64,000 nucleotides of DNA from Bacillota bacterium (GTDB taxonomy: Bacteria > Bacillota > Clostridia > Peptostreptococcales > Acidaminobacteraceae). Position 1 is the first letter of the stretch, and each line of letters begins with the position of its first letter. This document shows positions 1 to 64,000 of the stretch, piece by piece. The position numbers and the translations under genes were made by a program. The notes beneath the pieces are model-generated. The model worked only from the letters and a program-made list of their open reading frames with translations, searched no databases and was not told the DNA's origin. Location of the stretch: contig JAOARG010000034.1 of NCBI GenBank assembly GCA_025210655.1, positions 1-64,000 on the forward strand, in the 5' to 3' direction.

Positions 1-324
1 CAACTATGGAATCCAACATATTGTAGATAAGAATCAACTGTAGGTACTTTTTCAGCGGCTTCCTAAATTACAGGCCACTGAAAAACTCCTATTTGAAATT
101 CTTATACTACAATATGTATCTTTCTTTCAACTATGGAATCCAACATATTGTAGATAAGAATCAACTGTAGGTACTTTTTCATCGGCTTCCTAAATTACAG
201 ACCACTGAAAAAAGTCAATTTTAAAATTCTTATTCCACAATATATCTCTTTCTTTCAACTATAGAACCCAACATATTGTAGATAAAAATCAACTGTAGCT
301 ACTTTTTCACCGGCTTCCTAAATT
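1..324. repeat. Tandem long-hairpin repeat, about 2.5 copies
   Basis: The opening motif CAACTATGGAATCCAACATA recurs at 1, 128 and 256 (with two changes in the third copy), so the period is 127-128 bp. Each full unit folds on itself: the arm at 16-34 is complementary to 98-117 apart from one extra base, and an inner stem pairs 48-55 with 78-85. The third copy keeps only the left half and stops at about 324, directly against the flgE stop codon. More copies may lie to the left of the window. No reading frame is evident. The structure suggests a palindromic mobile or RNA-forming repeat, but the family is not recognised. Confidence 0.85.
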
Positions 325-325
325 G

Positions 326-1687
326 TTACCTTTTTAGATTAATTAAGTCCTGCAACAATTCATCTACAGTCGATATAATTGATGAACTTGCTTGAAAGCC
401 CCTTTGGGCTACAATTAATTCACTATACTCCCTAGATAAATCTACATTTGACATTTCAAGAGTTCCAACACCTATTATTCCAGCACCGCCAACGCCTGGA
501 GGATTACCTCCATCAAAACTTCCTGAGTTTTGAGTAGCTTGATAAATATTATGCCCAGATTTTTCAAGGCCTGATGGATTCGAAAAATTTGCTATACATA
601 AAACTCCAATAGGCTTCTGCTGACCATTGGAATATACCCCCATTATCACCCCGTTAGAATCTACTGAAAAATCAGTAAGTTCCCCTGCTGTATTTCCATC
701 TACATGTGTAGGTAAAACATTACTCTCAGAACCATACATAGTTAATGAAGAAAAATCCATATCTATCTCAAGTGGAGCCGCACCACCACCTGGAGATATT
801 GGAATTGTCGTACTTGTTGGATAATCAGAATCTCCTTCTATTAGATTTCCTTCACTGTCAAATTTCACATATCCCTCACTTGCATCCCCTGTAACAGAAT
901 CTGTTATTGGATTTCCATCTTCCCCAACAGCACGCCAGTAATAAGAAGTTTCCGTTGTGCCTGAAGAGGTTTCCGAATAACACATATAATACTCAACATC
1001 GACCTCATGTACAGCCCCAAGACTATCCACTACAGTCATAGGCATAACATAATCCGGTGTTTCACCATCAGTAATGGCAGTTCCTATATCATTCATAGCA
1101 TCACCTTTTTGAGTTGCACTTGAATTTAGATTGCCAGATATATTTGCCTCCGTAGTTGCATTAGGGGGGATTGTTCTATTAGATTCGCCACCTGATTCAA
1201 AAATATTTATAGGTTCGGGATCACCTGTAGTATCAAATACATATGTTCCATCAGCTTGATCTTCTACATCCTGCCATCCACATACTTGATATCCTTCAGC
1301 AGTAACTAAGTTTCCCGATGCATCAACACCAAAGTTTCCTGCCCTTGTAAAATTGTATTCTCCGCCAGGGCTATGAACTACAAAGTAACCATCTCCACTT
1401 ATTGCTAAATCCGTAGGGTTTCCAGTATACTGCAAACTTCCCATAGTTGTTACAGTACTAACAGAAGCTACTCCTACACCAAGACCTACCTGCATGGGGT
1501 TAACTCCACCAATGTCATCCTGGGGAGCACTTGCTCCATGTATTTCTTGGTTTAGTACATCAGAAAAACTAACAGTCTGATACTTGTATCCAATAGTGTT
1601 TGCATTAGCTATATTATTTGATATTACATCAATCTTCATCTGATTACTGTTCATAGCTGTTACACCAGTGTAAAGGGAAGGCATCAT
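326..1687 (-). CDS. flgE: Flagellar hook protein FlgE
   Basis: This 453-residue protein builds the flagellar hook outside the cell. The N-terminus carries the rod/hook basal-body signature (NNIANANTIGYK at about 24-35), followed by the flgE/F/G-type block ISGDGYFVV near residue 100. The C-terminus ends in the matching helical signature (SNVDLSREYSELIVAQRGFQ region) that packs with the N-terminus in the hook. The start ATG overlaps the flgD stop by one base (TAATG), so the two are translationally coupled. It opens with two Met codons and either could be the start. Only flgD and flgE are visible here, and palindromic repeats follow the stop codon instead of another flagellar gene. Confidence 0.95.
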   Translation of the reverse strand: MMPSLYTGVTAMNSNQMKIDVISNNIANANTIGYKYQTVSFSDVLNQEIHGASAPQDDIGGVNPMQVGLGVGVASVSTVTTMGSLQYTGNPTDLAISGDGYFVVHSPGGEYNFTRAGNFGVDASGNLVTAEGYQVCGWQDVEDQADGTYVFDTTGDPEPINIFESGGESNRTIPPNATTEANISGNLNSSATQKGDAMNDIGTAITDGETPDYVMPMTVVDSLGAVHEVDVEYYMCYSETSSGTTETSYYWRAVGEDGNPITDSVTGDASEGYVKFDSEGNLIEGDSDYPTSTTIPISPGGGAAPLEIDMDFSSLTMYGSESNVLPTHVDGNTAGELTDFSVDSNGVIMGVYSNGQQKPIGVLCIANFSNPSGLEKSGHNIYQATQNSGSFDGGNPPGVGGAGIIGVGTLEMSNVDLSREYSELIVAQRGFQASSSIISTVDELLQDLINLKR

Positions 1688-2139
1688 TATGAAACAACCT
1701 CCTCTTCAACATTCTCACTATTATCTGTTTCATTATTATCTTCTTTAACTTGACTAGCACTCATGACAAGTTGTGAATTATATTGAACCCCACCAACTTC
1801 AACATAATTTACTCCATTCTTTACCGAAACAGTATCAACTACTCCTGTAGTAACCGTTCCATCTCCATTATTAATTGTTACTTCCTTTCCCATAAGACCA
1901 AATGCATACATGGAATTCATAGAACTATTCATACTTTGCATTTCTTCTAGGGCAGAAAACTCAGCCATTTGACTTATAAATTCAGTATTATCCATGGGAT
2001 TCATTGGATCTTGATTTTGAATCTGGGTAATTAATAATTCCATGAAATCTTCTGATCCCAAAGAGTTTGGATCATCATCTGTCTGAACCTTACTTGGTTG
2101 AATAATATAATCATTTGACACCGACGTAATTGCACTCAT
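1687..2139 (-). CDS. flgD: Flagellar hook-capping protein FlgD
   Basis: FlgD is the temporary scaffold on which hook subunits assemble. The 150-residue product has the FlgD N-terminal signature at about 28-70 (DFMELLITQIQNQDPMNPMD, then TEFISQMAEFSALE). It is short and lacks the large C-terminal immunoglobulin-like region of enterobacterial FlgD, as is common in Firmicutes. An AGGAGG site sits 7 bases before the ATG. A terminator at 2297-2326 lies upstream, so flgDE is probably transcribed from a promoter in 2140-2296. I could not assign convincing -35/-10 boxes there. The tail is Glu/Asn rich and probably disordered. Confidence 0.95.
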   Translation of the reverse strand: MSAITSVSNDYIIQPSKVQTDDDPNSLGSEDFMELLITQIQNQDPMNPMDNTEFISQMAEFSALEEMQSMNSSMNSMYAFGLMGKEVTINNGDGTVTTGVVDTVSVKNGVNYVEVGGVQYNSQLVMSASQVKEDNNETDNSENVEEEVVS

Positions 2140-2296
2140 AACAATTCCTCCTAGTATTTGTCTAAGGTCATTGAATCATTCACTAAAATTTCTTTTTCAA
2201 GGACCTAGCATTTTCTTATTTACTAGATTAAGTTCAAATAATGGTAAAAATACCGTACACTGCGGAGGAATTGTGAAAGATTGTGTAAAATTGTAT

Positions 2297-2326
2297 AAAA
2301 AAAGACACTGGACAAACTGTCCAGTG
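2297..2326 (-). terminator. Rho-independent terminator ending the hairpin chain
   Basis: A perfect 9-bp stem (2306-2314 with 2318-2326, loop 2315-2317) is followed on the minus strand by seven T residues (2303 to 2297). A second 9-bp stem (2330-2338 with 2346-2354) sits just before it. Confidence 0.9.
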
Positions 2327-2727
2327 CCTCAGACTGTATACAAACTACAGTCTGGTTGAGCATTATGATGAATCATAACGTTAAGCAGTCATTTCATTCC
2401 TGTGGAGCGATGAATTCATCAATTCATTGTTAAGCAGTAATTCTTCGAATTACATACAAGGTAATTTCCCTTAGGGAAAATACTTATATAAGAAAAGAAC
2501 TTAAACTATTAAAAACGAACCAATTTAATGGCATGACCTTAAAAACCTTGCTACTTCAAGCTTTAAAATTTTCAGCTTGTGTAGCAAGGTTTCCTTGAAC
2601 AGTGTTTAAAAAACACAGCTTAACGTCTATGATAATAGATGCTTAACGGTGCAAATGCACCTGCTTCACATATATTGAGGTTCTCAATATATTGCTTAAC
2701 GAGAGTGTAGACTTTGTCAACACTCTG
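2297..2727 (-). ncRNA. Candidate structured RNA: chain of about twelve hairpins
   Basis: Between the kinase stop codon and flgD no gene is visible, yet almost every base can join a local stem. Stems (plus coordinates): 2702-2708/2720-2726 with an inner GAC/GTC, 2670-2679/2683-2692, 2648-2652/2657-2661, 2626-2630/2635-2639, 2602-2607/2611-2616, 2543-2554/2581-2592 with inner 2557-2562/2574-2579, 2465-2470/2474-2476 plus AAA, 2437-2443/2447-2453, 2408-2416/2421-2429, 2363-2368/2373-2378, 2330-2338/2346-2354 and the terminator stem. On the minus strand GTTAAGC follows several 5' stems (at 2700, 2647 and 2624, with variant GTGAAGC near 2668). The complement GCTTAAC appears on the 3' side (2435, 2386, variant GCTCAAC at 2361). 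The minus strand is favoured because the chain ends in a minus-strand terminator. I do not recognise a known RNA family. Confidence 0.6.
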
Positions 2728-4486
2728 ATAATTCCAAAGAAAAATAAAACTCTACTCCATTATCAATATTCCTAACTCCATAATCCGACCCATGGAGTTC
2801 AAGTATTGTTTTAACTATCGTTAGTCCTAATCCGCTACCTCCAAATTCTCTATTACGGGATTTTTCAGTTCTATAATACCTATCCCATATTTTATCTAAA
2901 TCTTCATCATCTAGAACTACACCGTAGTTTCTCACATATATATATACTAAATTTTCATCAATCTTTGATAGGACTTCTATAGTTTCCCCTTCTGACGAAT
3001 ATCTTATTCCATTACTAACAAAATTGTTTAAGACCTGCTCATATTTCTTAATATCCCCTTTTACCTTTACTTGCTTCACATCTACTATTAACTTTTGATT
3101 TTTCCCTTCAATAGACATTTCAAATTTTTTTAGACTTCTATTGACGAATTCATCCAAATTAAAACTTGTCTCATTCATTTCATAGCTTCCGGTTTCCAGT
3201 TTTGATAACTGAATAGTTTCCAGTACAAGCTCATTCATTTTTTCTATTTCTTCAGAAATAACATCTAAATAATAATCTGGATCTTTTTCATAGGCCTTGT
3301 GTCTAACTACATCCAGAAAACCTGATATTATTCCCAGTGGGGTTTTAAACTCATGGGACATACTTGTAAGTAGATTTCTCATCCTTTCTTCATTCTTTGC
3401 TTTTCTTTCAGCTTCCTTTTCTAGTTCATTCATTGCATGGGATAGATTCGTAGAAATACTATTTAAACTATCTGATAATACGCTTAGTTCATCATCTGTA
3501 TCTATATTAGTCCTCTTCGAAAAATCCAACTCAGAAATTGACTTTGCAGAATCTATGAGAGTTAGAAGAGGCTTGGTTACTTTCTTTGTAAAAAGGAATG
3601 CCAATACAATTATCAGAAGAAACTGAGCTAAAAAAATATAAGTATAATATCCATTGAGAATCACAAATGCATCATGTACATTTGCAAGGGTAAATAGAGC
3701 CATAGAATATATTTTTTTATTTCCTTCTACCTGCACTTCCCTTATAAATGTAATTATTTCAAGACCAGAATCTTCCTCTGTGAATCTGTTTGGCAATACC
3801 TCTTCAATACTTATAGATTTAGAAAAATCATCATTTATGAAATTCATTAACTCCCTAAATAATTTTTCGTGTTGATATGAAAATATCCCAGACTCCCTAA
3901 CAAGAAAATTTTCTTCAATGATTTTTCCTTCAACACTTGCAAACTGCTTTTCTACTTCCTCATAAAATTCTAAAAGCATTTCTCCCTCTTCATTGATATA
4001 AGTATTCTTTGAAGACTTAATCTCAATGGGCATAATATAGCTCGTTCCCTTTATAAGGACCCCTGATACACTGACTTCCTCATTCAACCTCAATTTCCGA
4101 CCAAAATTTCTATAAGATCCCCTTTCATCCACAAGAAAATCTACTATTATTTTATGCTCTATACCACTATCATCCTTTATTAAAATACTGTTGAATGAAT
4201 CAAAAAAGTTTTCATTGAGAATTGTTCCAGTCTCATCAAAAAAAACAATTGCTGACTGATTGTCTTCAGTAAAATCAACTATTGACTGATTTATTTCCTC
4301 ATTGGAAAAATCTTTGGATATAAAATCATCACTAAGTCCAATGAAGTCTCTTTCAACTTTAGACACCTTAGTATTCCAATATACATCTTCTAAGAAAACA
4401 TTTTGAAATAGCATTTGAATAAGCATGATAAAAACAAATATACCTGTTATTGAGAAAAATATTTTCTCTACTATACTGGACTTCAT
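2717..4486 (-). CDS. Sensor histidine kinase
   Basis: This 589-residue membrane kinase pairs with the response regulator directly upstream. TM1 is at about 12-32, an extracytoplasmic sensor region of about 245 residues follows, and TM2 is near 280-300. Then come HAMP (about 301-355), the dimerisation/phosphoacceptor box SMSHEFKTPL with His378, the ATPase N-box around Asn492 and the G-box FGGSGLGLTIVK near 555. The sensor region shows no domain I can name, so the signal is unknown. Its start abuts the regulator stop (TAAATG), so they form an operon. The stop codon lies inside the first stem of the downstream hairpin chain. Confidence 0.93.
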   Translation of the reverse strand: MKSSIVEKIFFSITGIFVFIMLIQMLFQNVFLEDVYWNTKVSKVERDFIGLSDDFISKDFSNEEINQSIVDFTEDNQSAIVFFDETGTILNENFFDSFNSILIKDDSGIEHKIIVDFLVDERGSYRNFGRKLRLNEEVSVSGVLIKGTSYIMPIEIKSSKNTYINEEGEMLLEFYEEVEKQFASVEGKIIEENFLVRESGIFSYQHEKLFRELMNFINDDFSKSISIEEVLPNRFTEEDSGLEIITFIREVQVEGNKKIYSMALFTLANVHDAFVILNGYYTYIFLAQFLLIIVLAFLFTKKVTKPLLTLIDSAKSISELDFSKRTNIDTDDELSVLSDSLNSISTNLSHAMNELEKEAERKAKNEERMRNLLTSMSHEFKTPLGIISGFLDVVRHKAYEKDPDYYLDVISEEIEKMNELVLETIQLSKLETGSYEMNETSFNLDEFVNRSLKKFEMSIEGKNQKLIVDVKQVKVKGDIKKYEQVLNNFVSNGIRYSSEGETIEVLSKIDENLVYIYVRNYGVVLDDEDLDKIWDRYYRTEKSRNREFGGSGLGLTIVKTILELHGSDYGVRNIDNGVEFYFSLELSEC

Positions 4487-5155
4487 TTAAACCACCTCAA
4501 ATTTATATCCTACAGACATTACGGTTGCAATATATTTGGAATAATTTCCTAACTTACTCCTCAATTTTTTGATATGGTTGTCTACAACCCTTGTCTCACC
4601 AACAAAATCATATCCCCATACATTATCTAAAATTTTCTCCCTTGATAATGCAATGCTCTTATTCTTAATTAGATATTCAAGAAGTTCATACTCCTTAGGT
4701 GCTAATTTTAGTGTTTGACCATCTACTTCAACACTTCTTCCTTTAAAATCTATAATTAGTCCTCCGAATTCTTCCCTATTACCGCCACTCTCCATATCAA
4801 TCTTTCCAATTATCCGCTTCACCTTAGCCATTAATATATTTATTTTAAAAGGCTTTGTAACATAATCATCTGCACCAATTTCATATCCTTTTACTTGTTG
4901 ATTTTCCTCTTCAATTGCCGTAAGTATAATTATAGGAACTTGAGAAATCTTCCTAATCTCACTACATACCTGAAAACCATCAATTATGGGCATCATTATA
5001 TCAAGTACTATAAGGTCAATATCCTCAGACTTAAATTTTTCAAGAGCTACCATACCATTCTCAGCCTCAATAACATTGTATCCCTCTCTTCTAAGAAATA
5101 GTGCAATAAACTCTCTCATTCTATTTTCATCTTCAACGACAAGAATATTTTTCAT
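4487..5155 (-). CDS. OmpR-family response regulator
   Basis: This 222-residue transcription regulator has a receiver domain at 1-115 with acidic pocket Glu8/Asp9, phosphoacceptor Asp52 (LIVLDIMMP), Thr79 and Lys101. A winged-helix DNA-binding domain follows at about 128-220 (APKEYELLEYLIKN, then VDNHIKKLRSKLG). It is cotranscribed with the kinase at 2717-4486. Divergent to it is a lipoprotein gene starting 102 bases away, a natural candidate target. The 102-base gap is A+T rich and I saw no clear direct repeats for regulator binding. Confidence 0.95.
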   Translation of the reverse strand: MKNILVVEDENRMREFIALFLRREGYNVIEAENGMVALEKFKSEDIDLIVLDIMMPIIDGFQVCSEIRKISQVPIIILTAIEEENQQVKGYEIGADDYVTKPFKINILMAKVKRIIGKIDMESGGNREEFGGLIIDFKGRSVEVDGQTLKLAPKEYELLEYLIKNKSIALSREKILDNVWGYDFVGETRVVDNHIKKLRSKLGNYSKYIATVMSVGYKFEVV

Positions 5156-5256
5156 ATTGACCTCCTAAATATAATTAAATTTATCTTTATTTTAATAATT
5201 TCATAATGATTTTAATGTATCATATAGACACTAAATTCTACAAGGGGGAGCATATA

Positions 5257-5766
5257 ATGCTTAACATAAGTTTCAAAAAAACTGCACTATGTATTATTTC
5301 AAGTATATTAGTAGTGTCCGCTATAGGATGCACTGTAAATAAAAATGATGTCGTTTCTATACAAACTGATCATCCAGTAGAGGAACAAAACACAGATACT
5401 GAAAAAATAACTATTGTTGATAATAGTTACAATATATCAGTCGCTCTTAGATACAGTAGCACAGATGGAGAGTCCTTTACTGACTTTCAAAAAATAACAA
5501 GCGAAAGTGCCGAAAAAGATATTTCTCAATCATTTATAGGAATGAATTTTACTAAAACTTCTGAATCTTATGATGAAACTAGTCTTAACTACAGAATACT
5601 TCTCAACAACGGCGACAGTGATATTGGTGAAATACGATTTTATGACTTAGATAAAATAATATTTAAAAACGGTGATAAACTATATACATGCGATAAAACT
5701 ACTGATGAACAATCACAACTAATTGAAAATATGGTGACCGCCTTCAAACCAATTATTTTTAACTAA
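5257..5766 (+). CDS. Putative lipoprotein, unknown function
   Basis: The start is placed at ATG 5257, preceded by AAGGGGGAG; longer reading from 5206 has no ribosome site and would bury the signal peptide. The 169-residue product has a lysine-bearing N-terminus, a hydrophobic stretch and a lipobox-like SAIGC with Cys25 as the likely lipidation site. The mature part is rich in Asp, Ser and Thr and ends in a small mixed alpha/beta region (IRFYDLDKIIFKNGDKLY). No family is recognised. It is divergent from the two-component system at 2717-5155 and may be its output or an accessory sensor; this is only inferred from position. Confidence 0.7.
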   Translation: MLNISFKKTALCIISSILVVSAIGCTVNKNDVVSIQTDHPVEEQNTDTEKITIVDNSYNISVALRYSSTDGESFTDFQKITSESAEKDISQSFIGMNFTKTSESYDETSLNYRILLNNGDSDIGEIRFYDLDKIIFKNGDKLYTCDKTTDEQSQLIENMVTAFKPIIFN

Positions 5767-5810
5767 TCTTATAATAAATATATATCCAATATGTATCCTT
5801 TAAATAATAA

Positions 5811-5838
5811 AATCGAGACCAACTTAATGGTCTCGATT
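5811..5838. terminator. Bidirectional terminator
   Basis: A perfect 10-bp stem (5811-5820 with 5829-5838, loop of 8) is flanked by A-rich and T-rich tracts. It separates the lipoprotein gene from the convergent amidase gene. Confidence 0.8.
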
Positions 5839-5844
5839 TATATT

Positions 5845-7428
5845 TTATTTAGGATTTTTCCTATACATGGTTCCTTGTTCATATCCATACGCAAAATTTA
5901 GAAGACTTAAATCCTTACATAATGGTCCAACAAAAGTCACCCCATAAGGTTCCCCATTATCTCTATAGCCAGAAGGCACTGTAACTGCAGGATATCCTGC
6001 TGGTGCATATACTCCAGATAAAGCATTACTCATACTTACTAGGTAATCAATCTTATTTTCTTCTAAAGTTTTGTCTATCCATTCAGATGATATTTCTCTA
6101 TTTCTTTTGACAATACTCTCATATTCATCCTTACTAGTAGAATTTCCTTGTCCTAACTCTAAATAATACTGTCCATAAGGTGCCCTAGTATCATCTATAT
6201 TGTTAAAAGCAATAATTGCTTCTAAATTTTTATGTGGACTTTTTACAGCTGGATTTTGTAAATAATTATTTAAATCATGTTTGATTCCGTAACTTAAAAC
6301 TGTCATCATATCAATACTGTTTAGCTCATCAGACATTTGAATCTCTACCACTTCACAACCTAATCCTTTAAGATCACCTATTACTTTGTTTATTTCATCA
6401 CTTCCATCATTAAGTATTCCAAGTCTTTTCCCTTGTATATAAGACTTATTAAGTTCAATATTCAACTCGTTTTCATCTAATAAATCGTAATTTTGAGATA
6501 AAGGATCATTTTCATCCTTCGATAAACTATATTTAAATACCTTATATACATCTTTAACATTTCGTCCTATATAACCTAAGGTATCCTGTGCTTCAGAAAT
6601 AGGAATTACAAGATCTCTACTTACTAAACCTAATGATGGTTTAATTGCCACAACACTATTTTGACCAGCAGGATAAATTAAAGAACCCGAAGTTTCACTA
6701 CCTATTGTAATTGTTGAAAACCCTAAAGATGCGGCAACTGAAGATCCACTACTTGACCCTCCAACATCATACTTGCCATAAGCATTCTTTGTTTGTCCAC
6801 CAAGAGTTGAAAAACCATTTGATGAAGGCATACTCATAAAATTTGAAAACTCACTTAGGTTTACTTTTCCAAGTATTATAGCACCCTTTTCTTGCAAACT
6901 CTTAACAACAAAAGAACTTCTATCTGTTTTTAACTCCTTAAGAGCATAAGATCCAGCACTGGTATTCATACCTTTAACAGATACATTATCTTTGACAAGT
7001 ATTATGACTCCCGTTAATTCTCTTAAAGCAGCTCCATTTTTTAAGTTCTCATCTTCTTTTCTCGCTTCACGGAGTGCATTTTCATTTAATCTTATTACAC
7101 TATTATATTCTCTATCTAACTTAGAGATTCTTTTACCATAAAAAGACACTAGTTCTTCAATGGATATTTGATTCTTAGAAATCATATTTTGAATTTCCTC
7201 AATGTCTCCATATGGAATAATCTCACTAAGCGCATTATATCTTTTATTAGAAATAGCATTATCAAAATCACTAGTATCAAGATTCAATTTATAGGGTGTA
7301 TCTGGAACCTCATCATACTGAAGTACTATCTGATCACCTACAGACGATTTCATAAAGGCGAACATAGTAGCAATTGCTATAGCAATAATGCCTAAAACTA
7401 TGACTAGTATAATTATAAATTTCTTCAT
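5845..7428 (-). CDS. Membrane-anchored or secreted amidase (amidase signature family)
   Basis: This enzyme should hydrolyse an amide bond with a Ser-cisSer-Lys triad. The start is set at ATG 7428, where GGGGG lies 9 bases upstream; upstream in-frame ATGs lack a site. In the resulting 527-residue protein a hydrophobic segment at about 3-24 looks like a signal anchor. Triad residues are Lys146 (ILVKDNV), Ser226 in GGSSSGSS and nucleophile Ser249 in GSETSGS. The C-terminal APAGYPAVTVPSG motif is typical of the family. Substrate cannot be told; similarity to GatA is only at fold level, and the membrane anchor argues against a role in tRNA amidation. It appears to be a single-gene unit. Confidence 0.88.
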   Translation of the reverse strand: MKKFIIILVIVLGIIAIAIATMFAFMKSSVGDQIVLQYDEVPDTPYKLNLDTSDFDNAISNKRYNALSEIIPYGDIEEIQNMISKNQISIEELVSFYGKRISKLDREYNSVIRLNENALREARKEDENLKNGAALRELTGVIILVKDNVSVKGMNTSAGSYALKELKTDRSSFVVKSLQEKGAIILGKVNLSEFSNFMSMPSSNGFSTLGGQTKNAYGKYDVGGSSSGSSVAASLGFSTITIGSETSGSLIYPAGQNSVVAIKPSLGLVSRDLVIPISEAQDTLGYIGRNVKDVYKVFKYSLSKDENDPLSQNYDLLDENELNIELNKSYIQGKRLGILNDGSDEINKVIGDLKGLGCEVVEIQMSDELNSIDMMTVLSYGIKHDLNNYLQNPAVKSPHKNLEAIIAFNNIDDTRAPYGQYYLELGQGNSTSKDEYESIVKRNREISSEWIDKTLEENKIDYLVSMSNALSGVYAPAGYPAVTVPSGYRDNGEPYGVTFVGPLCKDLSLLNFAYGYEQGTMYRKNPK

Positions 7429-7691
7429 TTTCTTCATCCCCCAATAAATTAATATATCAATATAATATATCCTTAATCTAGTTTTTAAAATCCCTTTAAT
7501 CTTATCTTTATAAAGAGTTAATCTTTTCATAATATAAAAAGAAAAAATCTAACTTAAAAAGCTAAAAAACTATTAAAACTTAAGTAAAGTTTTTACATAT
7601 GTCATTATAAATAAAAATATGTCATCATATTTAAAACAAAATAATTATTTTAAAGTATTATGAGATTATAAAAAAACGAAATGAGGTAATT

Positions 7692-8405
7692 ATGATAAAT
7701 ACTATTTTTTTCGACATTGATGGAACACTTCTTACTATAGATAAGCTGTCATTCCATAAAGAATATAGCAAAAGACTTTGTATGTATTTTTCAGATATGT
7801 GTTCAATAGACACTATGTCTGGGATATTAAAGATTGGGACTATGAATATGATAAAAAATGATGGTTCTAGATCAAATAAAGAGGCATTTACAGAACATTT
7901 ACGAGATATTGTTGGAAATGATACAGATAAGTATCTTGAGCGCTTCGATACTTTTTATATGAATGAATTCAATAAACTTTCTATATTTGGAAAAGAAAAA
8001 GTTCATATGAAAGAAAGTATTGAAATTCTAAAGGAAAAAGGATATAAACTAGCAATAGCTTCTAATCCCATGTTACCACTTGAAGCGATGAAACACAGGG
8101 TAAGATGGTCAGGCATAGATCCAGCAAACTTTGATTTCATATCATCTTTTGAAGATAATAATTCTACAAAAGCAAGCCCACTATTTTATAAAGAAATGAT
8201 TAGTTTTATGGGCAAAGCTTCTGCCGAATGTCTTATGGTAGGAGATGACATTAAGGAAGATATGATTGCTTCAAAAGTTGGAGTAAAGACGTTTTTGATA
8301 AATGAAAAAGATTTATCTAATTCTAAAACTGATGTAACAATCGACTATATTGGTTCCACTGATAAGTTTTTAGATTTTGTAAAAAATCTGCCATCAATAA
8401 TATAA
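7692..8405 (+). CDS. HAD-superfamily hydrolase
   Basis: A 237-residue phosphatase-like protein with motif I FFDIDGTL (Asp8 nucleophile, Asp10 acid/base), motif II near IASNP (about residues 121-125), a Lys in motif III (STKASP region) and motif IV MVGDDIKED. The cap between motifs I and II is helical, as in class I members such as phosphoglycolate-phosphatase-like enzymes. The start has a modest AGG site about 6 bases upstream. It stands alone, convergent with the AraC regulator downstream and sharing a terminator with it. The substrate is unknown. Confidence 0.9.
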   Translation: MINTIFFDIDGTLLTIDKLSFHKEYSKRLCMYFSDMCSIDTMSGILKIGTMNMIKNDGSRSNKEAFTEHLRDIVGNDTDKYLERFDTFYMNEFNKLSIFGKEKVHMKESIEILKEKGYKLAIASNPMLPLEAMKHRVRWSGIDPANFDFISSFEDNNSTKASPLFYKEMISFMGKASAECLMVGDDIKEDMIASKVGVKTFLINEKDLSNSKTDVTIDYIGSTDKFLDFVKNLPSII

Positions 8406-8434
8406 TCTATGAAATTGAGATTTTAAAAGTAAAA

Positions 8435-8464
8435 GCAAGTGAGAATAATAATACACTCACTTGC
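8435..8464. terminator. Shared terminator
   Basis: A 9-bp stem, GCAAGTGAG at 8435-8443 with CTCACTTGC at 8456-8464, overlaps the stop codon of the convergent AraC gene. Confidence 0.7.
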
Positions 8465-9575
8465 TATTTTTATTTCTGTATTCACTTGGTGATATACCTG
8501 TATACTTCTTAAATAGAATACTATAATATCCTTGACTATTTATACCTATTCTACTGGATATCTCAACCATATTAAATTTGGTGTGTCTAAGTAGTACTTT
8601 TGAATGATCAATTTTCATTTCATTATAGATATCAGTATAAGATTTTCCAGTCTCTTTTTTTATTAGTCTAGCTAAATGTCTAACACTTAATTTTAGTTTG
8701 TTTGCCATCTCTTCTATTGATATATGATCCTCTATCTTCAATTGCATTATACGTATACATTCTCTCACATAATAGCTATATTCCTTTTTATGCCTCTCTT
8801 TTTTACCTAGCTTATGATATTCTTTCAGATTCTCCACTGCAAACTTCATAAGTTCATCCTCATTGTTAATATCATAGATGCTTTTAACAAACCTTTGAAC
8901 AGTAACACTGGTAAAATTAAGATTGAATCCATTTTCTAATAGGGTCATTATCATAAAACCATAATACATAAGAATATAATACTTTATATATTCAAGATTA
9001 GTCATATCAGAACGTTTTATCAGCTTATAAAAAAACTCCATTGTAAGTGTATTAATTTTTTCTTTGTCATTGTATTTATAAGCACTTTGAAGTTCACTAA
9101 TAATCTTGATAAATTCATAATTTTCATGGGCTGTAATTATTTCATATGGAATATCATATCCTACATTTTCAAATTCTAAATCATCAGTCTCAAGTTTTGA
9201 TCCTGGTATAATTCTTGTCATAGAAAAAATAATCCTTTTAAGGTTTTCTATATAAAGTAGATTTTCTTCATTCTTCACTTTTCCAACAATAACCGAAGCT
9301 ATTATTTTGCCATCAAGGTTTATTTTTGATCCAAAATACAAGCCATCATACTTTGATTTATAAGAAAAAAGTTTGTCCTCTTCAGATTTTATAATCATAT
9401 CTAAAAAGAAGCTACACTCATCTATTTCTAAGTCTATATCAGTATAATCACCGTAATTTTTCCCAGATATATCCCTTGCAAATACATTTGTTCCACAAGC
9501 TTGACTTAAAGCATCTACAGTGGGACGTATTCTTTGAATAATTTTTATTTGATTAATTGTATTTTTATTAAGCAT
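8457..9575 (-). CDS. AraC-family regulator with PocR-like sensor domain
   Basis: The 372-residue protein begins with a region resembling the PocR ligand-binding domain (about 8-165; NQIKIIQRIRPTVDALSQAC and a late IASVIVGKV strand). A helical linker follows, then a C-terminal double helix-turn-helix of AraC/XylS type at about 272-368 (SIEEMANKLKLSVRHLARLI and VEISSRIGINSQGYYSILFK). It ends with the usual FKKYTGISPSEYR block. It is likely a ligand-responsive activator. The closest genes are an HxlR regulator upstream and a HAD hydrolase downstream, neither of which betrays the ligand. Confidence 0.88.
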   Translation of the reverse strand: MLNKNTINQIKIIQRIRPTVDALSQACGTNVFARDISGKNYGDYTDIDLEIDECSFFLDMIIKSEEDKLFSYKSKYDGLYFGSKINLDGKIIASVIVGKVKNEENLLYIENLKRIIFSMTRIIPGSKLETDDLEFENVGYDIPYEIITAHENYEFIKIISELQSAYKYNDKEKINTLTMEFFYKLIKRSDMTNLEYIKYYILMYYGFMIMTLLENGFNLNFTSVTVQRFVKSIYDINNEDELMKFAVENLKEYHKLGKKERHKKEYSYYVRECIRIMQLKIEDHISIEEMANKLKLSVRHLARLIKKETGKSYTDIYNEMKIDHSKVLLRHTKFNMVEISSRIGINSQGYYSILFKKYTGISPSEYRNKNSK

Positions 9576-9624
9576 TATTGTAATCTCCTTACAACTCTAA
9601 AGGCTAATTATAAAACTAAATAAT

Positions 9625-9999
9625 CTATTCATGTATTACAAGATTTCGTTTTGACCAGCTTTGCATAGCTTCTATTATTTCCATAAATTCTCTACCAATA
9701 TCAGTTAAACTGTACTCAACCTTTGGTGGTACTTGATTATAAGATTTTCTGTTTAGTACACCTATACTTTCAAGTTCTTTCAGTTGAGTTGTAAGTGGTC
9801 CTTGTTTTATATTTGGTATTGCTTTTTTAAGCTCTGAAAATCTTAATGCTTCATCCCTTAAAAGCCAAATGATAACAAGCTTCCACTTTCCCCTAATCAG
9901 TTTTTGAGCTATACACAAGGAACACATTTCACTTTTTTCACAATTTGATAAGGTACATGCTTTACACTCTTCTTTATATGGTCCTTCTATTTTAATCAT
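9625..9999 (-). CDS. HxlR-family regulator with five-cysteine N-terminus
   Basis: The start is taken at ATG 9999 with GGAGG 7 bases upstream; an in-frame ATG at 10017 would contain that site. The 124-residue winged-helix protein matches the HxlR/YodB family (LIRGKWKLVIIWLL, RFSELKKAIPNI, LKELESIGVL, VPPKVEYSLTDIG). Family members such as YodB and CatR of Bacillus sense quinones or diamide through one or two cysteines. Here Cys12, Cys15, Cys20, Cys26 and Cys29 are packed into 18 residues, which could support disulfide switching or metal/Fe-S binding. It is divergent from a flavin reductase gene with three GTACT dyads between them. Confidence 0.92.
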   Translation of the reverse strand: MIKIEGPYKEECKACTLSNCEKSEMCSLCIAQKLIRGKWKLVIIWLLRDEALRFSELKKAIPNIKQGPLTTQLKELESIGVLNRKSYNQVPPKVEYSLTDIGREFMEIIEAMQSWSKRNLVIHE

Positions 10000-10017
10000 T
10001 ATCTTCCTCCAGTCCAT

Positions 10018-10092
10018 TAGTACTTTTTATAGTACTAAGTACTTTAAATTTAAGTACTTGTATATGTTTTTCCACAGTACTATTATAGTACT
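10018..10092. promoter_or_regulatory. Three AGTACT...AGTACT operator-like dyads
   Basis: Three inverted repeats sit between the divergent HxlR and flavin-reductase genes: 10019-10036 (arms AGTACT), 10038-10058 (arms AGTACTT/AAGTACT) and 10076-10092 (arms AGTACTAT/ATAGTACT around one base). Divergent placement and repeated symmetry fit autoregulation by the HxlR protein and control of the reductase. This is inferred; the family's known sites are similar inverted repeats. Confidence 0.65.
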
Positions 10093-10151
10093 ACAGAGAT
10101 AAAAACATCAAGGATAATAAAAAGTTTGCAGATTTAGAAAGGATGATAATT

Positions 10152-10676
10152 ATGAATATCGTATCAATCAATGGAAGCCCTAGAAAAAAAGGAAATACAG
10201 AGTCACTTATAAATAAACTACTGGAAGGTGCAAAGTCTAATGGTCATAATGTAACATCATTTAATCCAAATACTATGACAATAAAAGGATGCCAAGCCTG
10301 TATGGGATGTAAATCAGCATCAGGAAAATGCGTTCAGAAAGACGATATGAATTCTGTATATGATGCCGTAAATAATTCAGATGTAGTAGTGCTTGGAACT
10401 CCAATATACTTCGGAGGAATGACTGCCCAATTGAAAAACGTATTTGACCGATTCTTCCCATATATGCCAGGAAAATTAGAAGGAAATAAAAAGTGCGTTT
10501 TAATAGTTTCCCATGGAGCACCTGATAAGGCAAGTTACGAAAGCTTTACTAATACTATATCTTCAATGGCTAAAGCAATTGGTTTTTCTGATGTTGAAGT
10601 ATTCATAGGAAATGATTCAGGAAATGAACATCCCGAATATTTAGAAAAGTGTTATGAGATCGGAAGTTCTTTATAA
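10152..10676 (+). CDS. Flavodoxin-fold NAD(P)H-dependent FMN reductase
   Basis: A 174-residue flavoprotein of the iron-sulfur flavoprotein/NADPH-dependent FMN reductase group. Near the N-terminus the phosphate loop SINGSPRKKGNT binds FMN. Cysteines cluster in CQACMGCKSASGKC at about residues 45-58, resembling the clustered cysteines of Isf-like proteins. The block LGTPIYFGGMTAQLKNVFDR is diagnostic. The start at 10152 is preferred because AAAGG lies at normal distance; an earlier ATG at 10143 overlaps that site. Divergence from a thiol-rich HxlR regulator suggests induction by quinones or other electrophiles. Confidence 0.9.
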   Translation: MNIVSINGSPRKKGNTESLINKLLEGAKSNGHNVTSFNPNTMTIKGCQACMGCKSASGKCVQKDDMNSVYDAVNNSDVVVLGTPIYFGGMTAQLKNVFDRFFPYMPGKLEGNKKCVLIVSHGAPDKASYESFTNTISSMAKAIGFSDVEVFIGNDSGNEHPEYLEKCYEIGSSL

Positions 10677-10683
10677 AAATCAT

Positions 10684-10707
10684 AAGGTGTGCCTTTGGGC
10701 ACACCTT
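10684..10707. terminator. Bidirectional terminator
   Basis: A perfect 10-bp stem AAGGTGTGCC/GGCACACCTT with a 4-base loop separates two convergent genes. Confidence 0.88.
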
Positions 10708-10712
10708 AATAA

Positions 10713-10949
10713 TTATATTTCATCCAACTCTTCAAACTCTTTTTTCTTGGCCTCATACCACTTTTCCATAGCTTCTTTATCAGTCATTAACTCTTTCATA
10801 GCCTCCATAGCTTTTAGATGATCTTCCTCTCCCAATCTGAACATTTCCATCCCGTGTTTCTTACTTTCCTCAGCTATTTCTTCAAAAGTATTTCCATGAA
10901 ACTCTAAATCACATGCTCCACCAAGCTGTCTACATGTCATTTTTTTCAT
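10713..10949 (-). CDS. DUF1059 small protein
   Basis: This 78-residue protein matches the DUF1059 family, whose signature is CRQLGGACDLEFHGNTFEE at about residues 6-24 followed by SKKHGMEM. The conserved Cys/His residues (Cys6, Cys13, His18, His32) suggest metal binding, but no role is established. The C-terminal half is a charged helix rich in Glu, Lys and Met. A purine-rich ribosome site precedes the ATG. It appears monocistronic between two strong terminators. Confidence 0.88.
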   Translation of the reverse strand: MKKMTCRQLGGACDLEFHGNTFEEIAEESKKHGMEMFRLGEEDHLKAMEAMKELMTDKEAMEKWYEAKKKEFEELDEI

Positions 10950-11008
10950 TTTACTTCCCCCTTGTTATTTTACTAAGAAGTTTATACCCAATAATTTATA
11001 GCATAATA

Positions 11009-11036
11009 AAAGTAGTCCGAGTAACCGGACTACTTT
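11009..11036 (-). terminator. Rho-independent terminator
   Basis: An 11-bp perfect stem (11009-11019 with 11026-11036) lies just past the stop of the large secreted protein gene at 11054-13111. Confidence 0.85.
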
Positions 11037-11053
11037 ATTATTTACTTTATTAT

Positions 11054-13111
11054 TTACTTTACTATTCTGTGTAGCATGTTTTTGTTATCTTCTTTTGTAA
11101 TGAAAAGTTCATCTGTTACGTACTCAATATTATCGAATTCTGGCTTTATTAATTCTGTACCGTCTTGATTAAGTACCCCTAGAAGACCTATCATGTTTTT
11201 AACTATAAGTTTATCAGAACTCTTTAAGGTGTCAATACTAGTATAGATTGGATCATTTATTTCAACACTACCATCTTCCTTGACTTTAATTATTCCGTAG
11301 TAATCATCATTTGATTCATAGAAATACAAATCGTCATTCACCTTTCTAATACTATCAGCAGCAAATTTTGGATATCTTTTTTTATCCTTATTATCATCAA
11401 TGATGTAGTCACCGTTCTCATACTTAATGCTTAAAACACTATCGATATCCTTTAGAGTTAAATCTTTAGAATAAGCTATAATATCCCTTTCAAACTCAAC
11501 ATCTTTTTTTTCCTTAAGGAAATAGATATGATCTTTTCCATTTTGTTCATAAGCTATAGCATTTTTATTGATTTCTTTAACATAATTATAATCGTAAAAC
11601 TCATCTACCTTTAATATTGTCTCACCTAATTTATTGGATATGATAAGGAAATCACCTCCACAATTAGAATTTATTACATCATAATAAGTAAATATAAAAT
11701 TACTACTTCCTTCTACTTCTTTCTTTGCATACTTTGATAAATTTTCAAAATTCTCTACTTCAAATTTCTCTTTTTCATAAGTTACATTACCATCTTTATC
11801 TTTCACTGGATTGAATCTACAGTGATCATAGTATACTACTCCATCTACAATTTTATTAATAATTGTATCAGGTTCATGCATATCAAGTTTAAATCTTGTA
11901 TGTTCTCCATCAGTAAAAATATTAACTGTATAACTGTAATCAGATGAATAAGCATATCTATAATTACTAACATAGACTTCCTTATTGGTTTTTTCGTCTA
12001 ATAGAACATTATAAAAATAATGTTCGTAATCAAGAACTTCAAGTATATTCTCAGATTCATCTAAAACAATTGTATTATCATTACCTTTTGTTTTTACTAA
12101 TAGTTTTCCTTCATCAAAAGGTCTTATAAATCTGTATGTTCCTTTTAAATCAATAACTTTATCTGTTTCTGGTAAATAAAAAATATATTTACTAGCATAG
12201 TCTTCTATTTCTTTTCTATATACAATAGTAACATTATCTATATCATTTTCACCATATACACCGTAAGAACCACTTGGTCCATACAGAGAGTCAAACTCAT
12301 AACCATCAAATTCCAAAAGTCTTGCTTCTCCATCAGGATTTATTATAACAGTTTTCTCATAACGTAAATTACGTCTATGATCCACACATAACAACAACAT
12401 AATGTTTTTTTCTTTACTAAGCTTTTTAATAGATAGTTCATCCTTGTAAGATGCTGAAATCACTGTATTAATACTCTTCATTGTATCTATATTAAGTACT
12501 GTAACCTTAACGCTATACTCTTCACCATTTTTAAATGATTCACGCTTTTTAGACTCACCTTCTACAATGATTAGATATGATTCACCATCAACATTTTGAT
12601 AGTTTGCATATGATTTCTCATCAAACTTGTAACTGTCTATGTTTAATACTTTTCTATTGATAGTATCATAAATACCATCTTTACCATCCTTATCAGTATA
12701 CCTTACTAATCTTCCATCATCAGTTAGCCAATATGATTTAATATCCGAAACAATAATTTCAGCCTTACCATTGCAAATTTTTCCATACATAGGATCTACT
12801 TCATTAGGCATATATATATAATCAGAATCGACTTGTGAACCTAATAATTTAACTTTTCCTACACTAATTACTGCCCCATCACTATTTTTGTCATATATTT
12901 CTATACTACTACCAAGTATATTATCTTTTTCATACTTTTTTTCTAACTCCCTTTGCAATCCAAAGCGTCCATACTCAAGTTGATGCTTACCTTGTACAAC
13001 TACTTTAGTATCAGCTTTGAATTCTTCTCCTTGGCTATAACTAGTAGCCCAAGATGAACCGGAAACCATTAGCGACATTCCTAAAAGAAGTGCAACTACC
13101 TTTTTATTCAT
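11054..13111 (-). CDS. Large secreted protein, possibly beta-propeller/WG-repeat-like
   Basis: The 685-residue product starts with a classical signal peptide (LLLGMSLMVSGSSWA, cleavage near residue 22). The rest alternates short beta-strand-like stretches with charged turns. The last 50 residues contain a WG-repeat-like element (IGLLGVLNQDGTELIKPEFD). Several similar strand-turn motifs (for instance DGKDGIYDTINRKVLNIDS) hint at a repetitive beta-propeller-like fold. No catalytic motif is evident. GGGGG precedes the ATG at a good distance. It is flanked by an AraC regulator and a DUF1059 gene, neither informative. The function is unknown. Confidence 0.7.
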   Translation of the reverse strand: MNKKVVALLLGMSLMVSGSSWATSYSQGEEFKADTKVVVQGKHQLEYGRFGLQRELEKKYEKDNILGSSIEIYDKNSDGAVISVGKVKLLGSQVDSDYIYMPNEVDPMYGKICNGKAEIIVSDIKSYWLTDDGRLVRYTDKDGKDGIYDTINRKVLNIDSYKFDEKSYANYQNVDGESYLIIVEGESKKRESFKNGEEYSVKVTVLNIDTMKSINTVISASYKDELSIKKLSKEKNIMLLLCVDHRRNLRYEKTVIINPDGEARLLEFDGYEFDSLYGPSGSYGVYGENDIDNVTIVYRKEIEDYASKYIFYLPETDKVIDLKGTYRFIRPFDEGKLLVKTKGNDNTIVLDESENILEVLDYEHYFYNVLLDEKTNKEVYVSNYRYAYSSDYSYTVNIFTDGEHTRFKLDMHEPDTIINKIVDGVVYYDHCRFNPVKDKDGNVTYEKEKFEVENFENLSKYAKKEVEGSSNFIFTYYDVINSNCGGDFLIISNKLGETILKVDEFYDYNYVKEINKNAIAYEQNGKDHIYFLKEKKDVEFERDIIAYSKDLTLKDIDSVLSIKYENGDYIIDDNKDKKRYPKFAADSIRKVNDDLYFYESNDDYYGIIKVKEDGSVEINDPIYTSIDTLKSSDKLIVKNMIGLLGVLNQDGTELIKPEFDNIEYVTDELFITKEDNKNMLHRIVK

Positions 13112-13210
13112 AATTTACCCCCACTATTATTATTATTTCATATGGAGATATTATAACATTAAGCCTTCAAATAAATTATAAAAATATTACGATTTTGTAT
13201 TAAAATCTTC

Positions 13211-14083
13211 TTATTTTTTATCATTATATATTTTTCTAAACTCAGAAGGTGAAACCCTATACTTTTCCCTGAATTTTTGGGTAAAATATGATACTGAAGT
13301 AAAGCCACATTGCGAAGCAATCTCAGATATTTTTGAATTATCAAGAAGAATTAAACGCCTTGATCTTTCTAGACGAATATCTCCAAGATACTCCATAGGT
13401 GACATACCCATTTCCTCTTTAAAAACTTTTGAATACTGTGAAACCGACATACCTACATCAGTACATAATTCTTCAAGTTTAATTTTTCCATGAAGATGGT
13501 AATACATATACTGTATAGACTGCTCTACTTCTTTTCTTACCTTAATGCCAATATCCTTTTTGCTTTTACCAATAAGACTTCTAAGAATCTTATTTATAAT
13601 TATATTCTCTATAGAGAAACATACCTCTTCATAGCCTATTTCTTTTTGCTCGTACTCATATATATATGACTTTATCAAATCATATAAATCCTCAATATGC
13701 TCATAATATTCTCCACGATATTCTGGAATATCTTCACCAGTATGTTTTTTATATAAATCATCTAAATAGGTGTGATCTATATTTATACAAACATACCTAG
13801 ACTGAAGATCAAGGGGTACCTCATAATGTTCTACACCTGGTGATACAGCAAGTAGTCCCCCTGGTCTTAGTGGAATTAATTTTTCATCAATACACACATA
13901 AGCTCTCTCATGAAACATAAAAGCAAACATGTAGCTAGGTAATGAATGGGGATCTAAAGCATACTCAAACAAACCACCATTTGGAATGAATATACCTATG
14001 TTTTCACCAATATAATAATCAACTAACTTTAAATCTTCCTCAGTTAAGGGTCCCGAAAATCTCTGAACTTTTTTAAAATCCAT
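13211..14083 (-). CDS. AraC-family regulator with cupin sensor
   Basis: The start is ATG 14083, with GGAGG five bases upstream; an ATG at 14095 would contain the site. The 290-residue protein has an AraC-type beta-barrel/cupin N-terminus (about 20-110; LRPGGLLAVSPGVEHYE is a typical cupin turn). A C-terminal double helix-turn-helix follows at about 190-288 (LEELCTDVGMSVSQYSKVFK and ISEIASQCGFTSVSYFTQKF). Such proteins bind a sugar or similar small molecule. The gene downstream encodes the large secreted protein at 11054-13111, a possible but unproven target. Confidence 0.9.
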   Translation of the reverse strand: MDFKKVQRFSGPLTEEDLKLVDYYIGENIGIFIPNGGLFEYALDPHSLPSYMFAFMFHERAYVCIDEKLIPLRPGGLLAVSPGVEHYEVPLDLQSRYVCINIDHTYLDDLYKKHTGEDIPEYRGEYYEHIEDLYDLIKSYIYEYEQKEIGYEEVCFSIENIIINKILRSLIGKSKKDIGIKVRKEVEQSIQYMYYHLHGKIKLEELCTDVGMSVSQYSKVFKEEMGMSPMEYLGDIRLERSRRLILLDNSKISEIASQCGFTSVSYFTQKFREKYRVSPSEFRKIYNDKK

Positions 14084-14260
14084 AATTGCCTCCAAAAAAA
14101 TTTTATGTCTTATGTAAGTTATTAATTTTTCTCTATCACTTTTTTCTAAAAATATAATTCTGGGCCCTTTTTTTATATTTCGGTTCTTTCATATTGTTTT
14201 CAGCATAATCAAGTGTTGATATTTTTAATACTTAATAATTATATTATAAATATAATTTAC
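14084..14260. other. Upstream region of the cupin-AraC gene
   Basis: A+T-rich sequence with no reading frame worth noting. It presumably holds the AraC promoter. A G+C island GGGCCC at about 14162-14167 is followed by a T-run, but no stable stem was found. Confidence 0.4.
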
Positions 14261-14458
14261 TAGTCTAGAACAAAGTCAAATTCTTTTAAGAAAGAATTTG
14301 ACGGTCCCGTGCAGCGAGATTGTTTAACCTGTCCGAAGGAAATTATAGATATAATTTCTTAGTCTAGAACAAAGTCAAATTCTTTTAAGAAAGAATTTGA
14401 CGGTCCCGTGTATCGGGATTGTTTAACCTGTCCGAAGGAAATTATAGATATAATTTCT
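14261..14458. repeat. Two tandem 99-bp structured repeats
   Basis: Two units, 14261-14359 and 14360-14458, are nearly identical. The only block that differs is GTGCAGCGAG against GTGTATCGGG. Each holds an 11-bp perfect stem (14275-14285 with 14292-14302 in unit 1), a small TCCCG/CGGGA stem (one mismatch in unit 1) and a TCCGAAGGA mini-stem. The flanks before unit 1 and after unit 2 both read TATAATTT, so the unit may be mobile or amplified. No open frame was seen. It lies between yaaA and the cupin-AraC gene. Confidence 0.8.
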
Positions 14459-14515
14459 TAGTATATAAAAAAAAAGAAAGAACTGAATAAAATAACAGCC
14501 CTCTCTTGATATTCA

Positions 14516-15265
14516 TTACTCTTCACTTTTTATAAATACAAATTTATCTTCACTTGATAAGTCTTCTCTAAAAATATATCCAAGTCCATCAAAATTTTTA
14601 ATTTCTTCAATATCAGATACTTTATTTTTAGCCATAAATCTTACCATTTCTCCCCTGGCCATCTTTGCATAGGTACCTTTTTCGATTACCTTATTATCCT
14701 TAATTTCTCCAAAAACACAGCTAATAAATTTCGTATCTTTATCAAGATATTTTGACACACACTTGCTGTACTCCTTTGAAGCTAGATTGAGTATGCATTT
14801 GCTTTCAGATTGAATTTTATCTGCAATCCTATTATCCCAATAATCATATAAAGAATCTATATCATCACCTTTTAATTTAGACTGCATTTCAAGTCTATAT
14901 GGTACTACCCCATCAAATGGCTTTAAGACACCATAAAATCCTGATAAAATTCTTAGATGCTCTTCATAATATTCAAGTTCACTTTCTTCTGCAACACCAG
15001 GAGCCATATACTGATACTGAATCCCTTCATAGGATAAAATTGCTGGTGTCAAATTATTAGAAAGATCCATATTTTTTATTCTATCATAATTTAATGTAGC
15101 TATTTTATCACTACACTTCCATATTGACTTCAGCTCTTCATATTCAAGCTCTTTTAAGTACTTAAGAATAGACTTGGCATCCTCAATAAATTCTGGCATT
15201 TGTCCAAAAATAATGGAATCATTGTCTACTAACATTTTTTTTGCAGGTGAAATAATTATTCTCAC
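14516..15265 (-). CDS. yaaA: YaaA family peroxide-stress protein
   Basis: YaaA/UPF0246 proteins lower free iron and protect DNA during peroxide stress in E. coli. The start is the GTG at 15265, with GGGAGGAAG upstream; the earlier ATG at 15280 includes that site. It yields the family-typical opening MRIIISPAKKM. Conserved blocks include DLSNNLTPAILSYEG, LRILSGFYGVLKPFD, YDYW.NRIADKI and the late KMARGEMVRFMAKN. The length of about 249 residues is normal. It has no obvious operon partner; the chemoreceptor gene upstream has its own terminator. Confidence 0.93.
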   Translation of the reverse strand: MRIIISPAKKMLVDNDSIIFGQMPEFIEDAKSILKYLKELEYEELKSIWKCSDKIATLNYDRIKNMDLSNNLTPAILSYEGIQYQYMAPGVAEESELEYYEEHLRILSGFYGVLKPFDGVVPYRLEMQSKLKGDDIDSLYDYWDNRIADKIQSESKCILNLASKEYSKCVSKYLDKDTKFISCVFGEIKDNKVIEKGTYAKMARGEMVRFMAKNKVSDIEEIKNFDGLGYIFREDLSSEDKFVFIKSEE

Positions 15266-15338
15266 TTTTCTTCCTCCCATAATTTCACTACTTATCTATA
15301 TTATAAACCAAAATATTATTTTATTCTCTTTAAAAATT

Positions 15339-15367
15339 AAAGCGACTTCAATAATCGAAGTCGCTTT
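15339..15367 (-). terminator. Rho-independent terminator
   Basis: An 11-bp perfect stem AAAGCGACTTC/GAAGTCGCTTT lies directly after the chemoreceptor stop. Confidence 0.9.
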
Positions 15368-15376
15368 AAAAATAAC

Positions 15377-17107
15377 TTATAATTTAAACATCTTAGTTTT
15401 TTCATCTAGATTCTTTGAAATATCATTAAGCTTAGTAGATGCTTCTACAGTCACATTCATTGCATTTATAATCTCAGTAATTGTAGAAGATACCTCTTCT
15501 GAACTAGCTGCATTCTCCTCTGCTATTGCTGATAAGTTTTGCATTACATCTAAAAGATTATTTCTCTTCTCAACCATAGTAAGACTTGAATCTTCCATCT
15601 GGGAGAACTTGTCTTCCAATTCGCTCAGTACTCTATAGATATCCCTAAAAACTTCTTGATTTTTATTTACAACGGTCACTTGATCTTCCATAGTCTTACT
15701 TGACTGATCAGCCATTTTTTTAGCATTTTCAGCATTCATGGAAAGTTCTATAATAATTTTATTAATTTCTTCTGATGAATGCTTTGATTCCTCAGCTAAT
15801 TTTCTTATTTCATCTGCAACAACTGCAAATCCTTTGCCCATTTCTCCTGCCCTTGCAGCCTCTATGGCAGCATTTAGAGCCAATAAATTAGTCTGGTCTG
15901 CAATAGATAAAATTAGTTTACTGGCCTCAGAAATCTTATCAGAACTTTCCTGAGTCATATCTATACTTTCAGAGATTTTTTCATTTACTCTAATACTTTC
16001 TTCTGTTTTTTTATTCAAATCTTCCATTGTTTCAAGACCCTCTTCAGATAACCTTGAGAAATCTTGAACAATAACTTTTGTACCATCTAGTATAGAACTA
16101 TTATTATCAATAAGCTCACCTAGATCTGCAACACTCCTTGTGCCATCCTCTGTATTTTCAGCCTGACTCATGGCACCTTCAGCAATCTCATTAACATTAT
16201 TTGCAACTTCAGAACTAGCCTCTGAGGTACTTGTTGCTACAGTATTTAAGGAATCCGATGATTCCAGAAGATTTGTAGATATATCTTGAATATCCCCAAT
16301 AAGGCTGACAAGGCTTAGTCTCATCTGCTCAAATCCATTTGCAAGCTTTCCAATCTCAGTTTTACTTTTAAATAATCTATCACTTAGATGAACATTTAAC
16401 TCACCTCTACCAAGCTTTTGAGATACTTCTGTTATCTCAACCAATGGTTTGGATATTTTTGAACCAATAACAACCGTTACTCCTATAGCAAGTACAAGGG
16501 TAAGGAAAATTATTATCCCGAAAGAGCTCACAAAAGCCTTTACAGAGCTTGAGATTATACTTGATACATTTTCTGTACTAACTCCTACAAACAGAATACC
16601 ATCTGACTTTCCATTTATAACTATTGGGTCATAGACAGTAAGATAGTGTTTACCTAATATTTCCGCCTGACCGCTAAACCTTTTTTTAGAAATCATACTG
16701 GAATACGCCGCACTATCTTTTCCTAACATTGTCCCTACGGCACGATTTCCATCATCTTTCACTATATTAGTTGCAATTCTTTTAAAATCATCTCCAGATG
16801 CTTCAAAAATAGTAACTACAACCCCAAGTTCATCTCCAATTTTATCAACCAATTTAAAGTCATTTTCAATTTTGGAACCATCTGACTTTAATAGATTGCC
16901 CTCTTCATACTTTAATTCTCCATATTGTTCCTTAGCCATCATCCTTAAAGTATTAACATCACCATTTAGTTTACTATTAAGTGTTTCTGTAGCCAGATTA
17001 TCCATATAATTATTAACTAGATAAATACTAAGCCCTGCAATAATTACAAGTATAACTATCAATAGCGATGTATAACTTGCCACCAACTGCGATTTGATTG
17101 ATTTCAT
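15377..17107 (-). CDS. Methyl-accepting chemotaxis protein with Cache-type sensor
   Basis: A 576-residue chemoreceptor. TM1 is at about 10-32, a periplasm-side Cache-like sensor spans about 35-185 (the GEL and [17 protein letters not shown] strands are typical), and TM2 is near 190-212. HAMP follows ([20 protein letters not shown]). The cytoplasmic signalling domain contains the highly conserved hairpin tip [20 protein letters not shown] and then [20 protein letters not shown]. It would signal to CheA/CheW. The ligand cannot be told. It is a single-gene unit with its own terminator. Confidence 0.94.
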
Positions 17108-17286
17108 AATGTTCCCCTGTTATGTATTATTTTTTGTCATTAAAATCCCAATCACTACTATATTCATTGTCCCACTAATAAAATTATAGAGTCAAAAAGA
17201 TATATACCCAAAATCTCCATAACAAAACTGTAAAGATTATATTTTTATATTTAATTATTTTTTATAAGAAAAACATATTTGAACAA

Positions 17287-17336
17287 AAAGATGGGACTAA
17301 AAATCAGGCTACTGAAAATAATCCCATCCTTTTTGG
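17287..17336 (-). terminator. Terminator-like hairpin after the FNT gene
   Basis: AAAAAGATGGGA near 17287 pairs with TCCCATCCTTTTT near 17325 with one bulge, giving a T-run on the minus strand. It lies about 50 bases past the channel gene stop. Confidence 0.6.
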
Positions 17337-17386
17337 TAATTGATATAGAATCACATACCATTACCGCTAACCTACACCTATTCTTT

Positions 17387-18157
17387 TTAGATCTGTATAT
17401 CTTTATATGCCAGAATATAATTTATTCCAGACACAATAATTCCGCCACCAATAAAATTACCAATACCAGCAACGACAAGATTATATGCTATACCTCCTAA
17501 TGAAATATTAGCACCACCAAAATATGCTGTGAACAAATAATACATATTCGCAACAACGTGCTCTGTTCCACTTAAGACGAATACCGTTATCCCTAACCAA
17601 AGTACCACTACTTTTGATAATTCGTCTGAATAACTATATGCCAAACATACCGCTGTGCAAACTATAATATTGCATAAAACAGAACTGAAAAATAATTGAG
17701 CCAAAGGAAAATGTACTTTATGGATAGCTTTATGTATTACCATATCCATTACATTTCCAGAAAAAATTCCTGATGCATTAGTTATTAGTGCGATTGCTAC
17801 TGCACCTATCATATTCGAGAAAAATATTATCAAAAGTATCTTGAATATTTTCCTAAATTTTATTTTTCCTGCATAGACAGATGTCATTACCATAGTATCA
17901 CTGGTAAAAAGCTCTGCCTTCATTACTACTATTGCAATAATTCCTAAAGGAAATACTACGGCTCCCAGAAAATTACCTATACCTTTATCAGAAACACTTG
18001 CTGCGATTTTAAAATATCCAATTGCACCAAGTGAAATATATATCCCTGCCAATATCCCCTGAATAGCAAGTATATAGTTTAGTTTTTCTGATTTCCCCTT
18101 ACTCTGTTTTAAAACGTAGTTCACCAAAGCTTTTGGTCCTTGATTGTTTAATCCCAT
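17387..18157 (-). CDS. Formate/nitrite transporter family channel
   Basis: The start is ATG 18157 with GGAGGAAGT upstream; the longer frame to 18208 lacks a site. The 256-residue product has six predicted membrane helices and FNT-family traits: paired helix breaks, the TSDTMVMTSV loop near residue 90, GTEHVVANMYY near residue 195 with the conserved pore His, and GIGNFIGGGIIVSG. FNT pentamers move formate, nitrite, hydrosulfide or acetate. Substrate cannot be settled here, since neither formate lyase nor nitrite reductase genes are nearby. Confidence 0.92.
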   Translation of the reverse strand: MGLNNQGPKALVNYVLKQSKGKSEKLNYILAIQGILAGIYISLGAIGYFKIAASVSDKGIGNFLGAVVFPLGIIAIVVMKAELFTSDTMVMTSVYAGKIKFRKIFKILLIIFFSNMIGAVAIALITNASGIFSGNVMDMVIHKAIHKVHFPLAQLFFSSVLCNIIVCTAVCLAYSYSDELSKVVVLWLGITVFVLSGTEHVVANMYYLFTAYFGGANISLGGIAYNLVVAGIGNFIGGGIIVSGINYILAYKDIQI

Positions 18158-18318
18158 TACTTCCTCCACACATTCATTGTATCTAAAGGTATGTAGACTC
18201 TTTATCAATTACCTATCCTATAGTATATTAACATATTAAATGATTTACAATATCTATTGTATAAATTAAGGCTATTGCACTAAATCTATAATCATCTAGC
18301 TATGTAATTGCAAAAAAA

Positions 18319-18355
18319 AAATAGGATGGGACTTAGAAAAGCCACATCCTATTTT
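18319..18355 (-). terminator. Terminator for the YwbE gene
   Basis: AATAGGATG pairs with CATCCTATT around a 17-base loop. Nine A residues before the stem give a minus-strand U-run. Confidence 0.75.
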
Positions 18356-18457
18356 AAGATATAGAACAAAGAATTACTTACTACTCTTAAAAATTTACAC
18401 CATGAATGTAAACTGATTATAAACAAAAAGTGATGGTTTTGTGAGGAATACCTTTTT

Positions 18458-18649
18458 CTATAAAATCTCCTTAACTCTACCCACTATACCATCCTCAAGC
18501 ATAACCTTTATCCCGTGGGGATGATTTGGTGATTTAGTAAGTAGTTTAGCTACAATACCCTCTGTAAGCTCTCCACTTCTTTGATGATGCTTTTGAACAA
18601 CTTTAACTTTACTTCCAACCGTAATATTCTTTCTTATTGTGCCATCCAT
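18458..18649 (-). CDS. ywbE: YwbE/DUF2196 small protein
   Basis: This 63-residue basic protein matches the YwbE family: GSKVKVVQKHHQRSGELTEG at about residues 12-31, then LTKSPNHPHGIKVMLEDGIV. The short beta-rich fold resembles a KOW/SH3-like barrel, and its role is unknown. A good AGGA-type site precedes the ATG. It stands between a flavoenzyme gene upstream and the FNT channel downstream, with its own terminator at 18319-18355. Confidence 0.88.
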   Translation of the reverse strand: MDGTIRKNITVGSKVKVVQKHHQRSGELTEGIVAKLLTKSPNHPHGIKVMLEDGIVGRVKEIL

Positions 18650-18772
18650 ATTTTTTCCTCTTTCATGTTTAATAAATATATTCTAGCACAAATCTTACAT
18701 AAAAAGTATTACTTCGAATATATAATGTAGGTTACATAAACGCTATAGAACTTTTTTATTTATATTTCCAGT

Positions 18773-20689
18773 CTATATATTTAGCGCTAACTCATATGCA
18801 TTTTTTATACCATCAAGGGCCTTTCCAACCTGATTGGCATCTCCAATAACAGATATATCAAATTCATTATCTAGTTGATCAAATAGTTCATTATTAGACT
18901 TTGATCCAATTGCCATAACAACCAAGTCAGCAGCTAACTTTTTCTGTCCTTCTGCTGTCTCGATTATAACTGCATCATCAAGGATTTCCAAAACTTTAGA
19001 ATCAGTATAAATACTGACTTCATTGTGTTTTAATGACTCCATAAGAAAATGTCTTGGAGCACTAACCATATCCGCTGCAATATCTGATTGCATTTCAACA
19101 ATTGTAGCATTATGATTGTGGACTGCAATATGTTCAGCTGTTTCAGCACCAACAAGTCCACCTCCTATTACCACAGCATTCCCAGCTAAATCTACCTTAC
19201 CATTCAATATATCATTGGCAGTATATACATGGGATTTATCCCAACCGGATATACTAGGAATTATTGGAGAAGCTCCAGATGCAATAATTAACTTGTCTGG
19301 ATTCTCCTGTAATACTGTATTCTTATCCACTAAAGTATTTAATATTACTTTTACACCAGCTTTTTTAAGTTCATTTTTCTGCCAAACAGTTAAGGTATTT
19401 AACAATTCTTTTCCTGGAGGTATAGCTGCTAAAAGCCACTGTCCACCTAATTTGCTATTCTTTTCATAAAGGGAAACCTGATGACCTCTCTTAGCCGCAA
19501 CTATTGCCGCTTCCATTCCAACAGGTCCTCCACCTATTACCATAACTTTCTTTTTATCTTTAGCTTCCTTTATTTCAAACTCATTTTCTCGACCAGTCTT
19601 TGGGTTTACAAGACATGATACTGCTTCTTGCTGAGCAATCTTACCTTGGCAACCTTGCCAGCAACCTATACAGTATAGTATTTCATCTAATCTATTTTCC
19701 CTTACCTTGTTTGGTAAATGAGGATCAGCTATTGAAGCTCTTCCCATAGCAATAAAATCTGCCTTGCCTTCTTTTAATATTGATGCAGCAACTTGTGGTT
19801 GAAGTATCTTATTCACAGCAAATACAGGAATATCTACTACTTTTCTTATTTCCTCAGCATAATGGGAAAATGGAGCAGTTCTTATTGATGTAGGGGCTGA
19901 TACTATTGCTCCACTCTTATATACACCAGCTGATGCATGAATAGCCGCAACACCCTTTTCCTCTAAAATCTGAGCAATTACCTTTGTATCTACAGGAGTA
20001 AGTCCACCTTCAACCATTTCATCAACCGACATTCTAAAGATAATCGGATAGTCATCTCCAACCAATTCCTTTGCCCTTTCAATTATTTCCAATGGAAATC
20101 TTAATTTATTAGTAAAGTTCCCACCATAATCGTCTGTTCTCTTATTTGAAAATGGTGACATAAATTGATTAATCAAATAACCGTGGGCACCATGGAGCTC
20201 GATAGCATCATATCCAGCTTCTTTACACCTTCTTATGGCTTGGGCAAATTTCTCTACTAAATCCTTAACTTCCTCTGTAGTCAACTCTTCAGGGACTTCA
20301 GCTTGTGTTGGATCTTGAATAGCTGATGGAGCCACTGGTCTTTGTCCGTGAATAGAACTATTAGATTCACGACCTGCATGATATATTTGGACAGCAATTT
20401 TGGCCCCAGCCCTATGAACCCTATCTACAAGTTCATAATGCTCCTTCATTATTTCATCTGACCATAGACCTGCAAGATTTTTAAATCCTGCTCCCCTAGG
20501 ATCTACGACATTATCCTCACATATTATGAGTCCCCAACCACCCTTGGCCTTTTCTTCATAATAACGGATATATCTTTCAGTCAATCTTCCATCTTCAGCT
20601 GCGTACTCTGTTGCCATAGGTGGTACGATTAAACGATTTTTTATTTCTAAGTTCCCTATTTTCCCGCTTTCAAATAATTTTTCTAACAT
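18773..20689 (-). CDS. Fe-S flavoenzyme of the Old Yellow Enzyme/dienoyl-CoA reductase family
   Basis: The start is ATG 20689 with AAGGAG at 7 bases; two earlier ATGs are too close to it. The 638-residue protein has an FMN TIM barrel (about 1-330) with the substrate-binding pair His/His in IELHGAHGYLINQF. A 4Fe-4S cluster motif follows in YCIGCWQGCQG plus a later Cys. The C-terminal half is an FAD/NAD(P)H-binding domain with the GGGPVGMEAA and GGGLVGAETAE nucleotide loops. Such enzymes reduce enones, dienoyl-CoA or enoates with NAD(P)H in anaerobes. It is divergent from an HxlR regulator, the probable controller. Confidence 0.95.
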   Translation of the reverse strand: MLEKLFESGKIGNLEIKNRLIVPPMATEYAAEDGRLTERYIRYYEEKAKGGWGLIICEDNVVDPRGAGFKNLAGLWSDEIMKEHYELVDRVHRAGAKIAVQIYHAGRESNSSIHGQRPVAPSAIQDPTQAEVPEELTTEEVKDLVEKFAQAIRRCKEAGYDAIELHGAHGYLINQFMSPFSNKRTDDYGGNFTNKLRFPLEIIERAKELVGDDYPIIFRMSVDEMVEGGLTPVDTKVIAQILEEKGVAAIHASAGVYKSGAIVSAPTSIRTAPFSHYAEEIRKVVDIPVFAVNKILQPQVAASILKEGKADFIAMGRASIADPHLPNKVRENRLDEILYCIGCWQGCQGKIAQQEAVSCLVNPKTGRENEFEIKEAKDKKKVMVIGGGPVGMEAAIVAAKRGHQVSLYEKNSKLGGQWLLAAIPPGKELLNTLTVWQKNELKKAGVKVILNTLVDKNTVLQENPDKLIIASGASPIIPSISGWDKSHVYTANDILNGKVDLAGNAVVIGGGLVGAETAEHIAVHNHNATIVEMQSDIAADMVSAPRHFLMESLKHNEVSIYTDSKVLEILDDAVIIETAEGQKKLAADLVVMAIGSKSNNELFDQLDNEFDISVIGDANQVGKALDGIKNAYELALNI

Positions 20690-20879
20690 AATCATTCTCC
20701 TTAATATCATTTATTACCTATAATCTATCAGCAGGTCAAACACCTTACAAGTACCCACTTTTTTGTAAGACTACTAACTAAAAAGTAAGATTTTATTGAT
20801 TATAAGGGTTCTAATGAGTATCTTGAAATATACTTTTTTATATACTAAAATTAAGTATAATAAATAAAGGAGACTTATA

Positions 20880-21224
20880 ATGTTAAAATATAAAAATAAA
20901 AAGTTTGTATGTCATATAGATTTAGGTATGGAAATAATTAAAGGCAAGTGGAAAGCTGTAATACTATGCCACTTAAGTGAAGGTCCAAAGAGATTTCTTG
21001 AACTTCAAAGAATAACTAAGGGTGTTAGTCAAAAGGTTCTTAACGAAAAGCTCAGTGAGCTGGAGGCCGATGGTATTATATCAAAAACTATTTTTCCGGA
21101 AGTTCCTCCTAGGGTTGAGTATCAACTTACTGACCTGGGAAGAGATTTATTCCCTGCACTTGAAATGTTGGAACAATGGGCCGTAAATAATTTTGGCCCT
21201 GAATATGAAGATAAAGATGAATAA
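20880..21224 (+). CDS. HxlR-family transcriptional regulator
   Basis: A 114-residue winged-helix protein with the family order: Cys11, MEIIKGKWKAVILCHL, GPKRFLELQRITKGVSQKVL, LSELEADGII, VPPRVEYQLTDLG. It differs from the HxlR at 9625-9999 in having only Cys11 and Cys30 (both from VCHI and ILCHL). AAAGGAG lies a few bases upstream, and TATAAT at 20856-20861 may be its -10 box. It is divergent from the Fe-S flavoenzyme. CTTAC/GTAAG inverted motifs in the shared gap, and related AAGTAAGTACTT sites near 22346 and 22984, suggest a local regulon. Confidence 0.92.
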   Translation: MLKYKNKKFVCHIDLGMEIIKGKWKAVILCHLSEGPKRFLELQRITKGVSQKVLNEKLSELEADGIISKTIFPEVPPRVEYQLTDLGRDLFPALEMLEQWAVNNFGPEYEDKDE

Positions 21225-21228
21225 AAAA

Positions 21229-21260
21229 GAAGGAGCACATCATAAATGATATGCTCCTTT
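21229..21260. terminator. Bidirectional terminator
   Basis: AAGGAGCA pairs with TGCTCCTT with an inner ATCAT/ATGAT stem. It lies between the convergent HxlR and AEC genes. Confidence 0.85.
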
Positions 21261-21268
21261 ACTTGTAT

Positions 21269-22174
21269 CTATAAAAAGGTCACTGCAAGTGGTATTGTTA
21301 TTATTGAAAGTATTGTTGTTATAAATACACATTTTGAAGCCAGTGAAGTATTTGCACCATACTTTTCCGCTAATACTGGTGCCAATGCACCAGCTGGCAT
21401 TGCTTCAATAAGTACACTAACCTGAAGTAATATTGTATCTGCATTAAATAATCGAAGTACTATAAAGGTAATTATTGGAGCTATGATCAATCTAGTGAAG
21501 GATGCATAATATGCCACCTTATCACTAAATATTTCATTAATTTTTGATGAGGCAAGTGATGCTCCAATAAATATCATGGACATTGGAGTAGTCATTGAAC
21601 CTACTGTAGTAAAAGTATTCATCAAAACATTTGGTAGTTTTATACCTAAGCTGTACATCCCGAATCCTATGAATGTTGCTAATATAGCCGGATGGCTAAC
21701 AATATTTTTTAATGTCTTTGTGTCCCTCTTCCCTGTAAAAAATATTATTCCAGCTGTAAACATAAATATATTAATAGGAATATTAAAAATGGCTGCGTAG
21801 AAGATACCAATTTTTCCATAAAGACCTCCTATAACTGGATATGCCATAAAGGCTGCATTGGAGAATACGGTTACATACTTTACTACTTTTTTTGAGTCTT
21901 CATCAAACTTATATGCAAAAAAAGCACTAATGATAATTAACACTATATGTATAATTATCGAATATATAAATATCATTCTTGCATTATAAACCATGTCCTT
22001 TGAGTACTCATGATTGAATGATGATATTAATAAAGATGGCAATGCAATATTTACTAATATATGAGAGAAACTGTTTATAGTGCCCTTATCGATCCATCCT
22101 TTTTTCCTAGCTAACCATCCTATCCCCATTATTAGAAATAATACCGTTATTTGTGAAACTACATTACTGTTCAA
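21269..22174 (-). CDS. AEC-family permease (auxin efflux carrier type)
   Basis: A 301-residue integral membrane protein with about ten hydrophobic helices. It shows AEC hallmarks: NIALPSLLISSF near residue 42, the FSNAAFMAYPVIGGLYG crossover near residue 105, and the second-half PMSMIFIGASLA motif. The late EAMPAGALAPVLAEKYG is also typical. Members export or import organic anions such as malate. Substrate is unknown. The AGGAGG-type site is normal. The upstream region contains a perfect 16-bp palindrome and a 30-bp motif repeated before the next gene. Confidence 0.92.
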   Translation of the reverse strand: MNSNVVSQITVLFLIMGIGWLARKKGWIDKGTINSFSHILVNIALPSLLISSFNHEYSKDMVYNARMIFIYSIIIHIVLIIISAFFAYKFDEDSKKVVKYVTVFSNAAFMAYPVIGGLYGKIGIFYAAIFNIPINIFMFTAGIIFFTGKRDTKTLKNIVSHPAILATFIGFGMYSLGIKLPNVLMNTFTTVGSMTTPMSMIFIGASLASSKINEIFSDKVAYYASFTRLIIAPIITFIVLRLFNADTILLQVSVLIEAMPAGALAPVLAEKYGANTSLASKCVFITTILSIITIPLAVTFL

Positions 22175-22345
22175 AATACTACCTCCTTATATCGAAGCCC
22201 ATAAAAACCTAAAAATTCATAATCACTAAATACTATAGTTAAATGATACATGCTATAGAGTAATGTTATATATTTCTACTTTTAATGGGGACTTCTTTTC
22301 TACGATATCTACCAACTTATATAGTCTACAACTATGTTACTGATG

Positions 22346-22396
22346 AAGTAAGTACTTACTTTTTAGTATGATATCTTACCTAAAGGTTTGATTTAT
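22346..22396. promoter_or_regulatory. 16-bp palindrome plus first copy of a 30-bp motif
   Basis: AAGTAAGTACTTACTT (22346-22361) is a perfect palindrome. It is followed at 22367-22396 by a 30-bp stretch starting TATGATATCTTAC that recurs at 22892-22921 with two changes. The position upstream of the AEC gene fits an operator, perhaps for the HxlR protein at 20880-21224. Confidence 0.5.
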
Positions 22397-22435
22397 TACT
22401 ATACCCTCTCTTTGATATAACATTTCTTTGATAAA

Positions 22436-22804
22436 TCAAGATTCCAAATATATAAGTGCCTCACTTTCACTTTCAAAATACTCTTCTGGAAAATAGTTTT
22501 TTATATCTTTCATAGTTCTTTTAACCTGCATATTACTTACATGATTTTTAGGATTAACTATTATAGCACTTTTTAGCACACCTTGTTTTACATGATTATC
22601 CCTGATTTTTTGAATCACATCCCATACATTTTGCGGCAATGTTTTTAGATTTCTAGTATCACTCAAAACTGTATATCCTGACCTTAATTTTTTGGATTCC
22701 ATAACACACTGATTTAATAAATCGATACTCTCATCCAACTTCATAAATCCCTCAAAGTTTATATACATCCTATTTTTAGACTTATCAATTTTTACATTAG
22801 ACAT
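22436..22804 (-). CDS. STAS/SpoIIAA-like small protein
   Basis: The start is ATG 22804 with AAGGAGG 8 bases upstream; the longer frame to 22864 has none. The 122-residue protein has the alternating strand-helix pattern of SpoIIAA-like or STAS-type proteins: an edge strand MYINFEGFMKL, a helix with LLNQCVMESKKL, then YTVLSDTRNLKTLP, and a late VKRTMKDIKNYFPEEYF. The family is loosely conserved, so this rests on overall pattern. No phosphorylatable Ser typical of anti-sigma antagonists is obvious. Confidence 0.6.
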   Translation of the reverse strand: MSNVKIDKSKNRMYINFEGFMKLDESIDLLNQCVMESKKLRSGYTVLSDTRNLKTLPQNVWDVIQKIRDNHVKQGVLKSAIIVNPKNHVSNMQVKRTMKDIKNYFPEEYFESESEALIYLES

Positions 22805-22891
22805 TTTATTTTCCTCCTTATTTATTCGATTTCTCATTCTGTATAGTAGTCTAATGGAATACATAAATTATTAACAGTAGGCACTTTTACG

Positions 22892-22921
22892 TATGATATC
22901 TTACTTAAAAGTTTGATTTAT
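22892..22921. promoter_or_regulatory. Second copy of the 30-bp motif
   Basis: 28 of 30 bases match 22367-22396, including TATGATATCTTAC and GTTTGATTTAT. It sits 88 bases upstream of the STAS-like gene start. Confidence 0.5.
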
Positions 22922-22983
22922 GAATTAAACAGACATTTATAGGATTGAATATTTTCATACTAGCAATAAGTCAAATCTTACGA

Positions 22984-23024
22984 AAAAGTAAGTACTTTTA
23001 TCTACACTAGAAATAAACTATAAT
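22984..23024 (+). promoter_or_regulatory. Probable promoter/operator of the radical SAM gene
   Basis: AAAAGTAAGTACTTTT-like dyad at 22984-23000 shares AAGTAAGTACTT with the palindrome at 22346. Just before it, CTTAC and GTAAG form an inverted pair. TATAAT at 23019-23024 is a fitting -10 box, 38 bases before the ATG; the -35 is weak. Confidence 0.5.
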
Positions 23025-23061
23025 ACTTGTATGTACAAACATATATAAGGAGGAGAAAACC

Positions 23062-23955
23062 ATGAAATATACAGGAAATATCTATAGGCCGCCATTTGAA
23101 AGCAACTCACTACTCTTACAAGCTACAGTAGGGTGTAGTCATAACGATTGTTCTTTCTGCTCCATGTATCATGGAGTTCCTTTTGAAACAGAAGGTATTG
23201 AACAAATAGAGAAAGACCTATTAGAAGCTGCTTCTGTACCTTATAAATACGATAGAATATTTCTACTTAACGCTGATGCATTTATTTTAAGTGCAGATAA
23301 ATTAAAGCAAATTGGTCAAAAAATAAAGGATATATATCCCTCTTGTGAAACAATTTCCATGTATGCTTCAATAAACAATATAAAAAACAAAACAGATAAA
23401 GAACTTAAAGAACTTCGTCAATTAAATTTCAATGACTTTAACATAGGGATAGAATCAGGATATGATGCTTTAATAAAAGAACTAAATAAAGGTCATACTT
23501 CACAAGAGGCAAAAAAACAACTATTGCGCCTCAAAAACGCTGGATTTAATTACAGTATCAACATAATAATAGGTGGAGCTGGCTGTGAAAATTCTGAAGA
23601 TCATATAAAAAAATCAATTGATTTTATAAATCAAACTGAGCCTCGATTAGTTTTTCTAGCTAATCTTCACATAGATCCCGGAACACCTCTTTTCGCAAGT
23701 CGCTCAAAAGGAACTTTTAAAGAAAATACAGTTAGGATGAATATTCAAGAAACAATAGACTTAGTGGATGGAATTGAAATCGAAACAGAACTATTTGGAC
23801 TACATCCTTCAAATATCATACCAATACATGGTATTTTGCCTAATGAAAAATACAAAATTTTGAATAAACTACTTAGATACGAAAAAGATTTCCCAAAACT
23901 TTTTCTCGACAGTGTCCCTGACAAAGTAGGAGAAGGAAGAGCAATAATAAAATAA
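23062..23955 (+). CDS. Radical SAM protein, B12-independent Elp3-like type
   Basis: A 297-residue enzyme with the radical SAM cysteine motif in the spaced form CX4CX2C (CSHNDCSFC, Cys25, Cys30, Cys33) rather than CX3CX2C. This spacing occurs in a Firmicutes group of uncharacterised radical SAM proteins that also carry GCSHN. Further features are the GIESGYDALIKELNKGH block, typical for SAM contact, and IIIGGAGCEN. No second cluster motif is evident. AGGAGG lies 7 bases before the ATG. The reaction is unknown. A conserved opening (YTGNIYRPPFES) is shared within this family. Confidence 0.88.
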   Translation: MKYTGNIYRPPFESNSLLLQATVGCSHNDCSFCSMYHGVPFETEGIEQIEKDLLEAASVPYKYDRIFLLNADAFILSADKLKQIGQKIKDIYPSCETISMYASINNIKNKTDKELKELRQLNFNDFNIGIESGYDALIKELNKGHTSQEAKKQLLRLKNAGFNYSINIIIGGAGCENSEDHIKKSIDFINQTEPRLVFLANLHIDPGTPLFASRSKGTFKENTVRMNIQETIDLVDGIEIETELFGLHPSNIIPIHGILPNEKYKILNKLLRYEKDFPKLFLDSVPDKVGEGRAIIK

Positions 23956-23992
23956 AATGAACTATATTACTAAGATAGTTTCCCACAAATTG

Positions 23993-24213
23993 CCTATTAG
24001 GGTCAGGCCAGTATTTACCCGACACTTTTTCATTTATTTATGTTTTATACTTCCAATCAAAAAAACAAAAAAAATCATCCCAATATACCTTAACCTATTG
24101 GAATGACTCTATTACTTCTCAAATAAATAATTATTCAATTATATATTACTGCTAATTATATAAAGCAATTGATATAAATCCTGTCTCGAAAATGCTGGCC
24201 TGACCCCGATAGG
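23993..24213. mobile_element. REP-like palindromic element A (221 bp)
   Basis: The left end CCTATTAGGGTCAGGCCAG and right end CTGGCCTGACCCCGATAGG are inverted copies. A second stem CCAATA/TATTGG lies inside. An almost identical 221-bp copy is at 24855-25075 and a diverged one at 40976-41183. No transposase is inside. GGGTCAGG-type ends resemble palindromes moved in trans by REP-associated tyrosine transposases; that assignment is inferred. Confidence 0.75.
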
Positions 24214-24229
24214 AATTTTTTTACTTTTT

Positions 24230-24664
24230 TTAATATATACTAATTATGAAACTACAATTTTCATCACCACTTAGTATTGTCGAAGTCATTTCTACAGAGA
24301 ATTTTTTATGCTTATCCAAAGAGTTCATTACATATAGTATACTTTGTCTAGAACATTCACAAAAGTCCTTCGATTTCACATAATATTCCTTTACAAGATT
24401 ACAAGTACATTGTTCAAATGATAGACGATAAAGCTTATCTTTATTGATTACTTCACCTATTCCATAGCCCTTTTCATATAAACTAGTAAAAAATACATTC
24501 AGATTTCTATCACATTCTTTATAGAACTCTTTATACATTTGAAGAACACCTTTTTCAACACATTTTTTAGCATGGTAAGAAAGATACTCCCCTCTAGAAA
24601 TATAATCTAATTCTGATATGTATTTTTGCATATCGCTGTAGTACTTTTGTTTTATATTATCCAT
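24230..24664 (-). CDS. Uncharacterised cysteine-containing protein
   Basis: The start is ATG 24664 with GAGGG at normal distance. The TTG-initiated longer frame includes that site. The 144-residue protein is helical in its first half. The second half carries clustered cysteines (EQCTCNLVKEYYVKSKDFCEC) and ends in a beta pair (VEMTSTILSGDENCSFIISI). That ending resembles small-ligand domains of the ATC-hydrolase or V4R type, but the match is by general look only. It sits 16 bases from REP-like element A and upstream of a truncated copy of the neighbouring membrane gene. This suggests insertion into, or rearrangement of, a duplicated segment. Confidence 0.6.
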   Translation of the reverse strand: MDNIKQKYYSDMQKYISELDYISRGEYLSYHAKKCVEKGVLQMYKEFYKECDRNLNVFFTSLYEKGYGIGEVINKDKLYRLSFEQCTCNLVKEYYVKSKDFCECSRQSILYVMNSLDKHKKFSVEMTSTILSGDENCSFIISIY

Positions 24665-24713
24665 AATATTTTCCCTCAATTAATCCGCTATATTTATAAA
24701 CTAATGATATTAA

Positions 24714-24853
24714 ATATATCTCCTAATATCTCAAAGTAATCCATCTATCTCTCCTTAAATCCTTTTACCCTCCTTACAATATAAACTATGAATAATACTA
24801 ACTGTATAACTAACACACTGATCACTAATAACCACTTGTTGCTAGAAAATAAT
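24714..24853 (-). pseudogene. Remnant copy of the 25083/25410 gene junction
   Basis: This stretch matches 25379-25520 closely, for instance ATATCTCCTAATATCTCAAA and TATCTCTCCTTAAA. It covers the last codons of the four-helix membrane gene and the start of its downstream partner. The piece corresponding to the middle of the 108-residue gene is missing, and the homology ends abruptly at REP-like element B. No product is likely. Confidence 0.75.
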
Positions 24854-24854
24854 A

Positions 24855-25075
24855 CCTATTAGGGTCAGGCCAGTATTTACCCGACACTTTTTCATTTATT
24901 TATGTTTTATACTTCCAATCAAAAAAACTAAAAAAATCTTCCCAATATACCTTAACCTATTGGAATGACTCTATTATTTTTCAAATAAATAGTTGTTTAA
25001 TTATATATTACTGCTAATTATATAAAGCAATTGATATAAATCCTGTCTCGAAAATGCTGGCCTGACCCCGATAGG
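24855..25075. mobile_element. REP-like palindromic element B (221 bp)
   Basis: Same length and ends as element A, differing at only a handful of positions (for example CTTCCCAAT against CATCCCAAT). It ends eight bases from the stop codon of the gene at 25083-25409, just as element A ends 16 bases from its neighbour's stop. Both copies are followed by a similar ATTTTTTTACTTTT tract. Confidence 0.75.
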
Positions 25076-25082
25076 GATTTTT

Positions 25083-25409
25083 TTACTTTTCCATAATAGT
25101 TTTTCCCAACATTTGTAAAATAATGATATTAAATACTGCTACAATTAAAACAACTGTACCCATTAGTATCATAGTTCCACCCATGAGCCTTAATGTAACG
25201 ATGTTCCACCCTTTTGGACTTTCTGTTTTAATTGTCTTGCCAAAAAGCTGTATATATTCTACCCTTCTGCCTTCTGTATTTTTTCTTGCAAAATTCATGA
25301 ACTTTTCTTCAACTACATTGGTGTTTATAATTATATATATCCCCAAAGGAATCAAAAGTATAAATATAAAATAATAAAATATATCTCCTAATATCTCAAA
25401 GTAATCCAT
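25083..25409 (-). CDS. Small membrane protein, unknown function
   Basis: A 108-residue protein with two hydrophobic helices (about 9-28 and 75-97) and a basic central loop (FARKNTEGRRVEYIQLFGKT). Its ATG directly follows the TAG of the upstream gene, and its ribosome site AAGGAGAG lies inside that gene's end, so the two are cotranslated. No family is recognised. The TetR regulator upstream is in the same direction and may be the first gene of the unit. Confidence 0.7.
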   Translation of the reverse strand: MDYFEILGDIFYYFIFILLIPLGIYIIINTNVVEEKFMNFARKNTEGRRVEYIQLFGKTIKTESPKGWNIVTLRLMGGTMILMGTVVLIVAVFNIIILQMLGKTIMEK

Positions 25410-25958
25410 CTATCTCTCCTTAAACTCTTTTACCCTACTTACAATGTAAACTATGAATAATACTAACTGTATAATTAACACACTGATTACTAGTAACCAC
25501 TTGATCCCAGAAAACAGTGGTGCAAGATTACTAGTTAGGTTTTCAAGTATACCTTTGAAATATAATGAGCATGTAATATTCTCCATCATATCAAATGCTA
25601 CAGTTACAATTGGTAATAGGTATATTATATTTATAAATATATTTCTATTCATTGTTTTGGTCATTGATGCTATTGTACTTACCATAAAAAAGAAATATAT
25701 ACTTGGCCACAATAAATCATAGCTAAATCGTGTTGATACATAAGTACTTATTCCCTTACTTCCATATATATTTTTTATTTCAGATAACTTTTGACTTGAA
25801 TACCACAAGTCACTATCGGGAGTTATGCTAGTTCCTGATGAAATTTCCATTACTTTAGACATTTGTGGTAATAAAAACATAATTGCACTTACAAATAATA
25901 TGATGGATAGGATAGTTCTTATTTTATTTGAATTATATATTTTATAAATATGTTTCAT
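25410..25958 (-). CDS. Four-helix membrane protein, unknown function
   Basis: The 182-residue protein shows hydrophobic helices at about 15-32, 82-98, 107-122 and 152-173, with an extracytoplasmic loop after helix 1 (MEISSGTSITPDSDLWYSSQ). No catalytic motif was seen. It follows the TetR gene by 26 bases and runs directly into the small membrane protein at 25083-25409. The three may form a regulated membrane operon. A fragment of its 3' end is duplicated at 24714-24853. Confidence 0.7.
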   Translation of the reverse strand: MKHIYKIYNSNKIRTILSIILFVSAIMFLLPQMSKVMEISSGTSITPDSDLWYSSQKLSEIKNIYGSKGISTYVSTRFSYDLLWPSIYFFFMVSTIASMTKTMNRNIFINIIYLLPIVTVAFDMMENITCSLYFKGILENLTSNLAPLFSGIKWLLVISVLIIQLVLFIVYIVSRVKEFKER

Positions 25959-25984
25959 TATATTCTCCTTATATTAATTTTATA

Positions 25985-26524
25985 TTAACCTATCAAAATT
26001 TGATTAAATTGTCTGTTGGAAATACTAACTATAATCTGATAAAGTTCTTCTACTGATTCATTGCAACCCTTTTCTACCCACTCTTTTAAAATTCCTATTA
26101 TTCCATATAAAAAATAATCGAAAGTATACTTAAACTCCTTTGGACTAAAATTCTTATCCTTCTCTGCTAAACTCCTTATCTCCGAATATAATTCTTCGAC
26201 TACTTTTATTATAACTGGGGAATCTAAATGTTTACTAAAAAACTCCTTATAAAATCCTTGGTTTTCATAAATAATATAAAGTAATGATTGACCAAAAATT
26301 ATTTCACTTTTATCAGGATATACCTCATCAATGATTTCTTTTTCAATTTGCTCGAATAAATCATATATGTCTTTATAGTGTCTATAAAATGTTGCCCTAT
26401 TTATATCGGCTTCACTGCATATTTCCTTAATTGTTATTCCCTCTAGGGTATTCTCATTTAATAACTTTAACAGTGCCTCTTTTATTACCCCCTTGGTATA
26501 TACTACTCTTCTATCCCGTCCCAT
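25985..26524 (-). CDS. TetR/AcrR-family regulator
   Basis: The start is ATG 26524, with GGAG 8 bases upstream; an ATG at 26542 precedes that site. The 179-residue repressor has the TetR helix-turn-helix ITIKEICSEADINRATFYRHY at about 31-50. Its C-terminal ligand-binding region resembles the DhaS-like TetR group. A perfect 20-bp palindrome at 26652-26671 and a half site TGCAACAC at 26554-26561 lie between it and the divergent esterase gene. It likely represses both directions. Confidence 0.92.
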   Translation of the reverse strand: MGRDRRVVYTKGVIKEALLKLLNENTLEGITIKEICSEADINRATFYRHYKDIYDLFEQIEKEIIDEVYPDKSEIIFGQSLLYIIYENQGFYKEFFSKHLDSPVIIKVVEELYSEIRSLAEKDKNFSPKEFKYTFDYFLYGIIGILKEWVEKGCNESVEELYQIIVSISNRQFNQILIG

Positions 26525-26651
26525 ACTTACCACTCCAAACATTTAATTAGTTTTGCAACACTATTTATTCATATGTCTCATAAGTAACTTAATATGTAAT
26601 ATTGTTGATTGATAGCTATCTTTTATCTAATTATAATAAACATATAAAGTA

Positions 26652-26671
26652 TATGCAACACGTGTTGCATA
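26652..26671. promoter_or_regulatory. TetR-type operator
   Basis: A perfect 20-bp palindrome built on half site TATGCAACAC lies 36 bases before the esterase start. A second TGCAACAC half site occurs near the TetR gene. Confidence 0.75.
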
Positions 26672-26707
26672 ATGAATAGTCAACTAAAGTTTAGGAGTGA
26701 AATTAAT

Positions 26708-27670
26708 ATGAAAGTTACCAAAAATATGATCCATGAAGACCTTCAGAAAAGTTCAAATCTATTGCAACTAGTGCCTGGATTCCTTACCAGAAAATGGTCT
26801 GTTAATTGTGCAAATTTCTTTATTGATAAAATCTATAAAGGAAAAAACATCGATAGCCTAGATTGTAGTGAAGTTTATATTAATAGCAAATCAGATAACT
26901 ATAAAATTCGTGTAAAAGTATATAAGCCTAAAAAATATCCTGGAAAACTACCTATTCTACTATATATACATGGTGGCGGTTATATAATAGGGAACCCGGA
27001 ACAATTTGGAAACATCATAGAAAAATATATAGAAACTAGACCTTGTATTGTTGTATCACCAGACTATAGACTTGCCCTGGAAAAACCATATCCAGCAGCA
27101 TTAAATGACTGCTATGATACCCTATTATGGGCAAAAGAAAATGCAGATAAAATTGATGGGGATTCGGAAAAAATAATGGTAGCAGGCCACAGTGCAGGTG
27201 GTGGACTTACAGCAGCAGTTACTTTAAAGAATAGGGATACAAAGGCTGTAAAAATTGCTTTTCAAATGCCCATATATCCTATGATAGATGATACTCAGTA
27301 TTCTGATTCGGACAGACATATAATAACACCAGCTTGGGATAGCAGATCAAATAAATTTGCATGGGAATCATATCTTTCCGATATCCATAAAAACGGAAGT
27401 GAAATACCTTCATATTCTGCGCCAGCAAGAAATAAGGATTATTCAGATTTTCCACCAACAATAACCTTTGTAGGTAACCTTGATCCTTTCTATAAAGAAA
27501 CATTAGCCTATGTGGATGACTTGAAATCTACAAATATTGATGTAACTTTTAAAGAATATGATAGATGTTTCCACGGCTTTGATATGATGGCTGGAGAATC
27601 GGATATAAGTAATGACGCCCTTAATTTCACATTCGAAAATTTCGGAAAATACTATGATAAATATCTATAA
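26708..27670 (+). CDS. Alpha/beta hydrolase, hormone-sensitive-lipase family
   Basis: The start is ATG 26708, downstream of AGGAGTG at 11 bases; an upstream ATG at 26672 abuts the operator and lacks a site. The 320-residue esterase has the oxyanion motif HGGGYIIG near residue 84, the nucleophile elbow GHSAGGG, the acid Asp in VGNLDPF and the catalytic His in CFHGFD. The family cleaves short acyl esters. It is divergent from a TetR regulator and followed after 69 bases by a fatty-acid desaturase gene, so a role in lipid modification or detoxification is plausible. Confidence 0.92.
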   Translation: MKVTKNMIHEDLQKSSNLLQLVPGFLTRKWSVNCANFFIDKIYKGKNIDSLDCSEVYINSKSDNYKIRVKVYKPKKYPGKLPILLYIHGGGYIIGNPEQFGNIIEKYIETRPCIVVSPDYRLALEKPYPAALNDCYDTLLWAKENADKIDGDSEKIMVAGHSAGGGLTAAVTLKNRDTKAVKIAFQMPIYPMIDDTQYSDSDRHIITPAWDSRSNKFAWESYLSDIHKNGSEIPSYSAPARNKDYSDFPPTITFVGNLDPFYKETLAYVDDLKSTNIDVTFKEYDRCFHGFDMMAGESDISNDALNFTFENFGKYYDKYL

Positions 27671-27739
27671 GATTTTATAATAATTCTATGCTTTGTTCAC
27701 CTTTGTTTTCTTTGGGTATAAATAAGATGGAGGGATAAT

Positions 27740-28741
27740 ATGAATATAAAAGAGCAAGTTAAACCTTATGCTAAGGCTAATAAGAAAAAATCTTTTATTC
27801 AAATATTAAATACAGTAGTTCCATATATTCTACTTATGTCATTTATGATTTTTCTAATTGATATAGGTTTACCATACTATATTACCATCTTATTTACTAT
27901 TCCAGCAGGACTATTCATGGTCAGGGTTTTTATACTTTTCCATGACTGCACTCATCTTTCATTTTACTCAAAGAAGAAAAGCAATATCATTCTGGGTCAT
28001 ATACTAGGAGTGCTTGTTTTCACACCATATTTCATATGGCAATCAGATCACAATATACATCATGGTTCAGTAGGAAATCTTGATAAGAGAGGTACTGGTG
28101 ACGTATGGACTATGACTGTTAAAGAATATATTGAAAGTTCTAAAATGAAAAAGTTTATATATCGTCTATATAGAAATCCTTTTTTCTTATTTTTTATTGC
28201 TCCATTTTTCCTTTTTGCAGTATTAAATAGATTACCATCTAGAAAATTCAAATCAAAAAAACATCAGTTATCAAATATAATTACTAGTCTGGGAATACTG
28301 TCAATATTTTTATTTGTAGGATTTACTTTCGGTTTCAAACACTATATATTGACACAAATTCCTGTACTTTATATTGCCAGTGTGTCTGGAGTATGGTTGT
28401 TTTTTATACAACACCAATTTGAAGAAGTATATTGGAAGCACCATGATGATTGGGATTTTGTTGAAGCGGCTATTAAAGGTAGTTCCTTTTACAAGCTACC
28501 ATGGCTACTAGATTGGATTACAGGTCACATAGGCTTTCATCATATACATCATCTTAATCCAAGAATCCCAAACTATAACTTAAGACTTTGTTATAAATCA
28601 ATTAAGGGTATCGATGAAGAAAATACAGTTACTCTTTTCAAAAGTTTTAAGTTATCACTTTTAAAATTATATGATGAAAATAAAGGACGATTAGTTACTT
28701 TCAAAGAACTTAAAAAGAATAAGGATTTACATCCTCAGTAA
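27740..28741 (+). CDS. Membrane fatty-acid desaturase
   Basis: A 333-residue integral membrane di-iron enzyme of the acyl-lipid desaturase family. The three histidine boxes are present: HDCTH near residue 73, HNIHH near residue 108 and HIHH near residue 277 (GFHHIHHLNPRIPNYNL). Four to five hydrophobic helices separate them. It would introduce a double bond using O2 and reduced ferredoxin. This oxygen need is unexpected among so many anaerobe-type genes. It follows the esterase gene with a weak GGAGG site and ends at a strong terminator. Confidence 0.92.
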   Translation: MNIKEQVKPYAKANKKKSFIQILNTVVPYILLMSFMIFLIDIGLPYYITILFTIPAGLFMVRVFILFHDCTHLSFYSKKKSNIILGHILGVLVFTPYFIWQSDHNIHHGSVGNLDKRGTGDVWTMTVKEYIESSKMKKFIYRLYRNPFFLFFIAPFFLFAVLNRLPSRKFKSKKHQLSNIITSLGILSIFLFVGFTFGFKHYILTQIPVLYIASVSGVWLFFIQHQFEEVYWKHHDDWDFVEAAIKGSSFYKLPWLLDWITGHIGFHHIHHLNPRIPNYNLRLCYKSIKGIDEENTVTLFKSFKLSLLKLYDENKGRLVTFKELKKNKDLHPQ

Positions 28742-28771
28742 AGAAGATAAATCATAGCATTTACTACACTT

Positions 28772-28808
28772 AAAAACAACCCCTGTCACATTGACAAGGG
28801 TTGTTTTT
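28772..28808 (+). terminator. Rho-independent terminator
   Basis: AAAAACAACCC pairs with GGGTTGTTTTT, extended by CTGTCA/TGACA near the loop. It closes the esterase-desaturase unit. Confidence 0.88.
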
Positions 28809-28915
28809 AAACTTGCTATTTGTAAAAAGGACTAAGTATAAAAAATAAAATTACTATTAACGTATATACTATAGGAACTATTCCAAAACTCAGTGATTTA
28901 CTTATTAATTTTTTA

Positions 28916-29317
28916 TTAAAAGATTGACTCTTCTATGACATCTCCAATACCATTATGAAGACTAATACTTCCTTCATAAAAATAAAAAGCTTTAAAAATT
29001 TCACTTTCCGCTGAACCATATACACTACTAAGTGCTGGAACTTCCTCGAACATGCTTTCTTTCAGCTTACAATCATCGACAAATTTTATTTTACCAGATA
29101 ATCTTAACCACTGCATATTCTCTCCAACAACTGCAAATGAAGCTGTTGGATCTTCATTTAACTGCCTATAGACATCTTTATTATTTCCAGTGCCAAAATA
29201 AAACTTACCCAACTTATAAAATATCATATTAAAGAGCCTCATTACAATATTTCCATTTTTAATAGTCGTAAATTGTCCTATTTTATTCTTGTTTAAAAAT
29301 TCAATAATTCTCTCCAT
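28916..29317 (-). CDS. Pyridoxamine 5'-phosphate oxidase-fold protein
   Basis: The start is ATG 29317 with AGGAGG 8 bases upstream, lying within the tail of the upstream flavoenzyme gene. The 133-residue split-barrel protein starts with ERIIEFLNKNKIGQFTTI and contains WLRLSGKIKFV, both usual for PNPOx-like flavin-binding proteins. These often bind FMN, F420 or haem. The actual activity is unknown. Direct linkage to an Old Yellow Enzyme gene (12-base gap) suggests a shared redox pathway. Confidence 0.85.
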   Translation of the reverse strand: MERIIEFLNKNKIGQFTTIKNGNIVMRLFNMIFYKLGKFYFGTGNNKDVYRQLNEDPTASFAVVGENMQWLRLSGKIKFVDDCKLKESMFEEVPALSSVYGSAESEIFKAFYFYEGSISLHNGIGDVIEESIF

Positions 29318-29328
29318 AAAAAGGCCTC

Positions 29329-30390
29329 CTATTTGTTCTTTATACATCTAACTCCATTAGGTCCATTACATTGAAAACACGTTGTGCACTTTGTATAATG
29401 TCCATTCTTAAACCTTTTTACAAGATCAGCATCTGCTATAAATGGTCTAGCAAATGATACCCCATCCACATTGGTATTACTAATTAATTCATTGGCCGCT
29501 TTTTCTGTTCTAATCCCACCATTTGCAATTACAGGCACTTTTACCTCACTTGCTAATTCAACAATTTTCTCTTTAAAAAATGGTTCTCCTCCATTATAAT
29601 TTCCACTAACCATTGTCTCTCCCATAACACCTGCAATTGTTTCTATAGCATTATATCCACTATCTGATAAAATCTTAGCAAGTTCTTTACCATCACTAAA
29701 CTCCAAACCTTTTACATCTTCTTTCATCAAGTCATCCATTGACATTTTGATAAATACTGGAAAATCATTACCACATTTATCTGCTATAGCTTTTCTTATT
29801 TCTACAGCTATCCTAGAACGTCTAGTGACATCACCACCATATTCATCCTGTCTCTGATTGTAGTAAGGTGAGAAGAACTTATTGATTAGAAAACCAGCAG
29901 AAGCCTGTACCTGTACCCCATCAAAACCAGCTTTCTTACTCCTATAGGCAGCATCTGCAAATCTTTTTATAATTTCTTTTATTTCTAACTGTGTCATCTC
30001 TTTGGGAACTATCTGAGTAAAGCGGTCCTTTACCGCAGATGGAGCTAAAGGAACATAATCTGCTTCAAGAAAAATAAAGGAACTACCATGAAATAATTGT
30101 GCCATAACTTTTCCACCCTCTGAGTGTATAATATCAACTAAATTTTTCATATCCTTTATACATTCATCATTATTCAACCTAAAGGAATTATCAAATACCT
30201 TATCTTCAGTCACCTCAATTCCACTGGTAATTATTAATCCCACATCTTCCCTCGCAAAATTTCTATATAGTGACAAAACATCTTCAGTTATTGATCCATC
30301 AGGTGATAAACCTTCATGAGTTCCTGAACGAACAAATCTATTTCTTAACTCTATTCCACCTAAGTTAATCTTTTCGTATAATGATTTCAT
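29329..30390 (-). CDS. Old Yellow Enzyme family protein lacking the usual His pair
   Basis: A 353-residue TIM-barrel flavoprotein. FMN-binding blocks are typical: GGIELRNRFVRSGTHEG near the start, MAQLFHGSS near residue 95, IKMSMDDLM near residue 220 and VIANGGIRT near residue 290. The motif that usually reads HxAHGYL is VQVQASAGFLIN, so the two substrate-binding His residues are Gln and Ala. The C-terminus has a Cys cluster CTTCFQCNG plus a later Cys, but no FAD domain follows, unlike the 638-residue paralogue at 18773. It is cotranscribed with the PNPOx-like gene. Confidence 0.9.
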   Translation of the reverse strand: MKSLYEKINLGGIELRNRFVRSGTHEGLSPDGSITEDVLSLYRNFAREDVGLIITSGIEVTEDKVFDNSFRLNNDECIKDMKNLVDIIHSEGGKVMAQLFHGSSFIFLEADYVPLAPSAVKDRFTQIVPKEMTQLEIKEIIKRFADAAYRSKKAGFDGVQVQASAGFLINKFFSPYYNQRQDEYGGDVTRRSRIAVEIRKAIADKCGNDFPVFIKMSMDDLMKEDVKGLEFSDGKELAKILSDSGYNAIETIAGVMGETMVSGNYNGGEPFFKEKIVELASEVKVPVIANGGIRTEKAANELISNTNVDGVSFARPFIADADLVKRFKNGHYTKCTTCFQCNGPNGVRCIKNK

Positions 30391-30413
30391 AAAATCTCCT
30401 CCTAAATTCCTTA

Positions 30414-30429
30414 TAAACAGGCCTGTTTA
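30414..30429. promoter_or_regulatory. Perfect 16-bp palindrome before the flavoenzyme
   Basis: TAAACAGGCCTGTTTA lies 24 bases upstream of the ATG at 30390, a position fitting a repressor site of TetR or MarR type. No cognate regulator adjoins it. Confidence 0.55.
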
Positions 30430-30761
30430 AATAAGACTTTTTCAAATTCTATTCTTAGAGAAATTCTACTTATATTCTTTTAAAAGTACAAGTACTATAA
30501 TTTTTCGTAGATAGTACAATAAAAAAGAGTATTATTGCAATTACTAATTTATAAGAAATAAAAAAATTCAGCCAAATTTGACTGAATTTAATATTGCCCA
30601 TTATTATTCATCTAAAATGTTTTATTATAATAAATCATTATTCCTCTTACACATTCCTTTATTTTCAATATAGATACGGAATAAAGTGCTACTTAATAAT
30701 ACATAAATGAAAAATCACTTATCAAATATTGTATAAATATATAAGCAAGAAATTTTCTAAG
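30430..30761. other. Gene-free stretch between flavoenzyme and diguanylate cyclase
   Basis: A+T-rich sequence holding a terminator-like hairpin at 30561-30589 and an AGTACTAT half site at 30490-30497, similar to the HxlR dyads near 10.05 kb. No reading frame of note was seen. Confidence 0.4.
30561..30589 (-). terminator. Terminator-like hairpin
   Basis: AAATTCAG (30564-30571) pairs with CTGAATTT (30582-30589), with an A-run before it that becomes a U-run in minus-strand RNA. It would terminate the cyclase transcript about 170 bases past the stop. Confidence 0.65.
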
Positions 30762-32399
30762 CTAATATTCTTTATATACACTACATGTATTTCTCCCTCT
30801 ATCTTTAGCTTTATACATAGCTTTATCAGAACTATCAATAAGATTATTAATCGAAGCTTCATCCCTCGGAATTATAGAAGCAATACCAATACTAACTGTT
30901 AGATATCTTAATTGACCATCAACAGTATTCTCTATCTCTAATTCCTCAATATTATTCCTTATTATTTCAGCCACAACAAGGCCACCATCAGAATCGGTTT
31001 CTGGAAGAATCACGACAAATTCCTCTCCACCAAATCTTGATACACTATCCATCGGATGTCTCAAACATTGTTGTATAGAGTTCGCTACCATCTTTAAACA
31101 TTTATCACCTTCAACATGACCAAAATTATCATTATAATGCTTAAAGAAATCTATATCGATCATTAGTATCGTAAGGTGCTTTTCTGATTCCATACATCGT
31201 TCCCATTCAAGCTCTATATTTTCATCAAACCATCTTTTATTCTTTACACCAGTAAGTTGGTCAATTCTAGTTAGTCCGTATAACTCTTTTTGACTTACTT
31301 TTAGCTCATTAAGAAGTTTCGTGTACCCTCCAGCCAACTCTTTAATTTCTACTACTGCACCTGTGTTAACCACAATATCCTGTCCGAAATCTTCTGGATT
31401 GAAATCTTTCATATGTTTTGTCAACTTAAGAAGAGGATTTGTAATTCTTTTAATTGCTATATACTGAATAAGCCCAATTAATATAGCAATTACAACTGAT
31501 ACGCTAATTACGATCAAAGAAATTTGCTGTACATTGTTTAACTTCATACTTCTTTCTATAAGTAAATCCTCTTCCACACGAATAAAATGATCCACTTCAT
31601 CCCTTATTTGATCCATTATTCTTTTTCCCTTACCTTTAGATATCTCCTTAAATAAGTCTTCATCACTTTTGTATTCAAGAGCTTCATCTACAAGTCCAAT
31701 CTGTTTTTCTGCAACACTTTTTATCCAATCATTTATTGCAATAGTAATTTCTAAACTTTCTAAATCCTTGAGATCTTTTTTTACTTTTTCTAAACCTTCA
31801 TAATAGGGTTCAAGAAATTCCACATCTTTATTGATTATATAAGCCCTTACTCCTGTCTCCATATTTATCATAGATACTAAAATATTTAAATGCAAGTTCT
31901 CATTATCCATATTTGACAACAGTCTCCTGATTTCATCCATTTTTTCTTTATCCATACCAGAATTAGATAAGCCATATAGCTCTAGCATTTTTACATCTGA
32001 ATCTATTATCTCCCTTTTAATAGCAAGATAATTATCAGCGGCTTCAACATGCCAAAGATTGGCTAAATGTGCTATTTTAGTTAATTGAGCCACTTGGGAT
32101 GGATTGTCATCAACAGTTACTTTAAGTAATTTTATCTGTTTATCAAATTTTTTGAAAGCTTCATTATAAGGTTCGAGGTACTGTTCATTTCCAGTAGCAA
32201 GAAAGCCTCTCATACCGGTTTCTTGATCTATCATATTAGACATAAGATTCTCAGCCTGTATTATTACATTATGGGTATGAACAACCCATTCAATTTCTTC
32301 ATTTGTATTTTTCACAGCAATAGACAATAACAAGAAAAGAACAAGCATTATTAGAACTGTAATTGTATTAAGTAAAGAAAAAATATTCTTGAGTTTCAT
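30762..32399 (-). CDS. Diguanylate cyclase with two CHASE3-type sensors
   Basis: A 545-residue membrane enzyme that makes cyclic di-GMP. TM1 is at about 10-29 and TM2 at about 295-316. The outer region repeats the CHASE3 hallmark twice: ETGMRGFLATGNEQYLEPY at 60-78 and ETGVRAYIINKDVEFLEPY at 181-199. HAMP follows, then a GGDEF domain (about 375-545) with active-site GGEEF at 457-461. The usual inhibitory RxxD site is altered: His replaces Arg in HPMD. GGGG precedes the ATG. It is separated by an acetyltransferase gene from a second cyclase. Confidence 0.94.
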   Translation of the reverse strand: MKLKNIFSLLNTITVLIMLVLFLLLSIAVKNTNEEIEWVVHTHNVIIQAENLMSNMIDQETGMRGFLATGNEQYLEPYNEAFKKFDKQIKLLKVTVDDNPSQVAQLTKIAHLANLWHVEAADNYLAIKREIIDSDVKMLELYGLSNSGMDKEKMDEIRRLLSNMDNENLHLNILVSMINMETGVRAYIINKDVEFLEPYYEGLEKVKKDLKDLESLEITIAINDWIKSVAEKQIGLVDEALEYKSDEDLFKEISKGKGKRIMDQIRDEVDHFIRVEEDLLIERSMKLNNVQQISLIVISVSVVIAILIGLIQYIAIKRITNPLLKLTKHMKDFNPEDFGQDIVVNTGAVVEIKELAGGYTKLLNELKVSQKELYGLTRIDQLTGVKNKRWFDENIELEWERCMESEKHLTILMIDIDFFKHYNDNFGHVEGDKCLKMVANSIQQCLRHPMDSVSRFGGEEFVVILPETDSDGGLVVAEIIRNNIEELEIENTVDGQLRYLTVSIGIASIIPRDEASINNLIDSSDKAMYKAKDRGRNTCSVYKEY

Positions 32400-32543
32400 A
32401 AAATTACCCCTTTTATTATTAGGAAAAAACCATGTTTTTTAAATCTATACCCACTTATTTCAAAGGTAATATAAGAAAAGCTCCCTATTGGATACTGGAA
32501 TGGACAATTTGATAACTATCATTCAGCACCTCAATAGGGAGTA

Positions 32544-33068
32544 TTAAACTAAATCAATCCAATACCTCTGTGTTATTCGAGTTTCTTCTGCAACTTCATT
32601 TTCAAGTTTGCCAGCATTTTTCAGAATGGTTTTAGCAGATCCAATATTATTTTGATTACATGTAATTAAGACTTTACTTATATTTAGTTTTTCACACTCT
32701 TTTAGGGCTAAAAAAAGCATCTCACTTGCATAACCTTTTAACCTTTGTGACTTCCTAACACTATATCCTATATGTCCTCCAAAATTCATTAGATAATCAT
32801 TCAGTCTATGTCTTATATCAATCATACCAACTAACTCTTCCTTATCTATAGTAATAGCCATAAAGGTTGAAGAAGGTACAAGGGGTTCCCTAACCGTTTC
32901 CTCTTTCTGATTATCACAAAAGGCTTCATACCAATCCTCGAAACTCTTAGCATTCTGAAGTCCAGCGCTTCCATCTATATTGTCTCCGCTTTCAATAAAT
33001 TCTCTTTTGTAATCTAAAATTTTATCCTTGTCTTTTTCACATGGTAATACTAACTTTAATCTTTTCAT
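32544..33068 (-). CDS. GNAT-family N-acetyltransferase
   Basis: A 174-residue protein of the GNAT fold. The acetyl-CoA loop is SQRLKGYASEMLFLALKEC (R-x-x-G-x-A variant) at about 108-126, followed by the ITCNQNNIGSAKTILKNAG motif that is common in aminoglycoside- or peptide-type acetyltransferases of Firmicutes. The acceptor is unknown. AAGGAG is well placed. The gene lies only 26 bases after the cyclase at 33095-34918, so the two may be cotranscribed. Confidence 0.9.
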   Translation of the reverse strand: MKRLKLVLPCEKDKDKILDYKREFIESGDNIDGSAGLQNAKSFEDWYEAFCDNQKEETVREPLVPSSTFMAITIDKEELVGMIDIRHRLNDYLMNFGGHIGYSVRKSQRLKGYASEMLFLALKECEKLNISKVLITCNQNNIGSAKTILKNAGKLENEVAEETRITQRYWIDLV

Positions 33069-33094
33069 ACACTTACTCCTTAATTTTCTACTTA

Positions 33095-34918
33095 TTATTT
33101 TACTATTCGATTCCTTCCAGTATTCTTCGCTTTGTATAAATTATTATCAGCTCTATTGACTATATCAATAAGAGTTTCATTAATCATGTACTGGGCAACA
33201 CCACCGCTTATTGTTATCTTAATCTTATTAGTCCCAAACTCTATTTCACTCAACTCTTTTCTAAATCTTTCGCTAGCTATATAAGCCTCATCTAGTGAAG
33301 TATTTGCCATTATTATCATAAACTCTTCACCACCGTATCTTCCTAAAACATCTACATCTCTAATTTTCGAAGATAAAAATTTTGATATTTCCATCAAAAC
33401 TCTATCACCCTCTACATGTCCAAAGTTATCATTCACTGCCTTGAAATGATCGATATCGAGTATTGTTACTGAAAAAATTTCATTATATCTTTTAGATAAT
33501 TCAATATTATAATTTAAACTCTCAACTAAAAATCTTTTATTATATATACTTGTTAAACTATCTGTAACACTCAAAAGCTCCAACTCTTTGGTTCTTTCTT
33601 TAACTATGTCTTCAAGGGAAGAATTGATTTTCTCCAACTCATCTTGTTTATTATCTAATTCTTTTAAATAATCCATGAGTTTTACGGACATCTTGTTAAA
33701 TGATTTTGTTAGCTGTCCCAATTCATCATTTCGATCTGTATGAACTTGAACACCCCAATTCTCATTTGCCATCTCGTTTACTTTAGCATTTAATTTTATT
33801 ATCGGTTTTAAGATCCATTTAGACATAATTATATATACAAACAGTACCATAAGAGTAATAATAATAAAGCCTACAGTAAATCTATAAAATAATACTTCAA
33901 TATCTGAAATTATGTCTTGCTCAGGTATTGCTATCATTATATTCCAATTAACTTTATTATCATAAGAATAATTATAAAACTCACAGTGATAATTTCTACC
34001 ATCAACACTGTATTTTGATTTAATTACCTCATCAGACTCTTTATAATAGACACCTTTTATTCCCGTATAACCTAACCTTATAACATCATTTTCACTTTTA
34101 ATAGCTGGCAATCTGTATTGAGAATTATCAATTTCAATAAATGGATTTTCATCAGTTGATGATGCTACAACCATTCCTTGGGAATCAACAATACATATAA
34201 TACCATTTTCTGTAGTATTTATTTTTTTTACAAACTCAGATAATTGATCCAACAATATATCTGTTCCAAAAACTCCAATTTTCTCTCCATTTTTTGATAT
34301 TAAGGGATAGGACGTGCTCATCCCCAATACATCTTCCTGTGCACCAGTATAAACTTCAGTCCAATACGCCCCTTGATTTTCTCTAGCTTCTATATACCAA
34401 GATTTATCTCTTGGATCAAAGTTTCTGATTGATTTAACAAAATTCTTGTAATCTCCGTTTTTATCAACTTCATAGACTTTAAAATCACCCAATTTCAAAT
34501 CATCTGTATAGGAAATTCTTTTTGTATTTTGATATAAGCCTGATGAAACTATACCTCCATATTTATTGGCATAGTATGAGTAATCAATAGAATCATTTGA
34601 AGTTACCTGATTTAAAAGAACTTTTCCTAATATATCTACATTCTCTAAGTTAAGCTGGTTGTTCAGAGCAAGATTTGCATTATAAATGTTTACAAGTTCT
34701 GGTATCTTGAAATAGTCATCTAAGTGATCATATATATGATTTTTTATTCTAACTTGACTGCTGGAAATAAGTTTCTCACTATACCTATCCGCAAATCTTT
34801 CAACTAACAAATAAGTCATAAAACTTCCTATTAATATTATTAATAAAATGGGAACCACTATTATCGTTCTAAGAGAAAATCTGTTGATTAGTTTTATTTT
34901 TACTTCTTTATGTCTCAA
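33095..34918 (-). CDS. Diguanylate cyclase with dCache sensor
   Basis: The start is probably the TTG at 34918, with GGAG 8 bases upstream; a GTG three codons earlier overlaps that site. The product of about 607 residues has TM1 near 15-37, a large dCache-like sensor to about 340 (NFDPRDKSWYIEARENQGAY and GVFGTDILLDQLSEFV are typical), TM2 near 345-367 and HAMP. A coiled coil leads into the GGDEF domain with RYGGEEF. The inhibitory I-site RDVD is present five residues upstream, unlike in the neighbouring cyclase. The ligand is unknown. Confidence 0.94.
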   Translation of the reverse strand: MRHKEVKIKLINRFSLRTIIVVPILLIILIGSFMTYLLVERFADRYSEKLISSSQVRIKNHIYDHLDDYFKIPELVNIYNANLALNNQLNLENVDILGKVLLNQVTSNDSIDYSYYANKYGGIVSSGLYQNTKRISYTDDLKLGDFKVYEVDKNGDYKNFVKSIRNFDPRDKSWYIEARENQGAYWTEVYTGAQEDVLGMSTSYPLISKNGEKIGVFGTDILLDQLSEFVKKINTTENGIICIVDSQGMVVASSTDENPFIEIDNSQYRLPAIKSENDVIRLGYTGIKGVYYKESDEVIKSKYSVDGRNYHCEFYNYSYDNKVNWNIMIAIPEQDIISDIEVLFYRFTVGFIIITLMVLFVYIIMSKWILKPIIKLNAKVNEMANENWGVQVHTDRNDELGQLTKSFNKMSVKLMDYLKELDNKQDELEKINSSLEDIVKERTKELELLSVTDSLTSIYNKRFLVESLNYNIELSKRYNEIFSVTILDIDHFKAVNDNFGHVEGDRVLMEISKFLSSKIRDVDVLGRYGGEEFMIIMANTSLDEAYIASERFRKELSEIEFGTNKIKITISGGVAQYMINETLIDIVNRADNNLYKAKNTGRNRIVK

Positions 34919-35066
34919 AATAAACACTCCTATTAATATAAGATAAGCTCATATCTATATAATTCATTTTCAACTTAATTTTATTATATAATAACTTATC
35001 ATACATATAATATGACAAAACGGTATATTTTAAATTTATTTATAAACTTTATCATAGTAATAAAAA

Positions 35067-35104
35067 AAGCTATTCCTTTATTGTCTAATCTAGGAATAAC
35101 TTTT
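35067..35104 (-). terminator. Terminator after the CPBP gene
   Basis: CTATTCCT and AGGAATA arms flank a 14-base loop, with an A-run at 35062-35068 that gives a minus-strand U-run. Confidence 0.7.
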
Positions 35105-35120
35105 ATATACCCATAACATA

Positions 35121-36014
35121 CTACTTTTCTTCTTTAATTATTTTAATCAAATATATTGATGCCAATAAAAAAACAAGTGTACAAACTATAGAACCTTCTA
35201 CACCAAATATTCCACCGGATAAGATCTCATTGCCTTTAGGAACAAATTTCAGTAATGATCCTCCTACTGGATCTGTTCCACTTACAGATATACCAAGTAT
35301 ATTTCCTTGTATCCAGTTCCATGCAGAGTGCATACCGCATATACCCCAGATACTCTCTTCATTAACAACAAATAATGCTGCAAATATTCCAAACAATACT
35401 AGATTTAATATTGGCATCAATGTCATACCATTATTACCACTATGTAGTATCATAAAAAATATTGATGTCACTCCAATTGCAAATGGTACATTATATCTTC
35501 TACCTAAAAGCGGCAACATCCATCCCCTAGTCAAAACCTCTTCTGTACCACCTTGAATAATCCATCCAAAAAGTATTATCAAAACTGATGGCAATACTTT
35601 AATACCTGTATTTGGGGTATTTATAACTAACTCCATTCCACCAAATACGGTCATCAAAGAAATACATATAAGCATTAATAAAATACCTACGGCAAAACCT
35701 TTAAAATAATTTCCTACGAACTCCTTCTGAAAACCTATATCCCTAAATAATCTTTTTTCTCTAAATCTAACAATTAAGTATACTAAAAGTGAGATTGTAC
35801 CAAAACCTAATACCAAATCAAAAAATGTAGTCCAGTACTCCGACACACCTGATATCCTTGCGATTTCTGTAGCAATACCTACTAATCCACCACCTGCAAT
35901 CATTACCATATAGGCAAATATTGAAAACCATATAAAGTTTCTATTTACTTTAGAATCGGCTGCTAATCCGAATAATCCCCTATCAGCAGAAAAACCATTA
36001 CTATAATCCTTCAT
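35121..36014 (-). CDS. CPBP-family intramembrane protease
   Basis: A 297-residue membrane protein with about eight helices. The CPBP/Abi motifs are complete: EEVLTRG (Glu-Glu-x3-Arg) near residue 160, FFMILHSGNN with His, and a late CGMHSAWNW with a second His. Homologues are CAAX prenyl proteases or bacteriocin self-immunity proteins. No bacteriocin gene adjoins. It is divergent from a TetR regulator with a candidate operator, so it is probably controlled by that regulator. Confidence 0.92.
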   Translation of the reverse strand: MKDYSNGFSADRGLFGLAADSKVNRNFIWFSIFAYMVMIAGGGLVGIATEIARISGVSEYWTTFFDLVLGFGTISLLVYLIVRFREKRLFRDIGFQKEFVGNYFKGFAVGILLMLICISLMTVFGGMELVINTPNTGIKVLPSVLIILFGWIIQGGTEEVLTRGWMLPLLGRRYNVPFAIGVTSIFFMILHSGNNGMTLMPILNLVLFGIFAALFVVNEESIWGICGMHSAWNWIQGNILGISVSGTDPVGGSLLKFVPKGNEILSGGIFGVEGSIVCTLVFLLASIYLIKIIKEEK

Positions 36015-36250
36015 AATAAAAATTATCTCCTTTCAAAAACCCGTTTATTATTAGAATTATTTTAACACGTCAATACTAAGATTAGAATTAAGGAAATATT
36101 ATGGTATTCTTAAGTTTTCATAATATCATTCTTACTTTTCACTCACTAACCATCTTCACTCTTCATATTCACTATTTATTACATATATATTTAAAGAGCC
36201 TTCTTATAAATATTAGATTTTTTGACATCAAGTAACTAATAACTTATAAT

Positions 36251-36269
36251 TAAGAGAACATCTCTCTTA
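36251..36269. promoter_or_regulatory. Candidate TetR operator
   Basis: TAAGAGA and TCTCTTA form an inverted repeat with a 5-base spacer, ending at the ribosome site of the TetR gene. This is a normal place for autorepression. Confidence 0.55.
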
Positions 36270-36283
36270 AGGAGGGGATATTT

Positions 36284-36844
36284 GTGACTATTAAAGAGAA
36301 AATTATGCTTACAGCTGCTGAATTATTTGTAGAAAAAGGTATTCATGGTACATCTACTAAAACTATAATAACCGCTGCTGGTGTAAGTAATGGAGCTTTG
36401 TTTAATCATTTTGCAAATAAAGATGAATTAGTACTAGCTATATATATAATGTATAAGGACAATTTAAGAGATGCTCTTGAAGAAGCCCTTGATAATAATG
36501 ATGGCATTAGAAAGTTTTTATATGACTATTGGAATGCTTCAATAAATTGGGCCCTTGAAAATCCTCATAAAAAGAAATATTTAATGACTTTCGCACTGCA
36601 ACCTAATGTGAAATCATGTATGGAAAACTTTGATGCATCAAAATATGATTTTTTACTACCGAAAATATCAAAGGCTATTAAAGATGAGGAAATAATCTCT
36701 GAAAGTATAGACTATTTTACATTTGTTTTTAGTGGTATAACTGATGGTATAATAAATTATTTAAATTTCAATCCATCAGCAGACAAAGAAAAAATAATAG
36801 ATAATGGTTTCAAACAATTTTGGAGATCAATAGTTAATTTCTAA
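36284..36844 (+). CDS. TetR-family regulator
   Basis: A GTG start at 36284 follows AAGGAGGGG. The 186-residue repressor has a classical N-terminal helix-turn-helix (about 23-45; STKTIITAAGVSNGALFNHF, then KDELVLAIY). The C-terminal part resembles TetR_C ligand domains with several aromatic residues. It is divergent from a CPBP protease and closes with a strong terminator. Its ligand is unknown. Confidence 0.92.
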   Translation: MTIKEKIMLTAAELFVEKGIHGTSTKTIITAAGVSNGALFNHFANKDELVLAIYIMYKDNLRDALEEALDNNDGIRKFLYDYWNASINWALENPHKKKYLMTFALQPNVKSCMENFDASKYDFLLPKISKAIKDEEIISESIDYFTFVFSGITDGIINYLNFNPSADKEKIIDNGFKQFWRSIVNF

Positions 36845-36892
36845 AAATAAATACTGACAGATAATAGTTAGTAAAAGATAGATTAAAACTTT

Positions 36893-36931
36893 AAAAAGCC
36901 GTATTTTTCACAATGAAAAATACGGCTTTTT
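36893..36931 (+). terminator. Strong Rho-independent terminator
   Basis: A stem of about 18 bp (AAAAAGCCGTATTTTTCA with its complement) and a T-run close the TetR gene. Confidence 0.92.
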
Positions 36932-36966
36932 TACTGACTAATATTGACAAAAATATAGCTGCTTCT

Positions 36967-37167
36967 TTATTTAGTGTGGGTACCATAAGAAAAATGATCC
37001 AGTGCATCAAATATTCCCTCATCTAACTTCTCCATGGCTCGGCATACAGTAACCACATTATTAGCCATTTCTTTCGCTGATTCTTTTGCCTTTATCTTAT
37101 CATCAATTGGAGAGTAAAGACTTAAGAAACCTACATTTGTTATTCCATGAACCCTATAGATTATATT
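36967..37167 (-). pseudogene. Gene fragment without a start, unidentified
   Basis: A 66-codon open frame reads from a stop at 37168-37170 to TAA at 36967-36969 with coding-like composition (for example ITNVGFLSLYSPIDDKIKAK and ending DHFSYGTHTK). No start codon lies near its beginning; the first internal Met comes 34 codons in and lacks a ribosome site. It looks like the C-terminal piece of a lost gene. The family was not recognised. Confidence 0.5.
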
Positions 37168-37382
37168 TCACTTAGTTTTCTTACCGTATTAACATTTCTG
37201 ATAATCATACTTTTATAGAATTTACTACTAGCTATCTTACTTAACTTACTCTTATTATAATCACTTCTTTTAACTCTCCAAATTATTGCTCCATCTATAT
37301 ATCTTATATCTATATATTCTCCAATTACAGGCAACTTATTTATAGTATCCTTTGAATCTATATCAGTAAAATATAATATCAT
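37161..37382 (-). CDS. Small conserved-looking protein, unknown
   Basis: This 73-residue protein begins inside the end of the YdcF-like gene through a 4-base ATGA overlap, so translation is coupled. The sequence is basic (K/R rich toward the C-terminus), with aromatic strands such as YIDIRYIDGAIIWRVKR. No motif or membrane helix is present. The coupling is the main reason to believe it is expressed; nothing points to a function. Confidence 0.55.
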   Translation of the reverse strand: MILYFTDIDSKDTINKLPVIGEYIDIRYIDGAIIWRVKRSDYNKSKLSKIASSKFYKSMIIRNVNTVRKLSEI

Positions 37383-37981
37383 CTTGAAAATAAATAATCC
37401 TTTATCAAAGCAAATACTTCCCTTATATTATTTTTTACAATAATACGCCTAATATTGGGAGCAGCTAGCCCCTCAGCATTTACACCAAGTCTTTTAGATA
37501 ACATTTTAGCCCTATAAATATGGAAGTTGGTAGTTACAATTGCTGGATTGTTATACTCAATATTATTTTTATTTAGTACATCAAATGAAAACCTTAAATT
37601 CTCATAAGTTGAAGTAGACTTATCCTCTTCAATAATACGATTCTCATCAATACCTAAATTAACTAAATAATCCTTCATCGCTTTTGCTTCTGTAACCGAC
37701 TCATCAGGACCTTGTCCTCCTGAGGTAACTGCTATAATATCAGGATTAGCTTTTAATAACTCATATGCAGTAATTAATCTTAACTCCAATTGTGGCGACA
37801 CTTGATCCCCCCATAAACCAGCCCCTAAAACAATAACCGTGTCTATCTTTGAAATATCATCAATATTAGACCTCTTTCCCGATTGAATAAGAGCGAAAGA
37901 AGTCAATAATATCAAAAGTAAACATATCGACATCAGGATTACTAATTTTTTGATCTTATTTTTAAAACTAATACTTTTCAT
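37379..37981 (-). CDS. YdcF/DUF218-family membrane protein
   Basis: The start is ATG 37981 (AAGG about 10 bases upstream); a GTG three codons earlier abuts that site. The 200-residue protein has one N-terminal membrane helix at about 12-35 and then a DUF218 domain. Its motifs are IDTVIVLGAGLWGDQ, VTSGGQGPDE, EDKSTSTYENLRFS and VTTNFHIYRAKMLS. Relatives (SanA, YdcF, ElyC) act in envelope integrity or vancomycin tolerance and bind nucleotides. It is followed by a coupled 73-residue gene. Confidence 0.92.
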   Translation of the reverse strand: MKSISFKNKIKKLVILMSICLLLILLTSFALIQSGKRSNIDDISKIDTVIVLGAGLWGDQVSPQLELRLITAYELLKANPDIIAVTSGGQGPDESVTEAKAMKDYLVNLGIDENRIIEEDKSTSTYENLRFSFDVLNKNNIEYNNPAIVTTNFHIYRAKMLSKRLGVNAEGLAAPNIRRIIVKNNIREVFALIKDYLFSR

Positions 37982-38049
37982 AGATTTCACAACCTTATTT
38001 TTATCTTATGAACATTATATCAGACTAAAACTCCGTAATAAAAAAATTG

Positions 38050-38193
38050 CTTTAGGGTCAGGGGTGGACAGTAGGACAATAACTAATCACCCCTTTAGTG
38101 TACTATAGTAAAACATTTGTTTTTCAACCTTTACAGCAATTCCAGAACAGCAGAAAGTCATTAGTGTCCCAGTGTCCACCCCTGACCCTAAAG
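38050..38193. mobile_element. REP-like palindromic element E (144 bp, divergent ends)
   Basis: CTTTAGGGTCAGGGGTGGAC and its inverted copy GTCCACCCCTGACCCTAAAG form the ends. Outer and adjacent parts (AGTAGGACA, TGTCCCAGT) extend the stem. It shares GGGTCAGG with elements A to D but has a different inner tip. No coding frame. Confidence 0.7.
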
Positions 38194-38270
38194 GACTATT
38201 TCAAATCCTTTTAGATTCAAAATAGTCCTCTGCTTTTTATCGCCTAATAATTGTCTTAATCTAACTCTCT

Positions 38271-38480
38271 TTAGTCTTCATCATCTTCTAGTTCCTCTTC
38301 ATCTTCTAATTCTTCTTCTTCTTCTAATTCTTCTTCTTCTTCTTCTAATTCCTCTTCTAGTTCTTCTAACTCTTGTCTAATTCTATCTAATTCATACATC
38401 GATATTTTATTTTCTAAGAAATCTCCTTCTATAATATCTTCAAACTCAATAATTGCTTCATCCAATTCTTTTAATTCCAT
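38271..38480 (-). CDS. Glutamate-rich low-complexity ORF
   Basis: A 69-residue frame whose last 33 residues are almost only Glu, Leu and Asp, encoded by a TTC/TCT-rich tract on the plus strand (38276-38370). It begins inside the end of the sigma-I-like fragment in a different frame. It may be real, since it starts at the point where the sigma frame stops, or it may be the decayed frame-shifted tail of that gene. No ribosome site is clear. Trinucleotide slippage is likely in this tract. Confidence 0.35.
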   Translation of the reverse strand: MELKELDEAIIEFEDIIEGDFLENKISMYELDRIRQELEELEEELEEEEEELEEEEELEDEEELEDDED

Positions 38481-38950
38481 ATCATTGTATCTATATGTTT
38501 TGGAGACTCATCTGCAAGTTCTTCTAAAGTAAAACCAAATTTATTTATAGTTGTTTCCCATTCTTCAATTTCTAAAGAAATATCACTACTTAAATTTTCT
38601 TCTCTAAGTAAACTATTATCAGCTGATTTTTCTGAAATATAGTCCAATGATAAGGTATTATTTTTAGAACTTTCCTTCTTTATAAAATCTTTTACTCTGC
38701 TAGATATAACAAGTTTTCCAAAACTTAAAAATGATGCACCCTTCCTTGAATCATATTTTGTAATAGCTTCATTGAAAGCTAAAAGACCAATGCTTAACTC
38801 TTCACTGTTTTCAAGTTCCACATATTTTCCTGTAACCTGTGAAATTGAATAAACAATAAAAGAAAAATTTGATTCGATTAGAAAATCCCTACATTTTTTT
38901 TCTTCCGAAGGATTAGATCTAAGATATTCAATTATTTCTTCTTTTTCCAT
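38471..38950 (-). pseudogene. Truncated sigma-I-like factor
   Basis: The reading frame of about 160 codons matches the N-terminal half of SigI: LSIGLLAFNEAITKYDSRKG, then FLSFGKLVISSRVKDFIKKE, and ends FTLEELADESPKHIDT. Full SigI proteins have about 240 residues and continue with a second DNA-binding region after SPKH; here a stop comes three codons later. No RsgI anti-sigma gene follows. The 5' end runs into the truncated transducer at 38928-39110 without a ribosome site. I read it as a broken gene, although a short sigma variant cannot be excluded. Confidence 0.65.
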
Positions 38951-39110
38951 GGAGTTCAGCATTATTTTTTGCTTGTCTTTCTAGCTTCTCTTCAACTTCA
39001 TTTTTTAAAGTATTTTCTGAAAACTTATATGTAATAGTACTTATTGTTGTAATTAGTGTAATTGATAAAATAATTATAGCCACAGTGATTTTAAAACTAA
39101 TCGACTTCAT
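38928..39110 (-). pseudogene. N-terminal stub of a membrane signal transducer
   Basis: A strong AAGGGGG site precedes ATG 39110. The 60-residue frame holds a membrane helix (VAIIILSITLITTISTITY) and then a helix EVEEKLERQAKNNAEL, which is the usual beginning of a chemoreceptor or sensor kinase. It then shifts into the sigma-I-like fragment and stops. The promoter and start appear intact but the rest is missing, probably by deletion. Confidence 0.6.
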
Positions 39111-39337
39111 AGTTCCCCCTTATGCTAATAAACATATTATAAATATATTTATTTTTTTACACTATGGCAATTGTCAGGTTTATCAAAGTATTAGAAAATA
39201 TTTTTCTACTGTCTCCCTCCCTTAACCTTAAAGGTAAATTTTTTCAGCAAGATTTGACAACATTTTCACAATTATCTTCAATTATTAATTTGTATAATTT
39301 TCTTAAGAACTATAATAATCAATAAAGGAGATAATCA

Positions 39338-39406
39338 ATGACAATGAAACTTTTTGAAAGATCTAGTATTGGTGACATGAAGCATACCACACTATTAGGG
39401 TTATGA
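39338..39406 (+). CDS. 22-codon ORF with ribosome site and terminator
   Basis: AAGGAG lies 7 bases before an ATG followed by 21 more codons (beginning MTMKLFERSSIGDMK) and TGA. A terminator stem follows 14 bases later. KLFERSSIGDMK resembles the first residues of Old Yellow Enzyme proteins (as in LFE..KIGN.E), so it may be the stub of such a gene. It could also be a small independent transcript or leader peptide. TATAAT boxes occur at 39293 and 39311. Confidence 0.45.
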   Translation: MTMKLFERSSIGDMKHTTLLGL

Positions 39407-39419
39407 AATAAAAAATATT

Positions 39420-39447
39420 AACCAAGCATCTAATAAGATGCTTGGTT
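39420..39447 (+). terminator. Rho-independent terminator-like hairpin
   Basis: A 12-bp stem AACCAAGCATCT/AGATGCTTGGTT with a 4-base loop follows the 22-codon ORF. Confidence 0.75.
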
Positions 39448-39531
39448 ATAATAACATACCACTTTCCTCATTTTTTATATCATACTATTAGCAATTCTAA
39501 AATTATCAATTATGTTGAAAAATATATTTTT

Positions 39532-40818
39532 TTACTTATTTATTTCATAGTCCTTATCAGTAGCACGAATAGTTTCTATATTCACCATAATATTTACACC
39601 ATCTCTATTCTTAACTGTATCTTCTATTACCGCTATTCCATTGTTAATTTTTATATTGTACTCTGATAGCTTTCCACGCAATTGAAGCACATCTTCACCT
39701 TTACCACCATTGAATCTATTTGTTCCACTATTGCCCATTAATACATTGTCTAAGTCATTGGCAATTATATTATTATCATTCTTACCTGTTAATGATAGAT
39801 TTTGAAGATACTGTGACTTAAATGTATAAGGTTTATTTACTTTTCTAATCATGTAAAAATCACCTTTAAAACTTGAGTCAACAAGCATCATCTCATTAAT
39901 ATACTTTGGTAAAATAGACTGAATTGCCTGATATCCACTAGGGTCCTTATCAGCAATTTCTGCTCTTGTTTTAGCTAGGTATATTCCCCACATACCACCA
40001 TCTTCTTCTGTCCACGGTTCCCATAAACCATAATAACTGTCTATAACAGATGCTATATACTCCTGCTCAAGACTACCTTCTTCGGATAGTTCTTCCAGCC
40101 AATCTTTAGAAGAAAGTCCCCATAGACCTTTACGTCCCCATTTTCTTTTTTCTGTTGGTAATGCCTTTTTCATTGCTTTAGCAATAGTATTAGATATTTC
40201 TGGAGCAGCTCCTTCATTTTGAGTTGTTCCAATACCATAATCATGTACCATATGGAATATTTCCTCAAATGCTGCATCCCTGTGTTCATAATCATTTTCT
40301 ATATACCAATCAGAAGCTATATTAGCGATTTCCATTTGATTAAGATTTTGTCCAAGCTCCATGGCTTCATCAGGTGTATTTCCATCCCTATCAGCGCCAT
40401 TTGGCAATATTAAAATTGCTTCATTATCTGCCATTTGATTTGCAACACTTCCTTTACCAAGTGCTTCAATATTTTTAATATAAAAGCTTAATAAATTATA
40501 TGCATATAGGATTTGATCATCTGTCACCTTATCCATTGCAACTATTCTTATAGGCTTTCCATTAGGAGCAGTATACTCAATATATTTAGAATAATACTTA
40601 CTTTGTGCACCACCTAAAGATGAAGTATCCCTATTAATATCGTACTTATCTTTAAATAGCATATACTTATCATTAGTAATATTTTGACTACTTCGCCACT
40701 GAGGCACTTCTATATTTTTATCACTCATCTTATTGTTTTCAAGAGCCATAGATGCCCCTCCAAATAAAGATGCAGATAATAAAGCAGCCCCTAGTATACC
40801 TGATATAATTCTCTTCAT
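39532..40818 (-). CDS. Secreted RTX-like protein with metalloprotease-type motif (copy 1)
   Basis: The start is ATG 40818 with GGAG 7 bases upstream. The 428-residue product has a signal peptide (IISGILGAALLSASLFGGAS). The central region carries AFEEIFHMVHDYGIGT, reminiscent of a zinc-protease helix but written FHxxHD instead of HExxH. The C-terminal part has hemolysin-type calcium-binding features (IIANDLDNVLMGNSGTNRFN, then GGKGEDVLQLRGKLSEY). It is highly similar along its full length to the next gene upstream (41199-42485). The activity is not established; a secreted hydrolase is a reasonable guess. Confidence 0.8.
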   Translation of the reverse strand: MKRIISGILGAALLSASLFGGASMALENNKMSDKNIEVPQWRSSQNITNDKYMLFKDKYDINRDTSSLGGAQSKYYSKYIEYTAPNGKPIRIVAMDKVTDDQILYAYNLLSFYIKNIEALGKGSVANQMADNEAILILPNGADRDGNTPDEAMELGQNLNQMEIANIASDWYIENDYEHRDAAFEEIFHMVHDYGIGTTQNEGAAPEISNTIAKAMKKALPTEKRKWGRKGLWGLSSKDWLEELSEEGSLEQEYIASVIDSYYGLWEPWTEEDGGMWGIYLAKTRAEIADKDPSGYQAIQSILPKYINEMMLVDSSFKGDFYMIRKVNKPYTFKSQYLQNLSLTGKNDNNIIANDLDNVLMGNSGTNRFNGGKGEDVLQLRGKLSEYNIKINNGIAVIEDTVKNRDGVNIMVNIETIRATDKDYEINK

Positions 40819-40975
40819 AATCTCACTCCTCAAATAATATATTTCTTTAATTAATGTCATTATAGGATAAGGATGTATCTATTGTATATCCAAGAAGAAA
40901 ATATATATAAATATTCTATCCTAATCAAACATCAATCATATTTACCTGAGCAACCCAAACAAATGGATAAAAATA

Positions 40976-41183
40976 CCTTTCGGGGTCAGGCCAGCATTTT
41001 CGGGACAACAATGGAAAATATATGTTAATAATCTCAATATAAATTACTACTTCAAAAAAAGAAAAGTGATATCACTGCACCTTAATGCATTGATATCACT
41101 GACTTCTTTTTTGATAAGATATTTGGTGATTGCTTTTCACTTCAAATTACTTGTCCATTAAATACTGGCCTGACCCTAATAGG
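40976..41183. mobile_element. REP-like palindromic element C (208 bp)
   Basis: GGGGTCAGGCCAGCATT and its counterpart AATACTGGCCTGACCC form the ends, flanked by CCTTT and ATAGG. An inner stem AGTGATATCA/TGATATCACT is well formed. It sits between two paralogous genes and ends 15 bases before the stop of the upstream copy, the same placement as elements A and B. Confidence 0.75.
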
Positions 41184-41198
41184 GATTTTATTCCAGTG

Positions 41199-42485
41199 TT
41201 ATTTTGTTACTTGGTAATCTTTATCTATTCCTCTGATGATTTCTATGTTTGATATGATGCTTGTTCCATCTCTACCTTCTATAGTGTCTATTATTGTTGT
41301 TTCTCCACTCTTTGTATCAATTTTATATTCTGATAGTTTTCCTCTTAACTGGTATACGTCTTCACCTTTTCCACCGTCTATTTTATTTGTAGCACTATTG
41401 CCCATTAGGATATTGTCTAAGTCATTGGCTATTATATTACTGTCATTATTGCCTGTTAGAGATATATTTTGCAAGTATTGTGACTTATATGTGTATGGCT
41501 TACTTTCATTTTTATTCATATCAAAGTCGCCTTTGAAACTTGCATCTACACGCATCATTTGATTTATTGTTGCTGGTAAAATAGACTGGATTGCCTTGTA
41601 TCCATTTGGGTCTTTATCGGCTATTTCTGCTCTTGTTTTAGCTGCATATATTCCCCACATTCCGCCTTTTCCTTCTGTCCATGGTTCCCATAATCCGTAG
41701 TAGCTATCTATAACTGATGCTATATATTCTTGCTCTAAACTACCTTCATTTGATAGCTCTTCTAACCAGGACTTTGATGAAAGTCCCCATAGACCTTGGC
41801 TGCCCCATTTGCTCTTTTCCTTTGGCAAAGCAGTTCCCATGGCCTTTGCAATAGTGCTCGCTATTTCAGGTGAAGCTTGCTTATTCTTACTAGTGCCAAT
41901 ACCATAGTCATGAACCATATGGAATATTTCCTCGAATGCTGCATCCCTATGCTCGTAATTATTTTCTGTGTACCAACTTGAACCGATATTTGCAATCTCA
42001 AGTTGATTTAAGTTTTGTCCAAGTGATAGGGCAGCAGCCGGTGTCTTACCATCCTTGTCTGCACCGTTTGGTAATATTAGTACTGAATTGTTGTCTGCCA
42101 TCTTGTTGGCTACTTCACCTTGTCCAAGTGCCTCTACATTTTTTAAATAAAAACTTAATAGATTGTATGCATATAGCATCTGGTCATCTGTTACCTTGTC
42201 CATAGCAACTATTCTAATTGGCTTTCCATTTGGTGCTATATAATCTATATATTTTGAATAAAACTTACTCTGTGCTCCACCTAAGGATGATGTATCTTTT
42301 TTTATATCGTATTCATCCTTAAATGACATATACTTATCATTAGTAATCGTTTGACTTTGTCTCCATTCTGGAATAACTAGAGGCTTTTCAACCGTCTTCT
42401 TATATCCCACTCCCATTAACTTTGATCCAAATAAGGCTCCCGCTACCACTGCGACACCTACTATACCTAAGATGATTTTCTTCAT
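41199..42485 (-). CDS. Secreted RTX-like protein with metalloprotease-type motif (copy 2)
   Basis: The start is ATG 42485 with GGAG upstream. The 428-residue product has a signal peptide (MKKIILGIVGVAVVAGALFG) and the same order of motifs as the copy at 39532-40818: the QSKFYSKYIDYIAPNGKPI block, AAFEEIFHMVHDYGIGT, SVIDSYYGLWEPWTEG and a Ca-binding-like C-terminus (NDSNIIANDLDNILMGNSAT, GGKGEDVYQLRGK). The two are a tandem duplication with equal length. It is followed by REP-like element C and preceded by a divergent SLH protein gene. Confidence 0.8.
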   Translation of the reverse strand: MKKIILGIVGVAVVAGALFGSKLMGVGYKKTVEKPLVIPEWRQSQTITNDKYMSFKDEYDIKKDTSSLGGAQSKFYSKYIDYIAPNGKPIRIVAMDKVTDDQMLYAYNLLSFYLKNVEALGQGEVANKMADNNSVLILPNGADKDGKTPAAALSLGQNLNQLEIANIGSSWYTENNYEHRDAAFEEIFHMVHDYGIGTSKNKQASPEIASTIAKAMGTALPKEKSKWGSQGLWGLSSKSWLEELSNEGSLEQEYIASVIDSYYGLWEPWTEGKGGMWGIYAAKTRAEIADKDPNGYKAIQSILPATINQMMRVDASFKGDFDMNKNESKPYTYKSQYLQNISLTGNNDSNIIANDLDNILMGNSATNKIDGGKGEDVYQLRGKLSEYKIDTKSGETTIIDTIEGRDGTSIISNIEIIRGIDKDYQVTK

Positions 42486-42666
42486 ATTCTCACTCCTCAA
42501 AATTTCTTAACTTAATCTAATAAAGTTATTATAATTTAAGGATGTGTCTATTGTGTATCCAAATTAATTCTTATAAATATTATATGGATTTTTCGATTTA
42601 TCTAATTTTTAGAATGTGTTAAAATATTACTTAATATATTAATTCAAAAATTACTGGGGGGTTTTT

Positions 42667-45009
42667 ATGAAAAAATTTAGCATCAAAATGGCAGTGATAT
42701 TACTGATATCTATTTTTATGTTTGCCACATCTGCTTTTGCTAGTGGTGAGTATAAATCAAAAGATACTCTTATAGAGGATATTTTAGAGTACTCAAAAGA
42801 TACATACTTAAATGCTCCAAAGCAAGAAGGAAAATTTGAAATAGGTTTTAACTCAAAAATGCAAACTGTTTACAGAGTGTATCCTAAAATCAGTGATACT
42901 GATAGGGATAAACTAATTGAGAAGACTTTAGTTAAAGTGGAAGCCATGCTAAATAAATTTAGCAACAAAGAGCTCTCACTGGGCTTTGATGAATACAAAA
43001 TAGCTTTAAAAAATCAAGCTAGATTTATATGGCTACCAAAATATGCAGAACCAGAGTATCCTGATTTAGCTTATTATGAAGGTTCCTTGGATATTTGTTT
43101 TTCATCTGCAATTCAAAAACACGAGAGTAAAATTGCGAAACAAAAAAAAGAAAAGGAAATAGAAAAATACAATAATAACAGAGTTGATGGCATGCCTTCG
43201 ACTTGGGCAAAAGATGATATAGCATCAGCAATAGAAAAAGGTTATGTTCCTAAAGCACTTCAGTCAAATTATCAAGACCCGATTACAAGAGAAGAATTCT
43301 CAGAGCTGTTCGTCACTGCCTTATTCAAAGATTTTAACAATTCCTACGAAAAGATTGGAAGCTCCTTAAAAATGTATTGGGAATTTGAAAAACTGACTCC
43401 AAAAATTTTCTTATCAAAAGTAAGTACTACTCAAATATTTAAGGATACTAATAATGATTATGTAAAAATAGCTAACATACTAGGTATTATAAATAGCAAC
43501 ACTGATAATAGATTCAATCCAAGTCTTGCAGTGACTAGAGAAGATGCAGCAGTTATGATTGCTAACTATTATCATACCTTGGGCAGTGGTCGTAGAGATA
43601 TATCGTACCAAATAGAAGACCTAGATGATGTTTCAAGTTGGGCAAAGAAGGGTGTAATAGGTGCCTATAGCAGTAACTTTCTGAAAGCTGATATACCTTT
43701 CATTGAAGATTATAGCAATAATCAATATAAACTTGTACAAAGGGCTCAATTTAAGCCGCAAAAATCATTTAGTAGAGAAGATGCTATAATTGCAATATAT
43801 AATATCCAAAAAAATCATCAGTCATATAATTCCTATATTATTTTAAGAGGCTTCATACCAGCAAGTATGGACAGCTTAATGTCAGGTTTTGATATTGATA
43901 GAGATATAGTAAAATATAAGAAAAGCGGATATGATAATAAATATAGTAGCATTAATTTAATAGGCAGTTACTTCTATAAAGTAAAAACAAGTTATCTAAC
44001 TAAATATAAATCAGAAGAAATAGATGCAATATTTTTGACTCCCCTTTGTGTCCATGGATACGAAAGCCATTCTATGTACAATACTAATAATATCGACAAA
44101 GTCTTAAGTGGAGAGAAAACATACTATGACTATAAGGTATTTACAATAGAGCACAATAAAGACGGCTATCTTGCTATAGCTACAAAGACTAGTGACGATT
44201 ATATGCTAGGTGGCTATTATAAAGACAATGGACAATATGTAAAAATAAAAATAATCAACGATACAATCTCTCCTTATAAGAATATATACGATAAGAGTAT
44301 AGATAAGGCTGCTAAAGAAGTTGCACAGAATTTAATTGATAAGATAATCACTGATGGAATGACTGAAACTGAAAAAGTTGAAGCAATAACAAAAGCACTG
44401 AAAACACATGGAGAATATTATTTTGCCACACTATCTTCCAGTGCTATGACAGGATATAACAGTTATCACCATGCATATAATGCTTTAGTCGAAAAGTTGG
44501 CAAACTATTCTGGTTGGTATGATGCTTATGAATTAATGTTTGATCTAGCTGGACTAGATCACAACCCCGAGTATGGGACTTATGAATATGAACAAAGCTT
44601 CGCAGACAACAAAAAAGTTTTAACTAATAAAATAGCTGTAAAAGCTGATGGCAAATGGATACTTGTAGACTTCTTACCTAAAATCTACTCAGTACCAAAA
44701 AGTCAAAAATATATTAAAGAAGAAGCAGAAAAAAAGTCTGAAAATAATATACAGAGGCTACTAGATAATAACAAGATTTATGTTAAGGGATACATGGATG
44801 CAGCAAAAACTAACCCACAAGAAAGAGTCGTACTAAAAAAACAAATTCAGAATGAAAAAGACAAGTTTAAATATTTTGAAGTTAAATATCCAACTACAAA
44901 AGCCGAAAAAGATGAATGGAGAGAAAGAGGTTATATTTTCGTTGATAAAAATGCTAAAGTAGATTCAGATGGAACCGTATTATTTAAAGATATATATGAG
45001 TCAAAATAA
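42667..45009 (+). CDS. S-layer-homology protein with degenerate transglutaminase-like region
   Basis: A 780-residue exported protein with a signal peptide (ILLISIFMFATSAFA). SLH-like domains span about 175-345: STWAKDDIASAIEKGYVP with TREEF, NRFNPSLAVTREDAAVMIAN and SSWAKKGVIGAY. These attach proteins to the cell-wall polymer. The C-terminal region (about 560-680) has the layout of a transglutaminase core (TETEKVEAITKALKTHGEYY, then AYELMFDLAGLD and KADGKWILVDF). The position expected for the catalytic Cys holds Trp-Tyr (SGWYDAYE), so it is probably non-catalytic. GGGGGG precedes the ATG. Confidence 0.8.
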   Translation: MKKFSIKMAVILLISIFMFATSAFASGEYKSKDTLIEDILEYSKDTYLNAPKQEGKFEIGFNSKMQTVYRVYPKISDTDRDKLIEKTLVKVEAMLNKFSNKELSLGFDEYKIALKNQARFIWLPKYAEPEYPDLAYYEGSLDICFSSAIQKHESKIAKQKKEKEIEKYNNNRVDGMPSTWAKDDIASAIEKGYVPKALQSNYQDPITREEFSELFVTALFKDFNNSYEKIGSSLKMYWEFEKLTPKIFLSKVSTTQIFKDTNNDYVKIANILGIINSNTDNRFNPSLAVTREDAAVMIANYYHTLGSGRRDISYQIEDLDDVSSWAKKGVIGAYSSNFLKADIPFIEDYSNNQYKLVQRAQFKPQKSFSREDAIIAIYNIQKNHQSYNSYIILRGFIPASMDSLMSGFDIDRDIVKYKKSGYDNKYSSINLIGSYFYKVKTSYLTKYKSEEIDAIFLTPLCVHGYESHSMYNTNNIDKVLSGEKTYYDYKVFTIEHNKDGYLAIATKTSDDYMLGGYYKDNGQYVKIKIINDTISPYKNIYDKSIDKAAKEVAQNLIDKIITDGMTETEKVEAITKALKTHGEYYFATLSSSAMTGYNSYHHAYNALVEKLANYSGWYDAYELMFDLAGLDHNPEYGTYEYEQSFADNKKVLTNKIAVKADGKWILVDFLPKIYSVPKSQKYIKEEAEKKSENNIQRLLDNNKIYVKGYMDAAKTNPQERVVLKKQIQNEKDKFKYFEVKYPTTKAEKDEWRERGYIFVDKNAKVDSDGTVLFKDIYESK

Positions 45010-45017
45010 AGAGATTA

Positions 45018-45045
45018 AAAGCCACAACAGTGATGTTGTGGCTTT
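45018..45045 (+). terminator. Bidirectional terminator
   Basis: AAAGCCACAAC/GTTGTGGCTTT, an 11-bp stem with 6-base loop, separates two convergent genes. Confidence 0.88.
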
Positions 45046-45062
45046 GTATTATCAATCAATAC

Positions 45063-45953
45063 CTATTTTTGTGCCTTTCTTAAAACTTTACTATAGGGAT
45101 GACTTTCATCCTTTATATCGACTACAATTATTTCACCTGATTTTATCATTTTTTCAATTCGAAGTGCATACCAAGAATCTCCTATTCCCAATCTATAATG
45201 GCCTAATAAAGTTCCTATAAATCTAGCCATCCTAAAATCACCTTCTGGGATATTATTAATAATAATAAAATCATAAAAGTCTTCTGGTACAGAAATAAGT
45301 TTTCCGTTAACAATAGCCCTAAGGGGAGCATTTTCATCCACAAGTTCATTCCATAAGGAACTGTACATTTTCTTTTCTACTTGAGATAGGGACTTTTCAT
45401 AAGGTAAAAACTCATAGAACTTGCCCGGTCTTATTTCTCCCCAATCAATATAATTAACTAGCTTATTGTCAGATTCATTAATCACAGATGGTAGACAAAC
45501 ACTCTTTATTTCACAATCAATATTTCTTAGTAAGTGACATACATAATAAAAACCAGCTAAAGAGTATGGAGCATTGTTATACCAGATTCGAATGGACTTA
45601 CCCTCTTCTGCATAAGAAATAAGCTTATCTATATCCTTCTTAAGTCTATTAAAATAATCTAAGCATTCCCCTTCATCTACACCATACATTCCAAAAAGTT
45701 TCTTATAGACACCATGTCTCTCAACTCCACATGGCTCACCGGATATATCTCCAATATCTAGAGCAAAGCCTATACAAACCGCGTCTTGTGAACTACCACC
45801 TAGAGCCTTTCCTTCATACATTTTTTCTAACTGAGCCCTTGTAGGTTTCTCACCAATATATGCTGGTGTACCTGTACGCATTTTCTTACTATCATAATTT
45901 TTTGCAACTTTTATCGAACCTTTGACGCTGTCACTGAATACTACTTCTAGCAT
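45063..45953 (-). CDS. DUF1835/DUF3658 protein
   Basis: A 296-residue cytoplasmic protein. The N-terminal part matches DUF1835 (MLEVVFSDSVKGSIKVAKNY, then a CIGFALDIGDISG strand and IRIWYNNAPYSLAGFYYVC). The C-terminal part matches DUF3658 (DENAPLRAIVNGKLISVPED, then GTLLGHYRLGIGDSWYALRI). The pair is common in Firmicutes but its role is not known. GGAGATGA lies before the ATG. It is convergent with the SLH gene and downstream in direction from the RQC-minor gene, separated from it by a REP-like end. Confidence 0.88.
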   Translation of the reverse strand: MLEVVFSDSVKGSIKVAKNYDSKKMRTGTPAYIGEKPTRAQLEKMYEGKALGGSSQDAVCIGFALDIGDISGEPCGVERHGVYKKLFGMYGVDEGECLDYFNRLKKDIDKLISYAEEGKSIRIWYNNAPYSLAGFYYVCHLLRNIDCEIKSVCLPSVINESDNKLVNYIDWGEIRPGKFYEFLPYEKSLSQVEKKMYSSLWNELVDENAPLRAIVNGKLISVPEDFYDFIIINNIPEGDFRMARFIGTLLGHYRLGIGDSWYALRIEKMIKSGEIIVVDIKDESHPYSKVLRKAQK

Positions 45954-46022
45954 GATTTCATCTCCAATAATTTAGTTTTGAATTTCCTGTTTTTCCATAT
46001 AATGATTGGCTGTCCACATAAT

Positions 46023-46043
46023 CGGGGCCTGACCCCAATAGGG
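46023..46043. mobile_element. Solo end of a REP-like element (D)
   Basis: CGGGGCCTGACCCCAATAGGG matches the right end of elements A to C, while the left end and interior are missing. It lies 34 bases from the stop of the RQC-minor gene, again on the 3' side of a gene. Confidence 0.6.
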
Positions 46044-46077
46044 ATTTATATCCAGTTTGTTATTTTCTAGAATGCAT

Positions 46078-46653
46078 TTATTTTTTTCTTAATCCCTCAA
46101 TCGTAGCTCTAATATTTTTAGCATCTTTTTTATAGGCTTTCTTTTTCCATTCATCTAAAAATGCAATAGTATCTACTCTGTTATCTTCATTTATTTTATC
46201 AAGTATCATATTGATTATTTCTCTATTTACTTTTACAAACCACTCGCTTAGTTCTTCTAAATTTTCATCCGTAACATTCACCATTTTTTCAATCAGTTCA
46301 TTTACCAAAATAGGCTTATATCTTTCCCATCCTTTTTCTGTGAAAGCAATCATAGGAAGCTTTCCGCTATAGACTATACGTAAGTACTTATTCCATATCA
46401 TCCAATCTACAATAACTTCTATATCGGCCATCTTCAAATTATTATAATAACCATAAGAAGGACAATTATCTAATCCATGTTCTAATAGTTTTTTATCCTT
46501 GGAACCCTTTAGTATTTTAACAAGCATATTTCTACCAGCTGTATCGATTATTTCATCAGCTGCTCTTAAAATATTAGAAATATCTTCTTCACTTGGTTTG
46601 TTTATATTTCTAGTTTCATTGAGGTGTACTTTTACCCTTGGTTTTCTTGGCAT
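46078..46653 (-). CDS. RQC-minor-type DNA-binding protein
   Basis: The 191-residue protein has an RQC winged-helix core (about 27-115): ILRAADEIIDTAGRNMLVKILKG is cut here into ILRAADEIIDTAGRN and MLVKILKGSK, followed by NNLKMADIEVIVDWMIWNKY, RIVYSGKLPMIAFTEKGW. This is the RQC domain of RecQ helicases used as a free DNA-binding unit, as in the RQC-minor-1 group. The helical C-terminal part (about 120-191) is charged. A good GGAAG site precedes the ATG. Its partner is unknown; no helicase gene adjoins. Confidence 0.82.
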   Translation of the reverse strand: MPRKPRVKVHLNETRNINKPSEEDISNILRAADEIIDTAGRNMLVKILKGSKDKKLLEHGLDNCPSYGYYNNLKMADIEVIVDWMIWNKYLRIVYSGKLPMIAFTEKGWERYKPILVNELIEKMVNVTDENLEELSEWFVKVNREIINMILDKINEDNRVDTIAFLDEWKKKAYKKDAKNIRATIEGLRKK

Positions 46654-47019
46654 TTGGCACTTCCTTTCTGAAATATATCAATTGATTATATAATAGTAGC
46701 TCACCTTGGTACGCATCTTTGATAGGCGTGGTGAGCTTTGTTGGTTAAATTTTAGCATATTTTATACAACGCTTCAACTGTACATCTTGTTAAATCAGTT
46801 TCTAGCTGAATTCAACTCATCTCGTTGGTCCTTTCAAAGGTATTGTAACATATTATTTACTAAAATTTATCTTGTTACAAGTAAGAAAATCACCTTATTT
46901 ACGTTCTTCTTAGTACTAAATTATTTTTATAAATTAATAATATTCATTTTTTTTAAATATAGAAAAATATAATTTTCTTATAGTATAATTATATAAAACT
47001 AAAAAAGGTGGCGGATGCA
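46654..47019. other. Gene-free stretch with a hairpin before the nuclease gene
   Basis: A hairpin at 46698-46737 (AGCTCACC/GGTGAGCT with an inner ACGC/GCGT) is the only strong structure. The rest is very A+T rich. TATAAT at 46984-46989 is a possible -10 box for the gene at 47020. Confidence 0.5.
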
Positions 47020-48813
47020 ATGAGTATAGCAAATCTATACGAAGACAATTTCAGAAAAAAATCAAATAGTAAAGAAAATTTTTACCAAGTACTAAGTTAT
47101 TTATATGAAACTGGCTCGATAATCAGTCAACGAGATTTATTATATTACTCAACCGAAAAAATGCCACTCACTTTAAATTCCAAAATTGTATACGGCTCCA
47201 CTAGACCAAAAACTATTAGGACCACAGAGAAAATAATAATACAAGCAATTAACCAAATATGTAGTTTAGATCAACAACTATTTACTAGACAAGATAAGAA
47301 GATGTTCTTTAACCGCCTTAAAAGTCCTATATATATGGAATTAGCATCAATGATAGCAGATAATCCATCAAAAATACTAATCGCTTTATATTCAAGTTTA
47401 GAATATTGTTGTTATGCATCAACATTCATGGTTAATTGGTTTAACTGCTACATAAATAAGGAAGATGTCTCTGATAATATATTACCTCAAGATGATTTAC
47501 TTACAGCAATAATTACATCTCTTAATGGTCCAATGATAAATAAAACTAATTATGTAAAAAAAGTCTACAGTAATCTTGAAACTTATTTTGCATCTACAAA
47601 ATACTCTTTACAATATGGAATAAGTTATATAAATAGTTGTTATAATCTTGAGTTACATAAAACTTATATCACTGATAAAAACGAGCAAGTGAAATTAGTT
47701 AACGTACTACCTGATCTAATTGCATTACTTAGGGCTTTATATATAATTGAAGATTATAGGTTGGAATATTTAGAAGGTCTTTATAAAAATTCAATTTTGA
47801 AGATAAGCTTAAAAGATGGAATCCAATCTCAAAGTCATGATAGTTTAGTTAATCCCTTTAATAGACATATAAGCAGTGCTACCAACTATGTCCACAATGA
47901 CATAGATCTTATTCTCGAGAAAATTGAACCCATTCTAAAAGAAGTCTACGGTCTAACTTACAAAGAACTTGGGATCCTCCAAAATAAATTTGAGTCTTTG
48001 GAATATAACATTCCAGATGATGGACTACTTATTGGAACTAGAGACGAATGGCTTAATATGTTTCAAAAAGAAATAAGCTTATCAAGAAGTGAAGCAGATA
48101 CTCTTATGGATTTACTTATTCAGGAAAAAAATATTGATGATCCGCTTTCAATGAAAAGCAAAACACAGTTACAAGCTCTACGAGCACCAATACTAGAACT
48201 AGACATGTATTTCTTTTCAAGTATTGGATCTTTAAAATATTCTATAAGAGGATTGCGCTCAGATATACGCGAAGGAATATATAGAGAAAAAGACTGGAAA
48301 AATTTCGAAAGTTTCTATAATAAAGTCAACTCAAATTTTGAACTTATAGTGGCTCATTCATTAATTGACAACTTTAAGAATGGAATAATCAAAATAAATA
48401 CAAATGAAAAGGATATTATAAATAAAAATGGACAAATAATACAATTACCCGGAGAAATTGATATACTGTTTTATCATAAGAATACATTATTTGTTATTGA
48501 ATGTAAAAATATTGGAATGAAAACAAACACAAAAGCTAAAGTAAATAAAGTTAAAGATTTATCCGTTTTCAAAAACAAATCTTTTCAACATAAATTAGAT
48601 AAGAAAGTTACACAAATAGCCAACAATATTAAATATGTATTAGAGTACATGCGTATATCTAACGAAAGTATTGATAATACTAGAACTTTTGGATTACTTG
48701 TTACCAGAAGTTATATTCAAACCCATTCCCCAAATGAGAATAATGACATGAAATATGATGTTATTGAATTAAATGAGTTATGTAATTATATTGAGCATAA
48801 AATAAAGAATTAA
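47020..48813 (+). CDS. PD-(D/E)XK nuclease-domain protein
   Basis: The start is ATG 47020; an in-frame GTG at 47008 overlaps the AAGGTGG site. The 597-residue protein has a long helical N-terminal region (about 1-420) with no recognised domain and a C-terminal nuclease fold at about 435-540. Catalytic signs are GEIDILFYHKNTLFVIECKN: Glu/Asp in GEID, then Glu and Lys in ECK. Such stand-alone nucleases often belong to restriction or anti-phage modules. No methylase gene is adjacent. Lower G+C than its neighbours and placement beside a RelA/SpoT gene fit a defence-type accessory region. Confidence 0.8.
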   Translation: MSIANLYEDNFRKKSNSKENFYQVLSYLYETGSIISQRDLLYYSTEKMPLTLNSKIVYGSTRPKTIRTTEKIIIQAINQICSLDQQLFTRQDKKMFFNRLKSPIYMELASMIADNPSKILIALYSSLEYCCYASTFMVNWFNCYINKEDVSDNILPQDDLLTAIITSLNGPMINKTNYVKKVYSNLETYFASTKYSLQYGISYINSCYNLELHKTYITDKNEQVKLVNVLPDLIALLRALYIIEDYRLEYLEGLYKNSILKISLKDGIQSQSHDSLVNPFNRHISSATNYVHNDIDLILEKIEPILKEVYGLTYKELGILQNKFESLEYNIPDDGLLIGTRDEWLNMFQKEISLSRSEADTLMDLLIQEKNIDDPLSMKSKTQLQALRAPILELDMYFFSSIGSLKYSIRGLRSDIREGIYREKDWKNFESFYNKVNSNFELIVAHSLIDNFKNGIIKINTNEKDIINKNGQIIQLPGEIDILFYHKNTLFVIECKNIGMKTNTKAKVNKVKDLSVFKNKSFQHKLDKKVTQIANNIKYVLEYMRISNESIDNTRTFGLLVTRSYIQTHSPNENNDMKYDVIELNELCNYIEHKIKN

Positions 48814-48834
48814 CACAATTTCAGTATAAAAATA

Positions 48835-48876
48835 ACAAGTAATTCCAATAAAATTCGAATATTTGGGATTACTTGT
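48835..48876. terminator. Bidirectional terminator
   Basis: ACAAGTAATTCC pairs with GGATTACTTGT with one bulge. It lies between the nuclease gene and the convergent RelA/SpoT gene. Confidence 0.75.
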
Positions 48877-48970
48877 TTAAAGATTATTTAACCATTTTTT
48901 CTTATTACATAATAATTACTTATGATATAAATATATTTTCCTTATGCTTAAAATAATATCAGTATTCATT

Positions 48971-49987
48971 TCACTCGTCATATTCATGCATATAATCGCT
49001 TATATCAATTCCTAATTCTTTATAATATTTAACATCTTCGTTTTCTATCCCCCAACTATTATTCCAAATACTAAAATACTTTTCTAAATTACTAGTAATC
49101 ATCAAATCTCTAAGTAGACCAATTGAAGTTACCGAATCATTATTATTTATAATTTTTGTAACCATTTCTCCTCCTATATCAATAATTATTTTTTTCAAAT
49201 CATTCAGTGTAAACACTCCAAAAGCTTTCAACTCATTCATAATTTCATCATCGATATTCATTTCTATTAATATGCCATCAAACTCATTCATTAACAGTGC
49301 TCCTATTGACAAAGCATTCAGTTCCAAATCCAAGCGCCCTTCACCAACACTAATATTAGCAGAATCTGAATAATTAGATATATCGTTTGTCAAATCTTCA
49401 AATTCTCTATCCACCATTTCAAGTACCCCAGCAATCATATAAAATCTTCGCTTCAACTCTTTAGGAAGAGCCCCTTTAAATTTATAATTCCTATCGTGTT
49501 CGATCTCTGACCAAGCATGTTGTAATAGAGTTCTTATTTGAATTTCAAACTTATAATTCTTAAATTTTTTATATCTATTAATTTTATAATAATTACTCGG
49601 TAAACTTGCTACATAGTGTACTGAAAGATAACCAAACTGATCTACACCAATACTCTCCAATTTATTTACACTATTTTCATAATCTATATCAAATATTTCC
49701 TCTATTATTTCACATATCATTTCAACATCAGAATTAGTATATGCAATTATTCTCAAACCAGAAAAATCAAATATTTCTTTTTGTGGATTTTTATACTTAT
49801 CTTTAGAACACTTTTCTTTAAAACTATTTATTTCTTTTGTACGATAATCAATACTATTATAAAATGCATTTCTATCTATTAAATCTATTTCAATTATTTC
49901 TTTTACTTCTTTACATAAACTCTGGTAAATCGCCCTATTACTTTGATACCATTCAAGTACTTTACTTAATTCCTCATCATTTTTCAT
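48971..49987 (-). CDS. RelA/SpoT-domain (p)ppGpp synthetase-like protein
   Basis: A 338-residue protein with an intact nucleotidyltransferase core at about 40-185: ATP-binding RTKEINSFKEK, Asp in FDFSGLRIIAY, GVDQFGYLSVHY and FEIQIRTLLQHAWSEIEHD. There is no hydrolase HD domain, so it is a single-function small synthetase type. The C-terminal 140 residues are helical and unassigned. Members of this superfamily make (p)ppGpp or act as toxins (toxSAS, CapRel). AAGGGGG precedes the ATG. Convergence with a nuclease gene, not an antitoxin, leaves its role open. Confidence 0.88.
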   Translation of the reverse strand: MKNDEELSKVLEWYQSNRAIYQSLCKEVKEIIEIDLIDRNAFYNSIDYRTKEINSFKEKCSKDKYKNPQKEIFDFSGLRIIAYTNSDVEMICEIIEEIFDIDYENSVNKLESIGVDQFGYLSVHYVASLPSNYYKINRYKKFKNYKFEIQIRTLLQHAWSEIEHDRNYKFKGALPKELKRRFYMIAGVLEMVDREFEDLTNDISNYSDSANISVGEGRLDLELNALSIGALLMNEFDGILIEMNIDDEIMNELKAFGVFTLNDLKKIIIDIGGEMVTKIINNNDSVTSIGLLRDLMITSNLEKYFSIWNNSWGIENEDVKYYKELGIDISDYMHEYDE

Positions 49988-50258
49988 AATAATCCCCCTT
50001 GGTTTTTCCCATCTATACCCATATTTAGAATTATATCATATAGTTAATATTTTTACATTAAATTAGTAGGTTTGTGGATTATGGTTAGAAATAGTAGTAA
50101 GCAAGATGAAGTCACTAAATACAAATACAATTTTTTTGATGCTTTAAATACTTATCTATGTGGTTAAACTACTTTGATTGATGGTCATATATTTGCGGAG
50201 AAAAGCAGTTGGTTTATAGCCTTATTTGAGCTTTTATATATTGAAAGACTTATTATCT
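49988..50258. other. Gene-free stretch upstream of the RelA/SpoT gene
   Basis: It holds the start region of the RelA/SpoT gene and, at 50193-50212, TTGCGGAGAAAAGCAGTTGG, which resembles TTCGGAGAAAATCAGTTGAG near 60808. A 28-codon ATG frame at 50081 lacks a ribosome site. Nothing else was recognised. Confidence 0.4.
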
Positions 50259-50418
50259 TAAGAGCTAAATCACTTCTGTATGAATGTCATTCTCCTAGGA
50301 CAGAAGCCGATTTTTGTTTGGGTCTTCCTTTTCCCCTCCTCTTCTTAATAATTAAAACTTTGATATTCGTCTTTTCAACAAAAAATAGAAAGAACCCAAA
50401 TCAACTTCGGGTCCTTTC
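50259..50418. repeat. Copy 1 of a 160-bp module at gene ends
   Basis: This stretch contains an ACTTCTGT...ACAGAAGC stem, the CCGATTTTTGTTTGGGTCTT block and, at its end, a GAACCCAAA...TTCGGGTC terminator-like stem. It matches 53159-53319 along its full length and shares AAATCACTTCTGTATGAATG with 60559-60578. It lies just past the stop of the SPRY-cohesin-dockerin gene at 50465. Confidence 0.75.
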
Positions 50419-50464
50419 AATAAAACTATAAACATTTCTAATTATTTAATTGACTCACTTACTA

Positions 50465-51712
50465 TTACTTATTCGGAGAATAACTTGGATTTTCTAACAT
50501 CAATTTAGCGATTTCTATTAAATCGTCCTCATCTATCTTATTATTTATATCTATATCTGTATTGTACTCTGAAAGCTCTGATGCATCTGGGTCTTTGTCT
50601 AAATGTCTAGCGTCTATCCCTAGGTCTAGTAAAGTAAATTCACCACTGTTGTTTACATCATTTACGCCTTCGATTGTTATAATGCATCCATGACATTCTT
50701 CTTCTGTTAAGTCTTTTTCCATATCAATACCATCTGTTACTCTAGCTTTAACTATATCTATAGTTGCTTCTCCTTCTTCTATACCTCTAAACTCAAGCTT
50801 TAAAAGGATTTCTTCAGAATCAATTATGTTACTTTCACCTTCACTGGCTATGATTACTCTCAGCTCTCCATCATCAGTTTCTTCAATAGATTTTACTAGT
50901 TTCATTCCATCTACTTCTTCAAAACCTAAGAATTCAAGTTTATTTTCATCATACTCTATCTTTATATCTTCTGCTGCTATTTCACTGATATTATCTATTA
51001 CTAAATCAGCACTTACTTTTTCTTTGATTTTTATTTTGTTTTCTTCTGGTTCTATGCTTAGTATATGTTTGTTATTTTTTGAAGAACCATCGTATGGAGT
51101 AAATCCTTCTGGTACATCATATATAAATGGTGTAGCTCCAAAATTAGCTGTAGATGTTCCTACAACAGTACTTCCCCCATTTGCCAAAACAGGAAAAACT
51201 TCACCCATAGATTTTACATCTTTAAACGCAACTCCTTGTGATTTCCCATTTTTAAAAAATTCTATAGTTCCATTATCCATATCTAAGGCTACTCCAATAA
51301 CAGGTTCATTATCTCCTGTTTCTTTATATTCATCTCCATATAAATCTTTCCCAGGATATTTGTAACCGTTATTTTGGTAGTAAAATCTTGCATCATAATC
51401 TTCTCTAAGTAATATTCCTTCTAAATTCAAATTTTCATTTCCAATACCAGTCATTGTAGCTGTTCCAGATTCAATTGTTACTTCCCAGTACCATTTTCCA
51501 GAGGTTTTAGAATTTGTTGCCCTTACAACATTTCCTAACCCAGCTATTTTTGCTGTTAAATTTCCATTTGATAAAGTAACACTAGAACTCATATCACTTG
51601 GATTGAATGTTGTTTTACTATCTGCAAATACTATATTCCCCATATTTACTGAAAAAAAAGTTGTCAACGCAATTACTAACATTAGTTTCATGCATAATTT
51701 ATTCATATTCAT
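50465..51712 (-). CDS. Secreted SPRY-cohesin-dockerin protein (copy 1)
   Basis: A 415-residue exported protein with a signal peptide (MLVIALTTFFSVNMGNIVFA). A SPRY-like domain spans about 35-205 (GKWYWEVTIESG, then VIGVALDMDNGTIEFFKNGK and GEVFPVLANGG). A cohesin-like domain follows at about 220-335 (KIKEKVSADLVIDNISEIAA, EDIKIEYDENKLEFLGFEEV). The end is a dockerin type I pair of calcium loops (NDVNNSGEFTLLDLGIDARH and NTDIDINNKIDEDDLIEIAK). It forms a tandem unit with the copy upstream, 16 bases apart. Carrying both partners of the cohesin-dockerin pair suggests self-assembly or a scaffold. Confidence 0.85.
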   Translation of the reverse strand: MNMNKLCMKLMLVIALTTFFSVNMGNIVFADSKTTFNPSDMSSSVTLSNGNLTAKIAGLGNVVRATNSKTSGKWYWEVTIESGTATMTGIGNENLNLEGILLREDYDARFYYQNNGYKYPGKDLYGDEYKETGDNEPVIGVALDMDNGTIEFFKNGKSQGVAFKDVKSMGEVFPVLANGGSTVVGTSTANFGATPFIYDVPEGFTPYDGSSKNNKHILSIEPEENKIKIKEKVSADLVIDNISEIAAEDIKIEYDENKLEFLGFEEVDGMKLVKSIEETDDGELRVIIASEGESNIIDSEEILLKLEFRGIEEGEATIDIVKARVTDGIDMEKDLTEEECHGCIITIEGVNDVNNSGEFTLLDLGIDARHLDKDPDASELSEYNTDIDINNKIDEDDLIEIAKLMLENPSYSPNK

Positions 51713-51728
51713 TTCTTACTCCTTATTT

Positions 51729-52970
51729 TTATTTATTTGGGGCATAACTTGAATTTTCCAACATCAATTTAGCGATTTCTATTAAATCGTCCTCATCTAT
51801 CTTGTTATTTATATCTATATCAGTATTGTACTCTGAAAGCTCTGATGCATCTGGGTCTTTGTCTAAATGTCTAGCGTCTATTCCTAGATCTAGTAAAGTA
51901 AATTCACCACTGTTGTTTACATCATTTACGCCTTCGATTGTTATAATGCATCCATGACATTCTTCTTCTGTTAAGTCTTTTTCCATTTCAATACCATCTG
52001 TTACTCTGGCTTTAACTATATCTATAGATGCTTCTCCTTCTCCTATTCCTCTAAACTCAAGCTTTAAAAGAATTTCTTCAGAATCAATTATATTACTTTC
52101 ACCTTCACTTGCTATGATTACTCTCAACTCTCCATCATCTGTTTCTTCAATAGACTTTACTAATTTCATTCCATCTACTTCTTCAAAACCTAAAAATTCA
52201 AGTTTATTTTCATCATACTCTATTTTTATATCTTCTGCTGCTATTTCACTAATATTATTAATTACTAAGTCTACACTTACTTTTTCTTTGATTTTTATTT
52301 TGTCTTCTTCTGGTTTTACGCTTAGTATATGTATCTCTGATTGTTGACTATCATCATATGAACTGAAACCTTCAGGAATAGCATATTTAAAAGGTTTCGC
52401 TCCAAAGTTAAATGTTGTTGTTGTCGTTCTACTCCCAGTTGATACTATAGGGAAAACCTCACCCATAGATTTTATATCTGAAAATGCAACTCCTTGAGCT
52501 TTTCCATTCTTGAAAAATTCAATTGTTCCATTATCCATATCTAAGGCTACTCCAATAACAGGTACTGTATCCCCAGATATTTTATATTCATCACCATACA
52601 CAGCTCTTTCAGGATAAGTATTACCATTAAGCTGATAATACGCTCTTAAATTATGTGATTCCCTATGTACCACTCCATCCAATTTTAAATTAGCATTCCC
52701 AATACCTATCATTGTTCCAAAACCTGAGTCAACTTTTACTTCCCAATACCATTTACCTGAATTTTTAGAATCTGTTGCCCTCACTACACTTCCTAATAAT
52801 GCAACTTCTGCCGTTAAATCTCCATTAGATAGAGAAACATTTGAACTTTTATCATCTGGATTTAGTGTTACTATACTATCTGCAAACGCTACTGTTCCTA
52901 CATTTACTGAAAAAATTGTTACCATCACTAGTATTAACATCACTCTAATACTTAATTTTTTAATACTCAT
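51729..52970 (-). CDS. Secreted SPRY-cohesin-dockerin protein (copy 2)
   Basis: The start is ATG 52970 after AAAGGAGG; the longer frame to 53111 lacks a site. The 413-residue product has a signal peptide (MLILVMVTIFSVNVGTVAFA) and the same domain order as copy 1. The SPRY part (about 35-205) differs at many positions, for instance GFGTMIGIGNANLKLDGVVH. The cohesin-dockerin part is almost identical at DNA level to 50480-51065, with only scattered substitutions. This pattern points to recent duplication or gene conversion of the 3' half, with free divergence of the SPRY part. Confidence 0.85.
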   Translation of the reverse strand: MSIKKLSIRVMLILVMVTIFSVNVGTVAFADSIVTLNPDDKSSNVSLSNGDLTAEVALLGSVVRATDSKNSGKWYWEVKVDSGFGTMIGIGNANLKLDGVVHRESHNLRAYYQLNGNTYPERAVYGDEYKISGDTVPVIGVALDMDNGTIEFFKNGKAQGVAFSDIKSMGEVFPIVSTGSRTTTTTFNFGAKPFKYAIPEGFSSYDDSQQSEIHILSVKPEEDKIKIKEKVSVDLVINNISEIAAEDIKIEYDENKLEFLGFEEVDGMKLVKSIEETDDGELRVIIASEGESNIIDSEEILLKLEFRGIGEGEASIDIVKARVTDGIEMEKDLTEEECHGCIITIEGVNDVNNSGEFTLLDLGIDARHLDKDPDASELSEYNTDIDINNKIDEDDLIEIAKLMLENSSYAPNK

Positions 52971-53158
52971 TTTTTTCCTCCTTTGGTTGTTTATGTACAT
53001 ACCAATATAGTATATTACAAAATACCATAAAAATACAGTATTTTTATTTTTTGTTTTGGATAATTTGCTAAAATATAGCATTGCTTTTTTTAGTCTCTGT
53101 TCTATTATCAAATACTATTTTCGTATTATTTAGAAGTATATATATCAATTATTGAACT
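52971..53158. other. Upstream region of the SPRY-cohesin-dockerin unit
   Basis: A+T-rich sequence, presumably holding the promoter of the two-gene unit. No stable stem or reading frame other than the longer form of copy 2 was seen. Confidence 0.35.
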
Positions 53159-53319
53159 TAAGGGCTAAATCACTTCTATATGAATGTACTTCTCCTACGA
53201 TAGAAGCCGATTTTTGTTTGGGTCTTCCTTTTCCCCTCTTCCCCTTCAAAGTTACAACTTTGATATTCCCCTCTTCCGCAAAAAAATAAAAAGAACCCAA
53301 ATTCAACTTCAGGTTCTCC
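53159..53319. repeat. Copy 2 of the 160-bp module
   Basis: It aligns with 50259-50418 throughout. It contains a TCAAAGTT/AACTTTGA stem near 53245-53262 and, on the minus strand, a GAACCTGAAG...TTGGGTTC terminator followed by TTTTTATTTTTTT. It begins 20 bases past the stop of the acetyltransferase gene. Confidence 0.75.
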
Positions 53320-53338
53320 AATAATTCATTAACTTATA

Positions 53339-53863
53339 CTACTTCTCAAAAAACTCCTTAGCATACTCAACCGTTCCTTCGATATCTTTTAATCCACCTT
53401 CTATAAGCTCGACTACCATAAAATTTTCATCTGGCACTTCAAATGGTGCTTTGATTTTATAATCACTAGCTTTTTTGTATCCGAATCTTGGATAGTAGTT
53501 TTCGTGACCTAGTAATACTACTGCTTTGTATCCTAACTCCTTAGCTATTTCATGGCCTCTTATTATTAATTTTGATCCTATTCCGAGACCTTGATGATCT
53601 GGGGATACTGATACTGGAGCTAGGGCCAAGGCTGTATGGCTTCCTATTTTTATTTTTGTGAACATTATGTGGCCTACTATTTTACCTTCAATTTCTGCTA
53701 CTAGGGATAATTCTTCTATGAAAGCCTGTGACTTTCTTAGTCTTTCAACTAGATTGTGTTCGTCTTTGTCTGAGTATTCTTCTTTTTCGAAGGCTTCTTT
53801 TACTACTTGGTAGACTGATTTGTAGTCTTTTTTCCCTTCTTGTCTTATTATTATTTTTTTCAT
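53339..53863 (-). CDS. GNAT-family N-acetyltransferase
   Basis: The start is ATG 53863 with GAGGTG upstream; a GTG two codons earlier overlaps that site. The 174-residue protein is a GNAT enzyme of the YhbS-like type. Its diagnostic motif is ALAPVSVSPDHQGLGIGSKL at about 80-99, the acetyl-CoA loop, then AVVLLGHENYYPRFGYKKAS. The acceptor is unknown. It is a short unit followed by the module at 53159-53319. Confidence 0.92.
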   Translation of the reverse strand: MKKIIIRQEGKKDYKSVYQVVKEAFEKEEYSDKDEHNLVERLRKSQAFIEELSLVAEIEGKIVGHIMFTKIKIGSHTALALAPVSVSPDHQGLGIGSKLIIRGHEIAKELGYKAVVLLGHENYYPRFGYKKASDYKIKAPFEVPDENFMVVELIEGGLKDIEGTVEYAKEFFEK

Positions 53864-53942
53864 ATGCACCTCATGGTTTAATTTTATTTATATTGTATAT
53901 CTTATCATTTTTATATTATTTCAAGATAGTAACTTATAATTA

Positions 53943-54662
53943 TTATTTAAATAAGTGTCTTATGAAATCTTCTGGTTTATCCAAAAACTGCTTTGTTAAA
54001 ATATAGTTATCAGATTCTTTATATTCTACCTGTTCAATTCCCTCTTCTGATATTTGATATATTATAGCATTAGGATATGCTAGTAGGATTGGTGAATGGG
54101 TTGCTATTATAAGTTGAGAGTTTTTCTTTACTAATCTATTTATCTCTGCAAGTAAAGTTAATTGTCTTAATGGGGATAAAGCTGATTCCGGTTCGTCTAA
54201 TAGATATAAACCATTTCCACGAAATCGATTTGAAATAAGGGAAAGAAAACTCTCACCATGGGATTGCTCATGCAAAGATTTTCCACCATATCCATCTAAA
54301 TTTAGTCCTAAATCATCTACTTGTGAGGCAACATTATAAAAGCTTTCAGCCCTTAAAAAAAATCCATCTTTTTCATGACTAGACCTTGCAAGGGTAATAT
54401 AGCTTTCTAAATTTGATATTGTTTCTTTGGTCGAAAAATTGAAATTTTTAGAACCGCCTTCCCCATTATATCCCGCTTTTACTGCAATTGCTTCAAGCAA
54501 AGTCGACTTACCTGATCCATTCTCGCCAACTATAAATGTTACTTGATTTTCAAAGCTCAGTTCCTCAATAGAATTTAAATGTTTGACAACTGGAAGTCTT
54601 GAGATATATGTACTATCTTTACAACTATCCATTCTAATATGTTTAATATAATACTTATCCAT
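53943..54662 (-). CDS. Solo AAA ATPase (AAA_21-like)
   Basis: A 239-residue ABC-type ATPase without membrane or long coiled-coil parts. Walker A is IVGENGSGKST near residue 44, the signature motif HGESFLSL near residue 134, Walker B LYLLDEPESALSP near residue 153 and the switch IIATHSPILL near residue 187. The family resembles the head domains of RecF/OLD proteins. GGAGG precedes the ATG. No nuclease gene is fused or adjacent, so function is uncertain; DNA repair or defence is possible. Confidence 0.9.
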   Translation of the reverse strand: MDKYYIKHIRMDSCKDSTYISRLPVVKHLNSIEELSFENQVTFIVGENGSGKSTLLEAIAVKAGYNGEGGSKNFNFSTKETISNLESYITLARSSHEKDGFFLRAESFYNVASQVDDLGLNLDGYGGKSLHEQSHGESFLSLISNRFRGNGLYLLDEPESALSPLRQLTLLAEINRLVKKNSQLIIATHSPILLAYPNAIIYQISEEGIEQVEYKESDNYILTKQFLDKPEDFIRHLFK

Positions 54663-54764
54663 AAGCTACCTCCACTCATTAGTAATTATTCTATCTTTTA
54701 TGATACTAACTTGAACAGGAAATTCAAGTACTATCCGTGAATAAAATGAGCACTATTCATTGTA

Positions 54765-54845
54765 CTTGGTCTTCCCTTTCTCCTCTTCCCCTTCAAAGAT
54801 TAACTTTGAAATTCCCCTTTTCCCCAAAAAATAAAAAAGAACTTC
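54765..54845. repeat. Partial copy 3 of the 160-bp module
   Basis: It keeps GGTCTTCC, the CTCCTCTTCCCC tract, the TTCAAAG/CTTTGAA stem and a final AAAAAATAAAAAAGAAC, but lacks the first 60 bases. It lies in a 600-base gene-free region upstream of the AAA ATPase gene. Confidence 0.6.
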
Positions 54846-54884
54846 ATCTCAATTAAGAAATAAAGCTCTTACATATTCAATATT

Positions 54885-55009
54885 AATTTCTCACATTGAG
54901 AAATATCCACGGATGGACTGCTAAGCAGTCTCCCTAGATTAGAAGTATATAAACTTCTCACCTAGACTCAAGCACTGCTTGTAGCTAGATGGGCAAAACC
55001 TCCCTAGAC
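54885..55009. repeat. Hairpin-rich stretch with three CTCCCTAGA-type repeats
   Basis: Stems are 54886-54893/54897-54904, 54916-54921/54925-54930 (GACTGC/GCAGTC), 54941-54946/54953-54958 and 54969-54973/54977-54981. CTCCCTAGATT, CTCACCTAGACT and CTCCCTAGACT occur near 54930, 54957 and 54999. No gene was seen. The stretch directly follows the fossil methyltransferase end on the minus strand. Confidence 0.5.
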
Positions 55010-55069
55010 TTACTTTTTCTCCAAAAGTACTACCGTCTCCACATGTGTAGGGACATGGTCGCAGACAAT
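55010..55069 (-). pseudogene. Fossil C-terminus of an rRNA uracil methyltransferase
   Basis: On the minus strand the frame ending at TAA 55010-55012 reads CDHVPTHVETVVLLEKK. It resembles the end of RlmCD/RumA proteins, and the intact gene at 57050-58408 ends similarly in SYHVETVCKLKLLK. A stop codon blocks the frame just upstream, so about 20 codons survive. The bases 55070-55265 hold nothing recognisable. Confidence 0.6.
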
Positions 55070-55265
55070 CTATATTTCAATAAAAAATTGAATTCTACAA
55101 CATTATAAATTGTAAACTCAAGTGACAATTTCAAGATGTATGGGAGATAGCATACTACTATCCTGTGCATCAACTTCATTTTATTATATTACTATAACTT
55201 TCATATCAGTAGACTTTACTCAGATGTAACATTAAATGTAGTCATGATGAAACTAACTATATCTT

Positions 55266-56042
55266 TTATCTACTCTGTTCTTCCTCAAGTCTATAGATCC
55301 ATTCAGTTATCAACTGCTTATATATATCCACTTGTTGAAACTGAGCAGCATGTCCGCATTTATCCAAGGTAATATATGTAGCCCTAGGATACTTATCCAA
55401 TATACTAAAAGCATCCTTATATCCTACAGTCTCATCTTGTCTCCCAGTGATTATCAGTGTAGGCTTGTTGAAAACTCCATTAAATTTATCCAATTCAACT
55501 TTTGTATTTAGATTCTTTTCATATAATCCCATCATAAAGTCCATATTAGTTTTCTGCATTGCTCCAACTAAATCTTCTTGGATTCTTCTATCTATCTCTC
55601 CTTGAATTGTAGAATCAACATACTTTATAGTCTGTACATTTCGATCGACATCAATGTTCATCATGTCATTTTTAATTAGTGGTGTTAGTAATAAAACTCC
55701 ATCTACTTGATCAAACCTTTTTCCTATAATGTATCTTGAAAGGAAACCACCAAAGGAATAACCTCCAAGTACAAAGTTTTCAGTACCAACTATTTCATCA
55801 ACAAATGCTAACATAGTATTCAAAACATCTTCTACGGAATCAACATCATTTCCAATTTCAGTATCTCCAACACCAATATGATCTACATAGATTCGTTTCC
55901 AATTCTGTTTTGATTCAAATATAGGTTCTAAAGATTTAATCATTGCAGTCATGTCGTTTTCAAATCCACTAAAGAAAATCGCAGTTCTACCTTCGCCTTT
56001 TACTTCATAATTTATGTTTGAATTACCTATTTTAACCTTCAT
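55266..56042 (-). CDS. Alpha/beta hydrolase
   Basis: A 258-residue enzyme with an alpha/beta-hydrolase fold. The nucleophile elbow GYSFGG is near residue 94, the acid Asp is in ITGRQDETVG near residue 200, and the catalytic His is in LDKCGHAAQFQ near residue 231. The opening lacks a signal peptide. GGAGG precedes the ATG. No operon partner is evident, and the substrate is not predictable. Confidence 0.9.
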   Translation of the reverse strand: MKVKIGNSNINYEVKGEGRTAIFFSGFENDMTAMIKSLEPIFESKQNWKRIYVDHIGVGDTEIGNDVDSVEDVLNTMLAFVDEIVGTENFVLGGYSFGGFLSRYIIGKRFDQVDGVLLLTPLIKNDMMNIDVDRNVQTIKYVDSTIQGEIDRRIQEDLVGAMQKTNMDFMMGLYEKNLNTKVELDKFNGVFNKPTLIITGRQDETVGYKDAFSILDKYPRATYITLDKCGHAAQFQQVDIYKQLITEWIYRLEEEQSR

Positions 56043-56253
56043 TATTTCCTCCTTAAATGCTACATACTTTTCTTAGTCTTATCTCTTGCTTTTATTTTCT
56101 TTTTCATCCTGATTTCATTTAACGTTTCCGCGGTTCGCGATCGTTCCCTATTCATTCTCATACTATATTACTTAACCACGTACTATAAAACTCCGAAATA
56201 CAGTCAATCAGTAACATGGGAATGTCGCTAACCGTCGTGTTATGAGATGTTTT

Positions 56254-56766
56254 TTACGCTTCTTCAGCAAAACCTTCTAATCTAGTTCTAAACACATCTG
56301 CCAGCTCATGATAGTCTGTGAGAATGCCTTCTTCTTTTACAAAGTGTCCATAACCACCTACTTCACCTATCAATCTTGGTAATAGTTGAAAATGTAAATG
56401 ATTTCTCTTTCCGTCACAAATAGTGCAAAGATAAACTTTTTCAGCACCAAGTAATTCTTTATGTAATGCAATTAAACGATTCGTCATCTTTAAAATGTAC
56501 GTTCCTAACTCAAGTGGCATTTCAGATATATCTTCATAATGTTCTTTAGATACTATTATCGTCTGCCCTGTCGCTCGCGGATACTTTTCAAACTGACATC
56601 TAATCAGATCATCTTCATATATAATTAAGCCTTCATCTGGAAATATATTGCCTTTTTCAAAGTTATAACATCCGAAACAAATACCTTTATCCTGTAACTC
56701 AATAATTTTTTCAGTTCTCGCTTTTAAATCTAATTTGTCTTTATCTGTTAATTTTCTTAGATACAA
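56254..56766 (-). CDS. HIT-family nucleotide hydrolase or transferase
   Basis: The probable start is TTG 56766, with AAGGAG 9 bases upstream. The 170-residue protein has the HIT-fold motif NHLHFQLLPR near residue 126. The third histidine position is Gln, as in the GalT/Ap4A-phosphorylase branch rather than true HIT hydrolases. A CFGCYNF pair of cysteines near residue 30 may bind zinc. It would act on dinucleoside polyphosphates or nucleotidyl phosphates. It is a monocistronic gene by spacing. Confidence 0.85.
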   Translation of the reverse strand: MYLRKLTDKDKLDLKARTEKIIELQDKGICFGCYNFEKGNIFPDEGLIIYEDDLIRCQFEKYPRATGQTIIVSKEHYEDISEMPLELGTYILKMTNRLIALHKELLGAEKVYLCTICDGKRNHLHFQLLPRLIGEVGGYGHFVKEEGILTDYHELADVFRTRLEGFAEEA

Positions 56767-56970
56767 TTAGTTACACTCCTTTTGCTCTCCATTCTCACAA
56801 CACTCTTAGTAAAAAATTTCTCATAACTAGTATATCTACGAACTTGTCTGCATGAATATCTCTTATTAATTATAATATATAATGCCACCTATTCACATTA
56901 ACAGAATATTAAATCATCCATACCTATCAGAATATGTGAGGTAGTATCATACGAAAATCTGTATAAAAAA

Positions 56971-56996
56971 GTGACTAGAATATCAATTCTAATCAC
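56971..56996 (-). terminator. Terminator after the methyltransferase gene
   Basis: GTGACTAGAAT pairs with ATTCTAATCAC with one mismatch, and six A residues upstream give a minus-strand U-run. Confidence 0.75.
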
Positions 56997-57049
56997 AAAT
57001 CGTTCGCACTAGTTTCCACCTATCAAATAGGCAATAGGTTCAATTTAAG

Positions 57050-58408
57050 TTATTTCAATAGTTTAAGCTTACAAACTGTCTCCACATGATAACTATGACA
57101 AAACATATCTACTGGCTGTACTTTTTCTATTTTATATCCCCTAGATACCAAATACTCCAGATCTCTTCCTAGTGATTCAGGAAGGCATGATACATATACT
57201 ATTCTTTCTACTTCTATATCAGCTATGGTCTTAAGTACTGACTCTTCACAACCTTTTCTCGGTGGGTCTACTACTACAATATCTGGTCTTTCTTTTTCTG
57301 AAGCTAGACTTTCTATTAGCTCTTCTGCTTTCCCTGCAAAGAATTCTGTGTTTTCTATATTGCTTAGTTCCATATTTTTTCTAGCATTTTCTACTGCTAC
57401 TTGAACTACTTCTATTCCATATACTTTTTTTGCATTTTTTGCTAAGAAGCCTGTTATTGATCCTATACCGCAGTATAAATCATATACTGTTTCATTGCCT
57501 TTAAGATCAGCGTATTCAAGTACCTTGCTGTATAATGTATCTGTTTGAACGGGATTTATCTGAAAGAAACTATTTGGTGATATTTCAAAGTTCATATCTA
57601 AAATCCTATCTACTAATACCTCTTGACCGTAGATCACTTTGTTTTCATATCCCATGATTCTATTTGTTTTTTCTTTATTTATGTTTAAGATAAGTGATGC
57701 AAATCCATCTATATTCTTCAACTCTTCTATTAACAACTCAATAGAGTCCACTTGATCCCCATTTACTACTACTATAACCATAAACTTATCTTCAATCCTT
57801 GATGTTCTTATCATCAATTGCTTGATTAGTCCTGTATGACTCTTTTCATCATATACTGGTATATTTTTTTCTTTTATAAAGCTTTTAAATATATTAAGTA
57901 CTGTATTCATTTTTGGATTTTGGATTATACAATTGTCTATGTCTACTATGTCGTGGGAATTTTTCTTGTAAAAGCCCATTATAGGTCCTGATTTTGTCAT
58001 AGAAACAGGTACTGATGATTTATTTCTGTAGTCATATGGATTGTCCATACCAAGGGTATCTTCTACTTTTACTGACAGCCCATGGATATCATTTAGAATG
58101 TAATCTACTCTGTTTTTCTTTTCTTCTAGCTGTCTCTGATAATCCATCATTTGTATTTGACAGCCTCCACAGAGTTTATAGTATAGACATTTAGGCTCAA
58201 CATGATCCTTGGACTTTTTGATTGATTTGATGGGTTTACCTACCATATAATTTTTAGAAACTTTTATGATTTTAACCTTTAATTCGTCTCCTGGTATACA
58301 GTTGTTTACAAAGACTTTTTTCCCTTCAATATAGCCTATGCCTTCCCCATTTTTACCTAATTCTATGATTTTTAGGTCATAGTTCTCATTTTTTTTAATT
58401 GATTTCAT
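57050..58408 (-). CDS. rlmCD: 23S rRNA (uracil-5-)-methyltransferase, RlmCD/RumA type
   Basis: A 452-residue enzyme that methylates 23S rRNA uridines using SAM. A TRAM RNA-binding domain is at about 8-66 (LGKNGEGIGYIEGKKVFV). The 4Fe-4S ligands are Cys74, Cys80, Cys83 (CLYYKLCGGC) and Cys160. The methyltransferase domain has VYDLYCGIGSITG, VDPPRKGC and the catalytic Cys in VSCLPESLGRD, which varies from the usual SCNP. The final HVETVCKLKLLK is typical. GAGG lies before the ATG. A fossil end of a second such gene is at 55010-55069. Confidence 0.93.
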   Translation of the reverse strand: MKSIKKNENYDLKIIELGKNGEGIGYIEGKKVFVNNCIPGDELKVKIIKVSKNYMVGKPIKSIKKSKDHVEPKCLYYKLCGGCQIQMMDYQRQLEEKKNRVDYILNDIHGLSVKVEDTLGMDNPYDYRNKSSVPVSMTKSGPIMGFYKKNSHDIVDIDNCIIQNPKMNTVLNIFKSFIKEKNIPVYDEKSHTGLIKQLMIRTSRIEDKFMVIVVVNGDQVDSIELLIEELKNIDGFASLILNINKEKTNRIMGYENKVIYGQEVLVDRILDMNFEISPNSFFQINPVQTDTLYSKVLEYADLKGNETVYDLYCGIGSITGFLAKNAKKVYGIEVVQVAVENARKNMELSNIENTEFFAGKAEELIESLASEKERPDIVVVDPPRKGCEESVLKTIADIEVERIVYVSCLPESLGRDLEYLVSRGYKIEKVQPVDMFCHSYHVETVCKLKLLK

Positions 58409-58502
58409 TTTTACCTCACAAGTAGCTATTTTTTATTGTATAATGATAATGAATGTACCTTTCTGTGTACATTCACTTAATATTATATTAAGGAGGGATT
58501 TT

Positions 58503-59843
58503 GTGTCAAGGGGATTAGTAAATATACTAATAGTAATAATCATAGGATTCTTGGCTACACCAATACCAATAAACAGTGAGGGCATAGATTTGGGACTATC
58601 TTTAGATAATGTATCCAATGTTGCCATTGAAGAAAATTCTTCTACTACTGTTGTGGACAATAGTACTGATAATTATGTTTTTAACGGTATTCTTAACAGC
58701 AATCTAAATCCAAAGACACTAAAACTAGTTATACAATCCATAGACACAGAACTTCAGACAGCTGATACACCAGAGTTCTTTTTAGAGCTGGTAAGCAGTA
58801 GTGGACAATCTAAAGAGTTTAGCCCACTTACTTATGAATATGAAGGTTTTGATGATAATACTAAAACCTATACATATAATATTGATATATCTAAAGAGAC
58901 TTTAAATGTTGATTCAGGTTTTTATAAAATCTATCTGAAGTCAAATTCTAGTGAACTTTCAGAAACATTAAATATTGAGGAACATGTTCAGTACCTTACT
59001 GATGTTCAATATATAGGCAGTGAAGACAAGGTATCAAAGAGTAAAATGTACCTTAAACTTTATCTTCCAACTAAGGATTTAAAATATACGGTTCCTGTTT
59101 CTAGGATCAATCCTTATAGCAATGTGATCATTCGAAGAACAATGAATGCTATCACTGAAGGAGCCAAGGAAAACTCTGGTCTATATCAGGGTGATTATCT
59201 TCCATATGCTTCATCACTTAAGTTTAGAAAAGATAATATTACTGTAAACTTCTATTCAAGAAATCTAGAAATGTATAAGGATAATAGCATTCTTTCTAAT
59301 ATTGCTGTAAAATCTCTTGCTGATACCCTTACTAACATTACATGGCTTCCTGAAGTTGAAAGAATAAATGTAACAGTTGATAAAAAGCCATCTAAGGATT
59401 ATTTCAATGGATATGACCTTACTGGTCCAATAGAGAAAAATAATAAGGTACAGCTTTACTTACCTTATGAAACTGATAGTTATCTGTATCTTTTACCACA
59501 AGATGCTAATATCTCCAATGATGAGATTAATGATTTGTTTGATAATTTAAAAATGTCAAGACCAGACTTCATGTCACTTATTCCTGAGGATGTTAATCTT
59601 ATAAGTTACTTCTTTGAAGAAAATACACTTATCCTTAATCTAAGTGCAGATCCTACTGAGTCTTATGCAAATAGACCTGATATTGCAAATATGATTGTTG
59701 AATCAATTCTATTTACTTATACTGAACTTGATAATATTGAGTCTGTAAAGATAAATGTATCAAATTCTAATGTAGTTACTATGGGAACATATAATATACA
59801 GGAAGCTCTAAAGGCTCCAAACTTTATCAATGTAGAAAAATAA
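58503..59843 (+). CDS. Exported GerMN-domain protein
   Basis: The start is GTG 58503 after AAGGAGGG; the longer ATG frame from 58443 lacks a site. The 446-residue protein has an N-terminal hydrophobic segment (GLVNILIVIIIGFLATPIPI). Two GerMN-type modules follow in the second half: KMYLKLYLPTKDLKYTVPV with RTMNAITEGAKE near residue 195, and KVQLYLPYETDSYLYLLPQD near residue 325. GerMN domains occur in spore germination protein GerM and other envelope proteins. It is followed 18 bases later by a DUF1847 gene. Confidence 0.85.
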   Translation: MSRGLVNILIVIIIGFLATPIPINSEGIDLGLSLDNVSNVAIEENSSTTVVDNSTDNYVFNGILNSNLNPKTLKLVIQSIDTELQTADTPEFFLELVSSSGQSKEFSPLTYEYEGFDDNTKTYTYNIDISKETLNVDSGFYKIYLKSNSSELSETLNIEEHVQYLTDVQYIGSEDKVSKSKMYLKLYLPTKDLKYTVPVSRINPYSNVIIRRTMNAITEGAKENSGLYQGDYLPYASSLKFRKDNITVNFYSRNLEMYKDNSILSNIAVKSLADTLTNITWLPEVERINVTVDKKPSKDYFNGYDLTGPIEKNNKVQLYLPYETDSYLYLLPQDANISNDEINDLFDNLKMSRPDFMSLIPEDVNLISYFFEENTLILNLSADPTESYANRPDIANMIVESILFTYTELDNIESVKINVSNSNVVTMGTYNIQEALKAPNFINVEK

Positions 59844-59861
59844 AAGAAAAAGGTGAAAAAA

Positions 59862-60443
59862 ATGAACTGCGCTAATTGTGAAACTCTTAATTGTATTAAG
59901 AAGGGGCAAAACTGTTCAAAATACGGCTTTGAAGTTATTGAAAATCTTAGTCATGAAGACAAGGCTTTTCTAACTACTGCTCCTACTATATCTGGACAGA
60001 AGGCTGTTAAAGACAATAGGATAAATGAACTTATTGACTTTGCAAAAGCCATGGATTATAAAAAACTTGGAATAGCTTTTTGTGTATCAACTAAAAAAGA
60101 AGCTTCGATTCTATCAACAATATTGGAAAAACATTTTGAAGTTACTTCTGTATGTTGCAAGGTTGGTGGAATAGATAAATGTGAGCTTGATATTCCAAAG
60201 AAAAATCCTGATAGAAACGATCCAATATGCAATTCTGTAACACAAGCTAAAATACTTAATGATGATAAGACTGACCTGAACATATTAATGGGCTTATGTA
60301 TCGGTCATGATATCCTTATTCAAAAACATACTGAGGCTCCATGTACAACATTTATGGTAAGAGACTTCCAAACATTCCACAATCCTGTTGGACTTCTTCA
60401 CTCAAGTCAGTATTTTAGAAAAGAAAAAAAGAAAAGTAAATAA
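59862..60443 (+). CDS. DUF1847 cysteine-rich protein
   Basis: The start is ATG 59862 with AAAGGTG upstream. The 193-residue protein matches DUF1847: NCANCETLNCIKKGQNCSKY (Cys-rich N-terminus), GIAFCVSTKKEA, CKVGGIDKCELDIP and NILMGLCIGHDILIQKHTEA. More than ten Cys suggest metal or Fe-S binding. The family is found in strict anaerobes and has no known function. It is cotranscribed with the GerMN gene and closed by a terminator. Confidence 0.92.
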   Translation: MNCANCETLNCIKKGQNCSKYGFEVIENLSHEDKAFLTTAPTISGQKAVKDNRINELIDFAKAMDYKKLGIAFCVSTKKEASILSTILEKHFEVTSVCCKVGGIDKCELDIPKKNPDRNDPICNSVTQAKILNDDKTDLNILMGLCIGHDILIQKHTEAPCTTFMVRDFQTFHNPVGLLHSSQYFRKEKKKSK

Positions 60444-60450
60444 GTAGTAA

Positions 60451-60480
60451 AAGGCAGGCTTTCATTTGAAAACCTGCCTT
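60451..60480 (+). terminator. Rho-independent terminator
   Basis: AAGGCAGG pairs with CCTGCCTT, extended by CTTT/AAAA near the loop, and is followed by TATTATTTGATTTTTC. Confidence 0.88.
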
Positions 60481-60953
60481 TATTATTTGATTTTTCATCG
60501 TAGATCGTTGGTGGCGGGTAGTAGTTTGGAAGAGCTTCCTTTAAATTCTTAGATCAAAATCACTTCTGTATGAATGTCATAGCTTTTCTGTCAGAAGCCG
60601 ATTTTTGGTCTGGGTGATAGATTGGTAGGGATTCCTTTAAAGGCGAAGTCACTCCATATCTTTATCGTTGGTCGTTGGTCGGGTGGCGGGAGACCACTTT
60701 GGTCTTATATCAAAAGTAATAGCTTCTCTAACAGGGCGACTTTGACTTGGGTCTTTTAAGTTCTATCTTTGGGGAGAAACTAATTTGCTGGTGGGTCGTC
60801 TCTTTTCGGAGAAAATCAGTTGAGTTGAGGTCTTTTAGTTCTAACGACCCAAGTTGAAGTCTGGCCTATCAGGAAATCTCATCTTTTATATGGCCTGATT
60901 TGTCCTATAAGGATCATTTCCCGACCTACGACCCACGAAACACGACCTACGGA
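60481..60953. repeat. Gene-free G+C-richer stretch of dispersed and inverted repeats
   Basis: It contains TCGTTGGTCGTTGGTCGGG and similar GGTGGCGGG runs near 60500 and 60663-60692, and the complementary CCCGACCTACGACCCACG near 60920. A perfect AGACCA/TGGTCT stem lies near 60692-60706. ACTTGGGTC near 60746 can pair with GACCCAAGT near 60845. A partial module copy (60551-60612, AATCACTTCTGTATGAATGT) is embedded. No open frame with a ribosome site was found. Confidence 0.65.
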
Positions 60954-60994
60954 TAAAAAAATTCCTTTGGCTCGTAGCCAAAGGAATTTTTTTA
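60954..60994 (-). terminator. Strong terminator of the HBM chemoreceptor
   Basis: ATTCCTTTGGCT pairs perfectly with AGCCAAAGGAAT around CGT, flanked by A7 and T7. Confidence 0.93.
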
Positions 60995-60995
60995 T

Positions 60996-62981
60996 CTAAA
61001 CTTCAAACTCTTCTAAATTTTTAATCAATCCTTCTGATACTCCTGCTAGCATATCTGCTGAACCTGTTATTTCTTCCATTACTGATGATTGTTCTTCTGT
61101 TACTGCGTTTATTTGTTGCATTGCTGTAACAGACTTTTCTATATTCTGCTGTATTCCATCCATATCTCCTATAAATGAACTTGAGATATTGGATACATTT
61201 TCTGATGAATTTGTTACTGCTTCCAGCTGCTTTACTGTTCCTTCTACTGATTTAAGGATGTTTGCAAATGTTTCTCCTGTATTTTCTATAATTTGGATTC
61301 CTTCTTCAACTTCTTGTCCACTTCTTTCTATGGATACTATGGACTGTGAGATTTCGTTTTGTACTTGTGTAATAAGCTCTGTTATCTCTCCAGCTGACTG
61401 TTGACTGTTTTCTGCAAGGGTTCTTACTTCATCAGCAACTACTGCAAATCCTTTACCGTGCTCTCCTGCTCTGGCAGCTTCGATTGCTGCATTAAGTGCA
61501 AGAAGATTTGTCTGATCGGATATTCCTGAGATTACATCTGTAATTTCTCCAATCTTTCTCGAAAGATCATTAAGTTCCATTATTACTTTTTCTGTATCTT
61601 TTGTTGACTTACTTATTCTTTCCATCTGACTAACTGCTTCGTTTATTATTTTATTTCCAACTCTTGCTTCTTTAAGAACTTCTTTTGATGACTCATCTGC
61701 CATGTGGCAGTTCTCTCTAGATTTTTCAATATGGTCTACTAAATCATGAACTTTTTCGTTGGCATTAATTATCAAGCTAAGCTGTTGCTCAGCACCAACA
61801 TTAACATCTTCAACAGACATTGACACTTCATTCATTGAAGCAGAACTTTCTTCTGTAGCTGCTAAAAGCTGCTGACTTGATCCAGATACTTTCACTGCTG
61901 TATCGTTTATCTGATCAATAAGGCTATGAAGTTTCTTTTGCATCTCATTTAAAGCGTCTGATAGCATTCCTGTTTCATCTTTTGCGTCTATTGAAACTGA
62001 ATCTTTAAGATTTCCTGAAGCGATTGAACCTGCAAACTGAACCATCTTGTTTATTGGCTTGGTAATCATACTTGCTATTATATAAGAAACTACTATTGAT
62101 GCAATAACTACAGATATTATTACTATCATTATTGTAAAAAGCGTTTTCTTAATTCCTTCAGTAATTATTGATTGTAATTCCTCATTTAACCCTTCAACAA
62201 TTGGTTCTAATTCATGTATAGCATTTCTATATTCTCCTGTTAGTCCACTGGAACTATCAAGACCTATGACTTTATCACTTTCCACAACTGATAAAAATTT
62301 ACTCTCATAATCATCAACAAGTGGCAATAAGCCAACTGTATCATCTCTTCTTCTAAGCTCATTTCTTAGAGCTTCACTACTATTTTTATGTTTTTCAACA
62401 TAAGACAAATCTTTTCTAAGTAAATAGTCCTTCTCATTTCTTCTTGCATATAGTATTGCAACCATTATTTTATCATTGTTTCCAAGACTTTTGATTGCCT
62501 CCTCTAATTCATTTACTGAAGATCTTAGTTCACCAATGTGACCTTGATCCTTATATCCCCTTGCTTTATATGCATCTACAACTTTTCCAAAACCATCTTT
62601 ATAGCTTGCAACTGCTTTTTCAAGATTATTTATACTAGACATTATACTTGGATTTCCCTTAGCAATAGAATCCCCTTTTAGCTCACTTATTATATCAAGT
62701 GACTTACTGTAATTATTCTCAAACTTATCTAAATTTGAGCTCTTCCCACTGCTAAAAAACTCTTCATTTTTAACATCTCTTAAAAGAAAATCTTTTTCAT
62801 TTTTCCTCATTTCCAGTGACAACTCAACAAGTTTTTCATTACTCAAAGCTAATGGAAACTTATGCTCAGACATATCTGTTACTGAATAATATGAATAGCC
62901 CCCAAGTAATATAGTGAAAATAATTAGCAATGAAAATCCTAAAAAGATTTTTCCTCTTATCTTCATATCCTTAAATCTCAC
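60996..62981 (-). CDS. Methyl-accepting chemotaxis protein with HBM sensor
   Basis: The start is probably GTG 62981 (giving the usual [16 protein letters not shown] opening), with GGGG 9 bases upstream; ATG 62990 is too close to the site. The 661-residue receptor has TM1 at about 10-30. A helical bimodular sensor repeats [12 protein letters not shown] and [11 protein letters not shown] at about 57 and 183, typical of HBM domains that bind organic acids. TM2 is near 285-308, then HAMP. The signalling tip is [20 protein letters not shown] and [20 protein letters not shown]. It would feed into CheA. Confidence 0.93.
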
Positions 62982-62990
62982 ACAACCCAT

Positions 62991-63368
62991 CCCCTTTTGT
63001 GTATAATTTCACAATGATACAAATATTTTATTTCAATACAATTTCACAAACAATAGGTAATAAAGACCAATTTCATTCTTAGCCATGGTCAATTCTCTAT
63101 TACCCGTTGCCCATACTAGATTTCTTAATTCTAAACCATTATAATTTTTTATTTTTATACTACCAAGTTAATTTTTGGTAAAGTACTGTGTTACACCTAA
63201 AAAAGTGATACACTTTTTACATTTACAGGGATTGATTTTGGTGGTTTGATACATATGACTTATTAGCAATATACGTATTAAACCCAAATTTGAGTAAAAT
63301 CTGCATAAAAAAAGGATTATTTGATAATTACTTACCAAAAATCCTTTTTTATTAATTAAATACTCTGA
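62991..63368. other. Gene-free stretch with an imperfect inverted repeat
   Basis: GGTAATAAAGA near 63056 is nearly complementary to TCTCTATTACC near 63092. AAAAAGTG...CACTTTTT occurs near 63200. A terminator-like AAAAAGGATT/AATCCTTTTT pair at 63310-63349 would serve the aldo/keto reductase gene. Nothing else was recognised. Confidence 0.45.
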
Positions 63369-64000
63369 CTATTTTTCAAAACTCTTTTGAACACTTTTCA
63401 TCATCTCTATTATAGGTAAATCATACGGACACCTCGGCTCACACTTACCACAGGCAATACAGTCATGGGCAGATATTTTTTGTCCATTATACCTAGTTTT
63501 AGCCCATTCCTCAAGATTGTATCTTTTTAAGTATCCCTCAAGTAAGAACTGTGCTGGTATATCTATGCCTTTAACACAAGGCATGCAGTAACCACATCTT
63601 CTACAGAATTGATTTCCCATCTCATCTTTTAGTTTATTTATTTCTGCTGTTTCTTCCTGAGTAAGTGGCTCTATCTTTGAACCCACAGCACTGTTTCCCG
63701 CTACTTGTTCAAGACTATCCATACCAGGTATTGCACTTGTTATATTTTCATTGTTTATAATATATTTAAGGGATAGTTCTCCATTTTCTATTGCTCCACC
63801 TGCCATAGGTTTCATAATAATAATACCTAAATCTAGTTTATTTGCCTTTTCAAATAATTTCAATCCTTGAACCTCTACTGGATTAAATGGAAACTGTATG
63901 GTTCCAAATTTATCATGGTCCCTATCTACTATCTTTTCTAAAAGTTCTGCGTTATGGCTTGTAATTCCTATATGGCCTATTTTGCCAGCTTCAACTGCCT
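63369..64000 (-). CDS. Aldo/keto reductase with C-terminal ferredoxin domain (partial)
   Basis: The reading frame runs to the window edge, so the N-terminal half lies outside; the ATG-like position at 63863 is really an internal TTG codon. The visible part holds the end of the aldo/keto reductase barrel (GHIGITSHNAELL, then FPFNPVEVQG and KPMAGGAIENGE). Then come two cysteine motifs: CRRCGYCMPCVKGIDIP and CIACGKCEPRCPYDLPI. These bind one or two 4Fe-4S clusters. Such fusions are common in anaerobes and are thought to link carbonyl reduction to ferredoxin-type electron transfer. Confidence 0.92.
   Translation of the reverse strand, partial: AVEAGKIGHIGITSHNAELLEKIVDRDHDKFGTIQFPFNPVEVQGLKLFEKANKLDLGIIIMKPMAGGAIENGELSLKYIINNENITSAIPGMDSLEQVAGNSAVGSKIEPLTQEETAEINKLKDEMGNQFCRRCGYCMPCVKGIDIPAQFLLEGYLKRYNLEEWAKTRYNGQKISAHDCIACGKCEPRCPYDLPIIEMMKSVQKSFEK

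Follow-up and report, generated by a model that had tools for sequence, protein, structure and literature searches.

The 64,000-nt stretch of DNA analysed here (the window) carries on its minus strand, in order, the 3′ end of a histidine-kinase gene, a chain of hairpins, an intrinsic terminator, and then flgD and flgE. The initial annotation proposed twelve linked hairpins between positions 2297 and 2727 as a candidate new structured RNA, which would be either free or part of a long 3′ UTR belonging to the two-component operon. Our results indicated that the observation was sound and that its interpretation was partly supported: the segment is a copy of a genome-restricted folded-DNA repeat of unusual design, which is probably mobile.

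BLAST matches within the same genome set the true bounds of the repeat element at about 2330–2727 on the minus strand (~398 bp), with the terminator left outside. The minus-strand terminator that had been taken as the end of the chain is present, as a hairpin (~2303–2329) with a T-run (2296–2329 together), but the alignments to other copies end at query position 413 or earlier, so that it represents host sequence beyond the end of the repeat (~2330) and is not common to the other copies. Read along the minus strand, the left arm consists of the terminal hairpin h1 (CAGAGTGTTGACAAAGTCTACACTCT; 2702–2727), linker S1 (GTTAAGC; 2694–2700), hairpin h2 (2670–2693), linker S2 (GTGAAGC; 2663–2669), hairpin h3 (2648–2662), linker S3 (GTTAAGC; 2641–2647), hairpin h4 (2625–2640) and linker S4 (GTTAAGC; 2618–2624). 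The core (2436–2617) contains h5, a central long hairpin (arms 2543–2554 and 2581–2592), a family-A/L016 extra segment and h6 (~2436–2453). The right arm follows with linker S5 (GCTTAAC; 2429–2435), hairpin h7 (2409–2428), linker S6 (GCTCCAC; 2402–2408), a segment for which the copies examined show no stable hairpin (2387–2401), linker S7 (GCTTAAC; 2380–2386), hairpin h9 (2362–2379), linker S8 (GCTCAAC; 2355–2361) and the right terminal hairpin h10 (CAGACTGTAGTTTGTATACAGTCTG; 2330–2354). Comparison of the sequences by reading showed that h1 resembles the reverse complement of h10, forming a terminal inverted repeat.

The hairpins lie where they had been described and fold strongly, except in the segment 2387–2401, and the GTTAAGC/GCTTAAC spacer heptamers are located as claimed, together with an eighth, the diverged S6, which had been overlooked and which other copies have as GCTTCAC or GCTTAAC. 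A 321-bp stretch of the chain holds five of the eight exact GTTAAGC sites present on the two strands of the window; linker scans of the window overlooked this copy because of its GTGAAGC and GCTCCAC variants. The element is non-coding, but the statement that it holds no ORF needs amendment, as its 5′ end overlaps the end of the histidine-kinase ORF (2717–4486) and supplies its last three codons and TGA stop (2717–2727). The HATPase_c domain of the kinase stops at residue 586 of 589, and the codons supplied by the element lie just beyond it.

Folding of the segment against dinucleotide shuffles gave z-scores of −11.3 for the minus-strand RNA, −11.35 for the plus-strand RNA and −9.5 for the DNA. 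A search of the whole window against Rfam gave no match at gathering thresholds, in agreement with the earlier statement that no known RNA family could be matched, and a permissive scan gave sub-threshold matches far under the cut-offs.

With the segment as query, 43 BLAST matches at approximately 25 loci were obtained in its own 3.9-Mb genome, and covariance models built for the two halves (R1, left; R2, right) retrieved 22 left and 20 right halves there as strong matches, these copy counts being lower bounds. In reverse complement, right halves were matched by R1 as well (up to 50.7 bits), and the element is therefore quasi-palindromic. BLASTN and covariation had been suggested as a check on homologues, and this check was answered in part: compensatory changes were found between copies of the same genome, but none of 60 relatives was matched by BLAST. 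R2 found no match in 390 other genomes of the class, a BLAST search of phages gave no match, and that of plasmids gave one 28-bp match. Scans for a pattern of three GCTTAAC-type linkers returned 100 stretches from unrelated phyla in genome contigs, and viral linker-pattern scans returned 20, 0 and 32 stretches. No convincing ladder, as we call a heptamer chain with its reverse-complement chain and hairpins, was found in these stretches by R2 (100 loci) or by a ladder caller that demands all three features (152 loci, 1.2 Mb).

The copies fall into family A (the window copy and L009–L018) and the more diverged family B (L019–L029). Complete copies carry four GTTAAGC-type linkers, the core and four GCTTAAC-type linkers, and the hairpins between the linkers differ from copy to copy and yet stay paired, with the S6–S7 segment as the exception. 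Family B has diverged at 45–58% of loop positions, 15–20% of stem positions and 7–9% of linker positions, which indicates that stems and linkers are maintained. Copy structure is variable, with mosaics and truncated copies. The covariance models also detected a short form on contig C9, each arm of which has two linkers. Copies lie in both orientations relative to the flanking genes.

The weakly matching loci L031 and L032 turned out to be ladders built on different linkers, and as queries they gave 48 and 67 matches, respectively, in the same genome, where elements related to the window copy but with other spacers occupy dozens of additional loci. The linker classes identified are GTTAAGC/GCTTAAC, GTCTAGT/ACTAGAC, GACTAGT/ACTAGTC, ATCTAGG/CCTAGAT and AGCCCAGC/GCTGGGCT, and GCCTAAT/ATTAGGC and AGGGGAA/TTCCCCT are probably further ones. 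In the typical layout, the left arm contains about four occurrences of one spacer and the right arm about four of its reverse complement, and some elements are mosaics. L233, L020 and L248 are GCCTAAT/ATTAGGC ladders with long arms, and at L233 such a ladder apparently lies inside a GTCTAGT ladder, suggesting a nested insertion. The ladder caller identified 39 ladders in loci of this genome, and neither 775 kb from five genomes of the same family nor 300 kb of shuffled sequence yielded any; a triple ACTAGAC pattern was matched 45 times in this genome and never in the 390 others. By our own count, all eight loci in which both arms were matched have the GTCTAG arm to the left of the CTAGAC arm. 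At least two GTCTAG sites were present in the other arm of 17 of the 41 CTAGAC chains with enough flank, and several of the remaining chains have a left arm of GCCCAGC type or none recognisable. Complementary arms are thus common and not obligatory.

The initial annotation had suggested that the spacers could pair over long range, and the DNA fold of the window copy bore this out, with S1:S7, S2:S6 and S3:S5 paired. Across 18 copies, this register was 95% Watson–Crick, versus 88% for the nested register (S1:S8 ... S4:S5), and a parallel assignment of the linkers scored the same as the former. S2 and S6 vary together (T-A in 8 copies, G-C in 7, other in 3), although this change mostly separates family A from family B and may be a single family-level event. 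These folds and pairings suggest that a ladder may form in the cell; a complementary other arm is missing from about half of the CTAGAC chains, and hence the ladder would not be obligatory.

Changes on both sides of a pair were found in 9 of 25 pairs of the left half and 6 of 22 of the right half, above all 500 shuffles. A maintained RNA stem should tolerate G-U on its own strand more than A-C. The hairpin stems of families A and B contained 915 Watson–Crick, 5 G-U, 8 A-C and 13 other pairs, and those of the CTAGAC chains 541, 6, 3 and 30, respectively. Pooled, the roughly 1,500 pairs included 11 G-U and 11 A-C, and neither strand was preferred; the stem finder counts both alike as mismatches, which makes the absolute rates low estimates and leaves the ratio fair. 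Since G-U was no commoner than A-C on either strand, DNA hairpins are favoured over RNA hairpins. Template-switch repair of palindromes during replication could mimic compensatory change and partly explain the low G-U frequency. The linkers are conserved outside the palindromes, which suggests that selection or recognition may also act.

Direct repeats flank 4 of the 18 copies, all of them younger copies of family A, and match at 20/20, 21/23, 25/25 and 14/15 bp; when flanks of different copies were compared as a null, the largest score was 9. On reading the sequences, the repeat was found to be a whole terminator hairpin at L010 and L011 and part of one at L009 and L014, and removal of the element and one repeat from L011 restores an intact terminator with its T-run. 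Hairpins start within 12 nt of the outer CTAGAC-chain end in 23 of 49 cases, compared with 37 of 450 places chosen at random. Among these 23, a few are further hairpins of the element itself, and many of the others appear by eye to meet the end of a converging gene. Inspection with an ORF script placed none of 24 loci between divergent genes. Among the loci examined, no copy with a long ORF was seen that could represent a MITE-type autonomous transposon with the same ends. Two shortened left halves in inverted orientation enclose 9.2 kb at L294 (G000:C72:17265–26848); a cargo transposon was considered here and rejected, as the enclosed genes are ordinary chromosomal ones.

The genome encodes three Y1 transposases whose best NCBIfam match, under the curated cut-off, is the REP-associated tyrosine transposase, and all three RAYT-like genes are flanked by other repeats, not by ladders. 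Two of them, of about 300 aa (L335 and L336; G000:C42:124914 and C76:5415), are flanked by inverted palindromes of the GGGGTCAGG type, which form a REP-like set separate from the ladders. The third, a 176-aa frame (L334; G000:C71:28034), is flanked by several AAGGATGCTTTTTGC...GCAAAACC... repeats, which also occur near several ladder loci. Other repeats were seen as well. Positions 1–324 of the window, downstream of flgE, hold a tandem array of 2.5 copies of a 128-bp unit, parts of which recur at L009 (beside a family A copy) and at L252/L253, indicating another dispersed repeat. Imperfect GTAGGTCGTAGTTCGTGGGTCG-like repeat runs flank several ladders (L230, L242, L243, L245 and others), and GACCTACG/CGTAGGTC occur in some ladder cores.

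Taken together, the many copies, their restriction to one genome, the covariation of the stems, the coordination of linker classes, the duplicated flanks and the position at gene ends make it likely that the segment is a mobile, non-autonomous DNA element of MITE/REP-BIME type, belonging to a large superfamily restricted to this genome as far as tested. The Y1 transposases, being flanked by other repeats, count against this reading. A structured RNA family expressed from many loci, as a free RNA or 3′ UTR element whose covariation would reflect RNA folding, seems unlikely to us. It would account for the strong fold, the compensatory stem changes, the gene-end location and the intact downstream terminator in the window; however, G-U pairs are not enriched on either strand, both strands of the quasi-palindromic element fold alike, the copies face either way with respect to flanking genes, no promoter or terminator common to the copies was seen, and target-site-like duplications are present. 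What survives of the candidate new structured RNA is therefore a real, maintained secondary structure with covarying stems, but its reading as RNA is disfavoured, and the free RNA or long operon 3′ UTR is not supported, given some 25 copies in both orientations whose G-U pairs are as rare as A-C and which do not share the terminator.

The old family B copies, still structured, would also fit a function for the host. Such a BIME-like element, maintained locus by locus through selection irrespective of how it arose, would serve termination, mRNA 3′-end protection or binding of a nucleoid protein. The retention of stems and linkers in family B while loops diverge (45–58% of positions), the absence of loci between divergent genes (0 of 24) and the many chains that abut terminators agree with this proposal, against which stand the absence from all relatives tested, the variable copy structure with its mosaics and shortened copies, and the lack of a known protein partner. 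We consider it improbable as the main explanation, and it is compatible with a mobile element. A further reading is that of integron-type folded recombination sites. attC sites act as folded single strands and have one core pair per site, with the consensus GTTRRRY/RYYYAAC, which we take GTTAAGC and GCTTAAC to fit. Sister elements built in the same way have GTCTAGT, GACTAGT, ATCTAGG and AGCCCAGC as linkers, none of which fits, each element has four plus four cores, and the elements are dispersed singly with no cassette array seen. An attC-like folded site is thus highly improbable, and we rejected it on account of the other linker classes.

For the mobile element, the following mechanism may be proposed. 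An element consists of two palindrome arms with a fixed heptamer, usually its reverse complement in the right arm, on either side of a structured core. In single-stranded or supercoiled DNA, the palindromes could extrude as hairpins, and heptamers of opposite arms could pair (S1:S7, S2:S6, S3:S5). The result would be a branched ladder open to recognition by an enzyme. A dedicated putative enzyme would move the element, recognising it as DNA and not as RNA. New copies would enter gene 3′ ends, either at the stop codon or next to a terminator hairpin, and in some cases would duplicate about 15–25 bp of target; the window copy lies at the end of the histidine-kinase gene, just upstream of a terminator. 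More tentatively, as a possibility that we do not favour at present, the ladders might constitute a mobile DNA class of their own, with the heptamer linker as identity tag and the palindromes as interchangeable stems; each of the several linker classes that coexist in this genome would form branched ladder DNA, to be recognised by a putative enzyme directed to terminator hairpins and the ends of genes.

Comparison with known systems revealed both likenesses and differences. Like MITEs (PMC10969869), the element is below 500 bp, lacks an ORF, has terminal inverted repeats (h1 versus reverse-complemented h10), is intergenic, AT-rich and stem-loop forming, occurs in many dispersed copies and, in the less diverged family, has flanking direct repeats (4 of 18 copies, all family A). 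Unlike them, its flank duplications vary in length (~15–25 bp) and consist of terminator-hairpin sequence, it contains an internal palindrome array with a fixed heptamer linker, and no parental insertion sequence was found. With REPs, BIMEs and REPINs (PMC2817692, PMC3116915, PMC3733652), it shares high-copy, genome-restricted extragenic palindromes in arrays and inverted pairs, compensatory stem changes, hybrid arrays and RAYT-like Y1 transposases encoded by the genome. In REPs, the palindrome and a GTAG/CGTC tag are conserved and the spacers vary (PMC2817692, PMC3116915, PMC3733652), whereas each ladder element keeps its heptamer, the palindromes differ by position and copy, and there is no GTAG/CGTC-tagged palindrome. 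A cognate RAYT flanked by the ladder repeat was likewise not found, the three RAYT-like genes carrying other repeats. The element resembles the large ornate RNAs OLE, GOLLD, ROOL and HEARO in its long, almost fully paired, multi-junction fold, and differs from them in its ~25 dispersed copies and sister families, the absence of an RNA-type G-U signal and the lack of an Rfam match. A literature search found no description of arrays with conserved linkers and variable palindromes, which is weak evidence given the limited collection.

The apparent orphan RNA of this locus thus becomes one member of a superfamily of folded and probably mobile DNA, in which conserved spacers and freely varying palindromes form a design unmatched by the REP, BIME, REPIN and MITE descriptions compared. 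If confirmed, the superfamily would offer a natural case for separating selection on DNA structure from selection on RNA structure, where covariation alone would say RNA, and for asking how structured DNA elements locate terminators and gene ends.
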